64,000 bases of DNA, from the NCBI GenBank assembly GCA_021234155.1, contig JAJEKV010000003.1, forward strand, positions 21,498,386-21,562,385, written 5' to 3'. The DNA is from Isoetes taiwanensis (Eukaryota > Streptophyta > Lycopodiopsida > Isoetales > Isoetaceae). A program made the position numbers and the translations under genes. Below are positions 1 to 64,000 of this stretch, piece after piece (the stretch's first letter is position 1; each line of letters opens with the position of its first letter). The notes beneath the pieces were generated by a model. The model was not told the origin of the DNA. It searched no databases and was given only the letters and a program-made list of their open reading frames with translations.

Positions 1-1206
1 TGATCTTCGAGATGCCTACAATCTTATCCGGATTAGGGAAGGTGATGAGTACTCAGTATGGTCATTTTGAGTATACCATCATGCCTTTCGGCCTTACCAA
101 TGCTCCGGCGGCCTTTCAAGACATGGCTAATGATGTTTTTTGGGAGTTTATTGGATATTTTTGTTGTCATCTACCTGGATGATATTCTGGTTTATTTGAA
201 GACTTTAGAGGAGCATGAAGAACATGTCTTGAAGGTCCTTCAGAAGTTATGAGAACATGGACTTTATGCCAAGCTGGAGAAGTGTCAGTTCGAGCAGGAC
301 AATGTCGAGTTTCTTGGCTATCGCATCACACCTCAGATTGTTTCCATGGATCCAGAGAAGGTCAGCACAATTCTTGATTGGAAAACACCTTCCTCGGTTA
401 AAGATGTACAGTGCTTCTTGCGGTTTGCCAATTTTTATCGTCGCTTCATCAAGGACTATTCATCGATCATCTTGCCTTTGACACATCTCACCAGGAAGGA
501 TGTTACTTTTGAATGGACAATTGAAGCAGAATCAATATTCATCACTCTGAAGCGTGCTTTTACAGCAGCACCTGTTCTTGCACACCCGAATCGTAAGCAT
601 CCCTATATTCTCGAAGCTGATGCATCAGATTTTGCTCTTGGCAGCATCTTGCCACAAGAGGTGGATGATCATGAACTGCACCCGATCGCTTATCATTCTC
701 GAAAGTTCCAGGCTGCAGAGATCAACTATTCTATTTACGATAAGGAACTTTTGGCGATTGTTGACTCTTTTCAAGAGTGGCGACGATTTCTTGAAGGTTC
801 TCCTCATAAGGTAACTGTGTATACGGACCATCGCAACCTGGAATATTTTCAGTCTGCTCGAGTTCTTAGGCTCGATGGCATATACAGGTGCTATCCCGCT
901 TTGATTTAGTTCATCAAATTTTGGCCTGGCACGCTTCAAGAGAAACTAGATGCTCTTCCTCGCAGAAATTATTTCGAACATAAAAAGGGAGGGGTGGGGA
1001 GGGGGGGGGGGAGGGAGCCAGCATTTGATCAACAATCACAAGTTATTCTAGGACCTGATCGTTTATAGCATATGACTATCACTTTGTTTGAGAGGCCTCA
1101 TGATACATCCTTGTTGGAGTCTGTTCGAGCATCTCTTCCTTCTGATCCATGGGCGCATGATGTAATATCACATCTTGGCTCAGCATTATCTTCTCGACAA
1201 ATGAGG
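1..1206 (+). pseudogene. Ty3/gypsy pol fragment (RT C-terminal half and RNase H), copy A
   Basis: Translation shows reverse transcriptase motifs [13 protein letters not shown] and the catalytic [10 protein letters not shown] (about 165-200). The connection region FLGYRITP and RNase H motifs ADASD, DKELLAIVDSF and YTDHRNLEYFQ follow, ending near 910. A frameshift after NDVF (around 140-150) and an in-frame TGA at 250, where relatives have Arg, show it is dead. The stretch 910-1206 continues in other frames as the RNase H-integrase linker, interrupted by a G-rich tract at 985-1015. The element does not end here: it is split by the TIR element beginning at 1211, and the matching downstream half of pol appears only at 26,491. 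Its closest relative in the window is the gypsy at 50-56 kb. Confidence 0.9.
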
Positions 1207-1210
1207 TTGG

Positions 1211-1300
1211 AAGTCGTATTTAATTAAAGTGGGACAAATCTTGAATTTTGGGACTCGGACTGAAAATGGGACTCACACCCCATAAATTTTTTTTTTTGAA
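1211..1300 (+). repeat. Left terminal inverted repeat and subterminal repeats of the large TIR element, copy A
   Basis: Positions 1211-1235 (beginning AAGTCGTATTTA) are the exact reverse complement of 26,466-26,490. The four bases before it (TTGG, 1207-1210) equal the four bases after the right repeat, and gypsy pol reads out on both sides, so this is an insertion boundary. Just inside lie GGGAC(T) motifs at about 1231, 1250 and 1270, which resemble subterminal transposase-binding repeats. In copy A the element has no right end because the duplication breaks it at 10,277. Confidence 0.85.
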
Positions 1301-1407
1301 TTGATTGCTTGAATAGAATTACACATCACACACAAAGAATTGGGTTACTTGTTTTCCTCATAAAGTTTACAAACCACTAGTTGAGAAAGTTTTCAAGCTT
1401 CTCAATA

Positions 1408-4346
1408 TTATCTACCCTCATACAATGATATAGCATGGAGGTTGCTCATGGCTTTGTCCATCTCCCTTTTTGGGATCTTGTGTGTGTTGTCCTTTGCAGT
1501 GTGAGAACTTGGATATGACAATACCACACACTCCACCAATTCCCTCCTTTGAGGATCAGCATAATTTGCCCTCCACTTCTTCTCCCAGCAGTCGGTGTAT
1601 TGCTCCTTCAAGTTGCCCTTCTTGTGTCTCCCAATGGGCTCCCAATATTGAATTTGGAATCCAGACTAACTCCTCTCCATCGGGCATAGTGGTGGTTACC
1701 GAGAGAGTGCCACCCCTAACCATATTGGACAGTCCTCATCATCAGGTCTTACTAGCACAAAGTATCCTTCCTTGATATCCTCAAAGGGATCCCACTCAGG
1801 AAGATCAAACCACTTCGGCTTTGAGGCCTTACTTCCCACAAACCACTTGGAACCCTTGTTAGGACCCAAGTGAACATTCTTAGACGTTCTTGCTCCTTGA
1901 GAACCCTCCCATCTTGACTCTGGCAAGAACCCATCTCTTAGCTTCCTCCCACATGGTTGTTCAGTTTCTAAGCATGTCACAACTTTCTCCCAGTACTTGA
2001 TTAGGGAGTCCATTTGATTTTTCTTAAGAGTGGAGGTGTGCTTTCCATTTCGAACATCATCCCAGTGCGTTATGTAATCCTTGATGCCCTTCACTAGTTG
2101 GCTAGAGTCTTTGACAGTCTTGAAGGGAGGTAGTGGTTTTGGCTGCCCTTTAGGAATGAGAACTTCACCAAAGAAGCCCCTTTGCCACAACTCGATTCCT
2201 TGTACAGGCATCCACAACTTGTCACCTGGTCTCCACTTATATTGCATGATTGGTATTCCATCCCTAACCCAAAACTTGAACTGAAGTGGCTTTGTGTGTC
2301 CTGTCAACTGGTCCTTACCATCCAGCAAGTATCCCTCTACAAATGATTTCCAATCTGCAACCTCATCCATCAAGAAAGCCATTGGGTTGGGGTCAATGCA
2401 GCTCTCAAACACATCCATTAGTTCAGGGAGACTAGTCACGTTTTCTCTCTTGAGCTTGGTGGAGAAAGTTCCAAAGAATCCATCTATATCATCATGCGTA
2501 TGCCCAACCATCATGAATCCCACTTTCACAACTTTGAATACTCCCACTGCTGTCAAGTATGACATTGCCCCAAACATCCATCTATTCTTGTTTTCTTTCC
2601 AACAGTTGTCCAATTGAACACATAGCTCCTCAGGCAGTGGTTTCTCAAGTAAGGGAAAATCATCCCAAGTCCTCCTTGATTCACTAGACACCTTGGATGT
2701 GAGCTTTTTTATCTGCCTTTGGTAACAAAGCGGTTGATCATCCATCAAAGCCTCAAAAATGGGTGCTGAAGGGGAATACCTCCTCCTTCTATCGATCCTT
2801 TCTCTAGTGTTCTCAAGCACTTGAAAATAGAGCTCACATGGAAGTTTGGATCATCCCTCCATAGATCAAGCACAAAATGACCATATGTTCCAGTTCCATG
2901 ACCATGTGTTAAGGCACCCTTGTTTTACTTTCATCTCAAAAGCGTTTTGACAACGCTTTGGGTAAAGGATCTAGCTTTGGCAAGAAAGAAAGTCTTGTGT
3001 TGGTCCATCTTATCATGAATTATACACAAAAATTTGTCCCACTGCATCTCGTAAAATGTTCTCCACCGCCAATACAACTGTCTACATGATATTTGGTCCC
3101 TTTGGTGATCTGCAAATTGCTCCCGAATTGCCATTCTTTCTTTCTCTATTGCAGTTGATGCAAGTGTATCCTTGAGTTGAATGCAAGTGTTGCACTTTGA
3201 GAATGGCATGTGTTGCGTGACACTCACGCCCGAGAAGTGAGTGCTCCATAACTTGCTGAAATGTGATTGAGAAAGAGGCCTACCTCCCAAGTAGTTTCTA
3301 GGATGGAGTTGACCTCTTTAAGGCACTCCTTTTGGATATAGTGTTGTGGCAACACCCTTTGCACCACTCGCACACCGTGCTCGCTCACCTTCGACTTGTG
3401 GGGCATAGATTGAGACATGTATCTCACAAAGCTCGAAGACTGAATGGCCTTGAGAGTATTAGCTCTAGGTTTCAAAGTGAGTGCATTACCATGTTGGAAC
3501 AAACCGTGCCCTTTTCTAACCCTCGCCCCCAAGACTGTGAGAATGAAGACTTGCTCACCCCAAGAATCCATCTCAATGCTCTCATACATACCTTCATGCC
3601 CCTCAATTGATATAGTAGCCTTCCGTGTTTTCATCATAGCTGGAATTCCTACACAAGGAGTAGATGAAATTAATCCTATCTTTTGAAGCTGTCCAATGTA
3701 TTGGGACCTTATCCGCACAAGGTCATCCACATCAGATCGCTTGACCTTTTGGCAATCTAGGTTGCAACACTCTTGTCCCCTAATTGCCTCTAGGTTTTCT
3801 TTGGTTGGGGCCATACTTTCCATCCTTTCTAAATATTTGTCACTTCTAGGCCTCTTGGGCACCCGTGGCTGCCTTTTATGAAAAAACATAGCGTCTCTTC
3901 CTTGTGATCAAAGGATGCTCATCGACCACCAAATCTTCCACATGGCCTTGGGTGGGCCTTGGGGTATGTAGTTCAAGAGGGCATTCCGGACTATCACCAT
4001 TCTTGTGTGTAATATATCTAATTGGCCATCTCAACCGACTTTGGGATTCCAAAGAACCCGCAGCACACAATGCAATCACTAGAGCTTCCCGGGACATGAT
4101 TGTATCAACTTCGATAAGAAGCTTCACAATGCCAACTCCAAGATGATCATCTCCCAGCCTTTCATCATTCACACTATCAAAAGGATCAACTGCAATTATT
4201 ATGCCCCCTGCAGAATACCGCCTCGCTGTAAGGGTGCAACAACAAGCAACCCATCTTCCTCCATTGGAGCCTAGGGCAATGGCCTCAGGCCGGGCTTCCT
4301 TTGGCTCCATTTTGCTCATCTCACATGCTCTCGAATGAAAGAGCAC
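1408..4346 (-). pseudogene. DUF7869-like probable transposase of the TIR element, copy A
   Basis: Reading from 4346 down, the protein has a Cys/Lys-rich N-terminus, a Cys-containing stretch HMPFSKCNTCIQLKDTL, then CIIHDKMDQHKT, then VQLDNCWKENKNRWMFGAMS and VGHTHDDIDGFFGTFS. The pattern MDQxKT, then DNxxxENKN, then GHTHxDID is that of DUF7869, a widespread, poorly characterised eukaryotic RNase H-like family found in transposons. Conserved acidic and His residues are all visible. The C-terminal third (WRPGDKLWMPVQ to HAISLYEGR) is unassigned. Frameshifts at about 3876-3889, 3224-3290, 2820-2931 and 1611-1696 break it; copy B is intact at some of these points. Lying just inside the TIR and reading toward it, it is the best candidate for the mobility enzyme. 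A transposase role is inferred; the family match is from motif memory. Confidence 0.75.
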
Positions 4347-4349
4347 ACA

Positions 4350-4516
4350 TTAAAACCATATACAACCATATGTAAATGAGCATTATAGCCATATAACCAT
4401 TAGAAACCATATAACCATTAAAAACCATTGAAATCTTGGCTAACATTAACCATTAAGAAGCATAAAAACATTATAACCTTATAACCATTAAAAACATTAA
4501 AACTTTTAACACTAAC
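4350..4516. repeat. AT-rich tandem ACCATTA-type repeat
   Basis: Short degenerate repeats built on ATAACCATTAAAAACC and ATTAACCATT run from the 5' end of the transposase-like gene to the CACTA element, and resume after it at 5282-5330. The CACTA element inserted inside this repeat. It could hold the promoter of the minus-strand gene, but no TATA box stands out from the A/T background. Confidence 0.6.
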
Positions 4517-4519
4517 ATT

Positions 4520-5278
4520 CACTACTAGAGGATGGGTTGTTTATGACGCCGCTTATGACGATATGAAACGCCCACGCCGCGAAAAAATCGCAGACGCTCC
4601 CATGACGCCGCGCACAAAATTTAAATGATGTCGCAGATAGAATGTCCCACGTCGCAGTTGAAACGTCTGGGCAGACGTCGCAATGGCAAAAATCGAGTAC
4701 GTTCGTACGATGTTGCACAAAATTTAAACGACGTCACAGATAGAACGTCAGACGTCACAGTTAGAACGTCTGACCAGACGTCGCAATAGCCTACTACGTG
4801 CCACGTCGCACTAGCGACGTATCACGTCGCAAGTGCAACGCCATTAAAACGCGGAAACGCCACAACCGCAACGCCTCATTGCGACTTAAAGAATAAGCAC
4901 AGAATAAATACAAATACGAGTTATTGAGGTGTTGGTAAGGCCTCAGGTTTGTTAGCCAGAGGTTCGGGGTTCAAGTCCACGAAAAAACATTTTGGGCGTA
5001 CATATATGTACGTCTTAGCAACATTTGAGTGACGTCTGTAAAACGTCATAAGGACATATTTTGTACATATTTGGGACGTCCACGACGTCGCTAATACGTT
5101 GCACATGCGACGTGACGTCGCATCTGCGACGTGATGTCGTGCCGCGACGAATCCACGACGACGTCATTTGCGACGAGCGGGAAACGTTATTCAAACGTGT
5201 GCATGCGACATTTGATGTCCTCGTTACGTCGCTAAGATGTCGCAAATGATGTCGCAAGCTGCCTATTCTGTAGTAGTG
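4520..5278. mobile_element. CACTA-type MITE, copy A
   Basis: It starts CACTACTAGA (4520) and ends with the inverted terminus TAGTAGTG (5271-5278). It is flanked by the 3-bp direct repeat ATT (4517-4519 and 5279-5281), the CACTA/En-Spm signature. The interior is packed with GACGTC/GCGACGT subterminal repeats on both strands, as expected for CACTA transposase-binding sites. No transposase is encoded, so it is non-autonomous; the short ORFs inside are by-products of the repeats. Confidence 0.85.
4931..4979 (+). other. tRNA-like pol III A/B-box motif inside the CACTA MITE (also 15451-15500)
   Basis: GTTGGTAAGGCCTCAGG resembles an A box, and GGTTCAAGTCC about 35 bases downstream matches the canonical B box (GGTTCRANYCC). 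There is no closed cloverleaf or discriminator, so it is not a tRNA gene. It is more likely a tRNA-derived segment carried by the MITE. Confidence 0.45.
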
Positions 5279-5339
5279 ATTTAACATTAACCATTAAAAA
5301 GCATTAAAACATTATAACCATTAAAACATTGGCTTCCCC

Positions 5340-5885
5340 GAATTCATGACTGTGCTGACGTGGCCCTTCGTCAGCGACATCTGACATGGCCACGTCAGCA
5401 ATCCAGGTCACGGATGGCATGCCACACACGTGACTCTAGGAGTGTCATAAATGCCACTTTTTCGAGGTTCGAGGGTGCAGCGTAAATAATCGCACCTCTA
5501 CCTCTTTCCCCGCGACCCCTATTCCTTCCATTCCTCTTTGTCTTCCCCCTCGTTTCCGGCAACCACTGTTTCCTCGTTCGCTTTGGCGCCGATCGACTCG
5601 TGATTCGGCAACCTTATGATCAGTGGCGTGGTCGACGGATCGCGACGCATCCAACGACGAGGTTTTGGCTCAATTTGAGTTAGCCAGCAGAAAGTACTTC
5701 CTAAGAAGAAAGTGAGAAACCTTTTCTGTAAGTTTTTATATTCTTATACTGCTTGTTTATTGTTTTTTTGCAATTCCTTTACTACTGTGCTGCTCCTATT
5801 ATTTTTTTAGAGCCTCTTTATATACCCTGATACATTTTCCAGCCCGACAAATCCTTACTCTCGCTTTGCAAACGCCTGTAGCAAA
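5340..5885 (+). promoter_or_regulatory. Putative promoter / 5' leader region of the small plus-strand gene, copy A
   Basis: Non-coding spacer after the CACTA insertion. It contains an inverted pair of bZIP/G-box-like sites, TGACGTGGC (5356-5364) and GGCCACGTCAGC (5388-5399). A C/T-rich stretch (5490-5580) typical of plant 5' leaders follows, then GTAAGT (5729) as a possible donor of a leader intron. The copy B equivalent (15,850-16,450) has lost the exact bZIP motifs. The regulatory role is inferred from motif content and position only. Confidence 0.3.
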
Positions 5886-6300
5886 ATGGAATCGAACTCT
5901 GCAGCTTCCTCCTCATCCAACAAATCTCCGGTGTATTTTTTTTTTCTTAATATTTTCTCATTTGTCTGCTGTTTCAAAGCTGCTTCACTGCTTTCCTTTT
6001 GATTTGCTTTCTGTTTGTGCTTTCTTGTGTTTAGTTGTTGTTTACTTGAATACCTTGTACAGGCATCAGTGTTCTTAGATGCTAATAGTAGTGGCAAGCA
6101 CCCGACATAGGAATCCTGAGAGATAGGAAGAAAAGTATTGCATAACAGTAAGAGAACATAACTATGCATGAAATTGCTTTACAGAAACTTAAAATAGGAA
6201 TTACCATACAGATTGAAAATTTCACTCACAGCATATCCTCCTTTGCAGGAGAGGTGAGAAGGGAACACAGCTTTGATCGGCGAAGTCGGGAATCCTCGCC
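5886..6300 (+). pseudogene. Small Ser-rich two-exon gene, copy A
   Basis: An ATG at 5886 opens a short Ser-rich exon (MESNSAASSSSNKSP) ending at a GT at 5931. Copy B has a better donor, CAG|GTATTT. After an intron with a T-rich 5' part, an AG at about 6248 matches the acceptor used in the copy B model, but the reading frame beyond it is broken in copy A. The product is unknown. See the copy B entry (16,451-17,028), where an 81-residue frame is open across the intron. The first exon is the only well-supported part here. Confidence 0.3.
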
Positions 6301-6331
6301 TTTGCCAACAATCAAGAAAGTACAGGTTTTA

Positions 6332-7490
6332 TTCTCGACTCGCGAAGTCGAGAATGTCTCGACCGCGAGGCGCAGCACGTGGAATGTACACTCCGGATTG
6401 TTGGTCGGTTGGGATTCCCGACCGCCACCGAGAATAACGCCATTCTTGCATTCTCGACTCGCGAAGTTGAGAATGTCATACCTAGCCAATGCCTCTAACC
6501 CCGCTAATCTGGGACTCGTCTAATCTTGCCGGATATTACGAAGGGAAGTGGCTTTGACTGTCTGCAGTAGCCTGGATTCGCAGCCAATTCTTAGCCAGCC
6601 AAATTCTCCGTGTGTGGTCGCAAAGGGCCTCTACCCGCCGAGACCGTCTCCTTGAACCATCTTAAATCGAATATTAAGGGGATGGGCTCTGACTGGTGGA
6701 GGCCTCTACAACTAACCACAGGGAAACCCAGAGCTTGGCGTCGCGATTCTCGGCTCATGAGTCGAGAATGCCTTAACCAAACCAAAGACTCCATGTGTAC
6801 TATATCGAGTTCTCGATGGTTAAGGCATTCGACTTGCGCAGTCGAGAATGCATAGAAGTTAACACTTGCATTCTCGACTGTAAGTCGAGAATCCCTTTAG
6901 CCACCAATTCTCCTGTATGGACGCATGATGGCCTCCACCCAGCCGAGCCACTCTCCTTGGGAACCATCTTCGCCGAATATTGGGAGCGGGAGAGGCTGGG
7001 ACCGGGTGGAGGCCTCTATAACTAACCATTGTGGAAACCATCGAAGCTTAATGCTCAGATTGGGCCAGGAAGGAAGGAATGCCTTAAAAACCAAAGACTA
7101 CATGTGTACTATCCGAGTTCTCGATGGCTAAGGCATTCTCGACTTGCGAAGTCGAGAATGCGCATGAAGTTAACACTTGCATTCTCGACTCGCAAGTCGA
7201 GAATCCCTTAGCCCGCTCCCACATAGCAATGCCCGCTCCCGTGCATTCTCCAGGTGCCTGCAGACAGTCTGAGCCACTCTCCTTCAAACTATATTGCTCG
7301 AATATTGCGAAGGGAAGTGGCCCTGACTGTCTGCAGGCCTTTGGGTCTTAGCACATGCCTCTACAACTAAGCACTTTGTATTCTCCTGTTTTTAGTCCCA
7401 AGTGCCTGTAGCCTGTCTGAGCCACTCTCCTTCGAACCATCTTCCTCGAATATTGCGAAGAGGAGTGGTTCCGACTGGGTGGAGGCCTCT
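6332..7490. repeat. Hairpin-and-palindrome tandem array, copy A
   Basis: The region is built of ~300-bp units. Each holds variants of the palindrome TTCTCGACTCGCGAGTCGAGAA (for example at 6332, 6451, 6747, 7136 and 7180) and a long foldback of about 85 bp whose arms read GGCCTCCACCC...GAGCCACTCTCC and its complement. Foldbacks lie at about 6635-6705, 6925-7012, 7251-7343 and 7404-7488. Linkers repeat ACAACTAACCACAGGGAAACC. Many short ORFs cross the array on both strands, but they are repeat translations. It occupies the spacer between the small plus-strand gene and the 3' end of the DUF8039-like gene. Confidence 0.8.
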
Positions 7491-7651
7491 CCGACTAACC
7501 ACAGGAGGATGCATTTGAACCGCATCTCCAGGGCCTTAGACCTAGCCTGATCTATATACAACATTCGAAGAAAACATTCCAAGAAAAAACACACCTAAAA
7601 CGGAACTGTTCACGTTTACCCCCGATCCATTGTTTCCGTGCCGAGCATCTC

Positions 7652-8098
7652 TCAACCCAGAGAGTAATTCATCTCTCGAAGCTGAAAAATGCTCGACAAG
7701 GAAACATTAAATCCGTCGAGCTTATGAGCAGTCCCATGATCTAAGCACGGACGGCATGTTCTACACACAAAATAACAGGCATCTCTGAAACTCACCTCTT
7801 CACGCAGTAATTCCTTGGGCCATTGTATGACAGATCCCGCAGCCTCACCGAGAGTCTTTGCTTCTTCTGTCGGTCTCATCAAGAGTGCATTCGCATCTAA
7901 TACTTGTATCAATGCGATTCTCGTGTATCCCCGTTCCATGGCGCTGCAGTGTAGCATTCCCGTGTCTGGCAGCTCCTCTCCGCTTGCTACCTTAGCTCCG
8001 TGCTCATCGATCAAATCAACTACTTGCAATAAGACGCGCGGTTAGAAAAAATACACAGAGCAAGGCGCTGTGAGGAGCTTACCGCGTCGTGGCGCCAT
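7652..8098 (-). CDS. DUF8039-like small protein, three exons, copy A
   Basis: The proposed model has exon 1 at 8098-8083 (ATG GCG CCA), exon 2 at 8022-7796 and exon 3 at 7681-7652. Both introns are GT-AG and all phases match, giving 90 residues. Exon 2 contains GAKVASGEELPDTGMLHC, GYTRIALIQVL and AKTLGEAAGSVIQWPKELL. The order (VA.G, then IH-like, Y.R, then A.G..I.WPK) resembles the DUF8039 domain found in plant transposon-encoded proteins. Copy B has the same structure with only a few substitutions, so the frame is maintained. It is divergent from the ParB-like gene across a 291-bp spacer. Function is unknown; a DNA-binding or accessory role for the element is a guess. The family call is from motif memory. 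Confidence 0.6.
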
Positions 8099-8389
8099 TC
8101 CGGAAGTCGCTTACAGTCGATGCTCGCCTCCCAACTCTAAGTCGCCAATGCCGCAGTGAAGATAAGCTACACTGCGCTCACTAAGTCCCTGGATGTGATT
8201 CAATTTCGAAATGGTGTTTGGGCGGGCTAAAGCCGACCGTGCTGTACCCTTAGCCCGCTTTTTTTCTTAAATGATTGTATGTCCTTAAATTCAAATTTAA
8301 GAACACGCCCGACCTTTTTTACGTGCAGTCCTAAAACCTCCAAGGCGCGGAGGAGGCTTAATTTACAGAAGGGTTCGAGCAGGAAGAAG
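8099..8389. promoter_or_regulatory. Divergent intergenic promoter region, copy A
   Basis: This 291-bp spacer separates the ATG of the minus-strand DUF8039-like gene (8098) from the ATG of the plus-strand ParB-like gene (8390). It contains a near-perfect AT palindrome, CTTAAATTCAAATTTAAG (8284-8301), and a GGGCGGGCTAAAGC/TTAGCCCGC inverted pair (about 8220-8260). The copy B spacer (18,759-19,048) keeps both. A shared bidirectional promoter is inferred from the layout. Confidence 0.45.
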
Positions 8390-9702
8390 ATGCGGGGGCA
8401 TACAGACATGACGACTCCGTCCAAGAAGCGAGGCGCCGGAGCGGAAGCTGGTTCTAGCGGCAGCAAGAGGAAAAAGACAGGCGCTCCAGGTGAGCTCTGA
8501 GGTTTTTCTTTGCTCGGAATACCTTTACTGATCCATCTTTTGGAAGTGCAGCATTCACCGCGGACTCACTAGTGATCACTGGCCGAACTCCGTTCTTCGT
8601 CATCGAGGGATTGGAGACAGAGCTTCTTGACACACCAGCAGATTCTTGGTGGTATGTCGAGGTATCAACAAGTGGGAAGGAGAAAGATCTGTTTCTCCAC
8701 CAAAGGGATAAGAAGAGCTCCGGAGACAAGTACAAGAAGGTCGGCGGTGTGCTCTCCGTCTGTGCGCCAGATTCGAAGCATCTAACAATGTATGTGGAAG
8801 ACTGCCAGAAGAGTAAGTTCTACCACACGAAGAAATTATCAGTTTCAAATTATTCTCACTCTTCAATGAGCAAGGCGAAGGGCACCGACAAAAGGCCGGC
8901 GCCTTTAAACTGTCAGAACCTTGGGTGGAAGGATCTGGAAAGGATGAAGGAGGCCGGAACCCTAACATCCAGGGAGCTTGGAATGGAGATTTTCAAAGTC
9001 AGGAAAAAACTGTTCAACACGGGGAGCTTCACTTCGGTGTCTTTCAAGACTCTACAAAGACTTTCGCTAGATTACAAGGGAAGTTGTGGTTCATAAAGAA
9101 AAATCTCCGGACAGGACCTCAGATGCAGATGACATCACACGAGAGGAATCAGATGATGAAGCAGACGAAGATATGGTCGACTCCCCATTAATGGATCCAG
9201 ATGAGCAGATCAGGATTTCACAGAGAGGGGCACAGAAAATGGAGCGGCTGGCTCAGTATTATCCGTTGGGAATATCACACAAGCTGCTGCTGGACATCAG
9301 ACGCCTGAAGGTTTGCACCGGAGAAGCCGTCTTGTTCAACCACATGGAATTTAATCCAAAGACACATGCTGGAGATTCTCAACTCGATGGTGCGACATCC
9401 CGCTGCAGATCCAATGCTCCATGGGATGTCATACCTTTCAAGCCAGATCGAACTGGCCGCTTGTTCATTTGGAAGTCCGAGGAAGACCAAGGGAAAAGAC
9501 GTCCGTTCTCGGGTAGTAGACGGTCAAGATTCGGTGAGGGCAAAGACAAGTATTGCGCAGACGGAGAAGGAGGTGCCGCAGCGATCAATGATAGATATGC
9601 TGCCGCAGAGTGTAGAGTTCTTTTTCCGAGACGCCAAGAACCGAAGCTGGCCAAAGATTAGCCAACGCGAACACAATAGCGCCGAAGTGCCGCCTACATA
9701 AG
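8390..9702 (+). pseudogene. ParB-like domain protein, N-terminal exons only, copy A
   Basis: Exon 1 (8390-8489) encodes a short basic, NLS-like leader, with KKRGAGAEAGSSGSKRKK. A 62-bp GT-AG intron (8490-8551) joins exon 2 (8552-9702) in frame. Exon 2 begins AFTADSLVITGRTPFFVIEG and ends at a GTAAAT donor. The middle is an acidic segment (about 9126-9200), and the last 80 codons include the DGQ(H/D)S motif of a ParB/Srx-like fold in another frame, so at least two frameshifts are present. The duplication breakpoint at 10,277 removes all downstream exons. Copy B (19,049-23,781) shows the full gene. Confidence 0.5.
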
Positions 9703-10277
9703 GTAAATAACTCTCTGATTCGGTGATTTCCCGACTCGCGAGTCGAGAAAGCCCTAGCATCCTATCATTTCCGGATTTTCACTGGTGTTTCTCGACTCGC
9801 GAGTCGAGAAAGCCAGGGGAACACAGAAAAATCAAAGGATGCGGAGCTTTCTCGACTCGCGAGTCGAGAAAACCCGCTGAAGTAAAAGGAAATTAAACAT
9901 TAAAGGGACTTTCTCGACTCGCGAGTCGAGAATCCCCGGGGCGGTAAAGAACATTCGAGATTAATGGTCGACGACTGAAAGCATCGAGCCTTCCCATCCT
10001 TTCTTCCTCGGCCTCTTTGGGCAATGTCGCTTAGTTTCTATTCTAAGTTGCATCGTTCGAAGAGGCGCGGCAAGAAAGGATTTGGGAATGAGCGGTGCTT
10101 TCAGTCTGGCCGTCACTCTCGCACCATGTTCTCTCCTCTCCCGAGGGTATTCTCGACTCGCGAGTCGAGAAAGTCCCTTGAATCTTCTCCTTGTGCTCCT
10201 CTCACTTTCTCGACTCGCGAGTCGAGAAACCCAAGGGTAAAAGAGAGAACATTGGAGATTAATGGCTGAAGAGCAAA
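9703..10277 (+). repeat. Intron with six palindromes and one long hairpin, truncated at the duplication joint, copy A
   Basis: Copies of the TCTCGACTCGCGAGTCGAGA palindrome lie at 9730-9750 (5' arm partly lost), 9788-9811, 9848-9871, 9910-9932, 10150-10171 and 10206-10229. Between them a ~50-nt-arm foldback (about 9977-10,103) pairs GAAAGCATCGAGCCTTCCCA with its near complement. Identity with copy B (20,363-20,940) ends at about 10,277. Confidence 0.75.
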
Positions 10278-10455
10278 ATCATGTTAGCTTACTGGTTAGA
10301 TTGGTTAAAGTAGTCTTATTAGAATATTGATTTATTTTGGTAGAGGTTCGAGCCCCCGTATTTCATATTCTAAAACCTAGGCAAAGCCGTATAGAGGCCC
10401 CATATTCCATCAAAACCATAGGCAAACTCTTATTTGACATTTCAAAATAATAGTT
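10278..10455 (+). other. Duplication-junction filler with tRNA-like (SINE-like) motif
   Basis: Sequence found nowhere else in the window joins the broken ParB-like intron of copy A to the gypsy pol of copy B. It contains an A-box-like TTAGCTTACTGGTTAG (about 10,283) and a canonical B box GGTTCGAGCCC (about 10,346). Its right end abuts the gypsy RT frame (VPLIPELLEQLKG) at about 10,456. It may be a SINE or LTR fragment inserted at, or used during, the rearrangement. Confidence 0.45.
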
Positions 10456-11728
10456 GTCCCTCTGATTCCAGAGTTACTTGAGCAGCTAAAAGGTGTATGA
10501 TACTTCACGAAAATTGATCTTCGAGATGCCTACAATCTTATCCGGATTAGGGAAGGTGATGAGTAGAAGACAGCATTTCGAACTCAGTATGGTCATTTTG
10601 AGTATACCATCATGCCTTTCGGCCTTACCAATGCTCCGGCGGCCTTTCAAGACATGGCTAATGATGTTTTTTGGGAGTTTATTGGATATTTTTGTTGTCA
10701 TCTACCTGGATGATATTCTGGTTTATTCGAAGACTTTAGAGGAGCATGAAGAACATGTCTTGAAGGTCCTTCAGAAGTTATGAGAACATGGACTTTATGC
10801 CAATTTGGAGAAGTGTCAGTTCGAGCAGGACAATGTCGAGTTTCTTGGCTATCGCATCACACCTCAGATTGTTTCCATGGATCCAGAGAAGGTCAGCACA
10901 ATTCTTGATTGGAAAACACCTTCCTCGGTTAAAGATGTACAGTGCTTCTTGCGGTTTGCCAATTTTTATCGCCGCTTCATCAAGGACTATTCATCGATCA
11001 TCTTGCCTTTGACACGTCTCACCAGGAAGGATGTTACTTTTGAATGGACAATTGAAGCAGAATCAATATTCATCACTCTGAAGCGTGCTTTTACAGCAGC
11101 ACCTGTTCTTGCACACTCGAATCGTAAGCATCCCTATATTCTCGAAGCTGATGCATCAGATTTTGCTCTTGGCAGCATCTTGCCAGAAGAGGTGGATGAT
11201 CATGAACTGCACCCGATCGCTTATCATTCTCGAAAGTTCCAGGCTGCAGAGATCAACTATTCTATTTATGATAAGGAACTTTTGGCGATTGTTGACTCTT
11301 TTCAAGAGTGGCGACGATTTCTTGAAGGTTCTCCTCATAAGGTAACTGTGTATACGGACCATCGCAACCTGGAATATTTTCAGTCTGCTCGAGTTCTTAG
11401 GCTCGATGGCATATACAGGTGCTATCCCGCTTTGATTTAGTTCATCAAATTTCGGCCTGGCACGCTTCAAGAGAAACTAGATGCTCTTCCTCGCAGAAAT
11501 TATTTCGAACATAAAAAGGGAGGGGGAGGGGGGAGGGAGCCAGCATTTGATCAACAATCACAAGTTATTCTAGGACCTGATCGTTTATAGCATATGACTA
11601 TCACTTTGTTCGAGACGCCTCATGATACATCCTTGTTGGAGTCTGTTCGAGCATCTCTTCCTTCTGATCCATGGGCGCATGATGTAATATCACATCTTGG
11701 CTCAGCATTATCTTCTCGACAAATGAGG
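10456..11728 (+). pseudogene. Ty3/gypsy pol fragment (RT and RNase H), copy B
   Basis: Same pol segment as at position 1 but with a longer 5' side: PELLEQLKG, then [18 protein letters not shown] with an internal stop where relatives have Trp, then [17 protein letters not shown]. It shares the frameshift after NDVF and the TGA before EHGLY with copy A, so these lesions predate the duplication. RNase H (ADASD, DKELLAI, YTDHRNL) is readable to 11,440. Pol continues to the TTGG target site at 11,729-11,732 and resumes at 26,491. Confidence 0.9.
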
Positions 11729-11732
11729 TTGG

Positions 11733-11810
11733 AAGTCGTATTTAATTAAAGTGGGACAAATCTTGAATTTTGGGACTCGGACTGAAAATGGGACTCACAC
11801 CCCATAAATT
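11733..11810 (+). repeat. Left TIR and subterminal GGGACT repeats, copy B
   Basis: 25-bp TIR (11,733-11,757) followed by three GGGAC(T) motifs within 70 bp (GTGGGAC, TTGGGACTC, ATGGGACTC). The right end, read on the other strand, begins GTGGGACTC and repeats GTGGGA shortly after, so a short subterminal motif is shared by both ends. Confidence 0.8.
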
Positions 11811-11928
11811 TTTTTTTTGAATTGATTGCTTGAATAGAATTACACATCACACACAAAGAATTGGGTTACTTGTTTTCCTCATAAATTTTACAAACCACTA
11901 GTTGAGAAAGTTTTCAAGCTTCTCAATA

Positions 11929-14887
11929 TTATCTACCCTCATACAATGATATAGCATGGAGGTTGCTCATGGCTTTGTCCATCTCCCTTTTTGGGATCTT
12001 GTGTGTGTTGTCCTTTGCAGTGTGAGAACTTGGATATGACAATACCACACACTCCACCAATTCCCTCCTTTGAGGATCAGCATAATTTGCCCTCCACTTC
12101 TTCTCCCAGCAGTCGGTGTATTGCTCCTTCAAGTTGCCCTTCTTGTGTCTCCCAATGGGCTCCCAATATTGAATTTGGAATCCAGGACGCAACTCCTCTC
12201 CATCAGGCATAGTGGTGGTTACTTCAGAGAGTGCCACCCCTAACCATATTGGACAGTCCTCATCATCAGGCCTTACTAGCACAAAGTATCCTTCCTTGAT
12301 ATCCTCAAAGGGATCCCACTCAGGAAGATCAAACCACTTCGGCTTTGAGGCCTTACTTCCCACAAACCACTTGGAACCCTTGTTAGGACCCAAGTGAACA
12401 TTCTTAGACGTTCTTGCTCCTTGAGAACCCTCCCATCTTGACTCTGGCAAGAACCCATCTCTTAGCTTCCTCCCACATGGTTGTTCAGTAATTCTAAGCA
12501 TGTCACAACTTTCTCCCAGTACTTGATTAGGGAGTCCATTTGATTTTTCTTAAGAGTGGAGGTGTGCTTTCCATTTCGAACATCATCCCAGTGCGTTATG
12601 TAATCCTTGATGCCCTTCACTAGTTGGCTAGAGTCTTTGACAGTCTTGAAGGGAGGTAGTGGTTTTGGCTGCCCTTTAGGAATGAGAACTTCACCAGCAG
12701 CACCCCTTTGCCACAACTCGATTCCTTGTACAGGCATCCACAACTTGTCACCTGGTCTCCACTTATATTGCATGATTGGTATTCCATCCCTAACCCAAAA
12801 CTTGAACTAAAGTGGCTTTGTGTGTCCTGTCAACTGGTCCTTACCATCCAAAGCAAGTATCCCTCTACAAATGATTTCCAATGCAACCTCATCCATCAAG
12901 AAAGCCATTGGGTTGGGGTCAATGCAGCTCTCAAACACATCCATTAGTTCGGAAGACTAGTCACGTTTTCTCTCTTGAGCTTGGTGGAGAAAGTTCCAAA
13001 GAATCCATCTATATCATCATGCGTTATGCCCAACCATCATGAATCCCACTTTCACAACTTTGAATACTCCCACCGCCAAGTATGACATTGCCCCAAACAT
13101 CCATCTATTCTTGTTTTCTTTCCAACAGCTTGTCCAATTGAACACATAGCTCCTCGGCGTTGGTTTCTCAAGTAAGGGAAAATCATCCCAAGTCCTCCTT
13201 GATTCACTAGACACCTTGGATGTGAGCTTTTTTATCCGCCTTTGGTAACAAAGCGGTTGATCATCCATCAAAGCCTCAAAATGGGTGTGAAGGGGAATAC
13301 CTCCTCCTTCTATCGATCCTTTCTCTAGTGTTCTCAAGCACTTGAAAATAGAGCTCACATGGAAGTTTGGATCATCCCTCCATAGATCAAGCACAAAATA
13401 ACCATATGTTCCAGTTCCATGACCATGTGTTAAGGCACCCGCCAGACTTACTTTCATCTGAAAAGCGTTTTGACAACGCTTGGGTAAAGGATCTAGCTTT
13501 GGCAAGAAAGTCTTGTGTTGGTCCATCTTATCATGAATTATACACAAAAATTTGTCCGGCTGCATCTCAGAAAATGTTCTCCACTGCCAATACAACTGTC
13601 TACATGATATTTGGTCCCTTTGGTGATCTGCAAATTGCTCCCGAATTGCCATTCTTTCTTTCTCTATTGCAGTTGATGCAAGTGTATCCTTGAGTTGAAT
13701 GCAAGTGTTGCACTTTGAGAATGGCATGTGTTGCGTGACACTCACGCCCGAGAAGTGAGTGCTCCATAAACTTGCTGAAATGTGATTGAGAAAGAGGCCT
13801 ACCTCCAGTAGTTTCTAGGATGGAGTTGACCTCTTTAAGGCACTCCTTTTGGATATAGTGTTGTGGCAACACCCTTTGCACCACTCTCGCACACCGCTTT
13901 CGCTCACCTTCGACTTGTGGGGCATAGATTGAGACATGTATCTCACAAAGCTCTCAAGACTGCAATGGCCTTGAGAGTATTTGCTCTAGGTTTCAAAGTG
14001 AGTGCATTACCATGTTGGAACAAACGTGTGCCCTTTTCTAACCTGCTCCCAAGCACTGTGAGAATGAAGACTTGCTCACCCCAAGAATCCATCTCAATGC
14101 TCTCATACATACCTTCATGCCCCTCAATTGATATAGTAGCCTTCCCGTGTTTTCATCATAGCCGGAATTCCTACACAAGGAGTAGATGAAATTAATCCTA
14201 TCTTTTTGAAGTCGTCCAATGTATTGGGACCTTATCTCAGACGAGGTCATCCACATCAGCATCAGACTCAGTGCAATCTAGGTTGCAACACTCTTGTCCC
14301 CTAATTGCCTCTAGGTTTTCTTTGGTTGGGGCCATACTTTCCATCCTTTCTAAATATTTGTCACTTCTAGGCCTCTTGGGCACCCGTGGCTGCCTTTTAT
14401 GAAAAACATAGCGTCTCTTCCTTGTGATCAAAGGATGCTCATCGACCACCAAATCTTCCACATGGCCTTGGGTGGGCCTTGGGGTATGTAGTTCAGTAGG
14501 GCATTCCAGACTATCACCATTCTTGTGTGTAATATATCTAATTGGCCATCTCAACTGACTTTGGGACTCCAGCAACCCAGAGCACACAATGCAATCACTA
14601 GAGCTTCCCTGGGACATGATTGTATCAACTTCGATAAGAAGCTTCACAATGCCAACTCCAAGATGATCATCTCCCAGCCTTTCATCATTCACACTATCAA
14701 AAGGATCAACTGCAATTATTATGCCCTCTGCAAATACCGTCTCGTTGCAAGGGTGCAACAACAAGCAACCCATCTTCCTCCATTGGAGCCTAGGGCAATG
14801 GCCTGTGCTGGGCTTCCTTGGCTCCATTTTGCTCATCTCACATGCTCCTTGAATGAAAGAGCACACATTAAAACCATATACAACCAT
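11929..14887 (-). pseudogene. DUF7869-like probable transposase, copy B
   Basis: Same gene as at 1408-4346. The N-terminal frame is open across the point where copy A is frameshifted (ITRKRRYVFHKRQPRVPKRP). A long central frame (13,745-13,017) keeps CIIHDKMDQHKT, MKVSLAGALTHGHGTGTYGY and WRDDPNFHVSSIFKCL, which copy A loses. The C-terminal 190 codons (12,501-11,929), including WLGVALSEVTTTMPDG, are also continuous here. In turn it is broken at VGH(T)HDDID (13,017-13,030) and at about 12,480, where copy A reads through. Each copy therefore supports the other's reading frame, and a parental gene of roughly 900 codons is inferred. Orientation is toward the left TIR. Confidence 0.75.
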
Positions 14888-15037
14888 ATGTAAATGAGCA
14901 CTATAGCCATATAACCATTAGAAACCATATAACCATTAAAAACCATTGAAATCTTGGCTAACATTAACCATTAAGAAGCATAAAAACATTATAACCTTAT
15001 AACCATTAAAAACATTAAAACTTTTAACACTAACATT

Positions 15038-15799
15038 CACTACTAGAGGATGGGTTGTTTGCGACGTCAGTTTGCGACGTATATGAAACGTCCACATCGC
15101 AAAAATCGCGTACGTTCCCATGACGTCGCACAAAATTTAAATGATGTCGCAGATAGAATGTCCCACGTCGCAGTTGAAACGTCTGGGCAGACGTCGCAAT
15201 GGCAAAAATCGAGTACGTTCGCACGACGTTGCACAAAATTCAAACGACGACGACGTCACAGATAGAACGTCAGAAGTCACAGTTAGAACGTCTGACCAGA
15301 CGTCGCAATAGCCTACTACGTGCCACGTCGCACTAGCGACGTATCACGTCGCAAGTGCAACGTCATTAAAACGTGAAACGTCACAACTGCAACGTCTCAT
15401 TGCGACTTAAAGAACAAACACAGAATAAATACAAATACGAGTTATTGAGGTGTTGGTAAGGCCTCAGGTTTGTTAGCCAGAGGTTCGGGGTTCAAGTCCA
15501 CGAAAAAACATTTTGGGCGTACATATATGTACGTCTTAGCAACATTTGAGTGACGTCTGTAAAACGTCATAAGGACATATTTTGTACATATTTGGGATGT
15601 CCACGACGTCGCTAATACGTTGCACATGCGACGTGATGTCGCATCTGCGACGTGATGTCGCGCCGCGACGAATCCACGGCGACGTCATTTGCGACGAGCG
15701 GGAAACGTTATTCAAACGTGTGCATGCGACATTTGATGTCCTCGTTACGTCGCTAAGATGTCGCAAATGATGTCGCAAGCTGCCTATTCTGTAGTAGTG
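15038..15799. mobile_element. CACTA-type MITE, copy B
   Basis: Same element as 4520-5278: CACTACTAGA start, TAGTAGTG end, ATT target duplication (15,035-15,037 and 15,800-15,802), and dense GCGACGT/GACGTC subterminal repeats. Copy B retains more intact GCGACGTC units near its left end than copy A. Being in both copies at the same site, it inserted before the tandem duplication. Confidence 0.85.
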
Positions 15800-16450
15800 A
15801 TTTAACATTAACCATTAAAAAGCATTAAAACATTATAACCATTAAAACATTGGCTTCCCCGAATTCATGACCGTGGCCGACGCGGGCCCTTCGTCACGAC
15901 ATCCGACATGGCCACGCCGTCAAGAATCCAGTGTCACGGATGGCATGCCACACGCGTGACTCTAGGAGTGTCATAAATGCCACTTTTTTTCGAGGTTCGA
16001 GGGTGCGCCCGAGAAATAATCGCACCCTCTACTTCTTCTCCGCCGACCCCTATTCCTTCCATTCCTCTTTGTCTTCCCTCGATTCGACTCCGGTACCGCT
16101 GTTTGTTCTCCGCCTTTGGCGCTCGATCGACTCCTGCATTTCCGAAGCAACCTTATGACCGTAGCGTGGTCGACGGATCGAGACGCATCCAACGACGAGG
16201 TTTTGGCTCAATTTGAGTTAGCCAGCAGAAAGTACTTCCTAAGAAGAAAGTGAGAAACCTTTTCTGTAAGTTTTATAAAATCTCTTCTTCTTCTTCTTCT
16301 TTATATTCTTATACTGCTTGTTTATTGTTTTTTTGCAATTCCTTTACTACTGTGCTGCTCCTATTATTTTTTTAGAGCCTCTTTATATACCCTGATACAT
16401 TTTCCAGCCCGACAAATCCTTACTCTCGCTTTGCAAACGCCTGTAGCAAA

Positions 16451-17028
16451 ATGGAATCGAACTCTGCAGCTTCCTCCTCATCCAACAAATCTCCCAGGTA
16501 TTTTTTTTCTTAATATTTTCTCATTTGTCTGTTGTTTCAAAGTTGCTTCACTGCTTTCCTTTTGATTTGCTTTCTGTTTGTGCTTTCTTGTGTTTAGTTG
16601 TTGTTTACTTGAATACCTTGTACAGGCATCAGTGTTCTTAGATGCTAATAGTAGTGGCAAGCACCCGACTTAGGAATCCTGAGAGATAGGAAGAAAAGTA
16701 TTGCATAACAGTAAGAGAACTGTCTATGATTCATAAAAGAACAAATGCATGAAATTGCTTTACAGAAACTTAAAATAGGAATTACCATACAGATTGAAAA
16801 TTTCACTCACAGCATATCCTCCTTTGCAGGAGAGGTGCAGAAGGGAACCCGGCTTTCTCGACTGGCGAGTCAGAAATCCCTCAGCTTGCCAACAATCAAG
16901 AAAGTACAGGCCTTATTCTCGACTCGCGAGTCGAGAATGTCTCGACTTTCATGGCGAAAGCACGAGTGGAATGTACACTCCGGATTGTTGGTCGGTTGAG
17001 GGATTCCCGACTCGCCAGTCGAGAATAA
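16451..17028 (+). CDS. Small Ser-rich protein, two exons, palindrome inside the coding frame, copy B
   Basis: Proposed exon 1 is 16,451-16,497 (ATG...CAG|GTATTT) and exon 2 is 16,830-17,028 (TTTGCAG|G...TAA). The joined length is 246 nt, an 81-residue frame with matching phase. The N-terminus is Ser/Asn-rich (MESNSAASSSSNKSP); exon 2 reads straight through one copy of the TCTCGACTCGCGAGTCGAGA palindrome (as LILDSRVEN) and degenerate ones. No family is recognised. The open frame through repeat sequence may be chance, and copy A does not keep it. The preceding spacer (15,860-16,450) is a C/T-rich, promoter-like leader. Confidence 0.3.
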
Positions 17029-18170
17029 CGCCATTCTTGCATTCTCGACTCGCGAGTTGAGAATGTCATACCTAGCCAATGCCTCTAACCTGTCGACAAC
17101 ACCCGCTAATCCCACACACACCAGTATCGGCTCTAGTGCATTCTACAGGTGCCTGCAGACAGTCTTAGCCACTCTCCTTCAAACTATCTTGCTCGGATAT
17201 TACGAAGGAAAGTGGCTTTGACTATCCGGTAGCCTCGTCGCAGACCAATTCTTAGCCAGCCAATTCTCCATTGTATGGTCGCAGATGGCCTCTACCGGTC
17301 GAGACCGTCTCCTTGAACCATCTTCGCCGAATATGGGCGAAGGGGATGGGCTCCGACCGGTGGAGGCCTCTACAACTAACCACGTGGAAACCCGAGAGAG
17401 CAGCATGCGCATTCTCGGCTCATGAGTCGAGAATGCCTTTTAACCAGCCAAGACTCCATGTGTACTATCCGAGTTCTCGATGGTTAGGCATTCTCGACTT
17501 TGCGAAGTCCCAGAATGCATGTGAAGTTAACATTTTGCATTCTCGACTCGCAAGTCGAGAATCCCTTAGCCAGACCAATTCTCCGTGTAGTGAGGTGGCC
17601 TCCACCCGGCCGAGCCACTCTCCTTCGAACCATCTTCGCCGAATATTGCGCGGGGGAGGCTCGGACTGGGTGGAGGCCTCTACAACTAACCACAGGGAAA
17701 CCACTGAGCTTGTTGTCTGCATTCTCGGCTCGCGAGTCGGGAATGCCTTAAACCAGCCAGCACTACATGTGTACTATCTGGAGTTCTCGATGGCTAAGGC
17801 ATTCTCGACTTGCGAGTCGAGAATGCACAGAAGTTAACACTTGCATTCTCGACTCGCAAAGTCGAGAATCCCTTTAGCCCGCTCCCACATAGCAATGCCC
17901 GCCTCGCGTGCATTCTCCAAAGCCGCAGATAGGCCGAGCCACTCTCCTTCAAACTATATTGCTCGAATATTGCGAAGGGAAGTGGCCCTGACTGTCTGCA
18001 GGCCTTTGGGTCTTAGCACATGCCTCTACAACTAAGCACTTTGTATTCTCCTGTTTTTAGTCCCAAGTGCCTGTAGCCTGTCTGAGCCACTGTCCTTCGA
18101 ACCATCTTCCTCGAATATTGTGAAGAGGAGTGGTTCCGACTGGGTGGAGGCCTCTCCGACTAACCACAGG
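16855..18170. repeat. Hairpin-and-palindrome tandem array, copy B
   Basis: Five long foldbacks lie at about 17,149-17,235, 17,286-17,368, 17,587-17,677, 17,922-18,003 and 18,067-18,152. Each has ~35-40-nt arms such as GGCCTCCACCCGGCCGAGCC pairing with GGCTCGGACTGGGTGGAGGCC-like sequence, around an ATCTTCGCCGAATATTGCG loop. Between them sit palindrome variants at 16,916-16,937, 17,042-17,063, 17,412, 17,538, 17,721, 17,801 and 17,843. Arms differ between units but keep pairing partners within a unit, suggesting the foldback itself is what is retained. No protein is supported. Confidence 0.8.
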
Positions 18171-18316
18171 AGGATGCATTTGAACCGCATCTCCAGGGCC
18201 TTAGACCTAGCCTGATCTATATACAACATTCGAAGAAAACATTCCAAGAAAAAACACACCTAAAACGGAACGGTTCACGTTTACCCCCGATCCATTGTTT
18301 CCGTGCCGAGCATCTC

Positions 18317-18758
18317 TCAACCCAGAGAGTAATTCATCTCTCGAAGCTGAAAAATGCTCGACAAGGAAACATTAAATCCGTCGAGCTTATGAGCAGTCCC
18401 ATGATCTAAGCACGGACGGCATGTTCTACACACAAAATAACAGGCATCTCTGAAACTCACCTCTTCACGCAGTAATTCCTTGGGCCATTGTATGACAGTT
18501 CCCGCAGCCTCACCGAGAGTCTTTGCTTCTTCTGTCGGTCTCATCAAGAGTGCATTCGCATCTAACACTTGTATCAATGCGATTCTCGTGTATCCCCGTT
18601 CCATGACGCTGCAGTGTAGCATTCCCGTGTCTGGCAGCTCCTCTCCGCTTGCTACCTTAGCTCCGTGCTCATCGATCAAATCAACTACTTGCAATAAGAC
18701 GCGCGGTTAGAAAAAATACGCAAGCAAAGTGGAGGAGCTTACCGCGTTGTGGCGCCAT
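18317..18758 (-). CDS. DUF8039-like small protein, three exons, copy B
   Basis: Exon 1 is 18,758-18,743, exon 2 is 18,687-18,461 and exon 3 is 18,346-18,317; the lengths (16, 227, 30 nt) and splice sites equal copy A. Key residues GEELPDTGMLHC, GYTRIALIQVLDA and GEAAGTVIQWPKELL are kept; the changes seen in the coding part (for example Ser to Thr before VIQWPK) are few and mild. That is unlike the neighbouring genes, which are frameshifted, so this small gene may be under selection or simply less affected. The function is not known. Confidence 0.6.
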
Positions 18759-19048
18759 TCGAAGTAAACTACGGTCGATGCTGCGCCTCCCAACTCTAAG
18801 TCGCCAATGCCGCAGTGAAGATAAGCTACACTGCGCTCACTAAGTCCCTGGATGTGATTCAATTTCGAAATGGTGTTTGGGCGGGCTAAAGCCGACCGTG
18901 CTGTACCCTTAGCCCGCTTTCTTTCTTAAATGATTGTATGTCCTTAAATTCAAATTTAAGAACACGCCCGACCTTTTTTACGTGCAGTCCTAAAACCTCC
19001 AACGCGCGGAGGAGGCTTAATTTACAGAAGGGTTCGAGCAGGAAGAAG
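18759..19048. promoter_or_regulatory. Divergent intergenic promoter region, copy B
   Basis: A 290-bp spacer between divergent ATGs at 18,758 (-) and 19,049 (+). It keeps the AT palindrome CTTAAATTCAAATTTAAG and the inverted pair GGGCGGGCTAAAGC / TTAGCCCGC found in copy A, while short nearby positions differ. The regulatory role is inferred. Confidence 0.45.
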
Positions 19049-20362
19049 ATGCGGGGGCATACAGACATGACGACTCCGTCCAAGAAGCGAGGCGCCGGAG
19101 CGGAAGCTGGTTCTAGCGGCAGCAAGAGGAAAAAGACAGGCGCTACAGGTGAGCTCTGAGGTTTTTCTTTGCTCGGAATACCTTTACTGATCCATCTTTT
19201 GGAAGTGCAGCATTCACCGCGGACTCACTAGTGATCACTGGCCGAACTCCGTTCTTCGTCATCGAGGGATTGGAGACAGAGCTTCTTGACACACCAGCAG
19301 ATTCTTGGTGGTATGTCGAGGTATCAACAAGTGGGAAGGAGAAAGATCTGTTTCTCCACCAAAGGGATAAGAAGAGCTCCGGAGACAAGTACAAGAAGGT
19401 CGGCGGTGTGCTCTCCGTCTCAGGCGCCAAATTCAAGCGATCTAACAATGTATGTGGAAGACGCGCCGTAAGAGTAAGTTCTACCACACGAAGAAATTAT
19501 CGGGTTTCAAATTATTCTTACTCTTCAATGAGCAAGGCTTAAGGGCACCGACAAAAGGCCGGGCGCTTTTTAAACCGTCGAGAACCTTGGGTGGAAGGAT
19601 CTGGAAAGGATGAAGGAGGCCGGAACCCTAACATCCAGGGAGCTTGGAATGGAGATTTCCAAAGTCAGGAAAAAACTGTTCAACACGGGGAGCTTCACTT
19701 CCAGTGTGCTGAAGACTCTACAAAGACTCTTTCGGCGATTACAAGGGAAGTTGTGGTTCATAAAGAAAAATCTCCGGACAGGACCTCAGATGCAGATGAC
19801 ATCACACGAGAGGAATCAGATGATGAAGCAGACGAAGATATGGTCGACTCTCCATTAATGGATCCAGATGAGCAGATCAGGATTTCACAGAGAGGGGCAC
19901 AGAAAATGGAGCGGCTGGCTCAGAATTATCCGTTGGGAATATCACACAAGCCGCTCTTTGGACATCGACGCTGAAGGTTTGCACCGAGAAGCCGCCTTGT
20001 TCAACCATGGGGAATTTAATCCAGCACACATCTTTGGAGATTGAAACTCCGATGGTGCGACATCCTGTTGCAGATCCAATGCCTGCGGATGTCATACCTT
20101 TCAGCAGATCGACCGGTCAGTTGTTCAGCTGGAAGTCTGAGGAAGACCTGAAGGGAAAAGACGTCCGGTTCTGGGTAGTAGACGGTCAGCATTCAGTGAG
20201 GGCAGCACAAGTATTGCAGACGGAGAAGGAGGTGCCGCAAAGGATCAATGATAGATATGCCAAGCGAGAGTGCAGAGTTCTTTCAGCGGAGACGCCAGCA
20301 ACCGAGCTGGCCAGCATTAGCCACTGCCAGAACACAATAGCAGCGAGTGCCAGCTACATAAG

Positions 20363-21170
20363 GTAAATAACTCTCTGATTCGGTGATTTCCCGACTCGCG
20401 AGTCGAGAAAGCCCTAGCATCCTATCATTTCCGGATTTTCACTGGTGTTTCTCGACTCGCGAGTCGAGAAAGCCAGGGGAACACAGAAAAATCAAAGGAT
20501 GCGGAGCTTTCTCGACTCGCGAGTTGAGAAAACCCACTGAAGTAAAAGGAAATTAAACATTAAAGGGACTTTCTCGACTCGCGAGTCGAGAATCCCCGGG
20601 GCGGTAAAGAACATTCGAGATTAATGGTCGACGACTGAAAGCATCGAGCCTTCCCATCCTTTCTTCCTCGGCCTCTTTGGGCAATGTCGCTTAGTTTCTA
20701 TTCTAAGTTGCATCGTTCGAAGAGGCGCGGCAAGAAAGGATTTGGGAATGAGCGGTGCTTTCAGTCTGGCCTTCACTCTCGCACCATGTTCTCTCCTCTC
20801 CCGAGGGTATTCTCGACTCGCGAGTCGAGAAAGTCCCTTGAATCTTCTCCTTGTGCTCCTCTCACTTTCTCGACTCGCGAGTCGAGAAACCCAAGGGTAA
20901 AAGAGAGAACATTGGAGATTAATGGCTGAAGAGCAAAAGCATCGAGCTTTCCCAATCTTTCTTTCCCCGCCTCTTCGGGCAACGTCGTTTAGTTTATATC
21001 CTAAGTTGCATCGTTTGAAGAGGCGTGAAAGCAAAGATTTGGGAATGCGCGATGCTTTCGCTCTGGACTTGACTCTCCTATGTTTTCTCCTCTCCTTGTG
21101 GGTGTTCTCGACTCGCGAGTCGAGAAACCCCCTGCATCCTCCTATTTAGTGTTTACTTCCATCCTCTAAC
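20363..21170 (+). repeat. Intron packed with palindromes and two long hairpins
   Basis: Palindromes lie at 20,390-20,410, 20,448-20,471, 20,508-20,531, 20,570-20,592, 20,810-20,831, 20,866-20,889 and 21,105-21,127. Two foldbacks, 20,637-20,763 and 20,936-21,058, have ~50-nt arms (GAAAGCATCGAGCCTTCCCA...GCCTCTT against AAGAGGC...TTTGGGAATG...GATGCTTTC) and 20-25-nt loops, similar to each other. The exact 3' splice site is unclear; TTTAG at about 21,146 is one option. Confidence 0.7.
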
Positions 21171-22793
21171 ATTGGGACATTTACTGAATGCAACCCGTAT
21201 CCTGACCAGATCATACACGCTCGGCAACAGTGGAAAGCATTGGGTTGTCCTCAGCGTCCTAAAGGAAACAGGGCTCCCTCGGATAAGTGGAAGACCTTTG
21301 AGTCACTCTGCAGATATGTTCTGCTGGAAGGCCAGGAAGATGATGAGGGGGAGGATGAAGAGGAAAAGAAGAAGAGAACACCAAGAAAGGGCAGGGAGTC
21401 TCTCTCAGACCAATATGACCTCAATCTTAGCATTGACGCGGTCTGAGAGAAATGGACTGAGATATGGGCTCAATGGACAAGAGGCAAGCTAAAGGACATC
21501 AATGGAGAATTTCCATGCAGGCCGGACCCAAAGTTGTTCGACAGGCAATTTATGAAAAGGATCTGATGGGGGCCCGGCCCGACAAGGAAACGCTTTGATC
21601 TACAGGCGTAATCCGGATGGAACAATCTCGCTAAGGAAAAGTAGAAGCTCAAAAATGCAAGACGCAAAGGGTTATGCCACAGTCCTAAAGAGACGGCGTG
21701 CGTTGGAAGAAGGCATCACGGAGTTCTGCAATGTTGCTTCCAATGAATACCATGACTTTGATTATTACAAGGAAAAGGCTGCCCTTGATGAGGAAGACAT
21801 GAAGGAATTGAACCGTCTATGTCAACCCTACATCAACACCAAGCTAAAGCGTAACGTCAAAACCCTTCCCTTCCCCGAGCGCTATGGCAATTCTCAAGAG
21901 GAAGCTTGGATTGAGGGTGGTCCCATTTAAGGCCGATGATAGCTCCCTCCATTTCGGTAACATTGGGACACAAGGGATTTGGTGGTCCGAAGGCCTTTTG
22001 GGCCGTGGCACTATTTGCCATCAATATGATCGAAGACCCCACCCTTTTTTATGACAAAGCGACATAGAGCGGTGGTACAAGGCGTAACGGACATGACCGA
22101 CCTGCATACTTTCGGTTTCCTTGTCTTTTGCATGCCGTGCAATCGGACAACCGCTTTGTCTCCCAATGGGGGCGGTGATATTAACTTCACCAACAAGATC
22201 TTGTACTCCATATACCGAACTTGAACATGAGTGTAGACTTGGCTTGCCGAAGGCACCAAGCTTTGCCAATATAGTTTTGGTTTTGGTTTCAAGATCTACC
22301 AGAGACCTGGACAAGTGGTGGTCTAGCTTAACATCATTATCTCGACGGGTTCATGATTTCTCAAGAGCGGATGGAACCTCGGAAGGGCGGCAGATTTATG
22401 GAGGATGTGCCATCGATGGACAAAGTCAGCAATGATGGTGCGACAGGTCCTATACATAGAATTCCTATCCGGCCAAGAGTTATCAAGTACTTCATAACCA
22501 GCTTGGTCGAGGAAGATCAAATTGTATGCGAGTGGCATGTTCTCTCAGGGGGCTATGCTTTATGGAATGAAACCTATATCCGTGGTTGGAAATAAGGACA
22601 TGGTTGAAACTATTCAGTCATACCTGGATCTGCTTCATGAGCATTTCAAAGGGAGGAAGACAAATGGAAGCAGTAAGGACGATGATGACGAAGACAAACC
22701 TGAGAGCGAAGGAGAGAAACATGACAGAGAAGAGAATGTCGAAGGTTTAGACCAGAATGCTGCGGAACAAATTCTTGAGAATCTGAGATTGAG

Positions 22794-22926
22794 GTGAGTT
22801 CACTTTGCTCTCTCGGTGTTTCTCGACTCGCGAGTCGAGAAACCTTTCGGGACTTTAACTTTTTTCCATTCTCGACTCGCGAGTCGAGAAAACTCGTTTC
22901 CTATCTGACATCTCTCGTCATTTCAG
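22794..22926 (+). other. Canonical intron carrying two palindromes
   Basis: GTGAGT...TTTCAG splits an Arg codon (AG|G), so that ENLRLR reads on into DIEVNDSGSLTISS. Two palindromes (22,819-22,842 and 22,869-22,890) take up a third of the intron. This intron is the direct link between the methylase-like and phosphatase parts of the gene. Confidence 0.7.
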
Positions 22927-23879
22927 GGACATCGAAGTCAACGACTCCGGATCATTGACAATATCTAGTGATGGTTCACGTCGCGAGGAGGACACTGCAC
23001 TCCCCAAAGACAATCAAAAGCAAGACACTGCGGGCAGCCAGAAAGGAGCTGACAAAATAATGATCCCGCATATGGATCCCGATGAACCGGAAATATGGTC
23101 AGAGCCAAACTCCAACTGGGATCCAGCTGGTCCAACCAAGCTTGTAATATTTGACGTCAATGGAGTATTAGCTGCAGTATACCACGATAAAGACGTCCCT
23201 GAGCTTAACACCTCGCAGATCCTGACGAAAACGGAGCATAAAATCGTGTATCCGAGGCCTAGAGCAAAGGAAATTGTTGAATAGTGCCCGAACGGGGGAT
23301 TCAAGTGGCCATATGGTCTTGTATGGCAAAAAGAAAAATATTGTCAATGTTCTTGGTGTTCTCGGCCTTCCGGTTTTGAAGTTCAAGTTTGTTTGGGGAA
23401 ACGAAAAGGGTCGAGCATGTGTGGGACCTCGATCCAGCCATCACAAAGGGAAAGCATATTATGGTGAAAAATTTTGGGACAGGGGTTTATGAACAATTCC
23501 CGGACTTTGGCAAACACAACACGCTGATCATAGACGACTCCGCCTACAAGTGCTATCATAACTCGCAAAATACAATCATTGCTAAGACTTATCGACCAGA
23601 AGAGTATGAGACGGATAGGTGGTTGTCTTTCTGACTTTGTCCTGTCTTGGCGGAATCCCTCTTTGCCATTCTTGTGGCCGATGTGATTAGGAACTATCCG
23701 AGCCTCAAGGAACCCGATCCAGAGAGCCGCGCGATCATGAAAGCTATGGACGACAAATATTTTGGTGATCAAGAAGAGTGACCTCTGCTTTCAGATAGTC
23801 AAATTGTGTGAATATTGTAAAGAAACATGAAGAAATGTACTATGTTTTGTAATGAATATACATGTATATTGAGTTCTCG

Positions 23880-24170
23880 CTGGCTTTCTCGACTCGCGAG
23901 TCGAGAAAGGCATGCTTGTCCTGTTGATGAAACCATTTGTATGTTTGTTTGTGTGACTGGATGCAGCCATAATCTATTATGATAATGGTTGTACATTGGG
24001 TTTCCTGGGCCTTTCTCGACTCGCGAGTCGAGAAAGGCACTGCTTGTCTCGTTGACGCAACCATTTGTATGCTTCCATGTGTGATTGGATGCAACCATAT
24101 TCTAATGGGAATGGTTGTACTTTGACTTTTCCGGGCCTTTCTCGACTCGCGAGTCGAGAAAGACACTACT
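23880..24170 (+). repeat. Three ~127-bp tandem repeats, each with one perfect palindrome
   Basis: Immediately 3' of the FCP1 stop codon, units repeat GGCCTTTCTCGACTCGCGAG... followed by GCAACCATTTGTATG...GTGTGATTGGATGCA. The palindromes (23,884-23,909, 24,011-24,036, 24,137-24,162) extend to 26 bp, for example CTTTCTCG...CGAGAAAG in the first two. As the 3' region of the transcript, they would form stable stem-loops in RNA. Confidence 0.8.
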
Positions 24171-24298
24171 TTTCACGTGATTGGATGCAGTTATATGGAA
24201 TGAATGTTCTCTATTGTAATTTGATTTCACCATTCTTTTCTTCCTTTTGACTAATGGCACCGTAATTGTTAATCATAGACTCTCCTTGCTCCAGGAGG

Positions 24299-24801
24299 TT
24301 CATGCACAGATCCGACACCAGCACAGATCCCGTTCAGGCATCACAGAGACCGCTCCAGGCGGCACAGATCCCGCTCAAGGCGGAAGAGATACCGTTCTGG
24401 CACAGATCCCGCTCACGCTACACTCTTGCCCGGCCTTTGGGATAAGGTTACTCGTGAATGCAGACGCCATGCACACCCTCGGGATAAAGAAGACGCGAAG
24501 AAGTTTCATGAAGTCCAGGAAGCTCAAAGCATCTTGCAAGCATTGCATAACATCCATGGGGGTTGGGGATGGAGCATATTCGATGAAAAGCTGCGGGAGG
24601 AGAGTGGAGAAGTCGGGGACAGGTCAGCCGGTGGCTCCAGAGGCACCTCCACGTGAGGCATTCCACACTCTTCAGGTTGCCCCCAAGGCTTACAGTCGGC
24701 GTGAAGAAGCGCCGCAAGTTAATCCCCTAAGGTGGACCACCTACCACGATGATGTAACTGTAGTGACAGCAAGACCGCCATGGTCTCTGCGTCCGATGTA
24801 A
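24299..24801 (+). CDS. RS-rich, J-domain-like ORF at the right end of the TIR element
   Basis: Downstream of a possible acceptor (CTCCAG at 24,293-24,298), one frame reads RDRSRRHRSRSRRKRYRS, then LWDKVTRECRRHAHPRDKE, then DAKKFHEVQEAQSILQAL, stopping at 24,656. The second half resembles helices II-III of a DnaJ J domain, with HPRD where HPD is expected. A different frame (24,660-24,801) ends YHDDVTVVTAR, reminiscent of the C-terminal motif of PP2C phosphatases. This suggests a frameshift or two fused fragments. A poly(A)-signal-like AATAAA follows at about 24,828. The start codon is not clear. Both family suggestions are tentative. Confidence 0.35.
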
Positions 24802-25066
24802 AATACATTGTACCTATTCAATTTATTAATAAAAATTCTTTTTCAACTAAAGCTTTGGTTTCAATCTTTAATGAATTTCCTTTGTTTTAGTTGCATTGTT
24901 CTTGTTCTCGACTCGCTATCCAGGGAAAACTGGAAGAAAGCTTGGATGCACAATAACAGACAAAAATTCGAATTAAGGATAGTTTTCGGGTCGGGGTGCT
25001 CCTTTTCGTGTAAATTAACAGGGTTCCGAAAAAAAGTGGGAATGGAATGAGTCCCACTTTAGAGGT

Positions 25067-25888
25067 ATGTATACTTGGAAAGAAGGACTTTCACAGGACC
25101 AGCCTATATTTTGGAGCCCCTCTCTGATTCTGGATGACCCTAACATTTGTCTTGCCACTAACTTTCCTAAGTTAGCCAAGCAATGGACTCAACGGGGAGT
25201 TATCTACATAAGTGATATTATTGATGAATTTGTTTACCAAGATTCCAGTCTTGCAGATCTAGGAGATGACTCCAGGCAGCTTTTCAATAGTATTACTCAA
25301 AGATTGGCTTATGGAGATTGGCATGATACTAATGTTTTCTGGCACATTAATGGGTTTTGTGGTTATAAAGTCAGCTTAGCTTACAGGTACCTCAATAGAG
25401 ACCAAGAAGTTACCATTCATTCGAAATGGAACATTGAACCTGACAGGGTTCTCAGAAACCTGAAATTTATGTGGAAGAGCCCAATTCATCCTAAAATCAA
25501 AGCTTTTATGTGGCAACTTTGGCATAAAGCCCTTGCCACGAACAGTAAGAGATGGAGGCTTAATATGTCTAACTCTGATATCTGTGTTAGATGCTTGCAG
25601 GATCAAGAAGATGAAGCACACCTTTTTAAAGAGTGCCTATGGGCAGAATGGGTTCTGGAGCTGGCTGAATTTGAACTGAACATTCCAGGCCTTTCTAATA
25701 TGCATATCACAGAATTCTTCTTCCCTGAAAACCCTATTGAGTGGAGAAGATATATTCTCATGTGGAGAATGTGGAAGGGTAGAAACTCCTTAATCTTTAA
25801 GGAGGAAATTATATGGCCTACTGCCATCATTAAGCAGACCCAATATGATATTAACTGGGTCCTTGAGGTATATGGAAATCAGCAATAA
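25067..25888 (+). CDS. LINE ORF2 C-terminus with zf-RVT domain (partial)
   Basis: A 273-codon open frame, 5'-truncated by the insertion; the first ATG is only the first in the fragment. It contains the reverse-transcriptase-associated zinc-binding region of plant L1 elements: FMWKSPIHPKIKAFMWQLWH, then KRWRLNMSNSDICVRC and EDEAHLFKECLWAEWVL (a CxxC...HxxxxC pattern), then WRRYILMWRMWKGRNSLIF. The polymerase and endonuclease are missing. The uninterrupted frame suggests a fairly recent insertion, younger than the TIR element and the gypsy around it. Confidence 0.85.
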   Translation: MYTWKEGLSQDQPIFWSPSLILDDPNICLATNFPKLAKQWTQRGVIYISDIIDEFVYQDSSLADLGDDSRQLFNSITQRLAYGDWHDTNVFWHINGFCGYKVSLAYRYLNRDQEVTIHSKWNIEPDRVLRNLKFMWKSPIHPKIKAFMWQLWHKALATNSKRWRLNMSNSDICVRCLQDQEDEAHLFKECLWAEWVLELAEFELNIPGLSNMHITEFFFPENPIEWRRYILMWRMWKGRNSLIFKEEIIWPTAIIKQTQYDINWVLEVYGNQQ

Positions 25889-25969
25889 GGTACATAATTA
25901 CTTATGTTGGTTTTTTCCTTATTTTCAGGTAATACTTTGATTATGTTCAAAAGACTAAGGTGAAAGAGA

Positions 25970-26251
25970 ATGAATCTCCATGCAAATGCACTCTGGTTGA
26001 CACAATTTGGAGTTGAAGTACCAAATGGACATGGTGAAGACTGTAGCTGCAACTGCGCCTGCCTCTCTTACTATGACGAAAAAAGATACATCTTATGCAG
26101 TGCAAAAGATAAGAAGGACAGATTCAACCCAGGAAAGGCTCATTTATGCAAATGCCCCTACTGCCTTTTCATTGTAGCCAACAAGGGAATGGGAAGAAAA
26201 GACCACTCCAAGAGAGAGCCCAAGAAAAGACGGTTCTCGGGTGATCACTAA
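25970..26251 (+). CDS. Cys-rich small ORF in the LINE 3' region
   Basis: This 93-codon ORF starts 81 bp after the ORF2 stop. It has two Cys clusters, EDCSCNCACLSYYDEKRYI and KAHLCKCPYCLFIV, and a basic tail (KREPKKRR). The arrangement CxCxCxC...C...CxCxxC suggests metal binding, but I do not recognise the family. It could be an extra LINE ORF, a captured exon, or chance. No ribosome context supports translation. Confidence 0.3.
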   Translation: MNLHANALWLTQFGVEVPNGHGEDCSCNCACLSYYDEKRYILCSAKDKKDRFNPGKAHLCKCPYCLFIVANKGMGRKDHSKREPKKRRFSGDH

Positions 26252-26465
26252 GCCTCCGGCTTTAACTACTACCAGTTTACACCTGCAACTTCCATAAACT
26301 TTTAACTGTTGTTTGATTTGGGATAGTTGGTTTTTTCAGGGTCAATAACCTACCCTTTCCTAAAGGTTACCTCCTAAAAGTTAAGAGCTCTCATTGCTCC
26401 CTTTTGTACCTTTATTATACATATTTAATATACACTGCCTTCAATTAAAAAAAAAAAAGGAATGA

Positions 26466-26490
26466 GTCCCACTTTAATTAAATACGACTT
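26466..26490. repeat. Right terminal inverted repeat of the TIR element
   Basis: The 25 bp ending AATACGACTT are the exact reverse complement of 11,733-11,757 and of 1211-1235. They are followed by TTGG and then gypsy pol in the same frame direction. The inner 11 bp are duplicated at 25,051-25,061 only because of the LINE target-site duplication. Confidence 0.85.
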
Positions 26491-28924
26491 TTGGACTATG
26501 ATCATTTTGAGGTTCGAGATGGACTTCTATTTCGTGATGGACTTCTGTATATATCGACTTCAAGTTCTGCAGACTTGTCATGATTCTCCTCTCGCCGGCC
26601 ATTTTGACATTGCCAAAACTCTGGAACTTATTGCTCGAGATTATTGGTGGCCAGGTCTCCGTCACACTATTGAGACTTTTGTACGCTCATGTGATATTTG
26701 TTGTCGTGCAAAAGCTCCCAAGCACTGGCCACATGGCCTTGCCAGTTCCAGCCAGTCCTTGGAAGAGCATTTCGGTGGATTTTATTGTTGAGCTTCCATC
26801 CTCCCAAGGCCATGACACTATCCCTTTTGTCGTTGACCCTTTTTCCAAGATGGTGCTTTTTTTTTTTTTTTTTTTTTTTTTTTTGAGAGAGAACGGGGTG
26901 TTTTTTATATTTATCAAAATAAGAAGTACAATGTTTCAAACATATAAAAGATTACTACAGGAGAAGCCTCAACATCTTCATCCTTTATGCGTAGAAACTT
27001 ATTCTTTGCTCTGTAAGCTGATATATACATGAAGCGCATGATAATCTCCCATTTGGTAACCAGGATAGACAAGAAGATACTGGAAAAATAGCTCCCGAAG
27101 CTTTCTTTTACATATAGAAGAACCAAAGCGGAAGATCTAGAACCACTGAACATAGAAGGAAGTACCATAATATGAAACCAGTTTAGTTGCTGCATTGTTG
27201 GGATGCAAAGCAACAAACCCTAAGTAGGCTAGACCCACTAGCCCAGCCGCCAAGACTCCTCCCAAAAGTCTGGTTTATGGTATAAAAGCTTCTTCCTGCT
27301 CACACGATGTCCCTAGCTCGGCCCCTAGACTGATCTCATTTCCTGTACTTCAGATCCATTCTAATAATTCCGGAATTCCACAAAGACTTCATGATAAAAG
27401 GCGATTCTCGATCTTATCATGAATAACCTGAATCTTTCTTGCTAGTAAGAAAGAATGGGAAGAGTAAATGACGGAAGTAGCCAACAATTTTCAAGTTTTG
27501 TAAAGAAAGAACAGATCGCCAAATTTTACTGAGGCCAAGAAACGCCTTTGTTCAAGAACTCACGAGATTTCATTCCACCTTATAAGCTTCAGCGCTATTT
27601 CGGTGTAATCTTTGCAAGATGCAGGAAAGATTATAATGCTAGGAGCATTAGAACGAAATACCACGTTAGTGGTTTACCTGAGATCAAGAAACCGCCCAGA
27701 AGATGCTTCAAAGGCCACAAATTCTTCAGCCGGCGATGAAAGATCCAGACCCAGAAAGATGTTTGCCCTGATCCCTGCTAGCCGCTGGCTCAATCCTAAG
27801 CAGATACAGGAAATTGCAGCAGTGCCGGAAAGGTAGGAAGAAGGGCGGCCTCTCCCTGCCGTCGCCGCCCTAGCCGCAGGCGCCAAGAACTTCAACGGCC
27901 ATAGATGGTGCTATTTCATTCCTTACAGCAGTTCTATCTCCAGTGAAGCCACAACGGTTCTCTTGCTTCGAGACGTGGTTCGAGTCCATGGCTTACCAGA
28001 TAACATTGTTAGTGACTGCGGCCCCCAGTTTGCTGTCAGCTTTTGGAAGCGTCTTTTACAACTCTTACATGTAGAACGTTCACTCTCTTTGGGACATCAC
28101 CCAGAGACCAATGGGCAGGTGGAGTGCACTAATCAAACACTTGAGTAGTATTTGCGATGCTTCATCAATTATCAACAGGATGACAGGGTTGATTGGCTAC
28201 CCCTGGCAGAATTTGCTTACAATAATTCTGTCCATGCTTCCACAGGCCAGACTCCGTTCTTTAGTAATTTCGGCGTGCATCCCCGGTGGTCTTTCATTGC
28301 TCCTGGATATGACTCAGTCAATTCCAGTGCTAAGGACAGGCTCGAGAAGCTCTGCATGCTCCAGGATGATCTTCAACACCATCTCTTCCAGGCCCAAGCA
28401 CATTACCATTACCATGCAGATCAGGACCGCGAGGATGCTCCTCATTTTGCAGTTGGTGACCTTGTTTGGCTCTAGCGTTGGAATTTACTGATAACTCGCC
28501 CTTATAACAAGCTCGACTACCGGCGCTTAAGTCCCGATCGGATCATTGAACGAGTTGGTGATGCTGCTTTCCGTCTGGAGCTTCCGCCATCAATTCGACT
28601 TCACCCAGTGTTCCATGTGTCTTTGTTAGAACCCTATATGGTGAATTCATTTCTAGATCGAGTACCTACCACCGGTTGCGTTGGATGATCACGAGGAATT
28701 TGAAGTTCGAGAAATTTTGGACTCTAAGTTTCTACGACGTCATCTTTTTTATTTGGTGGATTGGGAAGGTTACTCACCAAGTGATGGAATCTCGGAGCCT
28801 ACTGCGAATCTGACTAATGCTCCTGATAAAGTTGCGGAGTTTCACTGATGTTATCCGGATAAGCCATGTTTGAGTACTCCAGCTCTAGCTCCGAGGACTC
28901 GTTGCCGTCGTAGGAGGGTGATGG
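26491..28924 (+). pseudogene. Ty3/gypsy integrase and chromodomain (second half of the interrupted pol)
   Basis: It resumes with FEVRDGL-type linker, then the H2C2 zinc finger (HDSPLAGHFD...CDICCRAKAP, 26,575-26,720). The integrase core runs to 26,857 and continues after a retroinsertion at 27,903: VHGLPDNIVSDCGPQF, SLGHHPETNGQVECTNQTLE, then LPLAEFAYNNSVHASTGQTP. The C-terminal part has a chromodomain (EVREILDSKF, LVDWEGYSPSDGISEPTANL, about 28,700-28,830), so it is a chromovirus. A polypurine tract GTAGGAGGGTGATGG (28,910-28,924) abuts the 3' LTR. Stops and frameshifts are present (for example after NQTLE), so it is inactive. Confidence 0.9.
26858..27902 (-). mobile_element. Poly(A)-tailed retroinsertion within the integrase
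   Basis: Integrase is interrupted by 1,045 bp flanked by the 10-bp direct repeat AGATGGTGCT (26,848-26,857 and 27,903-27,912). The left end is a ~26-T run, that is, a poly(A) tail on the minus strand. Excision restores the frame FSKMVLFHFIPYSSSIS. On the minus strand the 5' end encodes a 73-codon ORF (27,895-27,674) starting MKFLAPAARAATAGRGRP, Ala/Arg/Ser-rich like a plastid transit peptide, and ending LDLR just before GGTAAACC, a possible unspliced donor. It is either a retrocopy of a partly spliced plant mRNA or the 3' end of an unidentified non-LTR element. Confidence 0.75.
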
Positions 28925-29334
28925 TGTGACAACTATACAGGTATTCGTATTATATGAGCATTATACTCGTATGTGGTCGTCACACAAATGCAAAAAATAA
29001 GTGCACAAAGTAGGGTTTGAGCTCGCAACCTTCTACTTGGTAGTCGAGCACCTTTGACAAGTGCGCTACCAATACTTATTGAAAATATTTCCTACGTCTT
29101 CCCCATATGTAGGATTGTTTCCATATGCAAGGCACCCTCCTTCTTGTCGAACCATTTCGGTTCAATGCCACTCTTGAGCCTTCTAGGCATCTGTCTCGTA
29201 TTCCTGCTTGCCTTCGAGCATTGTGCTCTTATTCCTGTTCATATATCAGATTCTTTGCTGACTTTGGCATATTTCTTTCGTATTTCTTGCGTATTTTCCA
29301 CGTATTTTCGTTATGCTTGTGTAGGTTCATGACA
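28925..29334 (+). repeat. 3' LTR of the interrupted Ty3/gypsy element
   Basis: It starts TGTGAC right after the polypurine tract and ends TTCATGACA. The sequence is alignable over its length with the LTRs of the full element at 50-56 kb, so both belong to one family. It contains a tRNA-like antisense segment (about 29,015-29,085). The matching 5' LTR is not in the window and would lie left of position 1. Confidence 0.85.
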
Positions 29335-29639
29335 TGCATGTTCAGTTCATTACACCATACTGCTTGTGACATATCAATAAAGCTATTGCTAGAAGAAATA
29401 TATTACAAGGCACCTTCCCGTCAGAGGTAACAGATACCGTCCCCAAATTGGCCCACCTTCGCCGAATTTCCAGCCGTGATCCATAAACCCTCCTAATTCT
29501 TCAATCGATTCGGCCCTAAACTGCTCGGAACCTCTCTGCTCCGGCTGCAGGGGAAGAATTCGCCCTTAAAGGCGAAGCTTTTTGGAAATCTGGTTTGCCC
29601 AGGCCGCGCCAGACCAATCATTTCCTTTGGCCTTTAAAT

Positions 29640-30103
29640 TTGGAGTTCATTGTCGAGGTTGAGAGCCGGAGTATTCCTAATCAGGTATCTCGAAGCGCTG
29701 CAGGTAAGCTCCAGCCTCTGTTGTCTCATTCAGCTTAACCTTGTGGATTTTTGGGATAAACTAACATTTTTTTTGGGTTAACGTATCAGGCACAGCCGTG
29801 ACCATGGATCAAGCATGCCGGACGGGTTTTCCTGGATGCGGCCCGACCTGGGACACTGCCAGGTCCGGTAGGAGGGGGGCGCCCTCGCCTGGGAAACGGC
29901 CTCGCGCGCCACAGAGTAATTGTCCCAGCTCTAGCAGCTCAACTACGTCAACAAGTCCGAATTTTTTCACCATTCGCAATTGCCTGGTTACACCAGCAGA
30001 GGTTACCCGTGCTGTAGAATCCTCTTTACATGTTGAGATGTCTCCCGAAATAGTATCTCAGGTTGAAAGGGCTCGTTGTGATACTGATCTGATCCACTGC
30101 TAG
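29640..30103 (+). CDS. Small uncharacterised gene with a 5'-UTR intron
   Basis: A leader exon ends CTGCAG|GTAAGC (29,703) and a short GT-AG intron ends TATCAG (29,789). The ATG at 29,804 sits in a good plant context (ACCATGG) and opens 99 codons, stopping at 30,101-30,103. The N-terminus is Gly/Pro/Arg-rich with KRPRAP, followed by a Ser/Thr run. The C-terminal half (FFTIRNCLVTPAEVTRAVES and SPEIVSQVERARCDTDLIHC) looks folded. I do not recognise the family. It starts about 300 bp after the gypsy 3' LTR. About 500 bp downstream (30,104-30,612) I see only a T/A-rich 3' UTR-like region with no other gene. Confidence 0.5.
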
Positions 30104-30612
30104 ATTGTGGTCACAGAAGAAAACAACGTTTTATTTCAGAGCCCTGTTGGTCCTTGATTGCTTCCACTCATCTATGCAATGGCGCCACTGGACAACTTTG
30201 CCTCCCACTCTTCTCCTACTCTTTTTTGGCTAATGTAATTGTAGAACTTCCCTCTCATGCCAATGATGATCTAGATTGTGGCCTGCCGATCAAAATTTTT
30301 TTGTGAATGGCCCAAGCCATCTTTTGTATCAGCCCTCAGGCTTATTTTGAAATGAAAATGAGTTACTGACACTTTAGTATTCGTCTGAACACTTGTAAAT
30401 AATGAACTTCAGTTTTGGTCTGATTGAAACAGTTTTTGAAGTTTAGCATGATCTGATTTAAACAGAACTTAAGAGATTGGGCTGATGCATCCTTTCATGG
30501 TAAAGACCACTGTTTGCTGTATTATATCCCAGAGATTTGATTTTAATGCTAAACAAATTTATGAAACGTAAATATACAATGCAATGCAATTTCTCTTCAT
30601 ACATACCAACAG

Positions 30613-31713
30613 GGAGCAGCCTCAAGATGGGCAGCAAATCGAGTGCGTGACAATTTAGAGGATCGGTTTGATGTTGTTACTGCTGCGAGGAATGGGCAGC
30701 CTGTGCTCTTTACTGGGGAGGTTCGGAACATTTGCTTACCCATATGCTCAAACGCTGTCAATGACGTTATGACTTCATTATGTTTGTAATTTTTAAATAA
30801 GTGAGGAATCTGCAGTGTTGATATTGGTTTTTAATCTGCACAGATGGTATTTCCATGGCCATTTCGGACGTCCGTATTTAGAGTCCGGGATGTGGTATTT
30901 CCGGACTTTCTTTGTGGTATTTCTGGACATCCGTTATCAGCCAAGTGGTATTTCCGGCCAAAAAAGTGCTATTTCCGGCCAAAAACGATGGTATTTCCGG
31001 CCAAAAAGTGGTATTTCTGGCCAAAAACCAAGCGCGAAACTGCGCGGCCTGAAATCTTTGGTCGGATCGTTCTTGCAGCTCCGTGGACGGCTTGAACTGC
31101 TTCAAAAGCCCTTCTAATCACTTTATCAGCCTCTTTAACGTTAGTTTGATGAAGAGAAGAAGCGATTTGAGCCCAGATAGAGCCGGATTGATCCAAAAAT
31201 GCCCCAAAACAGTTGATTCTGGGCTTGAAACTGTGAAGTTACAGTGGCTGATAACGGGTGGCCAGAAATACCCCAAAAAAAGTCCGGAAATACCACATCC
31301 CGGACTCTAAATACGGCGGTCCATTTCGATGGTTTTTTTGACGAAATAGAAGCTTTGAAACCCCTGAAAGAAGCTGCACACATACTTGCAGAGAAGGACG
31401 ATTGGCCTTTTCTTTATAACACCGAAGTTCTTCGCAATAATAAGGTTGTCTTTTGTGTCATTTTTTCTTGAGCTAAACTTAATTGGATATAGTGTTACTT
31501 TGTAATTTCTGCTTGTAGGTCCCTGTTGCTGCGGCAGTGTATTACGAGGACATGTATGTTAACTTCAATTTGTCTGAAGCAACGGCTAACCAAATTTCTG
31601 GCATACGTCTGTGGATTACAAATGAATATATGCACTCTGGCATACGTGAGGATGGGGGGCGTGTGTTTGACAAGCTAATTGGCATGGTGAAGGGAAAGAA
31701 TCCATTACATTAG
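30613..31713 (+). pseudogene. Proline iminopeptidase-like (alpha/beta hydrolase, S33) 3' exons, MITE-disrupted
   Basis: Three exons are readable: 30,613-30,720 (WAANRVRDNLEDRFDVV...PVLFTGE), 30,844-31,444 (MVFPW, then after the MITE HFDGFFDEIEALKPLKEAAH and PFLYNTEVLRNNK) and 31,519-31,713 (VPVAAAVYYEDMYVNFNLSE, GIRLWITNEYMHSGIREDGG, ending GKNPLH). This matches the C-terminal third of plant proline iminopeptidase-like alpha/beta hydrolases, including the conserved EYMHSG. The N-terminal two thirds, with nucleophile Ser and Asp, are absent upstream, so it is a truncated relic. A 454-bp MITE sits in exon 2, and the flanking frames are off by one base. Confidence 0.8.
30867..31320. mobile_element. 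TIR MITE in the iminopeptidase exon
   Basis: 454 bp flanked by the 8-bp direct repeat CCATTTCG (30,859-30,866 and 31,321-31,328). Ends are imperfect inverted repeats of ~70 bp sharing CCGTATTTAGAGTCCGGGAT and then GTGGTATTTCCGGACTTT. Inside the left half GTATTTCCGGCCAAAAA is repeated several times. An 8-bp target site suggests the hAT group, although the termini are not the usual CAGGG type. Confidence 0.85.
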
Positions 31714-34700
31714 CTTCTGTAATTACAGACTGTTACTTCATTGTTTAATCTGGAAAGCACCTATGAGTTTAATCATCTTCTCTCCATTCCTCTCTATTTT
31801 CTCCCTACTGTAGCCAGAGGGACCATGAAGTTGAAAAGAAAGAGCGGGAAGGTTTTTAAATCTCTTAACACACCATGAGGAAAAGTGGTAATAGGCCACA
31901 TCTTTTGCATATTGGTTGGCTTTCCTGCTACTAAAACCTGCAGTTTGAGTCTTAAAGTATATGATAGATATTGAAGCTAATATTATATGGCAGGCATATG
32001 TATTAACATTCTGCATAGTGAGTAGAGAAACTGCCATACGCTCCATACTCCCAAGCAGCTGATTTCACAATGAAGAGCAGGACAAATAATGGATGAAATT
32101 TATACTCCAAGGTTCTCAAAAGCCTCCAAATTGGTTCATTTCTCTGATTTTGAAAGGGAACTTGGAACCTGTGTATGGAAGAGTCCGATGCAAGGTTCTA
32201 CGGCCACCACTGCTACATTCCCTGGGTGTAAGCAATATTTTCACCCATCCATACTGCGATATCCATTAGCTCTGAATGTCTGTTGTGGTTCAATGCGCCA
32301 CAGTATGACCTGCAGCCTCTGCTTCCTCCTACTGACAATTAATATACAATTTTTGCCTATGTAGAAAATACCAAAATCTAAGAAAACGTCTGCACTGCAC
32401 TGCCTGTGAAGTCGAACATCTCTGCAATGACCAATGAATAGAGATTCAAAAAGATCTACTGTTGGCAAGTTACAGATATAGGTTCTACCAGCCTTGTGTA
32501 CCTTTCTGGATCTTGAACATGTTAGAAAATACCTTAAATATCATTCTCGTTTATCCGAGGCCTACGGATGCAATCTAAGCTAGGTAAAGGAACGACTTTC
32601 AAGCTCGGAGTCAATCATTTACTTTGTAACCAATTTCTTGGAATATAATCCTAAGCTTGTTCCACTTTAGTAATGCTTCCACTTTCTCTTTCCAGTACGA
32701 AATAACAGCATCTCGAGATTGTCACTTAGTGCACAGTATATGGAAGGGGAAATGGATAAATGGTGAATGAAAAAGGTTATGGAAATTGCGAAATAGCAAC
32801 CTCCATCCATTGGTTACAAATGTGTAAAAAGTTGCTTACTGGAATGAAATGTTCCATTCATTGGGTGCCTTCAACTAGCATCATGTATCATGGAAGTTCT
32901 TGACCATGGGGCCCATTTATGCCTATCTCCAAGACATTGATGCCATAGTGGGTACATATTCTTTAGTATACTTATACTTTCAAAGTTTTTCCCTTGAAAC
33001 CCTTTAGGGTGGGGGTTTTTGTTTTGCGAAATAGCAACCTCCAACCGTTTACAAATGTGTAAAACATCGCTTACTGGAATGAAATGTTCCATTCATTGGG
33101 TGCCTTCAACTAGCATCATGTATCATGGAAGTTCTTGACCACGGGGCCCATTTATGCCTATTCTCCAAGATATTGATGCCATAGTGGGCACATATTCTTT
33201 AGTATACTTATCTACACATATATAACTCAGTCTCCCAAGATACGATTCTTGTGTTCTTTTTTATACAAGTGACACGTATGCATATTTTCCGGTTCCTTTT
33301 TCTGGGTACAGGGGTTTTTAGATGTGGACTCTCCGGTGGAAGTTTTAGCTCTCCCGTCTTCAACGAAGAACATGGCATAAAGTGGAAGATATACTTAAAG
33401 ATTAAGATGCCTTCAGTAAGTTTTTCGCCGTTGTAGCTTCTCTGTCGCCATAGCCCGTGGTCATGAATGGCCAACGTGTTCCTTTGCTTCTATGCCTTGC
33501 GTGATCATGACAGAAAAGAAAAGATACTTCAGTGAAGGTGTCGGAGAGCTAAATCTCTTCTATTGCAGATCTGGGACAAGTTGCAGATCTACTTCTTCAA
33601 GTGAAGGTTATGTTCTCTACTCCCAACCTAATTGTTTGCATATTTTCTTGAAGAAGACTTGAATAATGTGCTCTTGAAGAATGAACTGTGTTATGGGCGC
33701 CCAATGTATTTGAAGTTTATTTTCAGAAGGCAGTGATGGCAGAATTAGTTTTTTTGTTGTGTCCAATTTTAACTAAGTATTGCCCATGCCCAGATGTAAG
33801 GTCTTCACAGTGTTATGCTTCAACACCGCACTCATGTATGCTCCAGCCGAAATAACATCTCACTGAGCATAGTTTTGCTGGGACTAAAGCTGCGGTCAAG
33901 GGCAAATTCCATGCTCCAGCCGGAATAACATCTCCATGAGCATAGATTTGCTGGGTCTAAAGCTACGGCCAAGGGCAAATTTCTTTGTTAATTGATCCAC
34001 TGTTCTGCCACAACTTCTGGCTGTTTGCATCAAATTGTTGAATGAAATGAGTGATGTTATTTTCAAATCCACAAGCATAACATCCATATCATCCGCCCAA
34101 TACAAATTAGTGTTTTCAGCCCCTTTCTTTTATGGTGGCAAGTGTTAGCAATAGCTACAGATGTTCAACTCCATCAATTCCTTTACCAGCTATGGTTCCT
34201 ACATTTTTGTTTGATGTGTGTACCCCTTCAGGATTTCTCTAGGTTGCGCATTCAAATAGATGCAACTTTCTTGCTTCATGATAACCCTGAGGTTGCAACA
34301 CTAGCCTTGCTAGTTTAACACCCTAGATACCATATTAGTAGTTTAAGGCCCTAAAAACCATATTAATATAACATCATATGCATGAAGAAGTTAGAAATCC
34401 ATCATATCAAATACTATCTACAAACCATTTATAATACCAGTCTACTCATGGGGAGACAAAAAATATCTCTAATTCTACTGTATTTCACAAATTGCGTTAA
34501 TAGATATATTGGTCGTTAATAATAGGTCCAATTTCATAGGTTTGGAAAGGCAATTACTTTGTGTCGTCGCTTCTTAATCACAGATTACTTCCTTCTAGAA
34601 TACAAGATGAGAAATCACAAGTCCAAATCATGCAAGTTTTTAAACATGTTGACAAGATGAATGAAGTGAAATGTTCGCGGCGGCGGCCGCCGCGATAAAT

Positions 34701-35536
34701 TTCTTGTACTTTTAAAGTTTTTCCCTTGAAACCCTTTAGGGTTAGGGGTTTTTGTGTTGCCCCTAAAGAGCAAACCCCACTGCTTGTGGTGGGCGGGAAT
34801 ATCCTAGGCATATTATGGTATATGCCCAAATATTTCCATTGACTGGCCTAAACATGCAATAGCAGGTAATTACCCAATGGAGGTCACATCTACCCTAATA
34901 TTGCAGACCTCTTCTTAACCAGCACATTGAAACGACCAACGACCTTTTGCATTTACGTGTAAGCTCTCAACTCCATAACCAATTCTCTAGCGGACCTCAC
35001 ATATATCGTCCATGATTCTTGATGTTATCGTAAAATGATTTGAATTGATATATTTATCCCTTTGTATCAGACATGAGTAAGATTGAAAGACCGTCACACT
35101 ACCAATTTCTGGACATAATACACTATGCTTCGAAGTTTTTCCTTCTCATAAATGTGCCTGAGGCTATGGATTGATAATGTCGGCTAGGTTTGGTGCTGCA
35201 TTTTCTTGAAGAAAAACTGATCCACACTTTTGGGCCAGTTGGTAAACTGGTTTGGAGCCATATCTACAGGCTAATATGGGCTCATGGGAAACCCTTGAAG
35301 TTACCAAGCAATGAAGTCCAGTTATTCATCTTTAGTTGAAGGATAGTCGAAAATATCTAGATGATATCTCTATGGCCAAGTTGAGGGAATCTCAATGCTT
35401 AACCATAATTACTACGCACAATCCTATGTTATAATGTTATAGGATATGTCTGTATAATGAACCACGCCTAATTTGGACGACTTAGATTCATTTGGGCTAG
35501 GTGGCATCATCTTGCCCTTTCCTTCCAACTTATATA
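31714..35536. other. Intergenic A/T-rich region without supported genes
   Basis: I see no coding region here. Notable content: a tandem duplication of ~190 bp (32,791-32,982 and 33,026-33,212, starting GCGAAATAGCAACCTCCA); a tandem ~72-bp duplication (33,838-33,909 and 33,910-33,981, ATGCTCCAGCCG...GGGCAAATT); and a motif CCCTTGAAACCCTTTAGGGT at about 32,990 and again at 34,720, the second next to a GC-only palindrome (34,678-34,696). Short ORFs here have no recognisable domain. Confidence 0.5.
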
Positions 35537-36640
35537 TTGTGACGCTCCTTGCGCTATACACGGCAACCCGCGGTATACAACGAAGGATCTTCCCCATCCA
35601 ATGGCTACTCGTCGTATGGGCCCTCTGTCTAACTCACGTCTAAGGTGGCCAGACTATCGAGTAGAGGACACAGAGGTGTCATTCTGTCCCGTCCTCTAGG
35701 GGTCCCTATATCAGCAGAAGCAAAACATATAAATATAAGCACTAGCAATAACATAACAACAATAAACTACCCTGTAGGATAGTGATAATCCATCCATCCA
35801 TGTCACCGAATACAACAATACATCAAATACATCGAATACATCAAATAGAGGCTCCTACCCAGGGCTCAGACTCAAGGGGGAGTCGACTGACGGCTGGGGG
35901 CCTCAGATAGAACAGACCGAGTTATGGCAATGACTTGGGCTGGCAATAGACAATGGCTAGGGTTGACCACTCCATCCGCCCCTCATGTGCATACTTTACA
36001 GATAGGCTAAATCAGGCTATGTCATGGCTGTAACTTGCCGGAGACGTAATCCCATGGTAACACCCAATGAGACTACTCCGGGTTGCATCTCCCCAGTCTG
36101 ATGAGGTAGGAAGGGTTGCATCTCCCCCTCCTGGAGTGCAGTGGCTCCATGAGCAGCTAGAGGATTGTGGCGACACACGTCCATACCCTACTGAACTCCC
36201 CAAAACAAGAGCCAAGTCGACACTTGCAACTCTTGGGAGTCAGGGCGACACTATTGACCTAGGAAGTGTCGGGCCCATACCCGGCCCACACGAAGTGACC
36301 GACTATGAGCCTAGCCCGCTATGGGTCCCCAGTAGCCGTGCTCAGCAGGGACCTCCCTCCACTTTGCCACTGACCCCGTTATGTGGTGCTCAGTCACTCC
36401 ATAGACTTCGTAGCCAGGTGGGCTCTATGCACAGGCCGCATAATAATGGGAACTAATGGATCTAAACTAGGAGCATCATCTAAATAATGGCTACTAGGTC
36501 TCTACCCCCCTTCCCAATACACAAGAGGTGCAAATATAAGATCAACCATCATCATATGTTGTGGAGGTACTCATGTTATACATGGTCAATTAAGTTGGAG
36601 TCTCTAATACCTTCCCTGGATTAGGAGTATGCCTCTTAAG
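35537..36640. other. Unassigned GC-richer segment, possibly retroelement LTR/UTR
   Basis: It starts TGTGACGCTCC (about 35,537) and is clearly GC-richer than its surroundings, with a 129-codon ORF (36,067-36,456) on the plus strand and none conserved. It abuts the 3' side of a minus-strand gypsy fragment (36,640-37,634), so it may be that element's LTR or UTR. I found no second LTR copy in the window to prove this. Confidence 0.3.
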
Positions 36641-37634
36641 AAGGCTTATATGGAAGCCTTTATGAACTGTCAAGTGTGCGAGGAGATCCAATTTATAGAA
36701 TTTATTACCTATCCTTTGAATGATTTGGAATGGTTCCCCCCAAACACACCTTGAAGCAAGCTTCTTGCGATTGCCGGTATGGAGGTTTGCTTGTTTGGCT
36801 TTTATTTTGAGTCAAACATTATCCTCTACTTGGAATTTCCTTTTGGTTCTGTGCTTATCGGCTATGCTCTTTTATTTACTTCTTGCTGCCAAGAGGTGGC
36901 GTCGAACTTCTTCAACCAATTGCTACATCTCCGTCAGCATTTATTGACTTCTACCTTGGACAACACTGTGCTATGTCAAATGTCCAGTGTGATGCATTGA
37001 TAACCATAATTTATCATAAGGGGAAACATTTGTGAGGATTCTTTCTTGGTACTATTATATGCAAACTCTACCAAGTAAATATAGTCATCCCATTTTGACT
37101 GCATATTCCATACATAGTTCCTCAACATGTCTTCTAATATCTGATTTGTATGTTCTGCCTGCCCACCATCAGTTTGGGAATGATATGCTATACTCCAGGA
37201 CAACTTTGCATGGGTCGTGTTGAAGATGTCCTTCCACAAGGCACTTATGAACTTAGGGTCTGTGTCGGAGATGATTTCGCTTAGCATCCCTTGCGAGCTG
37301 AATATTTGCTTTGCTTAAAGCAAGACGATGTTCAAAGTTGTATCTGTAGTTTGACACGACAAGAAGTGAGTCATCTTTGATGCTTGTCGAGCACTACTAC
37401 TAAGGCACCATGGCCGCTTGCTGTTCTTGGAAGTCTGGTTATAAAATTCATGCTCACAACCTGCTATTTCACATTTGGCAATGCCAAGGGTTCTAAGGTT
37501 CCCAGAATTCAGAGTTGCTCTGCTTTCGTTTGTTGACGTAGCTGACGCTGCCAAATGTAGTTGGTGATGTCCTTCTCCATGCCAGCCAAAAGGAAGTACT
37601 TTTTATCTTATCGCGAATCTCATATTAATGTAGA
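36640..37634 (-). pseudogene. Ty3/gypsy integrase fragment (second family)
   Basis: On the minus strand: LAGMEKDITNYIWQ (integrase N-terminal region), DRASKMTHFLSCQ, then ISDTDPKFISALWKDIF, YHSQTDGGQAEHTNQILEDM, VEFAYNS, and further down KRKFQVEDNVWLKIKAK-like sequence (36,780-36,940). This is an integrase core and C-terminus from a family different from the chromoviruses nearby. It has frameshifts and stops and is cut on its upstream side by a Helitron at 37,635. Confidence 0.8.
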
Positions 37635-40600
37635 CTAGTAACGGGTCCCGGCGTTGCCGGGCATAAGTACCGTTCTATGCGACAACCAAAAAGTTGTAGA
37701 CTAACTTATAACAGCTAGCTATACTTGAGATGGAAGGAAGACAAAAATAGGAGTTGGGAGATACTAATAGTTGCCTAGTGTTGTTGGGCTTTAATAGTAA
37801 TGTATGCCCTTTATGTTTGAATAGTTTTTCTGTAAAGAGTGATTGGAAAGAAAGGCATTCAAAGCATTCATATAAACATAGTTATTAATCATCTCACTAA
37901 TACATCATCTATGGCTCAACATATATATAAAACAATTTGCTAATAAGTACTTAGAGATTGATGATCTGCAAGGAACTTAAAGAGGGACAATGGTGGAGGG
38001 GCTTTCCTAGGGGTCTCTGATGATATGCTAACTATGGTGTATTTAGGGGATATTAAAATACCATCTATCTACCTATTTATCTATCTATCCAATATTGTGT
38101 ACAGCCAATTGATAAGCCCCCTCATGGAATGCCAAGTGGTTGTTGACATGCTGAATGGTCGAATAATGTCATCAGGTTGGAACGACGACCTCAGAAATTG
38201 CCAAGTAGTTGTTGACATGTACTATGATGTTGACTTCCGTAACGGCATTTGGGTTCATTTTAGGAATGTGGAATTGATGACGTGTTACGCAATTGATTTC
38301 ATTTTAGAAATGTAGAATTGATGACGTGTTAGGCAATATTATGCTATCCAGGGTGTTTATACACATATTTGGTTGCAAAGGTAGATGATAGGTGCATTTT
38401 AAGAAACGTTTTGAGAACTTCTAGAAGATGATTTCGTGGTATTGAAGTTGAGCAAGCTCTCGTAAGGAAATTGACTTCCCCATTTCAAAATAAAACAGGT
38501 ATTTCGTGGTGAAAGTACCAATAAACATTTTTTAAGGGACATTTTTTAAGGAATGTCCCAATATTGTCAGGCGTTAACAACCTTCATTAATGTCGAAGCT
38601 TGTTTGTAGGCTAGAGGAAAACGAATTCTCATATGCAAAAGCATGCCTATATTTTTCATCAACTGTCTTGACAATTAATGTTGGCATATAGTACAACATT
38701 TGACATTTAATCTTGCAGCAATTTCAGCAAGTCATCCGTCAATCCAGGACGGATCCACTCTATCAATGCCAAAACCTCATAACCGTACAACATTTGAGAA
38801 ACCATGGCCCATCACGCAAAAAACCCAAGGCATTCCATTGTAGTGCAAGAATATTATTCAAATATAGAAGACATTAAACGACATACATGAGTTTGTTCTC
38901 GAGAGATCTAAAAATGAAGATGCAAGGTGCAACTACTCTGGTAATCATGCATTATACTTAGACTTATATTATTCTTCAGATTGCCATAAAGAAAATCATG
39001 AATTTCCAGCATCAAATATCTAGAATCATGCTAATCTGAGTGCAAATAGAGCACATCTTATCAGCAGAGTTTAATATCTTTACTTAGACCCTCCTGCAAC
39101 AAAAAGGATAAGAGTATATTTCATACCATACATCCAAGTCTCATATTTCATCTATCAAATTCTTTCAAACATATATCTAATATATCTAATATTTAAAAAA
39201 ATCTAACACATGTAGGTTACTCTAAGATATGCTGGAAACCCTCAATATTTTTCATGTAATACTAAGTGTTGCAATATAAGTGCAGCTGGAAAGTTCAGTT
39301 TAAGTAGTCTAGGACCATGGCCTTCCGAGCAAACATGATGATCTATTGCACAGAGGCCTAGCACATCTAGTGTATACCATTAGTTCTCAACAACCAATGC
39401 TTCGCAAAAGAGCGATAGCAGGCATGATGATCTACTGCACAAAGGCCCAGCAATAGCATATTACTTCTCAACAATCGTTGCTTTGCAAAAGAGCGATATG
39501 GATGATACTCTGCATATTCAGATATTCACATTGAGTTATTTTCATTTTTATAACATTTGTTAATGCTGAAAGTTATCAAGTACACATATTAAACAGCTTA
39601 CCAACCTAGGCAATTTTGGAAATATATGAGGTGGTCTCGTGCAAGCGAACTATGTAATTGGAGAATAAGAATTGGCTATTTTCCATTAGTGAGATAGCTG
39701 GGCATTTCTGTGTTTGTAGTTTCTTAAGAAAGAAAGGCAACCTATAGTGAAAATAAAAACTGAGCAAAGCAAATTATTTCATGACATAAGTGAAAAGAGA
39801 TCTTACAAATCTAACCATAAATATAACACTTAGGGTCCTTCTCAGCGATGCATCACAAAATGATATGGAATAAGCCCAATGCATAAATCATGAAGAAGAT
39901 TGAAGAAGATTAAAACTGCAAAACAACAATTGAAGTTTGTAATACCTTCAAGTAGCAAACCAGACCGTATGGCTGGAGGGTACATTAATTCCATTCCAGA
40001 CATTCTATAGAGGGATGATATGCTGCAAATTCAGGTTCAATTAGAATGAATATGCTTGTTAACTCCTCTGTTGGTGATATGACACAACAGGAAATTAGTA
40101 CACTACATTGGTTCAGAATAAATGCTTCAGAAGACCAGCGTATGCTAACCTAATACCTGCATGCAAGGGGCACAAAAGCACTTACATAGGCCATATGATA
40201 CTGCCTCATGCCTGACCTCGAACGATCTTGTGAGAAGGATTTCGTACAAAGTAGCAGACATTTATTTGTGCAATACACGAATGAAGCTTGCCTCTTCAAA
40301 GTGTGCAATATACAATGGCATCAAAATAGCGACCCAAGATCTATGATGGATATTATTGAGCATGAACAAATGTTCATTAGATAAATAGAGCACAAAGGAT
40401 TCTATCATATGTTTGAATAAATAGGAGGTGCAAGCGGCCACATAACAATTAGAAGATTTAATAGAACCTTGGCTTTTAATCAGAACAGAGTGGCTTTAAG
40501 AACAGAATTGTTGATGCAGGTTACCAAGAGTAACTTCTCACCTAAAATTAAGGAAAAACAAAACATGTAGTACCTAGCACAGCCATAATAACTTAATATA

Positions 40601-42477
40601 TTTGGCATGATACAACACCGTAGACAAAGTTCTTACCTCTAGTAACCATTAGAACCAGTTAATGATAGGACCATATGTGAACGGGATTGAATTGTTAGGA
40701 CATAATCCAAGCTTCAACTTATCTGCATGAATAAGACATTTTTTCATTGCACTTTGTAGAGACGATTATGTAATAAGAAGTCACAATTAATTAAACATGT
40801 AGTTTAGTGCCTTATCATATGTGATGGCATTGTCTCAAAGGATATGAGATGATTAGATCAAGAATCTCTACACAATCTTTACTATGGAGCCAACTATGGA
40901 TCGGTACTCTTACTAAGGTGGTAGTTGCCCTGCTGGAGATCTGTATTATCTATATGCAAAGCAAGAAAGTAAGAAAAAAGGGGGGGACTCACATGATTCT
41001 GTCATGGAATGTCACTAAGAACATTTGTACAGAGACGCCAAAGGAAGAAAGTGAAAATGATCAAATACAACATATACGAAACAAATCCAATGCACAAAGA
41101 CTAACATGCAGTGCACGGATGCACATATAGAAAAATCTTTCTCCTATGTGGAGGAATACTCTAAGTCCTTATGCTAAAAAAGCATAATTAAAATCAACGT
41201 TAAAGCCAAGGTTTAAAGATCCTCACCACATGCTGTTGATAGAAAGTAGCATTGCTTTAAGGAATTCCTCATATATCGTCAATTCCTTAAATCATGTCAA
41301 ACATTGGAGAAAAGGAAAACAATGATTAGAACCGAAAGCCAAAATCTTAGCATGAACCTAAATTTGGCATACAAATCAAAACACTAAAAGATGCTGCTAA
41401 AATTAAGAACCATGCAAGCCCAGAAGGAATTTGAATAAACTTTGACACCCTATTAGGAGTAGAACATATTGAAATTCATCCCCTATATCCTTTTCAGGGC
41501 CTCAACCTTGAGACTCGCTGTAGCAGAGGGCAACCAAAGAAAGAGCCAGTCATTTAAGATAAGCATATATTTGTGCAAATAAAGCATCAAATAGCACACT
41601 TTATATATTGACCTCCAGCTCAAAAGAAGAGAAAATCGGATGATTCTAAACACAACACTTCAGTCCAAAATAAAGACCTAGTCTGCACAAAGAAGGCAAG
41701 AACTCTGCGCTTGAGCCAAACATGATCGTTTTCCTGCAGAACCCTGCTTAGGTAATACACGATCTAGAATGGTGAACGAATGTACCTTTGTTGTAGATTA
41801 TTCATGGCCTTGCCATGGGCATCAAACAGGAACAGAAGTTTGGCGAATATTCAGTATCTCACTGATAACTTTCCAATTCGAAACAGAATGGACATCCTTG
41901 TTTGTATGCAGCAGATAAGCAACTACAATATAGATTCAAAACTGGAGTTTTAAGAATGGAATGTTAAATTCAAAAGCCAGATAAGAACCCACAATCCAAA
42001 ATCTCTGTATGCATCTGTAAAATCAGAAGAAATAAAGGAATGATTTTTTACCTGCAACTCTACTTCGATGTTCTTAAGGTCATCCAATCGGGCTGGCAAA
42101 GACTCCTATTATCCTATCCTGGGGTCCTCCAGATGTATTCCATGCCGAAATCATACCTCAGATCTTCCATGTCGTGCCCCCATGCGGCCAAAAATTGCGG
42201 ATAGATAACCTCAGAGCTCCCATAATTGAATCTCGTGGTAAAGGGCAAGGCCCAGTTTTTGGAACACAGAGAAAATTTTCCGCTGGCAAACCCACCCTCC
42301 CCTGCATCAAACCCCTATTTTTTCTTAGTCGAGGCCATATTTTTTTCTTCTTGATTTTTGGTTCACCTGAAAAGTTTGCCGGCGGAAAAAAATAAAACCA
42401 AACCTTAGAGAAACGAACCAAGGCAAAAATCCAAAAACTTTTCGGAACCCTGGAAAAACCAAATTTAAACAATAGGA
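37635..42477 (-). mobile_element. Non-autonomous Helitron 1
   Basis: On the minus strand the 3' end is a GC hairpin (CCCGGCAACGCCGGG), a short spacer, then CTAG at 37,638-37,635. The 5' end is TCCTATTGTTTAAATTTGG at 42,477. It is inserted between A and T (A37634 / T42478), with no target duplication. Both ends match Helitron 2 (43,483-47,673), and the two elements also share a ~50-bp segment just inside the 5' end. No Rep/helicase is encoded. The 4.8-kb interior is A/T-rich with short exon-like pieces on the minus strand (for example LDDLKNIEVELQ before a GTAAAA donor at about 42,050) but no identifiable gene. Confidence 0.75.
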
Positions 42478-42639
42478 TTTGTATAGTGACGTGGGCCTAG
42501 GATATACATATTTATATTATATCGTACATTCTAGGGGAACGTCACATATATCTAGTCTTTCTTTACAGCAAGAGCAGTGGGCTTGAGCTGCATCATTACT
42601 AAGGCTCTTGCAAGATCGATGAAAATATGAGAAAATCTT

Positions 42640-43480
42640 TGGTTGCAAAGAGATGCTTCAGAGCTTTTTGAACAGATGTCCAACAAACACTGATATCAAT
42701 TTGCAGCAGAAACCAGGAAGCAAAGGCCATTGGGCAGCAAAGGTCGAGACTATGGCTGAAGCATTGGCAAGTAGAGTTCTTCAGGCCCTCCAACTGATAA
42801 TAGCAGGGTGGCCTCTTACACATGAGGGGGAAGTGAAATGCCAGCTTCTCGACAGAGTTGACCTAGAGGTAAGTGTTGCGACAACATCTCTTGCTAAATC
42901 TGTCGAGGCCTTAAAGTTGGGCCCAGTTACATTCACTACTTTTCGAGTCTTATGGTTCAATGAACAAGCTAGCCATGGATTTGCGTTGTCTTGGCTTCTG
43001 TCTGCGGTGGATTTTTCCTTCTAAGAAGTCTATTAAAAACATGTTTGCATCTCCAAAATTAAGACTGGAGGTCTGAAGTAATTTTGATAGTGCTGTTACA
43101 ATTCATGGCAGGGGATTCACTATATAGGACGTGCCATCTGCATTAATAGAATACCAAGAAAATCCTTAGTCTATGGTCAAAATGATCTAGAAAAAATACC
43201 CATTTCAAGAATGTACATGCTTAAAATGTTACAAAATGTAATAAAAAACCACCCTTTCCGTATATTTTGATATAAAAGCACTCCAAGAATAACCCATTCC
43301 TTATAACTCAAATGGTTCCTACAGGATTTCAAGATGAACCTCCCCTTGACTTCTGGAGCAGGCAGTAGCATTATGGTTACCTTAGTTCTTCATGGGCAAA
43401 ATAGTTATGATCCGCTTTTATTTTCTCTTGGTGAGCTTATGAAGACAAAGCCATGGAAAGTATTTGTTCTTTTCAAGTAA
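42640..43480 (+). other. Unidentified exon-like sequences between the Helitrons
   Basis: Two stretches look like exons. The first (to 42,868) reads KVETMAEALASRVLQALQLI and GEVKCQLLDRVDLE before a GTAAGT donor. The second (43,330-43,480), after a TTCCTACAG acceptor, reads DFKMNLPLTSGAGSSIMVTL, then LHGQNSYDPLLFSLGELM and KPWKVFVLFK. I recognise no family. Similar exon-like sequence resumes after Helitron 2 (48,004-48,168), so this may be one host gene split by that insertion. Confidence 0.35.
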
Positions 43481-43482
43481 CA

Positions 43483-46400
43483 CTAGTAACATTGCCCGGC
43501 GTTGCCGGGCTTAGTAACAATTTGCTATGTTCAAGAGCAGGGTTGTTGAACATAGGCGTACAACAATATGCATTGTGTGTGGATAATGCAAATAAATTTT
43601 GCAAAATATTTGTCTGGCGCAACCTTCTTGCGTAGTTTTCTACTTTTAACTTGCAATTTCTAATTAGTAGATGTTCTATTAGGGATTGTTTTAGCCCATG
43701 AATATAAAGAACTAACATAGGTTAGGGACAACTACATGATAGACTACTTTAATTCCCATTTAGTCTGAGAAGATATTAGATATTGCAAGTATTCCTTTCC
43801 AAATTTACCAAAACATAGAGGAAAAAGTATATAACTGAAACTGATAACAATGTATACCATATTGTGATTTGATTGATCTTTGAGAGAGAATGTCTCATAC
43901 ATGTGCTTATATAAGAAGTTGTCATATAGTCGGGTTAAAATATGTCATTAGTTGAACGTTAATGTTGTTTGTTTGGCATCTATTGTGACATTGTGTTTGA
44001 GTTGTGACTACGAACATTTAGCTACCTAATTTAAAGGAACTTCTTTTGAGTGCCCTTCGAAAACTAAATATTTATTAGATAACTTGTAAATGTTGGGGAA
44101 CTTATACAATCCACCAGAACTTGTTGAGAGCATATTCTTTGTTGTCTTCACTTTGCATCCCAACTTGGCTTATTCAGCAGACTCTTTACACATAGCTATT
44201 TGCATGACTTTTAATTTATCGGCAACATAAACATACTTATTAGTCAGCACTCTAGGTGCATTCCTTGATTAGACGTACTTATTAGCCAGTACTCTAGGTA
44301 ATTGCATTTCTTGATATAATTTAAAGGTCCTTTGGCCTTCTCAATATTTGGCTAGGTGCATTCCTTGATTAAACATACTTATTAGGTAGCACTCTAGGTA
44401 ATTGCATTTCTTGATACGATTGAAAGGTCGTTTGGCGCATTTCTTGATACAATTGAAAGGTCCTTTGGCCTTCTGAATGTTTGGCATATGACTGGCCTTC
44501 TCAATGTTTGGTTGCATTTCTTGATACAATTGAAAGGTCCTTTGGCTTCTGAATGTTTGGCATGTGCCATCGTCACGGCAATCTCTAATATCTCTAATAT
44601 ATGTTCGCGTCTATCATCGTATAAAAATGTTGTCAATGATGGTTTGTTCTAGAAAAAACTTTCGAAAGAAGAGAAACTTTCACTCACTATAAAAAATGTC
44701 TAAAAAGTTTTTTTTTGTCAAATTGCTAGGTGCTGGCGAATATGCCGCCATGGCCCCGTGACTTTGCAAGCTTGAGGCAACAAATTAGTTTAGAAGGGAG
44801 TTGTTTTATCAAGAAAGTTATAAAAAAACTATTACAATGTCGGGTTTACTGAGCCAAACATCACTGCTGCCAATTCTAAACCAATAATAGTACTTGACTT
44901 TTTACAAATGAATATTAAACATGGAATGATGATGATAATGATGATGATCTAAAGCCGCTGGTATGCAGATCTGATAACTCTGTTCATCGATAATAAATTT
45001 CAACAGAGTTCAAATGAAGTTCAAGGCATGGTTTATGATGCCATAGCTGTTAAAAGAAGATAACGATCTACTGTTATTGCTCATGCATGCCAAGTATTTG
45101 CAGAATTAGACAAAAACAATAGTTCTTTTGGACCATCTATTGTTGGAAAAAAAAAACCACATGAAATCATGCACAGATGCAGCCAATAATTCTTGACATT
45201 GAAGGATTTAATGATTTGGCAGAACCCAGCAGATCAGGCTGGGGAAATTCAGAGCCAATTACTGATTTGCAATACAATGCTTTTGCAACTATGTAACTCA
45301 TTTGGACAAACTACTCATTTGAAATTATAATTCTAAAATGGAGCATCAACATTGAATATGCCTTACCCCATAGAGGTAATTAGTAGCCAAAACACACAGA
45401 AATGCAAATCTGTGAGAAAAGGGATTGGGCTTGATGCTTAGAGTGCATTTCCATTCCAAGCCAACATGCTGTCATGCTCCAGAGCACAAACCTGATTTTA
45501 GAAGCTTTTAGGCTGGTACTAACATTTGCAGCTCCAAATGGTGTTGGTGAGAAAGCAAAGCGACACCTCGTTTGTCTTCTTGTAAGGATCGGTCCTGGAA
45601 TAGCATAAGGGGCAAAAGTGCAAACTGGCATGCTTCACAAAATGGCAGGGCTACTATGATAGACAAATATGATCCAAATGTAAAATACAGAAAAAAGCAA
45701 CCATGGTTCATCTGTGCATTGCTCTGTATTGACATTTTGTTTGATGTTCATCTGGTTTCTGGCATTGCAGGCCAAACCAGATTAATAAAGCACAAACACT
45801 CACTTCATCTTTGGCTAGACATGATGATGCCTTTCGTCCTCCTATAGTAGCAGGCCAAACCAGATTAATAAAGCATAAACACTCACTTCATCTTTGGCTA
45901 CACTGAGACGTCATCTTCATGCAACTCCCTATCAGCAACCTCGTCATAAAGCACTCTAATGTTTGAAGGATAATTGCCATGTGAAGGAGATCTTTTGCGT
46001 TTTGAGGATTGCCCGTTGTCAGAGGCACTTATCCTTCCCTGAAATCACATAATAATGCATTTCAACATATGGGGGCAACTTGTCAAGATTTAGTATTAAA
46101 CAACTATAGTGCATGTCCTACCTCCATAAATGCATCCCTCCTAGAATCCCTCTTTTCCTCTTCGTCATCTGACAATTCACGGCACCATATAGTGAAACTT
46201 GATGGAACAGAAAACTTATTCTCAGCCTCATCCTTTAAATGACCTTCTCTGGCTTTCTTCTTCTGCAACAGCCTACAACCTAGTGGCTGAACAATTCATT
46301 GTTTTCGTTGTTGCATGGTCTTGTGTGTAACAGGCATTTCTGAAAATGCAGTAAACGAAATCAGAATGTAAATAAAAGGTTGTACAGACATGCTAACAAA

Positions 46401-47673
46401 GAAGCTACCTTGCACCACTTCTAGATTACTTGCATTGGGTAGCTCCCTATGCCATAATAAAGCATTCTGTTCTAAGGAACCATGTTAAACAGTAGGATCA
46501 TTGGTACCTGGAATGAGGATTTTGCACAACTATATTGAGAACACACAGCTCTTTGTACCTCGAACAGAATAGATTAAGTAAGATTACCATGTAAGGCAAT
46601 ACCTATAAAGGAACCCTGTTAAACAACTCCTCAGAAATCGTAGGATCATTACACAAAGCTCGAAATTACAGAGCTGATTAAGCAGGAGTAAGCACAACAA
46701 TATCAAATCCGACCACATCTCCTGCAAATCAAACAGATTGTGATTTATAAAAGCTTGCAAGACAAATCCATCAAAAATGATGGATTAAAGGCAAAGTTTT
46801 TACCGAAACAGAGGTTTGTAGATGCAGGGGTTTGCCGATGGTCCAAATCATATTGTCTAAAAGAATCATATAAACTCTACCTCAAGACCTCCTCTAAATT
46901 ATAAGATCAACACATGTCGTCGGTAGAAAGATCATCAAGAAGCCCTGCTTCATCTTCAAACAAAGTACAAAGAAAAAAGAAAATAATGCCATCACCTTCA
47001 ACAGCGGCCTTCAGCATCAACCGCTTCATTTGTCCAGCTTTGTCTTTCCCCCAAAACTGGCACCATGACATAAACGGCCATAGTGGCCTCGATTCCCAGA
47101 AGAACAGACAGACTTTGCAGGAAGCCATAAGAATATAGGCAAATTTCGTCAAGAAGCCTGCTCAAGACTGAGCTCTATTCATGCAGCCATGGCCGTGCTA
47201 AAAAGCTATATGGCGAAAAAAATTTGAAAGCTCTCTAGCATGGAGCACACAGAGAATCTATGAGCGAACAAACCCCAAAAATTGCCATAGCCCCATTCCG
47301 AGCATCTGCCATGGCTAGAATCTAACAACCCCTGCTACAATAGCCCTAAATAAATATTATCCAAGAACCTAGACGGTAAGGCTCACACCGAGATAATCAG
47401 AAGAACCTTCTATTTTCTTCCTTCACACGTCTCCCATGCAGATTTCTCCGTCATCCTATTCTGAATTTCGTGGAAGTCCATGCCTTCATATCAGGAAAGT
47501 CGAACCTCCGTAGAGTATACTACGAAAATCTTTGGCGATTTTCGAAAATCTGAAAACTTCTCCGGCAGCAAAAGCTCATAAAACCTTACGAAATTAACTT
47601 TAAAAGAAATCCAAAAAAATTTCTCCCAGACCGGAAAATCCAAATTTAAACAATAAGAATTTAAACAATAAGA
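43483..47673 (-). mobile_element. Non-autonomous Helitron 2 with captured gene fragment
   Basis: Minus-strand 3' end: hairpin GCCCGGCAACGCCGGGC followed by AATGTTACTAG, CTAG at 43,486-43,483. The 5' end is TCTTATTGTTTAAATTC at 47,673. It is inserted between A (43,482) and T (47,674). It has the same terminal family and orientation as Helitron 1. The interior has local tandem repeats (44,240-44,580, TTTCTTGATACAATTGAAAGG units; 45,770-45,900, a 49-bp duplication) and a two-exon gene fragment at 45,898-46,262. No helicase is encoded. Confidence 0.75.
45898..46262 (-). pseudogene. Captured C-terminal gene fragment, two exons, in Helitron 2
   Basis: Exon 46,262-46,122 (TTGCAG|AAGAAGAAAGCC...GAG|GTAGGA) and exon 46,038-45,898 (TTTCAG|GGAAGG...TAG) are each exactly 141 nt and join in phase to 93 codons. 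Readable parts: KKKAREGHLKDEAENKFSVP, SSFTIWCRELSDDEEEKRDS, SSKRKRSPSHGNYPSNIRVL and a terminal DEVADRELHEDDVSV. The sequence is charged and probably nuclear; the family is unknown. The frame is undamaged, so capture was recent or the fragment is still spliced. The upstream exons are not visible. Confidence 0.5.
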
Positions 47674-48003
47674 TATGTATCCTCGATAACTTTGTTCTTT
47701 CCGTTTCCTGACCCATTGGCTATTGCAGCCATTTTGGGTGTTGAAGCCTAAGAAAAGGAATTTGTAACGTGTAGTTCAATTTTCTGTAGATTTAACAAGA
47801 CACTTAGTTTTTCTGGTGGATGATTTTCGGAGCAACAACCCCATTCATGTAAGCATGATATCTCTTCTATCTTATGTCATGCTTCAATACACAATGGAAC
47901 AAACAAACAAACATATCAATGTCCTTTCAATTACTTTTCTTTTAAATTGCATTTCACCTTCTGCCTCTGTGAGTTCTGCTTTAAAAGATGGCGTCTTTTC
48001 TAC

Positions 48004-48168
48004 AGATAGAGGATGTTAGTGAAGGCGGTTTTGATAGATGTACCCTAGCATTATGTGGACCCAGTAATGCAACGGATCTGCAGTCATGGCTCCAGGAACG
48101 TGAAGCAAAAATTGTTGCTGCAAAGGCTATTGTAAGGAGGAGAAGGGGTCCACGGATGCAAGTGCGGA
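48004..48168 (+). other. Unidentified exon-like sequence
   Basis: After TTTTCTACAG the frame reads IEDVSEGGFDRCTLALCGPS, then NATDLQSWLQEREAKIVAAK and AIVRRRRGPRMQ, ending before GTGCGG. Composition and splice-like edges suggest a real exon of a host gene. A second stretch of similar quality follows on another frame (about 48,186-48,430). No family is recognised. Confidence 0.35.
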
Positions 48169-48599
48169 TTCTTCCCACACAAGTTGCTAATTCTTTCCAG
48201 CCATGTCGACATTGGCGTATCCAATCGCGCCTGCATCTCTGCTGGATACTGTTTGCTGGTCAGTCACAAATCACCACTATTAGCTCGATTTTATGTGGAT
48301 CTGTCTTTTAATTCAGAGAATGTCATTGGATCAGAAGTCGATCATGAACAAGCATCGAATCACAAGGGAAGCTTGCTTGCATCTTCAAGTTCACCATGGA
48401 TAAACGATACTTCGTTTTTATGCCCAAACTAACGCTTCCAAGCTCAGTTCAACTAGTTTCTATTGCATCAATGTCACCAAGTTTGCTTTCTTTTAGAAAT
48501 CGAGTTGCAAAATGCTCTGTTTTGTCTGTGTGCAATTCTTTCACGAGGTCTTCAAGAAAACTTTCAAGACTGCAGAAAGCATAGTTGCAGGCCTGAGTA

Positions 48600-50134
48600 C
48601 TAAAGCTATCAAATCATAGATGCAAGAGAAGATGGAATGGCTCCTTTTGCAAGCTACAAGCTCCATATCGAGTTTTCCTCCACTAAGTCCTGGAAAATGG
48701 CAGCATGTGCATTACTAAATTTGGATGGGATCCAGGGGTCTGGTGTTTGAAAGATTAGTTCTGCATTACTGAATTGCCATATTCAGAATAAAGCTACAGG
48801 ATTGAATGAAAATTTGAGCTTTATGCCCCGCATCAAAAAAAGAAAAATTTGAGTGTTCGTTTTACCTACTTCATATTTAGAACTTTGCTCAACACATTGT
48901 GGCACCCAAGAACTGTTAGAAACTTCGACTTCAACATCTACAACATATATATAAGATGCAGAAGGCATGCCCTATCAGCAATTTCTCACTAAATGTGATT
49001 TAAGTTCTTATTTGGTTCCATTTGTATCCCAATCTTCATAGCACTCTAGAACGCACCAAAAAAAAAAAAAAAAAACCTACTCTCAATCTTGCAGAGGTAC
49101 ATGGATGTGCACATAATGATCATGTTAAAGGGATCTTGAATATGTAATTATGAATAGACAGATGTCCCTCTTGGCATATATCCATAAACATATGAAGCAT
49201 AAACATAAACAATTGTAAGCTATACACATTTGATGTAGTCTCACTTTTGGCAATTAAGTTATAGGATGATAACCTTTTTTAGAAGTATGTGCTAGGAAAT
49301 GTTGCAAACAAAACAATGCAAATGTATACATGACATTTGTCGAGTGCATTATTAATAATATAATTTTGTAAGTTGATTTTTTCTAGGGATGTGCACATAA
49401 TGTTCATGTTAATGAGGTCTTGAATCTATAGTTATATATATAAACCAATATATTCTAAGAACTAGTTGGCATACATATTAATGTAATATACAATCGGGTG
49501 TGATTTAAACCTTCATTACAATATTTTTTTTCTTTACAAAAACAGGAGATAGTTCTTATGAAAATTGCAGGGTATGTGCATTGAATCAATTAAGTTCATT
49601 AAGAGGTTCCCAATAAATCTTACCTAATGACTATTTTGAGAACAGTCTGAAATTATTATAGGAAAGCACTTTTACACTGAGGTCTCAAATTTGGCTTTAT
49701 AGCATCATCCACTTCATGCTGAAGATTTAGAGGCAATTTCCAGATTTTGGACTTCTAAATCCCATGGAACTAGTCTTTTGCAGCATGCACTTCATGCTGA
49801 AGATTCAGAGGCAATTTTCAAAGTTTGGACTCTTTAGTCTGATCGAACAACTTCCATGCTAGGCTTTCCTTTCAGTTCCTCGACCACGTTCTTCCACAGC
49901 TGGCTTTTTGTCCTAAAGGGTCCTGCTTCCTTCATCTCTCATTTATACCAGAAGTGATTTCTTATTGTCCTTGGCAAAGTTTAAGAGTTCCAAACTTTCC
50001 TCCACAAAGTTGATGCACACCAATTGTCTCTAATTCCCTTTAAGACTTCGAAGATGTAAAATATTTGGCAAAATCTGCTAAAAGAGAATAGCAAATTTGA
50101 CACATAGAATAAATTACTGATCACATATTTCTTA
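48600..50134. other. A/T-rich intergenic region, no gene seen
   Basis: No coding region or defined repeat is supported. There is an 18-A run at about 49,060 and two related ~50-bp lines (CTTCATGCTGAAGATT...GGCAATTT at 49,710 and 49,790). It ends at the TTAGC target site of the gypsy element. Confidence 0.5.
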
Positions 50135-50139
50135 TTAGC

Positions 50140-50751
50140 TGTCATGAACCTACGCAAAAGCAAGGAAAGTACGTGGAAAATACGCAAGAAATACGGAAGA
50201 AATACGCCAAGATCGGCAAAGAATCTGATATATGAACAGGAATCAAGAGTACAATGGCCCGAAGGCAAGCAGGAACACGAGACAGATGCCTAGAAGTCTC
50301 AAGACTGGCGTTGAACCGAAATGGTTCGACAAGAAGGAGATGCCTCCTTATATATGTAGGTCAACGGTCAGGATCACGCCACTCCAAAGAATAAGATCAT
50401 GCCAAGTGTCGCGCATGCATGTAGGTTCTAGAATATTCTAGAACCTCCTGGAAATAACCCCCCATATGAGAAAGACATGAGGGAATGTCTTTAACAAATA
50501 TTGGTAGGGCACTTGGCAAAGGTGTGTGCCTCGCAACTGGAAGGTTACGAGTTCAAACCTTGCTCCGTGCAACTACCCTATTGCATCCGTATGACGACCG
50601 TCAAGTGTAATATTCGTATGATGATACGAATATCCATATGGTCGTTACACCATCCCCCTCCTACAACGATCGTGCAACTACCCTATTGCATCCGTGTGAC
50701 GACCGTCAAGTATAATATTCGTATGATACGAATATCCATATGGTCGTCACA
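50140..50751 (-). repeat. 3' LTR, with tandem duplication of its U3 end and polypurine tract
   Basis: 612 bp, against 495 bp for the 5' LTR. The excess comes from a ~105-bp tandem duplication (about 50,566-50,670 and 50,671-50,775) that includes the LTR terminus and the polypurine tract. Both LTRs carry a near-palindrome ATTCGTATGATACGAAT near the U3 end and a tRNA-like segment on the plus strand. Confidence 0.85.
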
Positions 50752-50766
50752 CCATCCCCCTCCTAC

Positions 50767-53700
50767 GATGACGGTGACGACTCCTCGGAGCTGGGGCCGG
50801 AGTACTCATAAACTTGGCTTATTCGGGTAACGTCGGTGAAACTCCGCAATTTTATCAGGAGCATTACTCAGATTCTCTGCAGGCTCCCAGATTCTATCAC
50901 TTGGTGAGTAACCTTCCCAATCGACAAAGTAATACAATACAATCGTCGACGATGAAACTTGGAGTCTAGAATCTCTCGAACCTCGAACTCCTCATGATCA
51001 TCAATTTCTACTGGTGATCATCAATCTCCTCATGATCTGGGAAAGTATTGACTGTGTAGGGCTCCAATAGAGAAACATGAAATACTGGATGAAGTCGAAC
51101 AGCTGGAGGGAGCTCGAGCCAGAATGCTACATTGGTAATCTGAGTCGTGATCCGATAAGGACCAAGGCGACGATAGTCAATTGCAGGGACATGATGTAGG
51201 GAGGTCCCTACGAAGAAGCCAGACAAGGTCACCAACGTGAAATATAGGAGCTTCTTGCCGATAAAAATCAGCATAACGCCGATAGCATTCCTGTGCTCGG
51301 TGAAGATGATGTTGAAGATCCGATTGAAGAGCCTAGAATTTCTCAAGTCGAGACTCGGCACTAGGATTGACCGAGTCACCGCCAGCGACGTTAAGGGACT
51401 GACCAGAGTTTAGAAGGAAGGGAGTATGGCCAGTGGAAGCATGTACTGAGTTATTATAGGCAAACTCAGCTAATGGAAGATAATCGACCCAATCATCCTG
51501 ATGATAACTGATAAAGCACCTTAAATATTGCTCTAGAGTCTGATTAGTGCGCTCCGCCTGCCCATTACTTTCTGGACGATGACCAGATGTCAGTGAGCGG
51601 TCGATATGCAATAACTCCAAAAGCCGCTTCCAAAAACCTGCGACAAACTGTGGTCCACGATCGTTGACAATAGTATCGGGCAAGCCCTGAAGTCTGACTA
51701 CTTCACGAAGAAGATCTGCTGTTCCCTCACTGGTGATGGTGAAATTGCAAGGAATAAAATGAGCCATCTTAGAGAAATGATCAACAACAATCATGATGGC
51801 ATCATAACCCCCAGAGACTGGCAACTCCGGAATAAAGTCTATAGAAATGCTCTTCCAAGGTCCATCTAGTACCGGCAGTGGCTAAAGAAGGCCATGAGAA
51901 AGATGCCTTGGAACCTTCGCTCGACCGCAGATGTCATAAGATCGAATAAAAGCTTCGACGCCCAGACCACCAATACTCTCGACTAATAAGTTCAAGAGTC
52001 TTGGCTACTCTAAAGTGTCTGGCCATAGGTGAATCATGGCAAGCCTGGAGAACCCGAAGCCTAGAAGCACCATCTGGCACATACAGAAGCCCATCATGGA
52101 ACAGGAATCCATCTCGAACCTCAAAACGATCATTATACTCTGATCACATCTGTTGAGAAGATGATGCAGAGCCAAGGTGTGAGAATACATCTTGAGCCAA
52201 TGGATCTGAGGGCGGAGATGCTCGAACAGATTCCAACAAGGCCGTATCATGAGGCCTCTCGAACAGGGCCATAAGCTGGAACCGATCAGGTCCTAGAATA
52301 ACCTGTGATTGCTGGTCAAATGCAGGATCACCTAGCTTGGGCTCAAGGTAGGAGCATCAAGACAAAAGCATCAGGCTTGCCTTGGAGGAATCCAGGACGG
52401 TACTTGATCACGAAATCAATCCGGGGTAATACTTGAGTATGCCACCGGACCTGGCGACGGTTGAGCACTCGAGCAGATTGAAAATATTCTAGGTTTCGAT
52501 GGTCTGTGTAGACTGTGACCTTATAAGGAGATCCCTCCAGGAAACGTCTCCACTCCTCGAAAGAATCCACTATCGCCAACAACTCCTTGTCATAAATGGG
52601 ATAGTTGATTTCAGCAGCCTGAAACTTCTGTCAATGATAGGCGATTGGATGCAATTCATGGTCATCCCCCTCCTGTGACAGGATCCCACCAAGTGCAAAA
52701 TAAGAAGCATCTGCTTTGACAAATATGGGCGCAAAGGATCTGCATGAGCAAGAACTGGCGCCGTGATGAAAGCATGCTTCAGGATAATGAAAGCAGATTC
52801 CGCTTCCACAGTGCATTCAAATGGCACGTCCTCAACTGTGAGGCGTGTCAAAGGAAGGACAATCTCCAAATTATCCCGAATGAAACGTCGATAGAAATTG
52901 GAAAACCCAAGAAAACACTGAACATCTCGAACGGATGAAGGTGTTTGCCACTCCAGAACAATGCTGACCTTTTCGGGGTCCATAGAGACTCCATGTGGAG
53001 TGATGCGATAGCCAAGGAACTCCACATTATCCTGCTCGAATTGACACTTCTCAAGTTTGACATATAACCCATGCTCACGAAGCTTCTGAAGGACCCGTCG
53101 AACATGCCTCTCATGTTCTTCGAGAGTCTTAGAACAAATAAGAATATCATCCAAATAGATGATAACGAAAGTATCTAAGAACTCTCGAAAAACATCATTG
53201 GCTATATACTGGAATACTGCAGGAGCACTGATAAGTCCAAACGGCATAACTGTACTCAAAATGGCCATACCGAGTACGAAAAGCTATTTTCCACTCATCA
53301 CCCTCCCGGATCCGAATAAGATTGTAGGCACCCTGAAGATCAATCTTCGTAATATAATATGCACCTTGGAGTCGCTCCAACAACTCTGGGATCAGAGAAA
53401 GCGGATACCGATTCGGCACTGTAATTTTATTAAGGCCGCGATAATCAACGACCAGACGCAGCGAATCATCCTTTTTGACGAAGAAGATAGGCGCTCTAGC
53501 AGGGGACTGAGAATGTCGAATGAAGCCAGTGTCTAGATTCTCTTCAATATAATCCCGCAAAACCTTCAACTCAACGGGAGATAGACGATATATCGGACTA
53601 TATGGCAGCATTGTCCTCAGCTGCAAATCAATAGGACAATCATATGGATGATGCTCTGGGAGTTTGATGGCCTTGACTTTGTCAAAAGCATTAGAGAAGC

Positions 53701-54809
53701 CGCCATACTTATCTGGAAGCATTGGAGCAGACTTTGCTGGTGCCGAGCTAGCCGACGGATGAATCTGGATTGCAAACACTGAACTTGGATCTTGCCTTCT
53801 AGATTTATCAAACTCGCGAAGAGAAATCTTCAAGATACGAAACTGAGGGCATGAAGAAGCTCCTACAAAAGCAGGAGGAGGAACATGAACAGGAAGAGGA
53901 GCGTGAGCAGGAGCAGGAGCATGGGCAACAGGAACAGGAACTGGAACAAGAACTGAACCAGGAGCAGAAGCAGGAACTGGAACTGGAGCAAGAGTAGGAG
54001 CAAGAGCAGAAACTGGAGCTGGAGCTGGAACATCATCGAGAATATGGTCAGCATCTGGGGCATGAACTGGAGCAGAGGCAAGAGTCGAATAAGCACATGG
54101 AGCAGAAAGAGGAATAGCAAGGACGGAATCAGGGGCCCACAATACTGCACGGATCGAAGTCGATGTTGGCATAGAGGCCTGAACTGCAGATGAATTGGAA
54201 CTAGAGATAGAACTAGCAAATCGAAATGATCTAGTACGCCAATCAATATGTGGGTTATGTAGCTCGATCCAGGGTAGAGTCAAGACTATCGACGCATGTG
54301 GACTAGCGATGAAATTAAAGGAAATACTACAAGGAACTCCCTCGAACAGAACCTGAAGAGGCGCGGTACATTCTGTGACTGCACCCGAGGAGATCTCCCG
54401 TCCATCAATCACTTCGATTGGAACCGGGTTGCTCAACCTTGTTTCTAGAGATTGCACGCTTACTGGCAAACGCATTATCCATAAAGCAAGCATTTACACC
54501 ACAATGAAGTTGCGCCAACGCTTCCAATCTTCCAACCTCTGATTTCAATGATATAGGGATGAAGAATGTCGTGCTGACCTTATTCGATGGAATAAACATG
54601 TCAAGAAGTGTGAAAGGAGCCCGAGAAAAGGCGGCCAGCCGACGAGAGACTCCTACTCGGACCGACCCCTGAAGTTTTTCGACTGATTTGGGCGCTTCAC
54701 AGGGCATCCACGAGCAATATGCCAATTCCTCCATAGTAGAGGCAAAGATTAGCCTCTCTCCGATGCTGTTTCTCGGCGGCAGATAAAGGTTCTCAAACTG
54801 CCCGATCAA
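50767..54809 (-). pseudogene. gypsy pol: protease, RT, RNase H, integrase, chromodomain
   Basis: From 54,809 downwards: a protease-like remnant (HCGVNACFMDNAFA); an Ala/Pro-rich linker (about 53,870-54,110); RT with HHPYDCPIDL, VVDYRGLNKITVPNRYPLS, KIDLQGAYNL, then after a frameshift near 53,240 VIYLDDILI and CFLGFSNFYRRF; RNase H with YTDHRNLEYF (52,582-52,343); integrase with LQGLPDTIVNDRGPQF and LPLAEFAYNNSVHASTGHTP (51,824-51,333); a GPYRITTQI linker; and a chromodomain (WEGYSPSD, about 50,900-50,960). Several frameshifts and stops divide it. An intact parent would encode about 1,400 residues. The domain order (integrase after RNase H, chromodomain last) defines a chromovirus. Confidence 0.9.
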
Positions 54810-55245
54810 TCTGCATAGGCTCAGGTCCGGACCTGCTAGGTTCTATAGATGAGACCGGGGAAGACATAGCTACAGGCGCTTGTGCGATTGGGAAGACCTG
54901 ACTACGTCTCCCTTGCCTACATTCAAAGAGCCGATTATCACATCGAACTGGCTTCTTCCAAAGTCTGAGGGTCCTCCATAGACAACAGCATATCTTTCAC
55001 ATCCTCTCGTAACCCCCTTCGGAAACAATCTCAAAATGCAACATCATCCCAGGCAGTATCTAACGCAATTTGACGAAATTCTGATGCATATATACTGAAG
55101 CTGGACGAGAGCCTTGCCTTAGATTGCAAAGTTTTGTGACTGCTGTGCGTTGACGATCGGTGTCTCCAAAGCATGCCTCGAGCTCTTCAGTGAAAGCAAC
55201 AAAATCTTGCAACTCTGGGGCTCCTTTCTCCAATAAAGGAGCAAA

Positions 55246-55605
55246 TCAACTTAGAGCTGGCCCTGTGAGGAGAGAACCAATCAGCCCAACTTGTTCCTGT
55301 ACCGTGGGATATCTATAAGGATGGAGCTGAATCACAAGCCTGATCTGATTCAAAAAACTGCGGAGCTTGGACTGAGTGCCGTCAAACTTCTCTGACAGGC
55401 TGATCTTAGGCTCTGATAGCCTCAATCCCGAGCTAGAAGCAGATTCATGTGAAGCAACACGTTTCTTAAGCTCTTTATTTTCCAACTGCAACTGCTGGCA
55501 TACTTGAACAAGCTGTTGGACCTGCTGTAATAAAGTTGAAACCTCCTCCATAGATATAAAATCACCAAATATGAGCAAAACAATGCTTAGGATCAGAACA
55601 GGCAA
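55246..55605 (-). pseudogene. gypsy gag N-terminus
   Basis: The first 119 codons of gag, probably starting at MEEVSTLLQQVQQLVQVCQQ (55,551). There is a coiled-coil heptad region (LLQQVQQLV, LENKELKKRV), then LSEKFDGTQSKLRSFLNQIR and LHPYRYPTVQEQVGLIGSLL, typical of the gypsy retrotransposon gag (capsid-like) region. The frame then stops; downstream gag to about 54,900 is frameshifted, and no intact CCHC knuckle is visible. Confidence 0.75.
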
Positions 55606-55632
55606 GAACCGGTAAGGGATTCCGGTTCAAAA

Positions 55633-56127
55633 CGTCATGAATCTACGCGAAAACAAGAAAAATACGTGGAAAATATGCAAGAAATACGCCAAGATCGGCA
55701 AAGAATCTGATATATGAACATGAATCAAGAGTACAATGGCCCGAAAGCAAGCAAGAACATGAGACAGATGCCTAGAAGGCTCAAGACTGGCGTTGAACCG
55801 GAATGGTTCGACAAGAAGGAAATGCCTCCTTATATATGTAGGTCAATGGTCAGAATCGCGCCACTCCAAAGGATGAGATCATGCCAAGTGTCGCGCATGC
55901 ATTAGGTTCTAGAATATTCTAGAACCTCCTGGAAACAACCCCCCATATGAGAAAGATATGAGAGAATGTCTTTAACAAATATTGGTAGGGCACTTGGCAA
56001 ACGTGTGTGCCTGGCAATTGAAAGGTTGCGAGTTCAAATCTTGCTCCGTGCAACTACCTTTTTAGATCCATGTGACGACCGTCGAGTATAATGTTCGTAT
56101 GATACGAATATTCGTATGGTCATCACA
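55633..56127 (-). repeat. 5' LTR of the gypsy element
   Basis: 495 bp, alignable to the 3' LTR without the extra U3 duplication. Its inner end reads TTCATGACG instead of ...ACA. The adjacent sequence TTTTGAACCGGAATCCC occupies the primer-binding-site position, but I could not assign a tRNA. Confidence 0.85.
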
Positions 56128-56132
56128 TTAGC

Positions 56133-56841
56133 CAGAATGACTTTAGCTAAATTTGTTCGATATTAAGCCTTAAACTTTCTGTGGTTTAGCTAAACTCTAC
56201 ATACTTTTCCTCTCATACTTTCTAGCGTTTAGTAAACTAACCCAAAACGTGATTCCAAAAATTTCTATGGTGTGGCCAATAGAAAATATTAAACCAAATT
56301 ACTATACTTTTTTTCAATATATTCCACTTATTTTAGTCATTTTCTTTGTGAAAATATTCTAAAATAATGCTGACTAGCAAAGTCTTGGACTCAAATTAAT
56401 TTATAATGCTAGAAACTAAACTACTAATCATATATTTCATATAAACTAGAATGATGTTAGCTAAACTAGCCCAAAATTCATTCTAAAGGTTTCTATGGTT
56501 TAGCTAAACAATACAAATTTTGTCTCCCTTACATTCTAGCACTTGGCTAAAGGGTTGGTGCAGTCCGGAAAAAAGTCCAGAGTTTGTAAGAAGAACAAAA
56601 ATATTTTTCACACCTTTATAACAGAATGAAGCTCCAATAGAGATGTCATACTCTAGGTGTATATTCTAGTTCTTGTCTACTAACATTGATATTGTATAAG
56701 CCCCAAATGGAAAATAAGCATATGCAGTTTCATAGTATAGTAAAAAGAAAGGAAGGAAGTAAAACTTACCTTAGGTAAATCCTAAGATTTCTAAGATTAT
56801 TAAATTGTATTTTGAACTGAAGATTAGACAGAAAATGGTTT
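56133..56841. other. A/T-rich intergenic sequence, no gene seen
   Basis: Contains loosely repeated TTTAGCTAAA / TCTATGGTTTAGC phrases (56,140-56,540) but no defined element or coding region. Confidence 0.4.
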
Positions 56842-57289
56842 ATCAACACACAACTACCATTCACATCATTAACATAAACCATTGCATTTAACACATTTAA
56901 ATTGAAATCCCCCTTAAACCCCCTTTGGTTTGGGTGCATATTCACACGGGGGGTTACTCCGGGCAACGAGAGCTGTCGGATAGGCATATTTGCCCTTTAT
57001 TCCAAGATCTGGACCATACATAGCGATCCTCGTTTGTGGGGTATACATGTACAAGTTTTTGTATACTGTATATTAAAGTTTGCAAAATACTATAAGATTT
57101 GAGATAATGTACTTAATAGTGTTAATTTTGTACGTGTATTGTAAATATATTTTTGGGGCTCTCGCTGCCCTACGTAACCCCCCGTGTGAATATGCACCCA
57201 AACCAAAGGGGGTTTAAGGGGGATTTCAATTTAAATGTGTTAAATGCAATGGTTTATGTTAATAATGTGAATGGTAGTTGTGTGTTGAT
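56842..57289. mobile_element. Foldback element with 132-bp near-identical inverted arms
   Basis: The left arm 56,842-56,973 (ATCAACACACAACTACCATT...GGGCAACGAGAGC) is almost the exact reverse complement of 57,158-57,289, with a ~184-bp A/T-rich spacer. Both arms, read outward to inward on opposite strands, encode the same peptide (TPRVNMHPNQRGFKGDFNLN), simply because they are copies. A GGGCCCTTCGGGCCC hairpin follows at 57,314-57,328. It is a foldback or MITE type of element; no clear target duplication was found. Confidence 0.7.
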
Positions 57290-57581
57290 TGTTATATTAT
57301 TAAAAAAAAATTTGGGCCCTTCGGGCCCTAACTAAAGCAAACATAGGTAAATTTTATGGGTCTAAACATTAATTACTAGAAAGGACAATAACATCAAGAC
57401 AAGCAAATTATTTCCATTGCATACCAAGAGCCGCCCGAATATACGCGCAAACACACTGTTATAAAATGTGCAAAAACAACAATAACCCATAAATCTATAA
57501 ACAGATAAACCCATGCTTGAAATTCTCAAATATATGATGACGAACTTTACTCCTTTCTTCAGATGTTTTTGTGTTTTCTTA

Positions 57582-58172
<591 letters not shown>

Positions 58173-58249
58173 ATCAGTTGGCATATGGCCCCAACAAAGT
58201 CTAGCCCCAACAAAGGAAGGAGGAATCTTTAGCATGGGCTTTGCTAAAC

Positions 58250-59900
58250 CCGCAAGTAAGAAAGAAACTGAAATAAGAAAGAACCTCTATTCTTCTCTGC
58301 CTTTTTCTCACTTTAAATCACAGCTACTCCATTTTATTCTTTGTCTTTGCTTCTGAATGAATTTGGCACACAATCGTGCCAGACTATTACATCATAAGCT
58401 TCGTAAAATGGGATTCAATGCAAAAATACACATTAGCTGAAGCATTTATTGGTTGAATTCCCTTACCTTTTTGGGAAACTAATAAGCCTGGAGTATCCAA
58501 ACTTTGCTTGGCTAATCTTTCAGACAAGATTCCTGCAGAATTTGGCTAATAAAATGCAACTCAGGGTTTATGTACGTGATCTAGACAATACAATGCATAC
58601 AAGATATTGTTTTTTTAAGCACTGTTTGCCCAGCAAGGATGAAGATGCGAAAAGACTGAAAGCATACCGGATTTGCTAAAGTTTGTTATGCCATAATTGT
58701 TATCACAGCATGGCCATGGCGTTCATCTACAGCCTGTTGCAGCAGCACTGCTTCTATGGAAAGGATAAAATGTAAAGAATAGAACTTACCATGTTAATCT
58801 GCAATATGCCATCGTGTCTTGAATCCAACGGGGAATGTTCTGGCTGCAGAAGGCCCGCAAGTGCTGTACAACGGAATGGGAACTCCGCTAGCAACAGTGG
58901 CAGTGCTCAAAGCGGTTCTGTTCACAGCAAGGGGCCAAATGGAAGCTCTGCTTAGCCGAAATCACAGTTCTGGCCGGCCAAGGATTAAGCTTTCCAGTTT
59001 TTGCCAGGGGATAAAAATGACAAGAAACCAGTGCCACACTTGCACTGAAGGAAATCCGCTATTGACCTCAAACTTGGCCTTTCGTAGACGCGTGAGCTCA
59101 TGCATCCGCAGCTAAGTTCAGAAAGGGCAAGAAAAGCTGGATATTTTACTGCTTGTGTAAATAGGTCTTCCAATCCGGTCTTGCAATCCGGATATAGGTC
59201 TTCCAATCCGGTCTTGCAATCCGGATATGGAAGTGCTTACTCTAATTCACACAACCCTAAAAAAAACCCTAATTCACACAACCCTAATAAAACCCTCCAC
59301 CACAGGATTTGCCCCTTTTCTAAAATCAACGGCTAACAAAAGGGTGCACTCTAGAAATACTATTTAGTACACCTGGTTGAATACGACCACCAAATCATAT
59401 GAAAACCTTAGAGAAAACAGTACAAAAACACAAAACAAAACCCCCTGTCATAATGCTACATATTCTTTTTATCCACTAGGAAAAACTCAAGCTTAGATAA
59501 ATTGGACATGGACTGGTAATGGTGACTGTGAAGTTCGATGATAGAAGGTTGATATCGAAATCTGGCGAATATCCCTTAACCTATTTCATATACAAGGCAA
59601 ATATTAGAGTTTTGTAGGATTTTTACTTTTTATCCTACCTAACTTTAGTGCAAAGTTTTATGATAACAAAATAATTGCCAATAAAGACAACAGTAATGCC
59701 ATCTCTTTAAAGAAGATCATGTTAAAAGATGAAAAAAGTAATGTTTACACTTTCTCCCTCTAGAAATCAATTACAAAACTCAGAAGCACCTTCTTGCAGT
59801 TTGGTGCAATTCACTCTCATGTAAACCTTTCCCTTTATACTCCACTTCGAGAAAGAGCACACTTGTAAGGTTTAGTTCAACAGAGTCTTCCAAAAGTTGG
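58250..59900. other. Non-coding region with short telomere-like and 33-bp repeats
   Basis: No supported gene. 59,160-59,225 holds two copies of ATAGGTCTTCCAATCCGGTC plus TTGCAATCCGG. 59,250-59,305 holds several AACCCTAA/AAAACCCT telobox-like motifs next to each other, a pattern seen in plant promoters and at interstitial telomeric sites. Confidence 0.4.
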
Positions 59901-59929
59901 GCACGAGATAAAGAGCTTTGGGCTTCAAG

Positions 59930-61189
59930 GAGATGTTAGGAAGAACATGGGATGAGTTGAAGATTGTCAACGAACGACAATATGAAATATACCAACAAGC
60001 TGCAGAGGCAGAAGGATTGCTCCAGCACATAATGAAGCAGTATTAGTCATGGACGAAGCCGTTTCACTGTCATTGAGCCCAATACAGCTGCAATTTCTTT
60101 TTGCCATGCTATTACTCGATCAAGGTCGAGCAATTGAGCTATGGAAAAGGTTCAAAATACCGATGAATGTTGACCTGCTAGATGAATATCCAAATGATGA
60201 GGCAATTGTATTCAATGAATCCCTTCATCTAATTAACAATATTCTAACGCAACATAGTACCAACATCATGGCATTTGGTCTCCAACTTCTACCTCGTCTT
60301 GGAAGAAATGTCATGCATGAATTACAAAAATTTTCTGACCATCAAAGGTACTTAGATACTGTAACGCAGATGGTGACCATAATGACTAATGATCAACATG
60401 GAATATACAACTCCATTCAAGAATGGTTAGAAGTATCATCATCACAACCTATATTTGTCGATGGAAAAGCCGATAGAGGTAAAACTTTCCTGTGCATATG
60501 TTTGTCTATACGAGGCAAACAATATATAGTACTTCCATATGGTGGAACGACGTTAGCAGCTCTTCAGTATCCAGGCGGACGAACTGCACACTCACTGTTC
60601 CAAATTCCCATAGAAGAAAATAATGCAGGAATTTACTTAATGATAGAACATGACTCTGGAGCAGCAGAACTGCTTATTGCAGCTAAGGCTATTATCTGGG
60701 ATGAATTCCCAATGGCCAACAAGGCTGTCATAGAAAGCGCCCATCTTGTATTATAAAAACTGTGCAGAAATAGTCTTCCCTTTGGAGGTAAACAGTTTAT
60801 TGCCTCTGGAGATTTTAAACAGGTAGCCCCTGTTGTCAAAGAAGGTGGAAGAAACACAACATATAATACATCCATAAAATCCTCGGTGCTATGGCGAAGT
60901 TTTCTTGTGTTCAGATTGGAACAACCCATATGTACCATTTAATAAAAGCATTGATAATGTCAATGATCGTGTTCTGCATAAAGTGCTTAATAATGACAAA
61001 TCATACTATAGCCATGATCACACCACCAAACAAGATCAAATCATACAAGATCATCCTCAAGCGACATCTGATTTCTTGAATAACTTCACACATTCTGGAA
61101 TACCCAACCACGAACTAAAACTCAAGGTAGGCGCTATATGCCATATTATGAAATGGCTAGACATGAAAAAAGTCACAGTTTTTCTGTGA
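59930..61189 (+). pseudogene. Helitron-type PIF1 helicase relic
   Basis: A fragment upstream of 60,049 reads TWDELKIVNERQYEIYQQAA. The main frame, 60,049-60,756, has the Walker A motif FVDGKADRGKTFL (second Gly of GKxGxGKT lost), GGRTAHSLFQIPI, and the Walker B motif AKAIIWDEFPMANKAVI. After a stop it continues LPFGGKQFIASGDFKQVAPV and SSVLWRSFLVFRLEQP. A later frame (to 61,189) has GIPNHELKLKVGAICHIM. This is the helicase part of a Helitron RepHel protein; the Rep domain and the element's ends were not found. It is inactivated by stops and frameshifts. Confidence 0.88.
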
Positions 61190-64000
61190 GTTTATTATGG
61201 AGTGTCGAGGTATCGTTGTCTCTTTGAGGCAGTTCTCCTTCCTCCTCACTTGCTTTGTAACATTACCATTCTTTTAATATATTGACGACACAGTTCTTCA
61301 AAAAAAAATCAAGGTGCTGCGCACGGAGGGTTGCCCTTCATGGCCGGAGAGTGAAGTGGCTTAAGTTATAGTTGTAGACAATAGAGTATTTGAATCGAAA
61401 TTGCTATTTGAAAATATTGACATTTTGTGAAGGTGATGGTACCCATTTGCATTACTAAGTTCTCCTTAGGTGTTGAGGTCTTGTTGGACTAGGATGCAGT
61501 TGGACATATGGACTTTGGGGTTTGAGTGCAAGGTATTGGTGCTTGGTATGGAACTAGGATGGCATAAGCATAAGGAGAAGTGTAATAAAGGAGAGAATGG
61601 ATGTACATGTTTTGTGAAGTGGCTTAAATCGTAGTTGAAAGTTATGTTTTGACATTTTATTGAAATTGCTACTTCTAGACAATAGAGTACTTGAAACCAT
61701 GAGTTTATTAATAGGATGATATACATTGGAGTACTTAATAGTTGATAACATACGAAACAATTTATGAAGAATCGAAATAGAGGAAGAAGAGACCGAGGGG
61801 GAGGGGGGTGTGTGCAAAAGATGTTAAGAATTATGCATTGTTTTGCATGTGAATTTTGTTTAGGGCATGAAGGAAGAATTCAATACTTTAAATTGAAGAA
61901 AGTTGCTAAGAATTTAATAGCATGGAATACATGGAAGTTGCAAGCAAAGTAAAGCTGTTTAAAAATATGAAGGGATGTCTTTTGTTGTTCTATAGTTATG
62001 GATCATGTTTTGAGCCTAGATCCTGTCGAAGGCAATAATTTGGAGTCCGTGGTTGAACTGAAATGTGCATTTACTCCGGCTCTTCAGTATGCTTTGGCGG
62101 AATGATCGAGGATCTGCTTTCATTGTAGCTAATGCGCCTCCTAATGGATAATCGAGGAATTTATCAAGCAATGCTTCTACCATTGTGACATGTAGCGTGT
62201 TGGATCCAGTGTCGATGTCGCCGAACATTGTCAACTCTTCTGTTATGTTATGTCGTCGTTCCTGCACGTGTCGCAGAGACTGTCCGGCACTACCTTGTTG
62301 CAAGCATTGCACGTCTTGACAACCTTGTTTTCGCCAGTTATATTCAATCTTAATGTGCCTGAGATCTGTACATGCAAGGATGTTTGATTAGTGGATGTTT
62401 TTCCAGTATTAAATGTGTACCTTTGGACATTTGTAACGCACCCGAAACTAGCCTGAAGATTATGCAGTATATTTTTTTAGCTCACATGAAACTAAAAGCT
62501 CCATATATAGAAAGCGAATAGGAGTATGCATGTCAACATATGCCTGATTATAGAGGTTGGATAATTTACTGAATGCCACTGAATGAACCAAACACCAAAT
62601 GGTAAGAGGGAAAACCTGTTCTTTTCATAATATTTTTTAGGGGCTAAAGATGCCTTGTTCAAGGCTTCAAGAGAGAGCGGCATTATTTGTGACCATGGAA
62701 GCAAAGCAGCAATAGCTTCTGCCAAACACGTTGCTAATGGTGATGGTGAATTTTCAGGCCCAGCTCCACAACCAGTAAATTTGAGGGAGAGCTTTCCCAA
62801 TGCCATAGGCTCGACCCTTGTATGCACATGCAAACATGCGCAGCAGGAGATAAACGATCACTGTAACTATAGGATCAACTTCATTACATGTACAATAAAA
62901 ACCAAAGGTTGTTTCAATGGAAGGAATAATCGTAGCCTTGACAATAAATGCAAAAGTAAATAATTTGCTGCAAGACTATCCCCAGCAAGAACACCTACAA
63001 AGTGGTCCAATAAAGCCTGCCTTGTTTGCCTTATCCTGAAAGGCTCGCTCTAACCCAATTCTAGACCATAACTATTCAAATCAACTAAGCTTCTAACTAC
63101 ATAAGTATATCTCTTCTTGCATTGCCTCTGATAAGGATACCATTCCCTTTTCATTCTGCACCTGTCCAATCCATGTGGCTTCAAAGTGCTTCACACATTA
63201 TCCGCCATGTCTGTCCTCCCGATTTAAACAGGCCTCAAGTCTGGCAAAAAAAGAAAAGGCATAAAGCCTAGCTTCAAAGGCTTGAGATACATTCGTATCA
63301 TTCATAACACTCTGGAGCTTCTTGAGTTCAATTTAATTTTCTATAGATGCTAGCGCCCAAAATAGAAGCTAAGGCTTCATATTCCACCAATCGAAACTCG
63401 CCTCCGATCTGCAAATTTAAACGGAAGCAAATGTTAATTTACTCTGCAAAATTTGGCTAGAGACAAATCTCCTCTGAAAGGTGCCTCAAATGACCTATTT
63501 TCTCAGTCTTTGGCTTCATGACAACCTCCCACAAAAGATCCCAAATTTTTTTTGAAATATATTCAAGAAGCTCAATGTTTTGAGATTGAAAACAGAAAAC
63601 TACACACTCTGAAATGACCTCCACAACTAGAACCTGCCAAACTAAAGTTTTAGTATTCCACTGCCATTGTGGAAAACAAAACACAAAAGCATCAATAGCT
63701 TCTATGTAACTACAGTGAAGCTGCTCCCACTAATGAATAGTTTCATTAAGTAACTTCCAATGACATCTCAGAACTAATCTTTACCAGTGCCAACTTGTTA
63801 AGAAATTTTCAAATTTATGTTTGTAAGATTTCACTTCCTGTTAATATTCAATCAAACCCTGCTCTGATATATAGAAGGAAAACACGAAACAAGAGAAGTA
63901 TCTAGGTGTCAAACACTAACATAAAACCATTAAATAATGAGAATGTAGGCCAATATATAATGAGGCACTATGTCAGCACATGCCATGTCATAGTAAAGTC
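61190..64000. other. Region without supported genes
   Basis: Short ORFs only. A possible exon at about 62,643-62,775 (AKDALFKASRESGIICDHGS, SAKHVANGDGEFSGPAPQP, after TTTTTTAG) and a minus-strand ORF at 62,312-62,016 have no recognisable domain. A ~90-bp phrase (GAAGTGGCTTAA...AATTGCTA) occurs at 61,350 and 61,617. Nothing else stands out to the window end. Confidence 0.4.

Follow-up and report, generated by a model that had tools for sequence, protein, structure and literature searches.

The locus examined here, in a contig of Isoetes taiwanensis, raises the question of what kind of gene lies between positions 19,049 and 23,781 of a 64,000-nucleotide stretch (the window) and what that gene does for the DNA that carries it. 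A sequence-only reading had proposed a single gene encoding ParB-like, DNA methyltransferase-like and FCP1-phosphatase domains within a transposon. We found one four-exon gene inside a transposon, on the strand opposite to a DUF7869 transposase (Table 1). Its start ATG (19049) and stop TGA (23779-23781) are both present, and the strings VVDGQHSVRAAQ, FDVNGVLAAV and NTLIIDDSAYK occur in the window as well as in the majority reading. The proposed GT-AG intron at 22794-22926 splits an Arg codon in phase, with donor and acceptor in 20/20 rows, and the repeat-filled intron is intron 2 (20363-21193), which holds seven copies of a 20-bp palindrome. The majority reading, built from 20 of 21 rows, many of them partial (L020 was left out for its large insertion), is open through 1,234 aa and keeps the splice sites. 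The single gene therefore stands in the majority reading, but the window copy is broken: set against that reading, it is interrupted by 6 in-frame stops and 27 frameshift indels (the latter count inflated by local misalignment), and its intron 2 acceptor is AA (1 of 19 rows).

Table 1. Features of the transposon and its accessory gene (window coordinates)
Feature	Position	Strand	Remarks
DNA transposon, whole	11733..26490	.	25-bp terminal inverted repeats (TIRs) and TTGG target duplication
Left TIR, AAGTCGTATTTAATTAAAGTGGGAC	11733..11757	+	TTGG target duplication at 11729-11732
Transposase main exon	11932..13953	-	Pfam DUF7869, E=2.8e-36; open frame
Open frame, probably upstream exon of transposase gene	14259..14917	-	
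Palindrome cluster upstream of accessory gene	16917..17822	.	seven sites, <=3 mismatches
Accessory exon 1, lysine-rich N-terminus	19049..19148	+	donor kept in 14/14 rows
Accessory intron 1	19149-19210	+	
Accessory exon 2, putative ParB-like block VVDGQHSVRAA	19211..20362	+	phrog_1033 match
Accessory intron 2, seven 20-bp palindromes	20363..21193	+	donor 17/17 rows, acceptor AG 15/19
Intron 2 palindromes, seven	starts 20389, 20450, 20510, 20572, 20811, 20868, 21106		
Accessory exon 3, unclassified middle region (proposed methyltransferase)	21194..22793	+	
Accessory intron 3, two palindromes (22821, 22870)	22794..22926	+	donor and acceptor 20/20 rows
Accessory exon 4, FCP1/NIF-like domain, DxN for DxD	22927..23781	+	Pfam NIF
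Three palindromes downstream of accessory gene	23887, 24014, 24140 (23887..24159)	.	
Small third coding region	24420..24720	+	frame-broken in window copy; tblastn with open L034 frame
LINE, inserted later into transposon	25062-26458		
Right TIR	26466..26490	-	TTGG then at 26491-26494

The position of the gene inside a transposon was borne out by the TIRs, the target duplication and the transposase on the opposite strand. The element is a large cut-and-paste DNA transposon, multi-copy in a big genome; a zf-RVT LINE, of a kind that suggests a plant, was also noted. A search of the genome with the window copy gave at least 42 match rows at 87-100% identity, window included, with 40 of 1,254 candidates scored. 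The 20 copies that were fetched are the next 20 of these 42 rows and were chosen by their match to the accessory gene (the window is L001; L002-L008 overlap L009-L015 and were counted once). The left end of the element recurs in L029+L009 and in L013+L030, the right end region is alignable in 19 of the 20 fetched copies, and 4-bp target duplications (TTGG, CTTT, ATAG) flank all three copies in which both ends were read. At the protein level, the middle region of the accessory gene has at least 112 matches in the genome (112 of 3,139 scored, 68-99% identity), and 12 of the 112 have a stop-free listed frame of more than 500 aa, so this region is more than a chance reading. Copies with open frames include L010 and L019 for exon 2, and L013, L018, L020, L024 and L033 for exon 3. 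Sola1 elements have a target duplication of 4 bp, and the transposon appears most like these elements. For Sola2, a 4-bp duplication is given in the accessible part of PMC3627910.

The sequence-only reading had suggested looking for relatives with the same domain order, and a second subfamily (L033 and L034) was found in the same genome, 55-71% identical by exon, with the order of parts kept, the same exon order and the same transposase exon adjoining. Taking the majority over five rows, the main exon of the transposase encodes 675 aa; the open frame next to it probably belongs to the same gene as an upstream exon, and pieces 65.5% and 80% identical to it lie directly upstream of the accessory gene in L034. 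With the open L034 frame as tblastn query, the third coding region was detected at 52-60% identity in 18 of the 20 fetched copies and at 34% in L011, with no match in L023.

The C-terminus of the accessory protein is FCP1/NIF-like. In the full majority reading, Pfam NIF (PF03031) matched residues 1023-1192 with E=1.2e-9 and 38.5 bits, against a curated cut-off of 21.8; together with the intron 3 splice sites kept in 20/20 rows, this upheld the proposal of an FCP1-type domain joined in phase to the rest of the gene. The FCP1/NIF family is an ordinary one in eukaryotes, and the element's domain resembles the FCP1/SCP phosphatases in this profile match and in the later DD motif, present in most rows. 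It differs from them in being fused to other parts, in being carried by a transposon and in its catalytic motif: the second position of DxD is Asn in 20/20 rows and also in L033 and L034. Considering this DxN, the domain is probably an inactive pseudo-phosphatase related to the family. The FCP part had no match in PDB at E<=1 and no homologue at E<=1 among 5.8 billion proteins.

Compared at the sequence level, the accessory gene is conserved as a protein between the two subfamilies. For those stretches of exons 2, 3 and 4 that were compared, dN/dS between subfamilies is 0.08-0.17, with dS near saturation (exon 2 against L034, 0.076; exon 3, 0.117 and 0.131). For the whole gene, the nonsynonymous ratio is 0.63 among variants common to at least two rows versus 0.90 among singletons. 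The linker gave 0.78 (at least two rows), 1.46 (at least three rows) and 1.04 (singletons). The FCP part, with 0.78, 0.97 and 0.73, respectively, had no constraint in this shared-variant test, as would be expected if a captured host FCP1-like gene had been joined to element sequence as a passenger with no role for the element. Transposons do capture host genes, but the joint conservation of exons 2, 3 and 4 across two subfamilies weakens this explanation, which we regard as very unlikely.

The proposed ParB-like domain falls in exon 2. The block around DGQHS, at residues 353-363, matched the ParB-like PHROG phrog_1033 (E=0.052 and 0.01), which weakly supports a ParB-like identity; the match is weak even at its best, and a single-sequence AlphaFold2 model of a 104-aa piece of the window reached a pLDDT of 48, too poor for a fold search. 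On the same question, Pfam gave further weak matches to DUF6551 (E=0.16 and 0.21), DUF6371 (E=0.2) and DUF1015 (E=0.064). A PDB search with this part found no credible match, its chain matches at E=1.6 and 0.95 being taken as chance. The usual ParB box carries an Arg, whereas the element's block has a Ser there.

The methyltransferase proposed for the middle region fared worse. Its motif I string, IVCE..LSGGYAL, results from a shifted frame in the window copy, where 11 bp are missing at 22537; these bases are present in 19 of 20 rows, and the majority reads EWYMNGLFSQGAMLYG. The FxGxG of motif I of beta-class N4/N6 DNA methyltransferases (PF01555) is absent, EWYMNGLF standing there in nearly all rows and in L033 and L034. 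As for motif IV, (D/S/N)PP(Y/F/W), the proposed EDPTLFY is lost in the second subfamily, where it reads EDQRVFY, and both subfamilies share a nearby SSPP[FY]. No family in Pfam, PHROGs or NCBIfam matched the majority reading of this part at E<=10, nor did any in PHROGs or NCBIfam match L033 at E<=10; in Pfam at E<=1, L033 matched DUF6620 alone (E=0.27). The best PDB match by profile was a nucleoporin (E=0.17, not credible). With Neff at 1.2, hhalign was a weak test and gave a probability of 0.2%. Two sequences were also scored with a profile built from ten methyltransferases, the phage enzymes L044 and L046 not being among them; they reached -2.8 and -2.5 bits. Of the 1,000 shuffles made per sequence, hmmsearch reported 522 and 694, and 315 and 405 of these, respectively, did as well or better, while as a control each of the ten enzymes, when held out of the profile, was recovered with E=3.8e-25 or better.

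Could the protein nevertheless be a true ParB-methyltransferase like those reported from algal transposons, to which an FCP1 part has been added? ParB would then bind the palindromes, and the middle region would put N4-methylcytosine or N6-methyladenine on the element. SPPY is a motif of N4-cytosine methyltransferases, and the SSPP[FY] common to both subfamilies resembles it; beta-class enzymes have the PP-motif first and the other block last, an order that the proposed blocks would share. A further parallel is the Ectocarpus element Sola1-1_Ec32, whose accessory gene, as described in the accessible part of PMC12477816, encodes 1,104 aa with ParB-like and methyltransferase domains on the strand opposite to the transposase. 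Compared by description, both are large DNA transposons with an antisense accessory gene, a ParB-like domain and a similar protein length (1,104 versus 1,234 aa), but a methyltransferase was recognised there and none here, and the description, in that part, mentions neither FCP1/NIF nor palindrome arrays. With family, hhalign and ten-enzyme profile searches all negative and FxGxG absent, we consider this explanation unlikely; a methyltransferase identity of the middle region is not supported, and is possible by anatomy because the ParB-like and methyltransferase gene of the Ectocarpus element likewise lies antisense to the transposase. Likewise, the claim that the fusion would be novel holds in part: a ParB-like transposon protein is not new in itself, since the Sola1-1 case is already described in the part of PMC12477816 consulted, but no published description was found of the FCP1-like end, nor of 20-bp palindrome arrays in noncoding parts.

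Wider searches added no relatives. Among 5.8 billion proteins, neither residues 250-1234 (7,989 candidates sharing most words) nor alignment A1 had a homologue at E<=10, and no homologue of the accessory protein was found among viral contigs or among phages. A single PDB match to the first 906 residues (E=1.5), weak matches to phrog_11097 and phrog_27560, and a weak NCBIfam family match (E=0.19) were taken as chance.

What the protein may act on is suggested by one perfect 20-bp palindrome, arrayed in the introns and flanks of the accessory gene. In the majority sequence (18200-24000), 10 of 10 palindrome sites lie outside coding sequence, and within the window the palindrome is confined to the two element copies (none in 25062-64000, none in either flank). 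The 24-mer TTTCTCGACTCGCGAGTCGAGAAA occurs 2,686 times in the genome, its reversed control not once. In both subfamilies intron 2 carries seven palindromes; once these are masked the intron no longer aligns, while the exons are 69-73% identical as DNA. Within copies the palindromes decay as fast as the flanking sequence. The palindrome may be a binding site of an element protein, and the accessory protein would most likely bind its own element at these intron and flank sites. Certain plant transposases recognise motifs repeated in subterminal regions, and the palindromes could instead be transposase binding sites, the accessory protein being unrelated to them and acting in transposition through, for example, protein-protein contacts. 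Leaving the LINE insertion out of the count, some 0.9 kb separate the right end from the nearest palindrome, but in the window the first 5 kb from the left end hold no site (first site 16917, left end 11733), and most sites are in introns and between genes. This is the most probable of the competing explanations, though rather unlikely.

We tentatively favour, at somewhat less than even confidence, a sequence-specific DNA-binding accessory protein of a Sola1-like transposon. The ParB-like block, perhaps dimeric, would recognise the 20-bp palindromes, and the middle region, together with the FCP1-like end, probably an inactive phosphatase, would tether host factors or recruit them. The protein would serve to mark the element and to maintain its expression in the face of host silencing, a role that VANC plays for VANDAL elements, which belong to the Mutator family. 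The accessible part of PMC5735166 describes VANC as binding a short motif that recurs in its own element, both in introns and in noncoding stretches between genes and at the termini. The VANDAL/VANC anti-silencing system of Arabidopsis, as described in the parts consulted of PMC5735166 and PMC10398659, shares with the Isoetes element an element-encoded second gene and a motif repeated in noncoding parts; the transposon family, the motif (YAGTATTAY) and the protein are different, and demethylation is demonstrated for VANC. A more specific version, a transposon-borne ParB/parS-like system, we find quite unlikely: the ParB-like protein would load on the palindrome arrays and coat the element, and the inactive FCP1-type domain would draw in or block the host RNA polymerase II machinery, giving sequence-specific escape from silencing. 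The weak profile match at DGQHS and the perfect-palindrome array nearby recall the ParB-like partition proteins of phrog_1033 and parS, but the element's gene is carried by a eukaryotic-type transposon and has introns; no partition ATPase was seen in the examined parts of the element.

With the palindromes, a published, unexplained class of ParB-like accessory proteins of algal transposons gains a concrete candidate target site. Since intron 2 has retained the palindrome in both subfamilies while the rest of the intron is unalignable, a single binding assay together with methylation data could test what role such proteins have. If the favoured explanation is true, the Isoetes element would stand beside VANC as a further, independently built case of sequence-specific transposon anti-silencing.

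The majority reading of the accessory gene, built from the window and 19 genome copies (many of them partial, and L020 excluded), consists of four exons and three GT-AG introns with 1234 open codons, running from the ATG to the stop proposed by the sequence-only reading. Leaving out rows gapped at the site, the GT donors of introns 1, 2 and 3 are kept in 14/14, 17/17 and 20/20 rows and the AG acceptors in 12/14, 15/19 and 20/20. The window copy itself is broken (6 stops and 27 counted frameshift indels against the majority reading, and AA at acceptor 2). Among the other copies, L018 has three stops and zero counted frameshifts, and exons 3 and 4 of L024 are free of both. The exon 3 open frame of L013, L018 and L020 starts directly after the CAG codon at 21207-21209, which is presumably therefore a stop in these copies, perhaps where the C of a methylated CHG site mutated to T.

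Relatives with the same order of parts were found at two loci on contig C976 (L033 and L034, 98.6% alike), which code for the same protein with an identical exon order; each locus is itself broken in places. Exon by exon, this second subfamily and the main family share 65% (exon 2), 68-71% (exon 3) and 55-61% (exon 4) identity, and the dN/dS values against the majority reading, rough because dS is close to saturation, are 0.076 for exon 2, 0.117 and 0.131 for exon 3, and 0.167 and 0.140 for exon 4. Among copies of the main family, variants found in at least two rows have a nonsynonymous ratio of 0.63 (295 nonsynonymous, 177 synonymous), against 0.90 for singletons (630 and 263). These values indicate that the accessory protein as a whole was subject to selection while the elements moved. 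By region, the shared and singleton ratios are 0.53 and 0.89 (N-terminus), 0.75 and 1.27 (ParB-like), 0.57 and 0.62 (middle), 0.47 and 0.98 (methyltransferase-like), 0.78 and 1.04 (linker, 1.46 for variants shared by at least three rows) and 0.78 and 0.73 (FCP, 0.97 for at least three rows); for the FCP part, the shared-variant test on its own reveals no selection.

The gene sits in a transposon with TIRs and target duplications of 4 bp, as indicated by its inverted-repeat ends (AAGTCGTATTTAATTAAAGTGGGAC) and by the duplications TTGG in the window and CTTT and ATAG in two further copies. The source genome (1.66 Gb) holds at least 42 rows, window included, matching nucleotides 21556-23281 at 87-100% identity (a lower bound, 40 scored of 1254 candidates), and at least 112 matches to the middle region of the protein at 68-99% identity (likewise a lower bound, 112 scored of 3139 candidates), 12 of which are listed with a frame of >500 aa without internal stop. 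Twenty copies besides the window were retrieved for comparison: the right end region could be aligned in 19 (the exception is L023), and the left end was located in the window and in two of the three copies whose upstream stretches were examined, but not in that of L025+L032. A LINE fragment bounded by two copies of GGAATGAGTCCCACTTTA divides the right end in the window, where an inverted repeat, AAGTGGGA / TCCCACTT (25034-25059, 8 bases each around a potential 10-base loop), overlaps the inner part of the terminal repeat. The left part of the window contains a tandem duplication of ~10.5 kb (first unit starting 239 bases beyond the left edge of the window and ending at 10282, second unit 10275-20942; two main pieces 93-95% identical), in which the flank was copied together with the transposon's left part. 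L013 and L024, whose internal deletions remove window positions 13519-19672 and about 19075-20586, respectively, look like shortened derivatives.

The transposase frame matches Pfam DUF7869 (E=2.8e-36) and lies on the strand opposite to the accessory gene; in the second subfamily a transposase frame likewise lies on the opposite strand, preceding the exon 2 match by ~200 bp. The 129-aa frame has no tblastn counterpart within the L033 and L034 stretches, and the window frame spanning the last part of the third small coding region has no Pfam match at E<=0.01.

Features of the transposon in the window
Feature	Position	Strand	Remarks
Left end	11733		flanked by TTGG
Transposase frame	13953-11932	minus	675 aa open, majority of five rows
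Additional open frame near transposase	14917-14259	minus	
129-aa frame	18317-18706	minus	open in majority sequence
Third small coding region	24420-24720		52-60% identical to L034 frame in 18/20 retrieved copies
18-bp duplication around LINE fragment	25044-25061 and 26459-26476		GGAATGAGTCCCACTTTA
LINE fragment	25062-26458		zf-RVT, E=5.7e-14; A-run at its end, before repeat
Right end	26490		flanked by TTGG

Of the three domains first proposed for the protein, the FCP1-like one was recovered (FCP1/NIF, E=1.2e-9). Its first motif reads DVN or DIN, with Asn replacing the second Asp of DxD in 20/20 rows and in L033 and L034. Given the chemistry of FCP1/NIF enzymes, this end of the protein is predicted to have little or no phosphatase activity. 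The DGQHS block may be ParB-like: in PHROGs it is best matched by phrog_1033 ('ParB-like partition protein'), at E=0.052 for the majority reading and E=0.01 for L034, and at or near it are Pfam matches to DUF6551 (0.16, 0.21), DUF6371 (0.2) and DUF1015 (0.064). A PDB search with this part gave no credible match, and AlphaFold2 on a 104-aa window piece reached a pLDDT of 48. Support for a ParB-like domain is weak.

The methyltransferase domain found no support. A profile of nine aligned phage enzymes and E. coli YhdJ, whose leave-one-out tests recover every enzyme at an E-value of at most 3.8e-25, gave -2.8 and -2.5 bits with the two subfamilies, scores equalled or exceeded by 315/522 and 405/694 of the reported shuffles, and hhalign gave a probability of 0.2%. 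The string taken for motif I results from reading across a frameshift, its conserved counterpart being EWYMNGLF, and the proposed motif IV is not conserved in the second subfamily. Since the nearby SSPP[FY] is kept there, the middle part may still, with low probability, be a strongly degenerate methyltransferase.

The element also carries arrays of TCTCGACTCGCGAGTCGAGA, which is its own reverse complement and occurs in the window 16 times exactly and 27 times at up to three mismatches, all within the window's two element copies. In the accessory-gene region, all 10 sites in the majority sequence fall in noncoding DNA. Intron 2 contains seven in the main family, seven in L034 and seven in L033; with the sites masked, this intron gives no alignment between the subfamilies, whose exons are 69-73% identical as DNA. 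Extended by the flanking TT and AA to a 24-mer, the palindrome has 2686 exact occurrences genome-wide, a count not restricted to this element, versus 0 for the reversed 24-mer. Non-CpG change among copies is 0.041 at palindrome sites and 0.045 in flanks, a similar decay that would be expected if most copies are dead.

A ParB-like transposon accessory protein of this kind is already known, as the Ectocarpus element Sola1-1_Ec32 is described as encoding, antisense to its transposase, a protein of 1104 aa that combines ParB-like and methyltransferase domains (PMC12477816); hence the kind is not new. No description combining ParB, a transposon, FCP1 and a plant was found among the open-access papers searched. 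The layout, an element-encoded protein and an element-specific site repeated in noncoding parts, matches VANDAL elements, in which VANC is reported to bind short motifs located within introns, between genes and in terminal regions, causing loss of DNA methylation (PMC5735166, PMC10398659). Because of this likeness, we propose that the accessory protein may bind the palindromes of its own element by a VANC-like logic, most likely contacting DNA through the ParB-like block, and that it would dimerise, recruit partners through its FCP1-like end and counteract silencing of the element.
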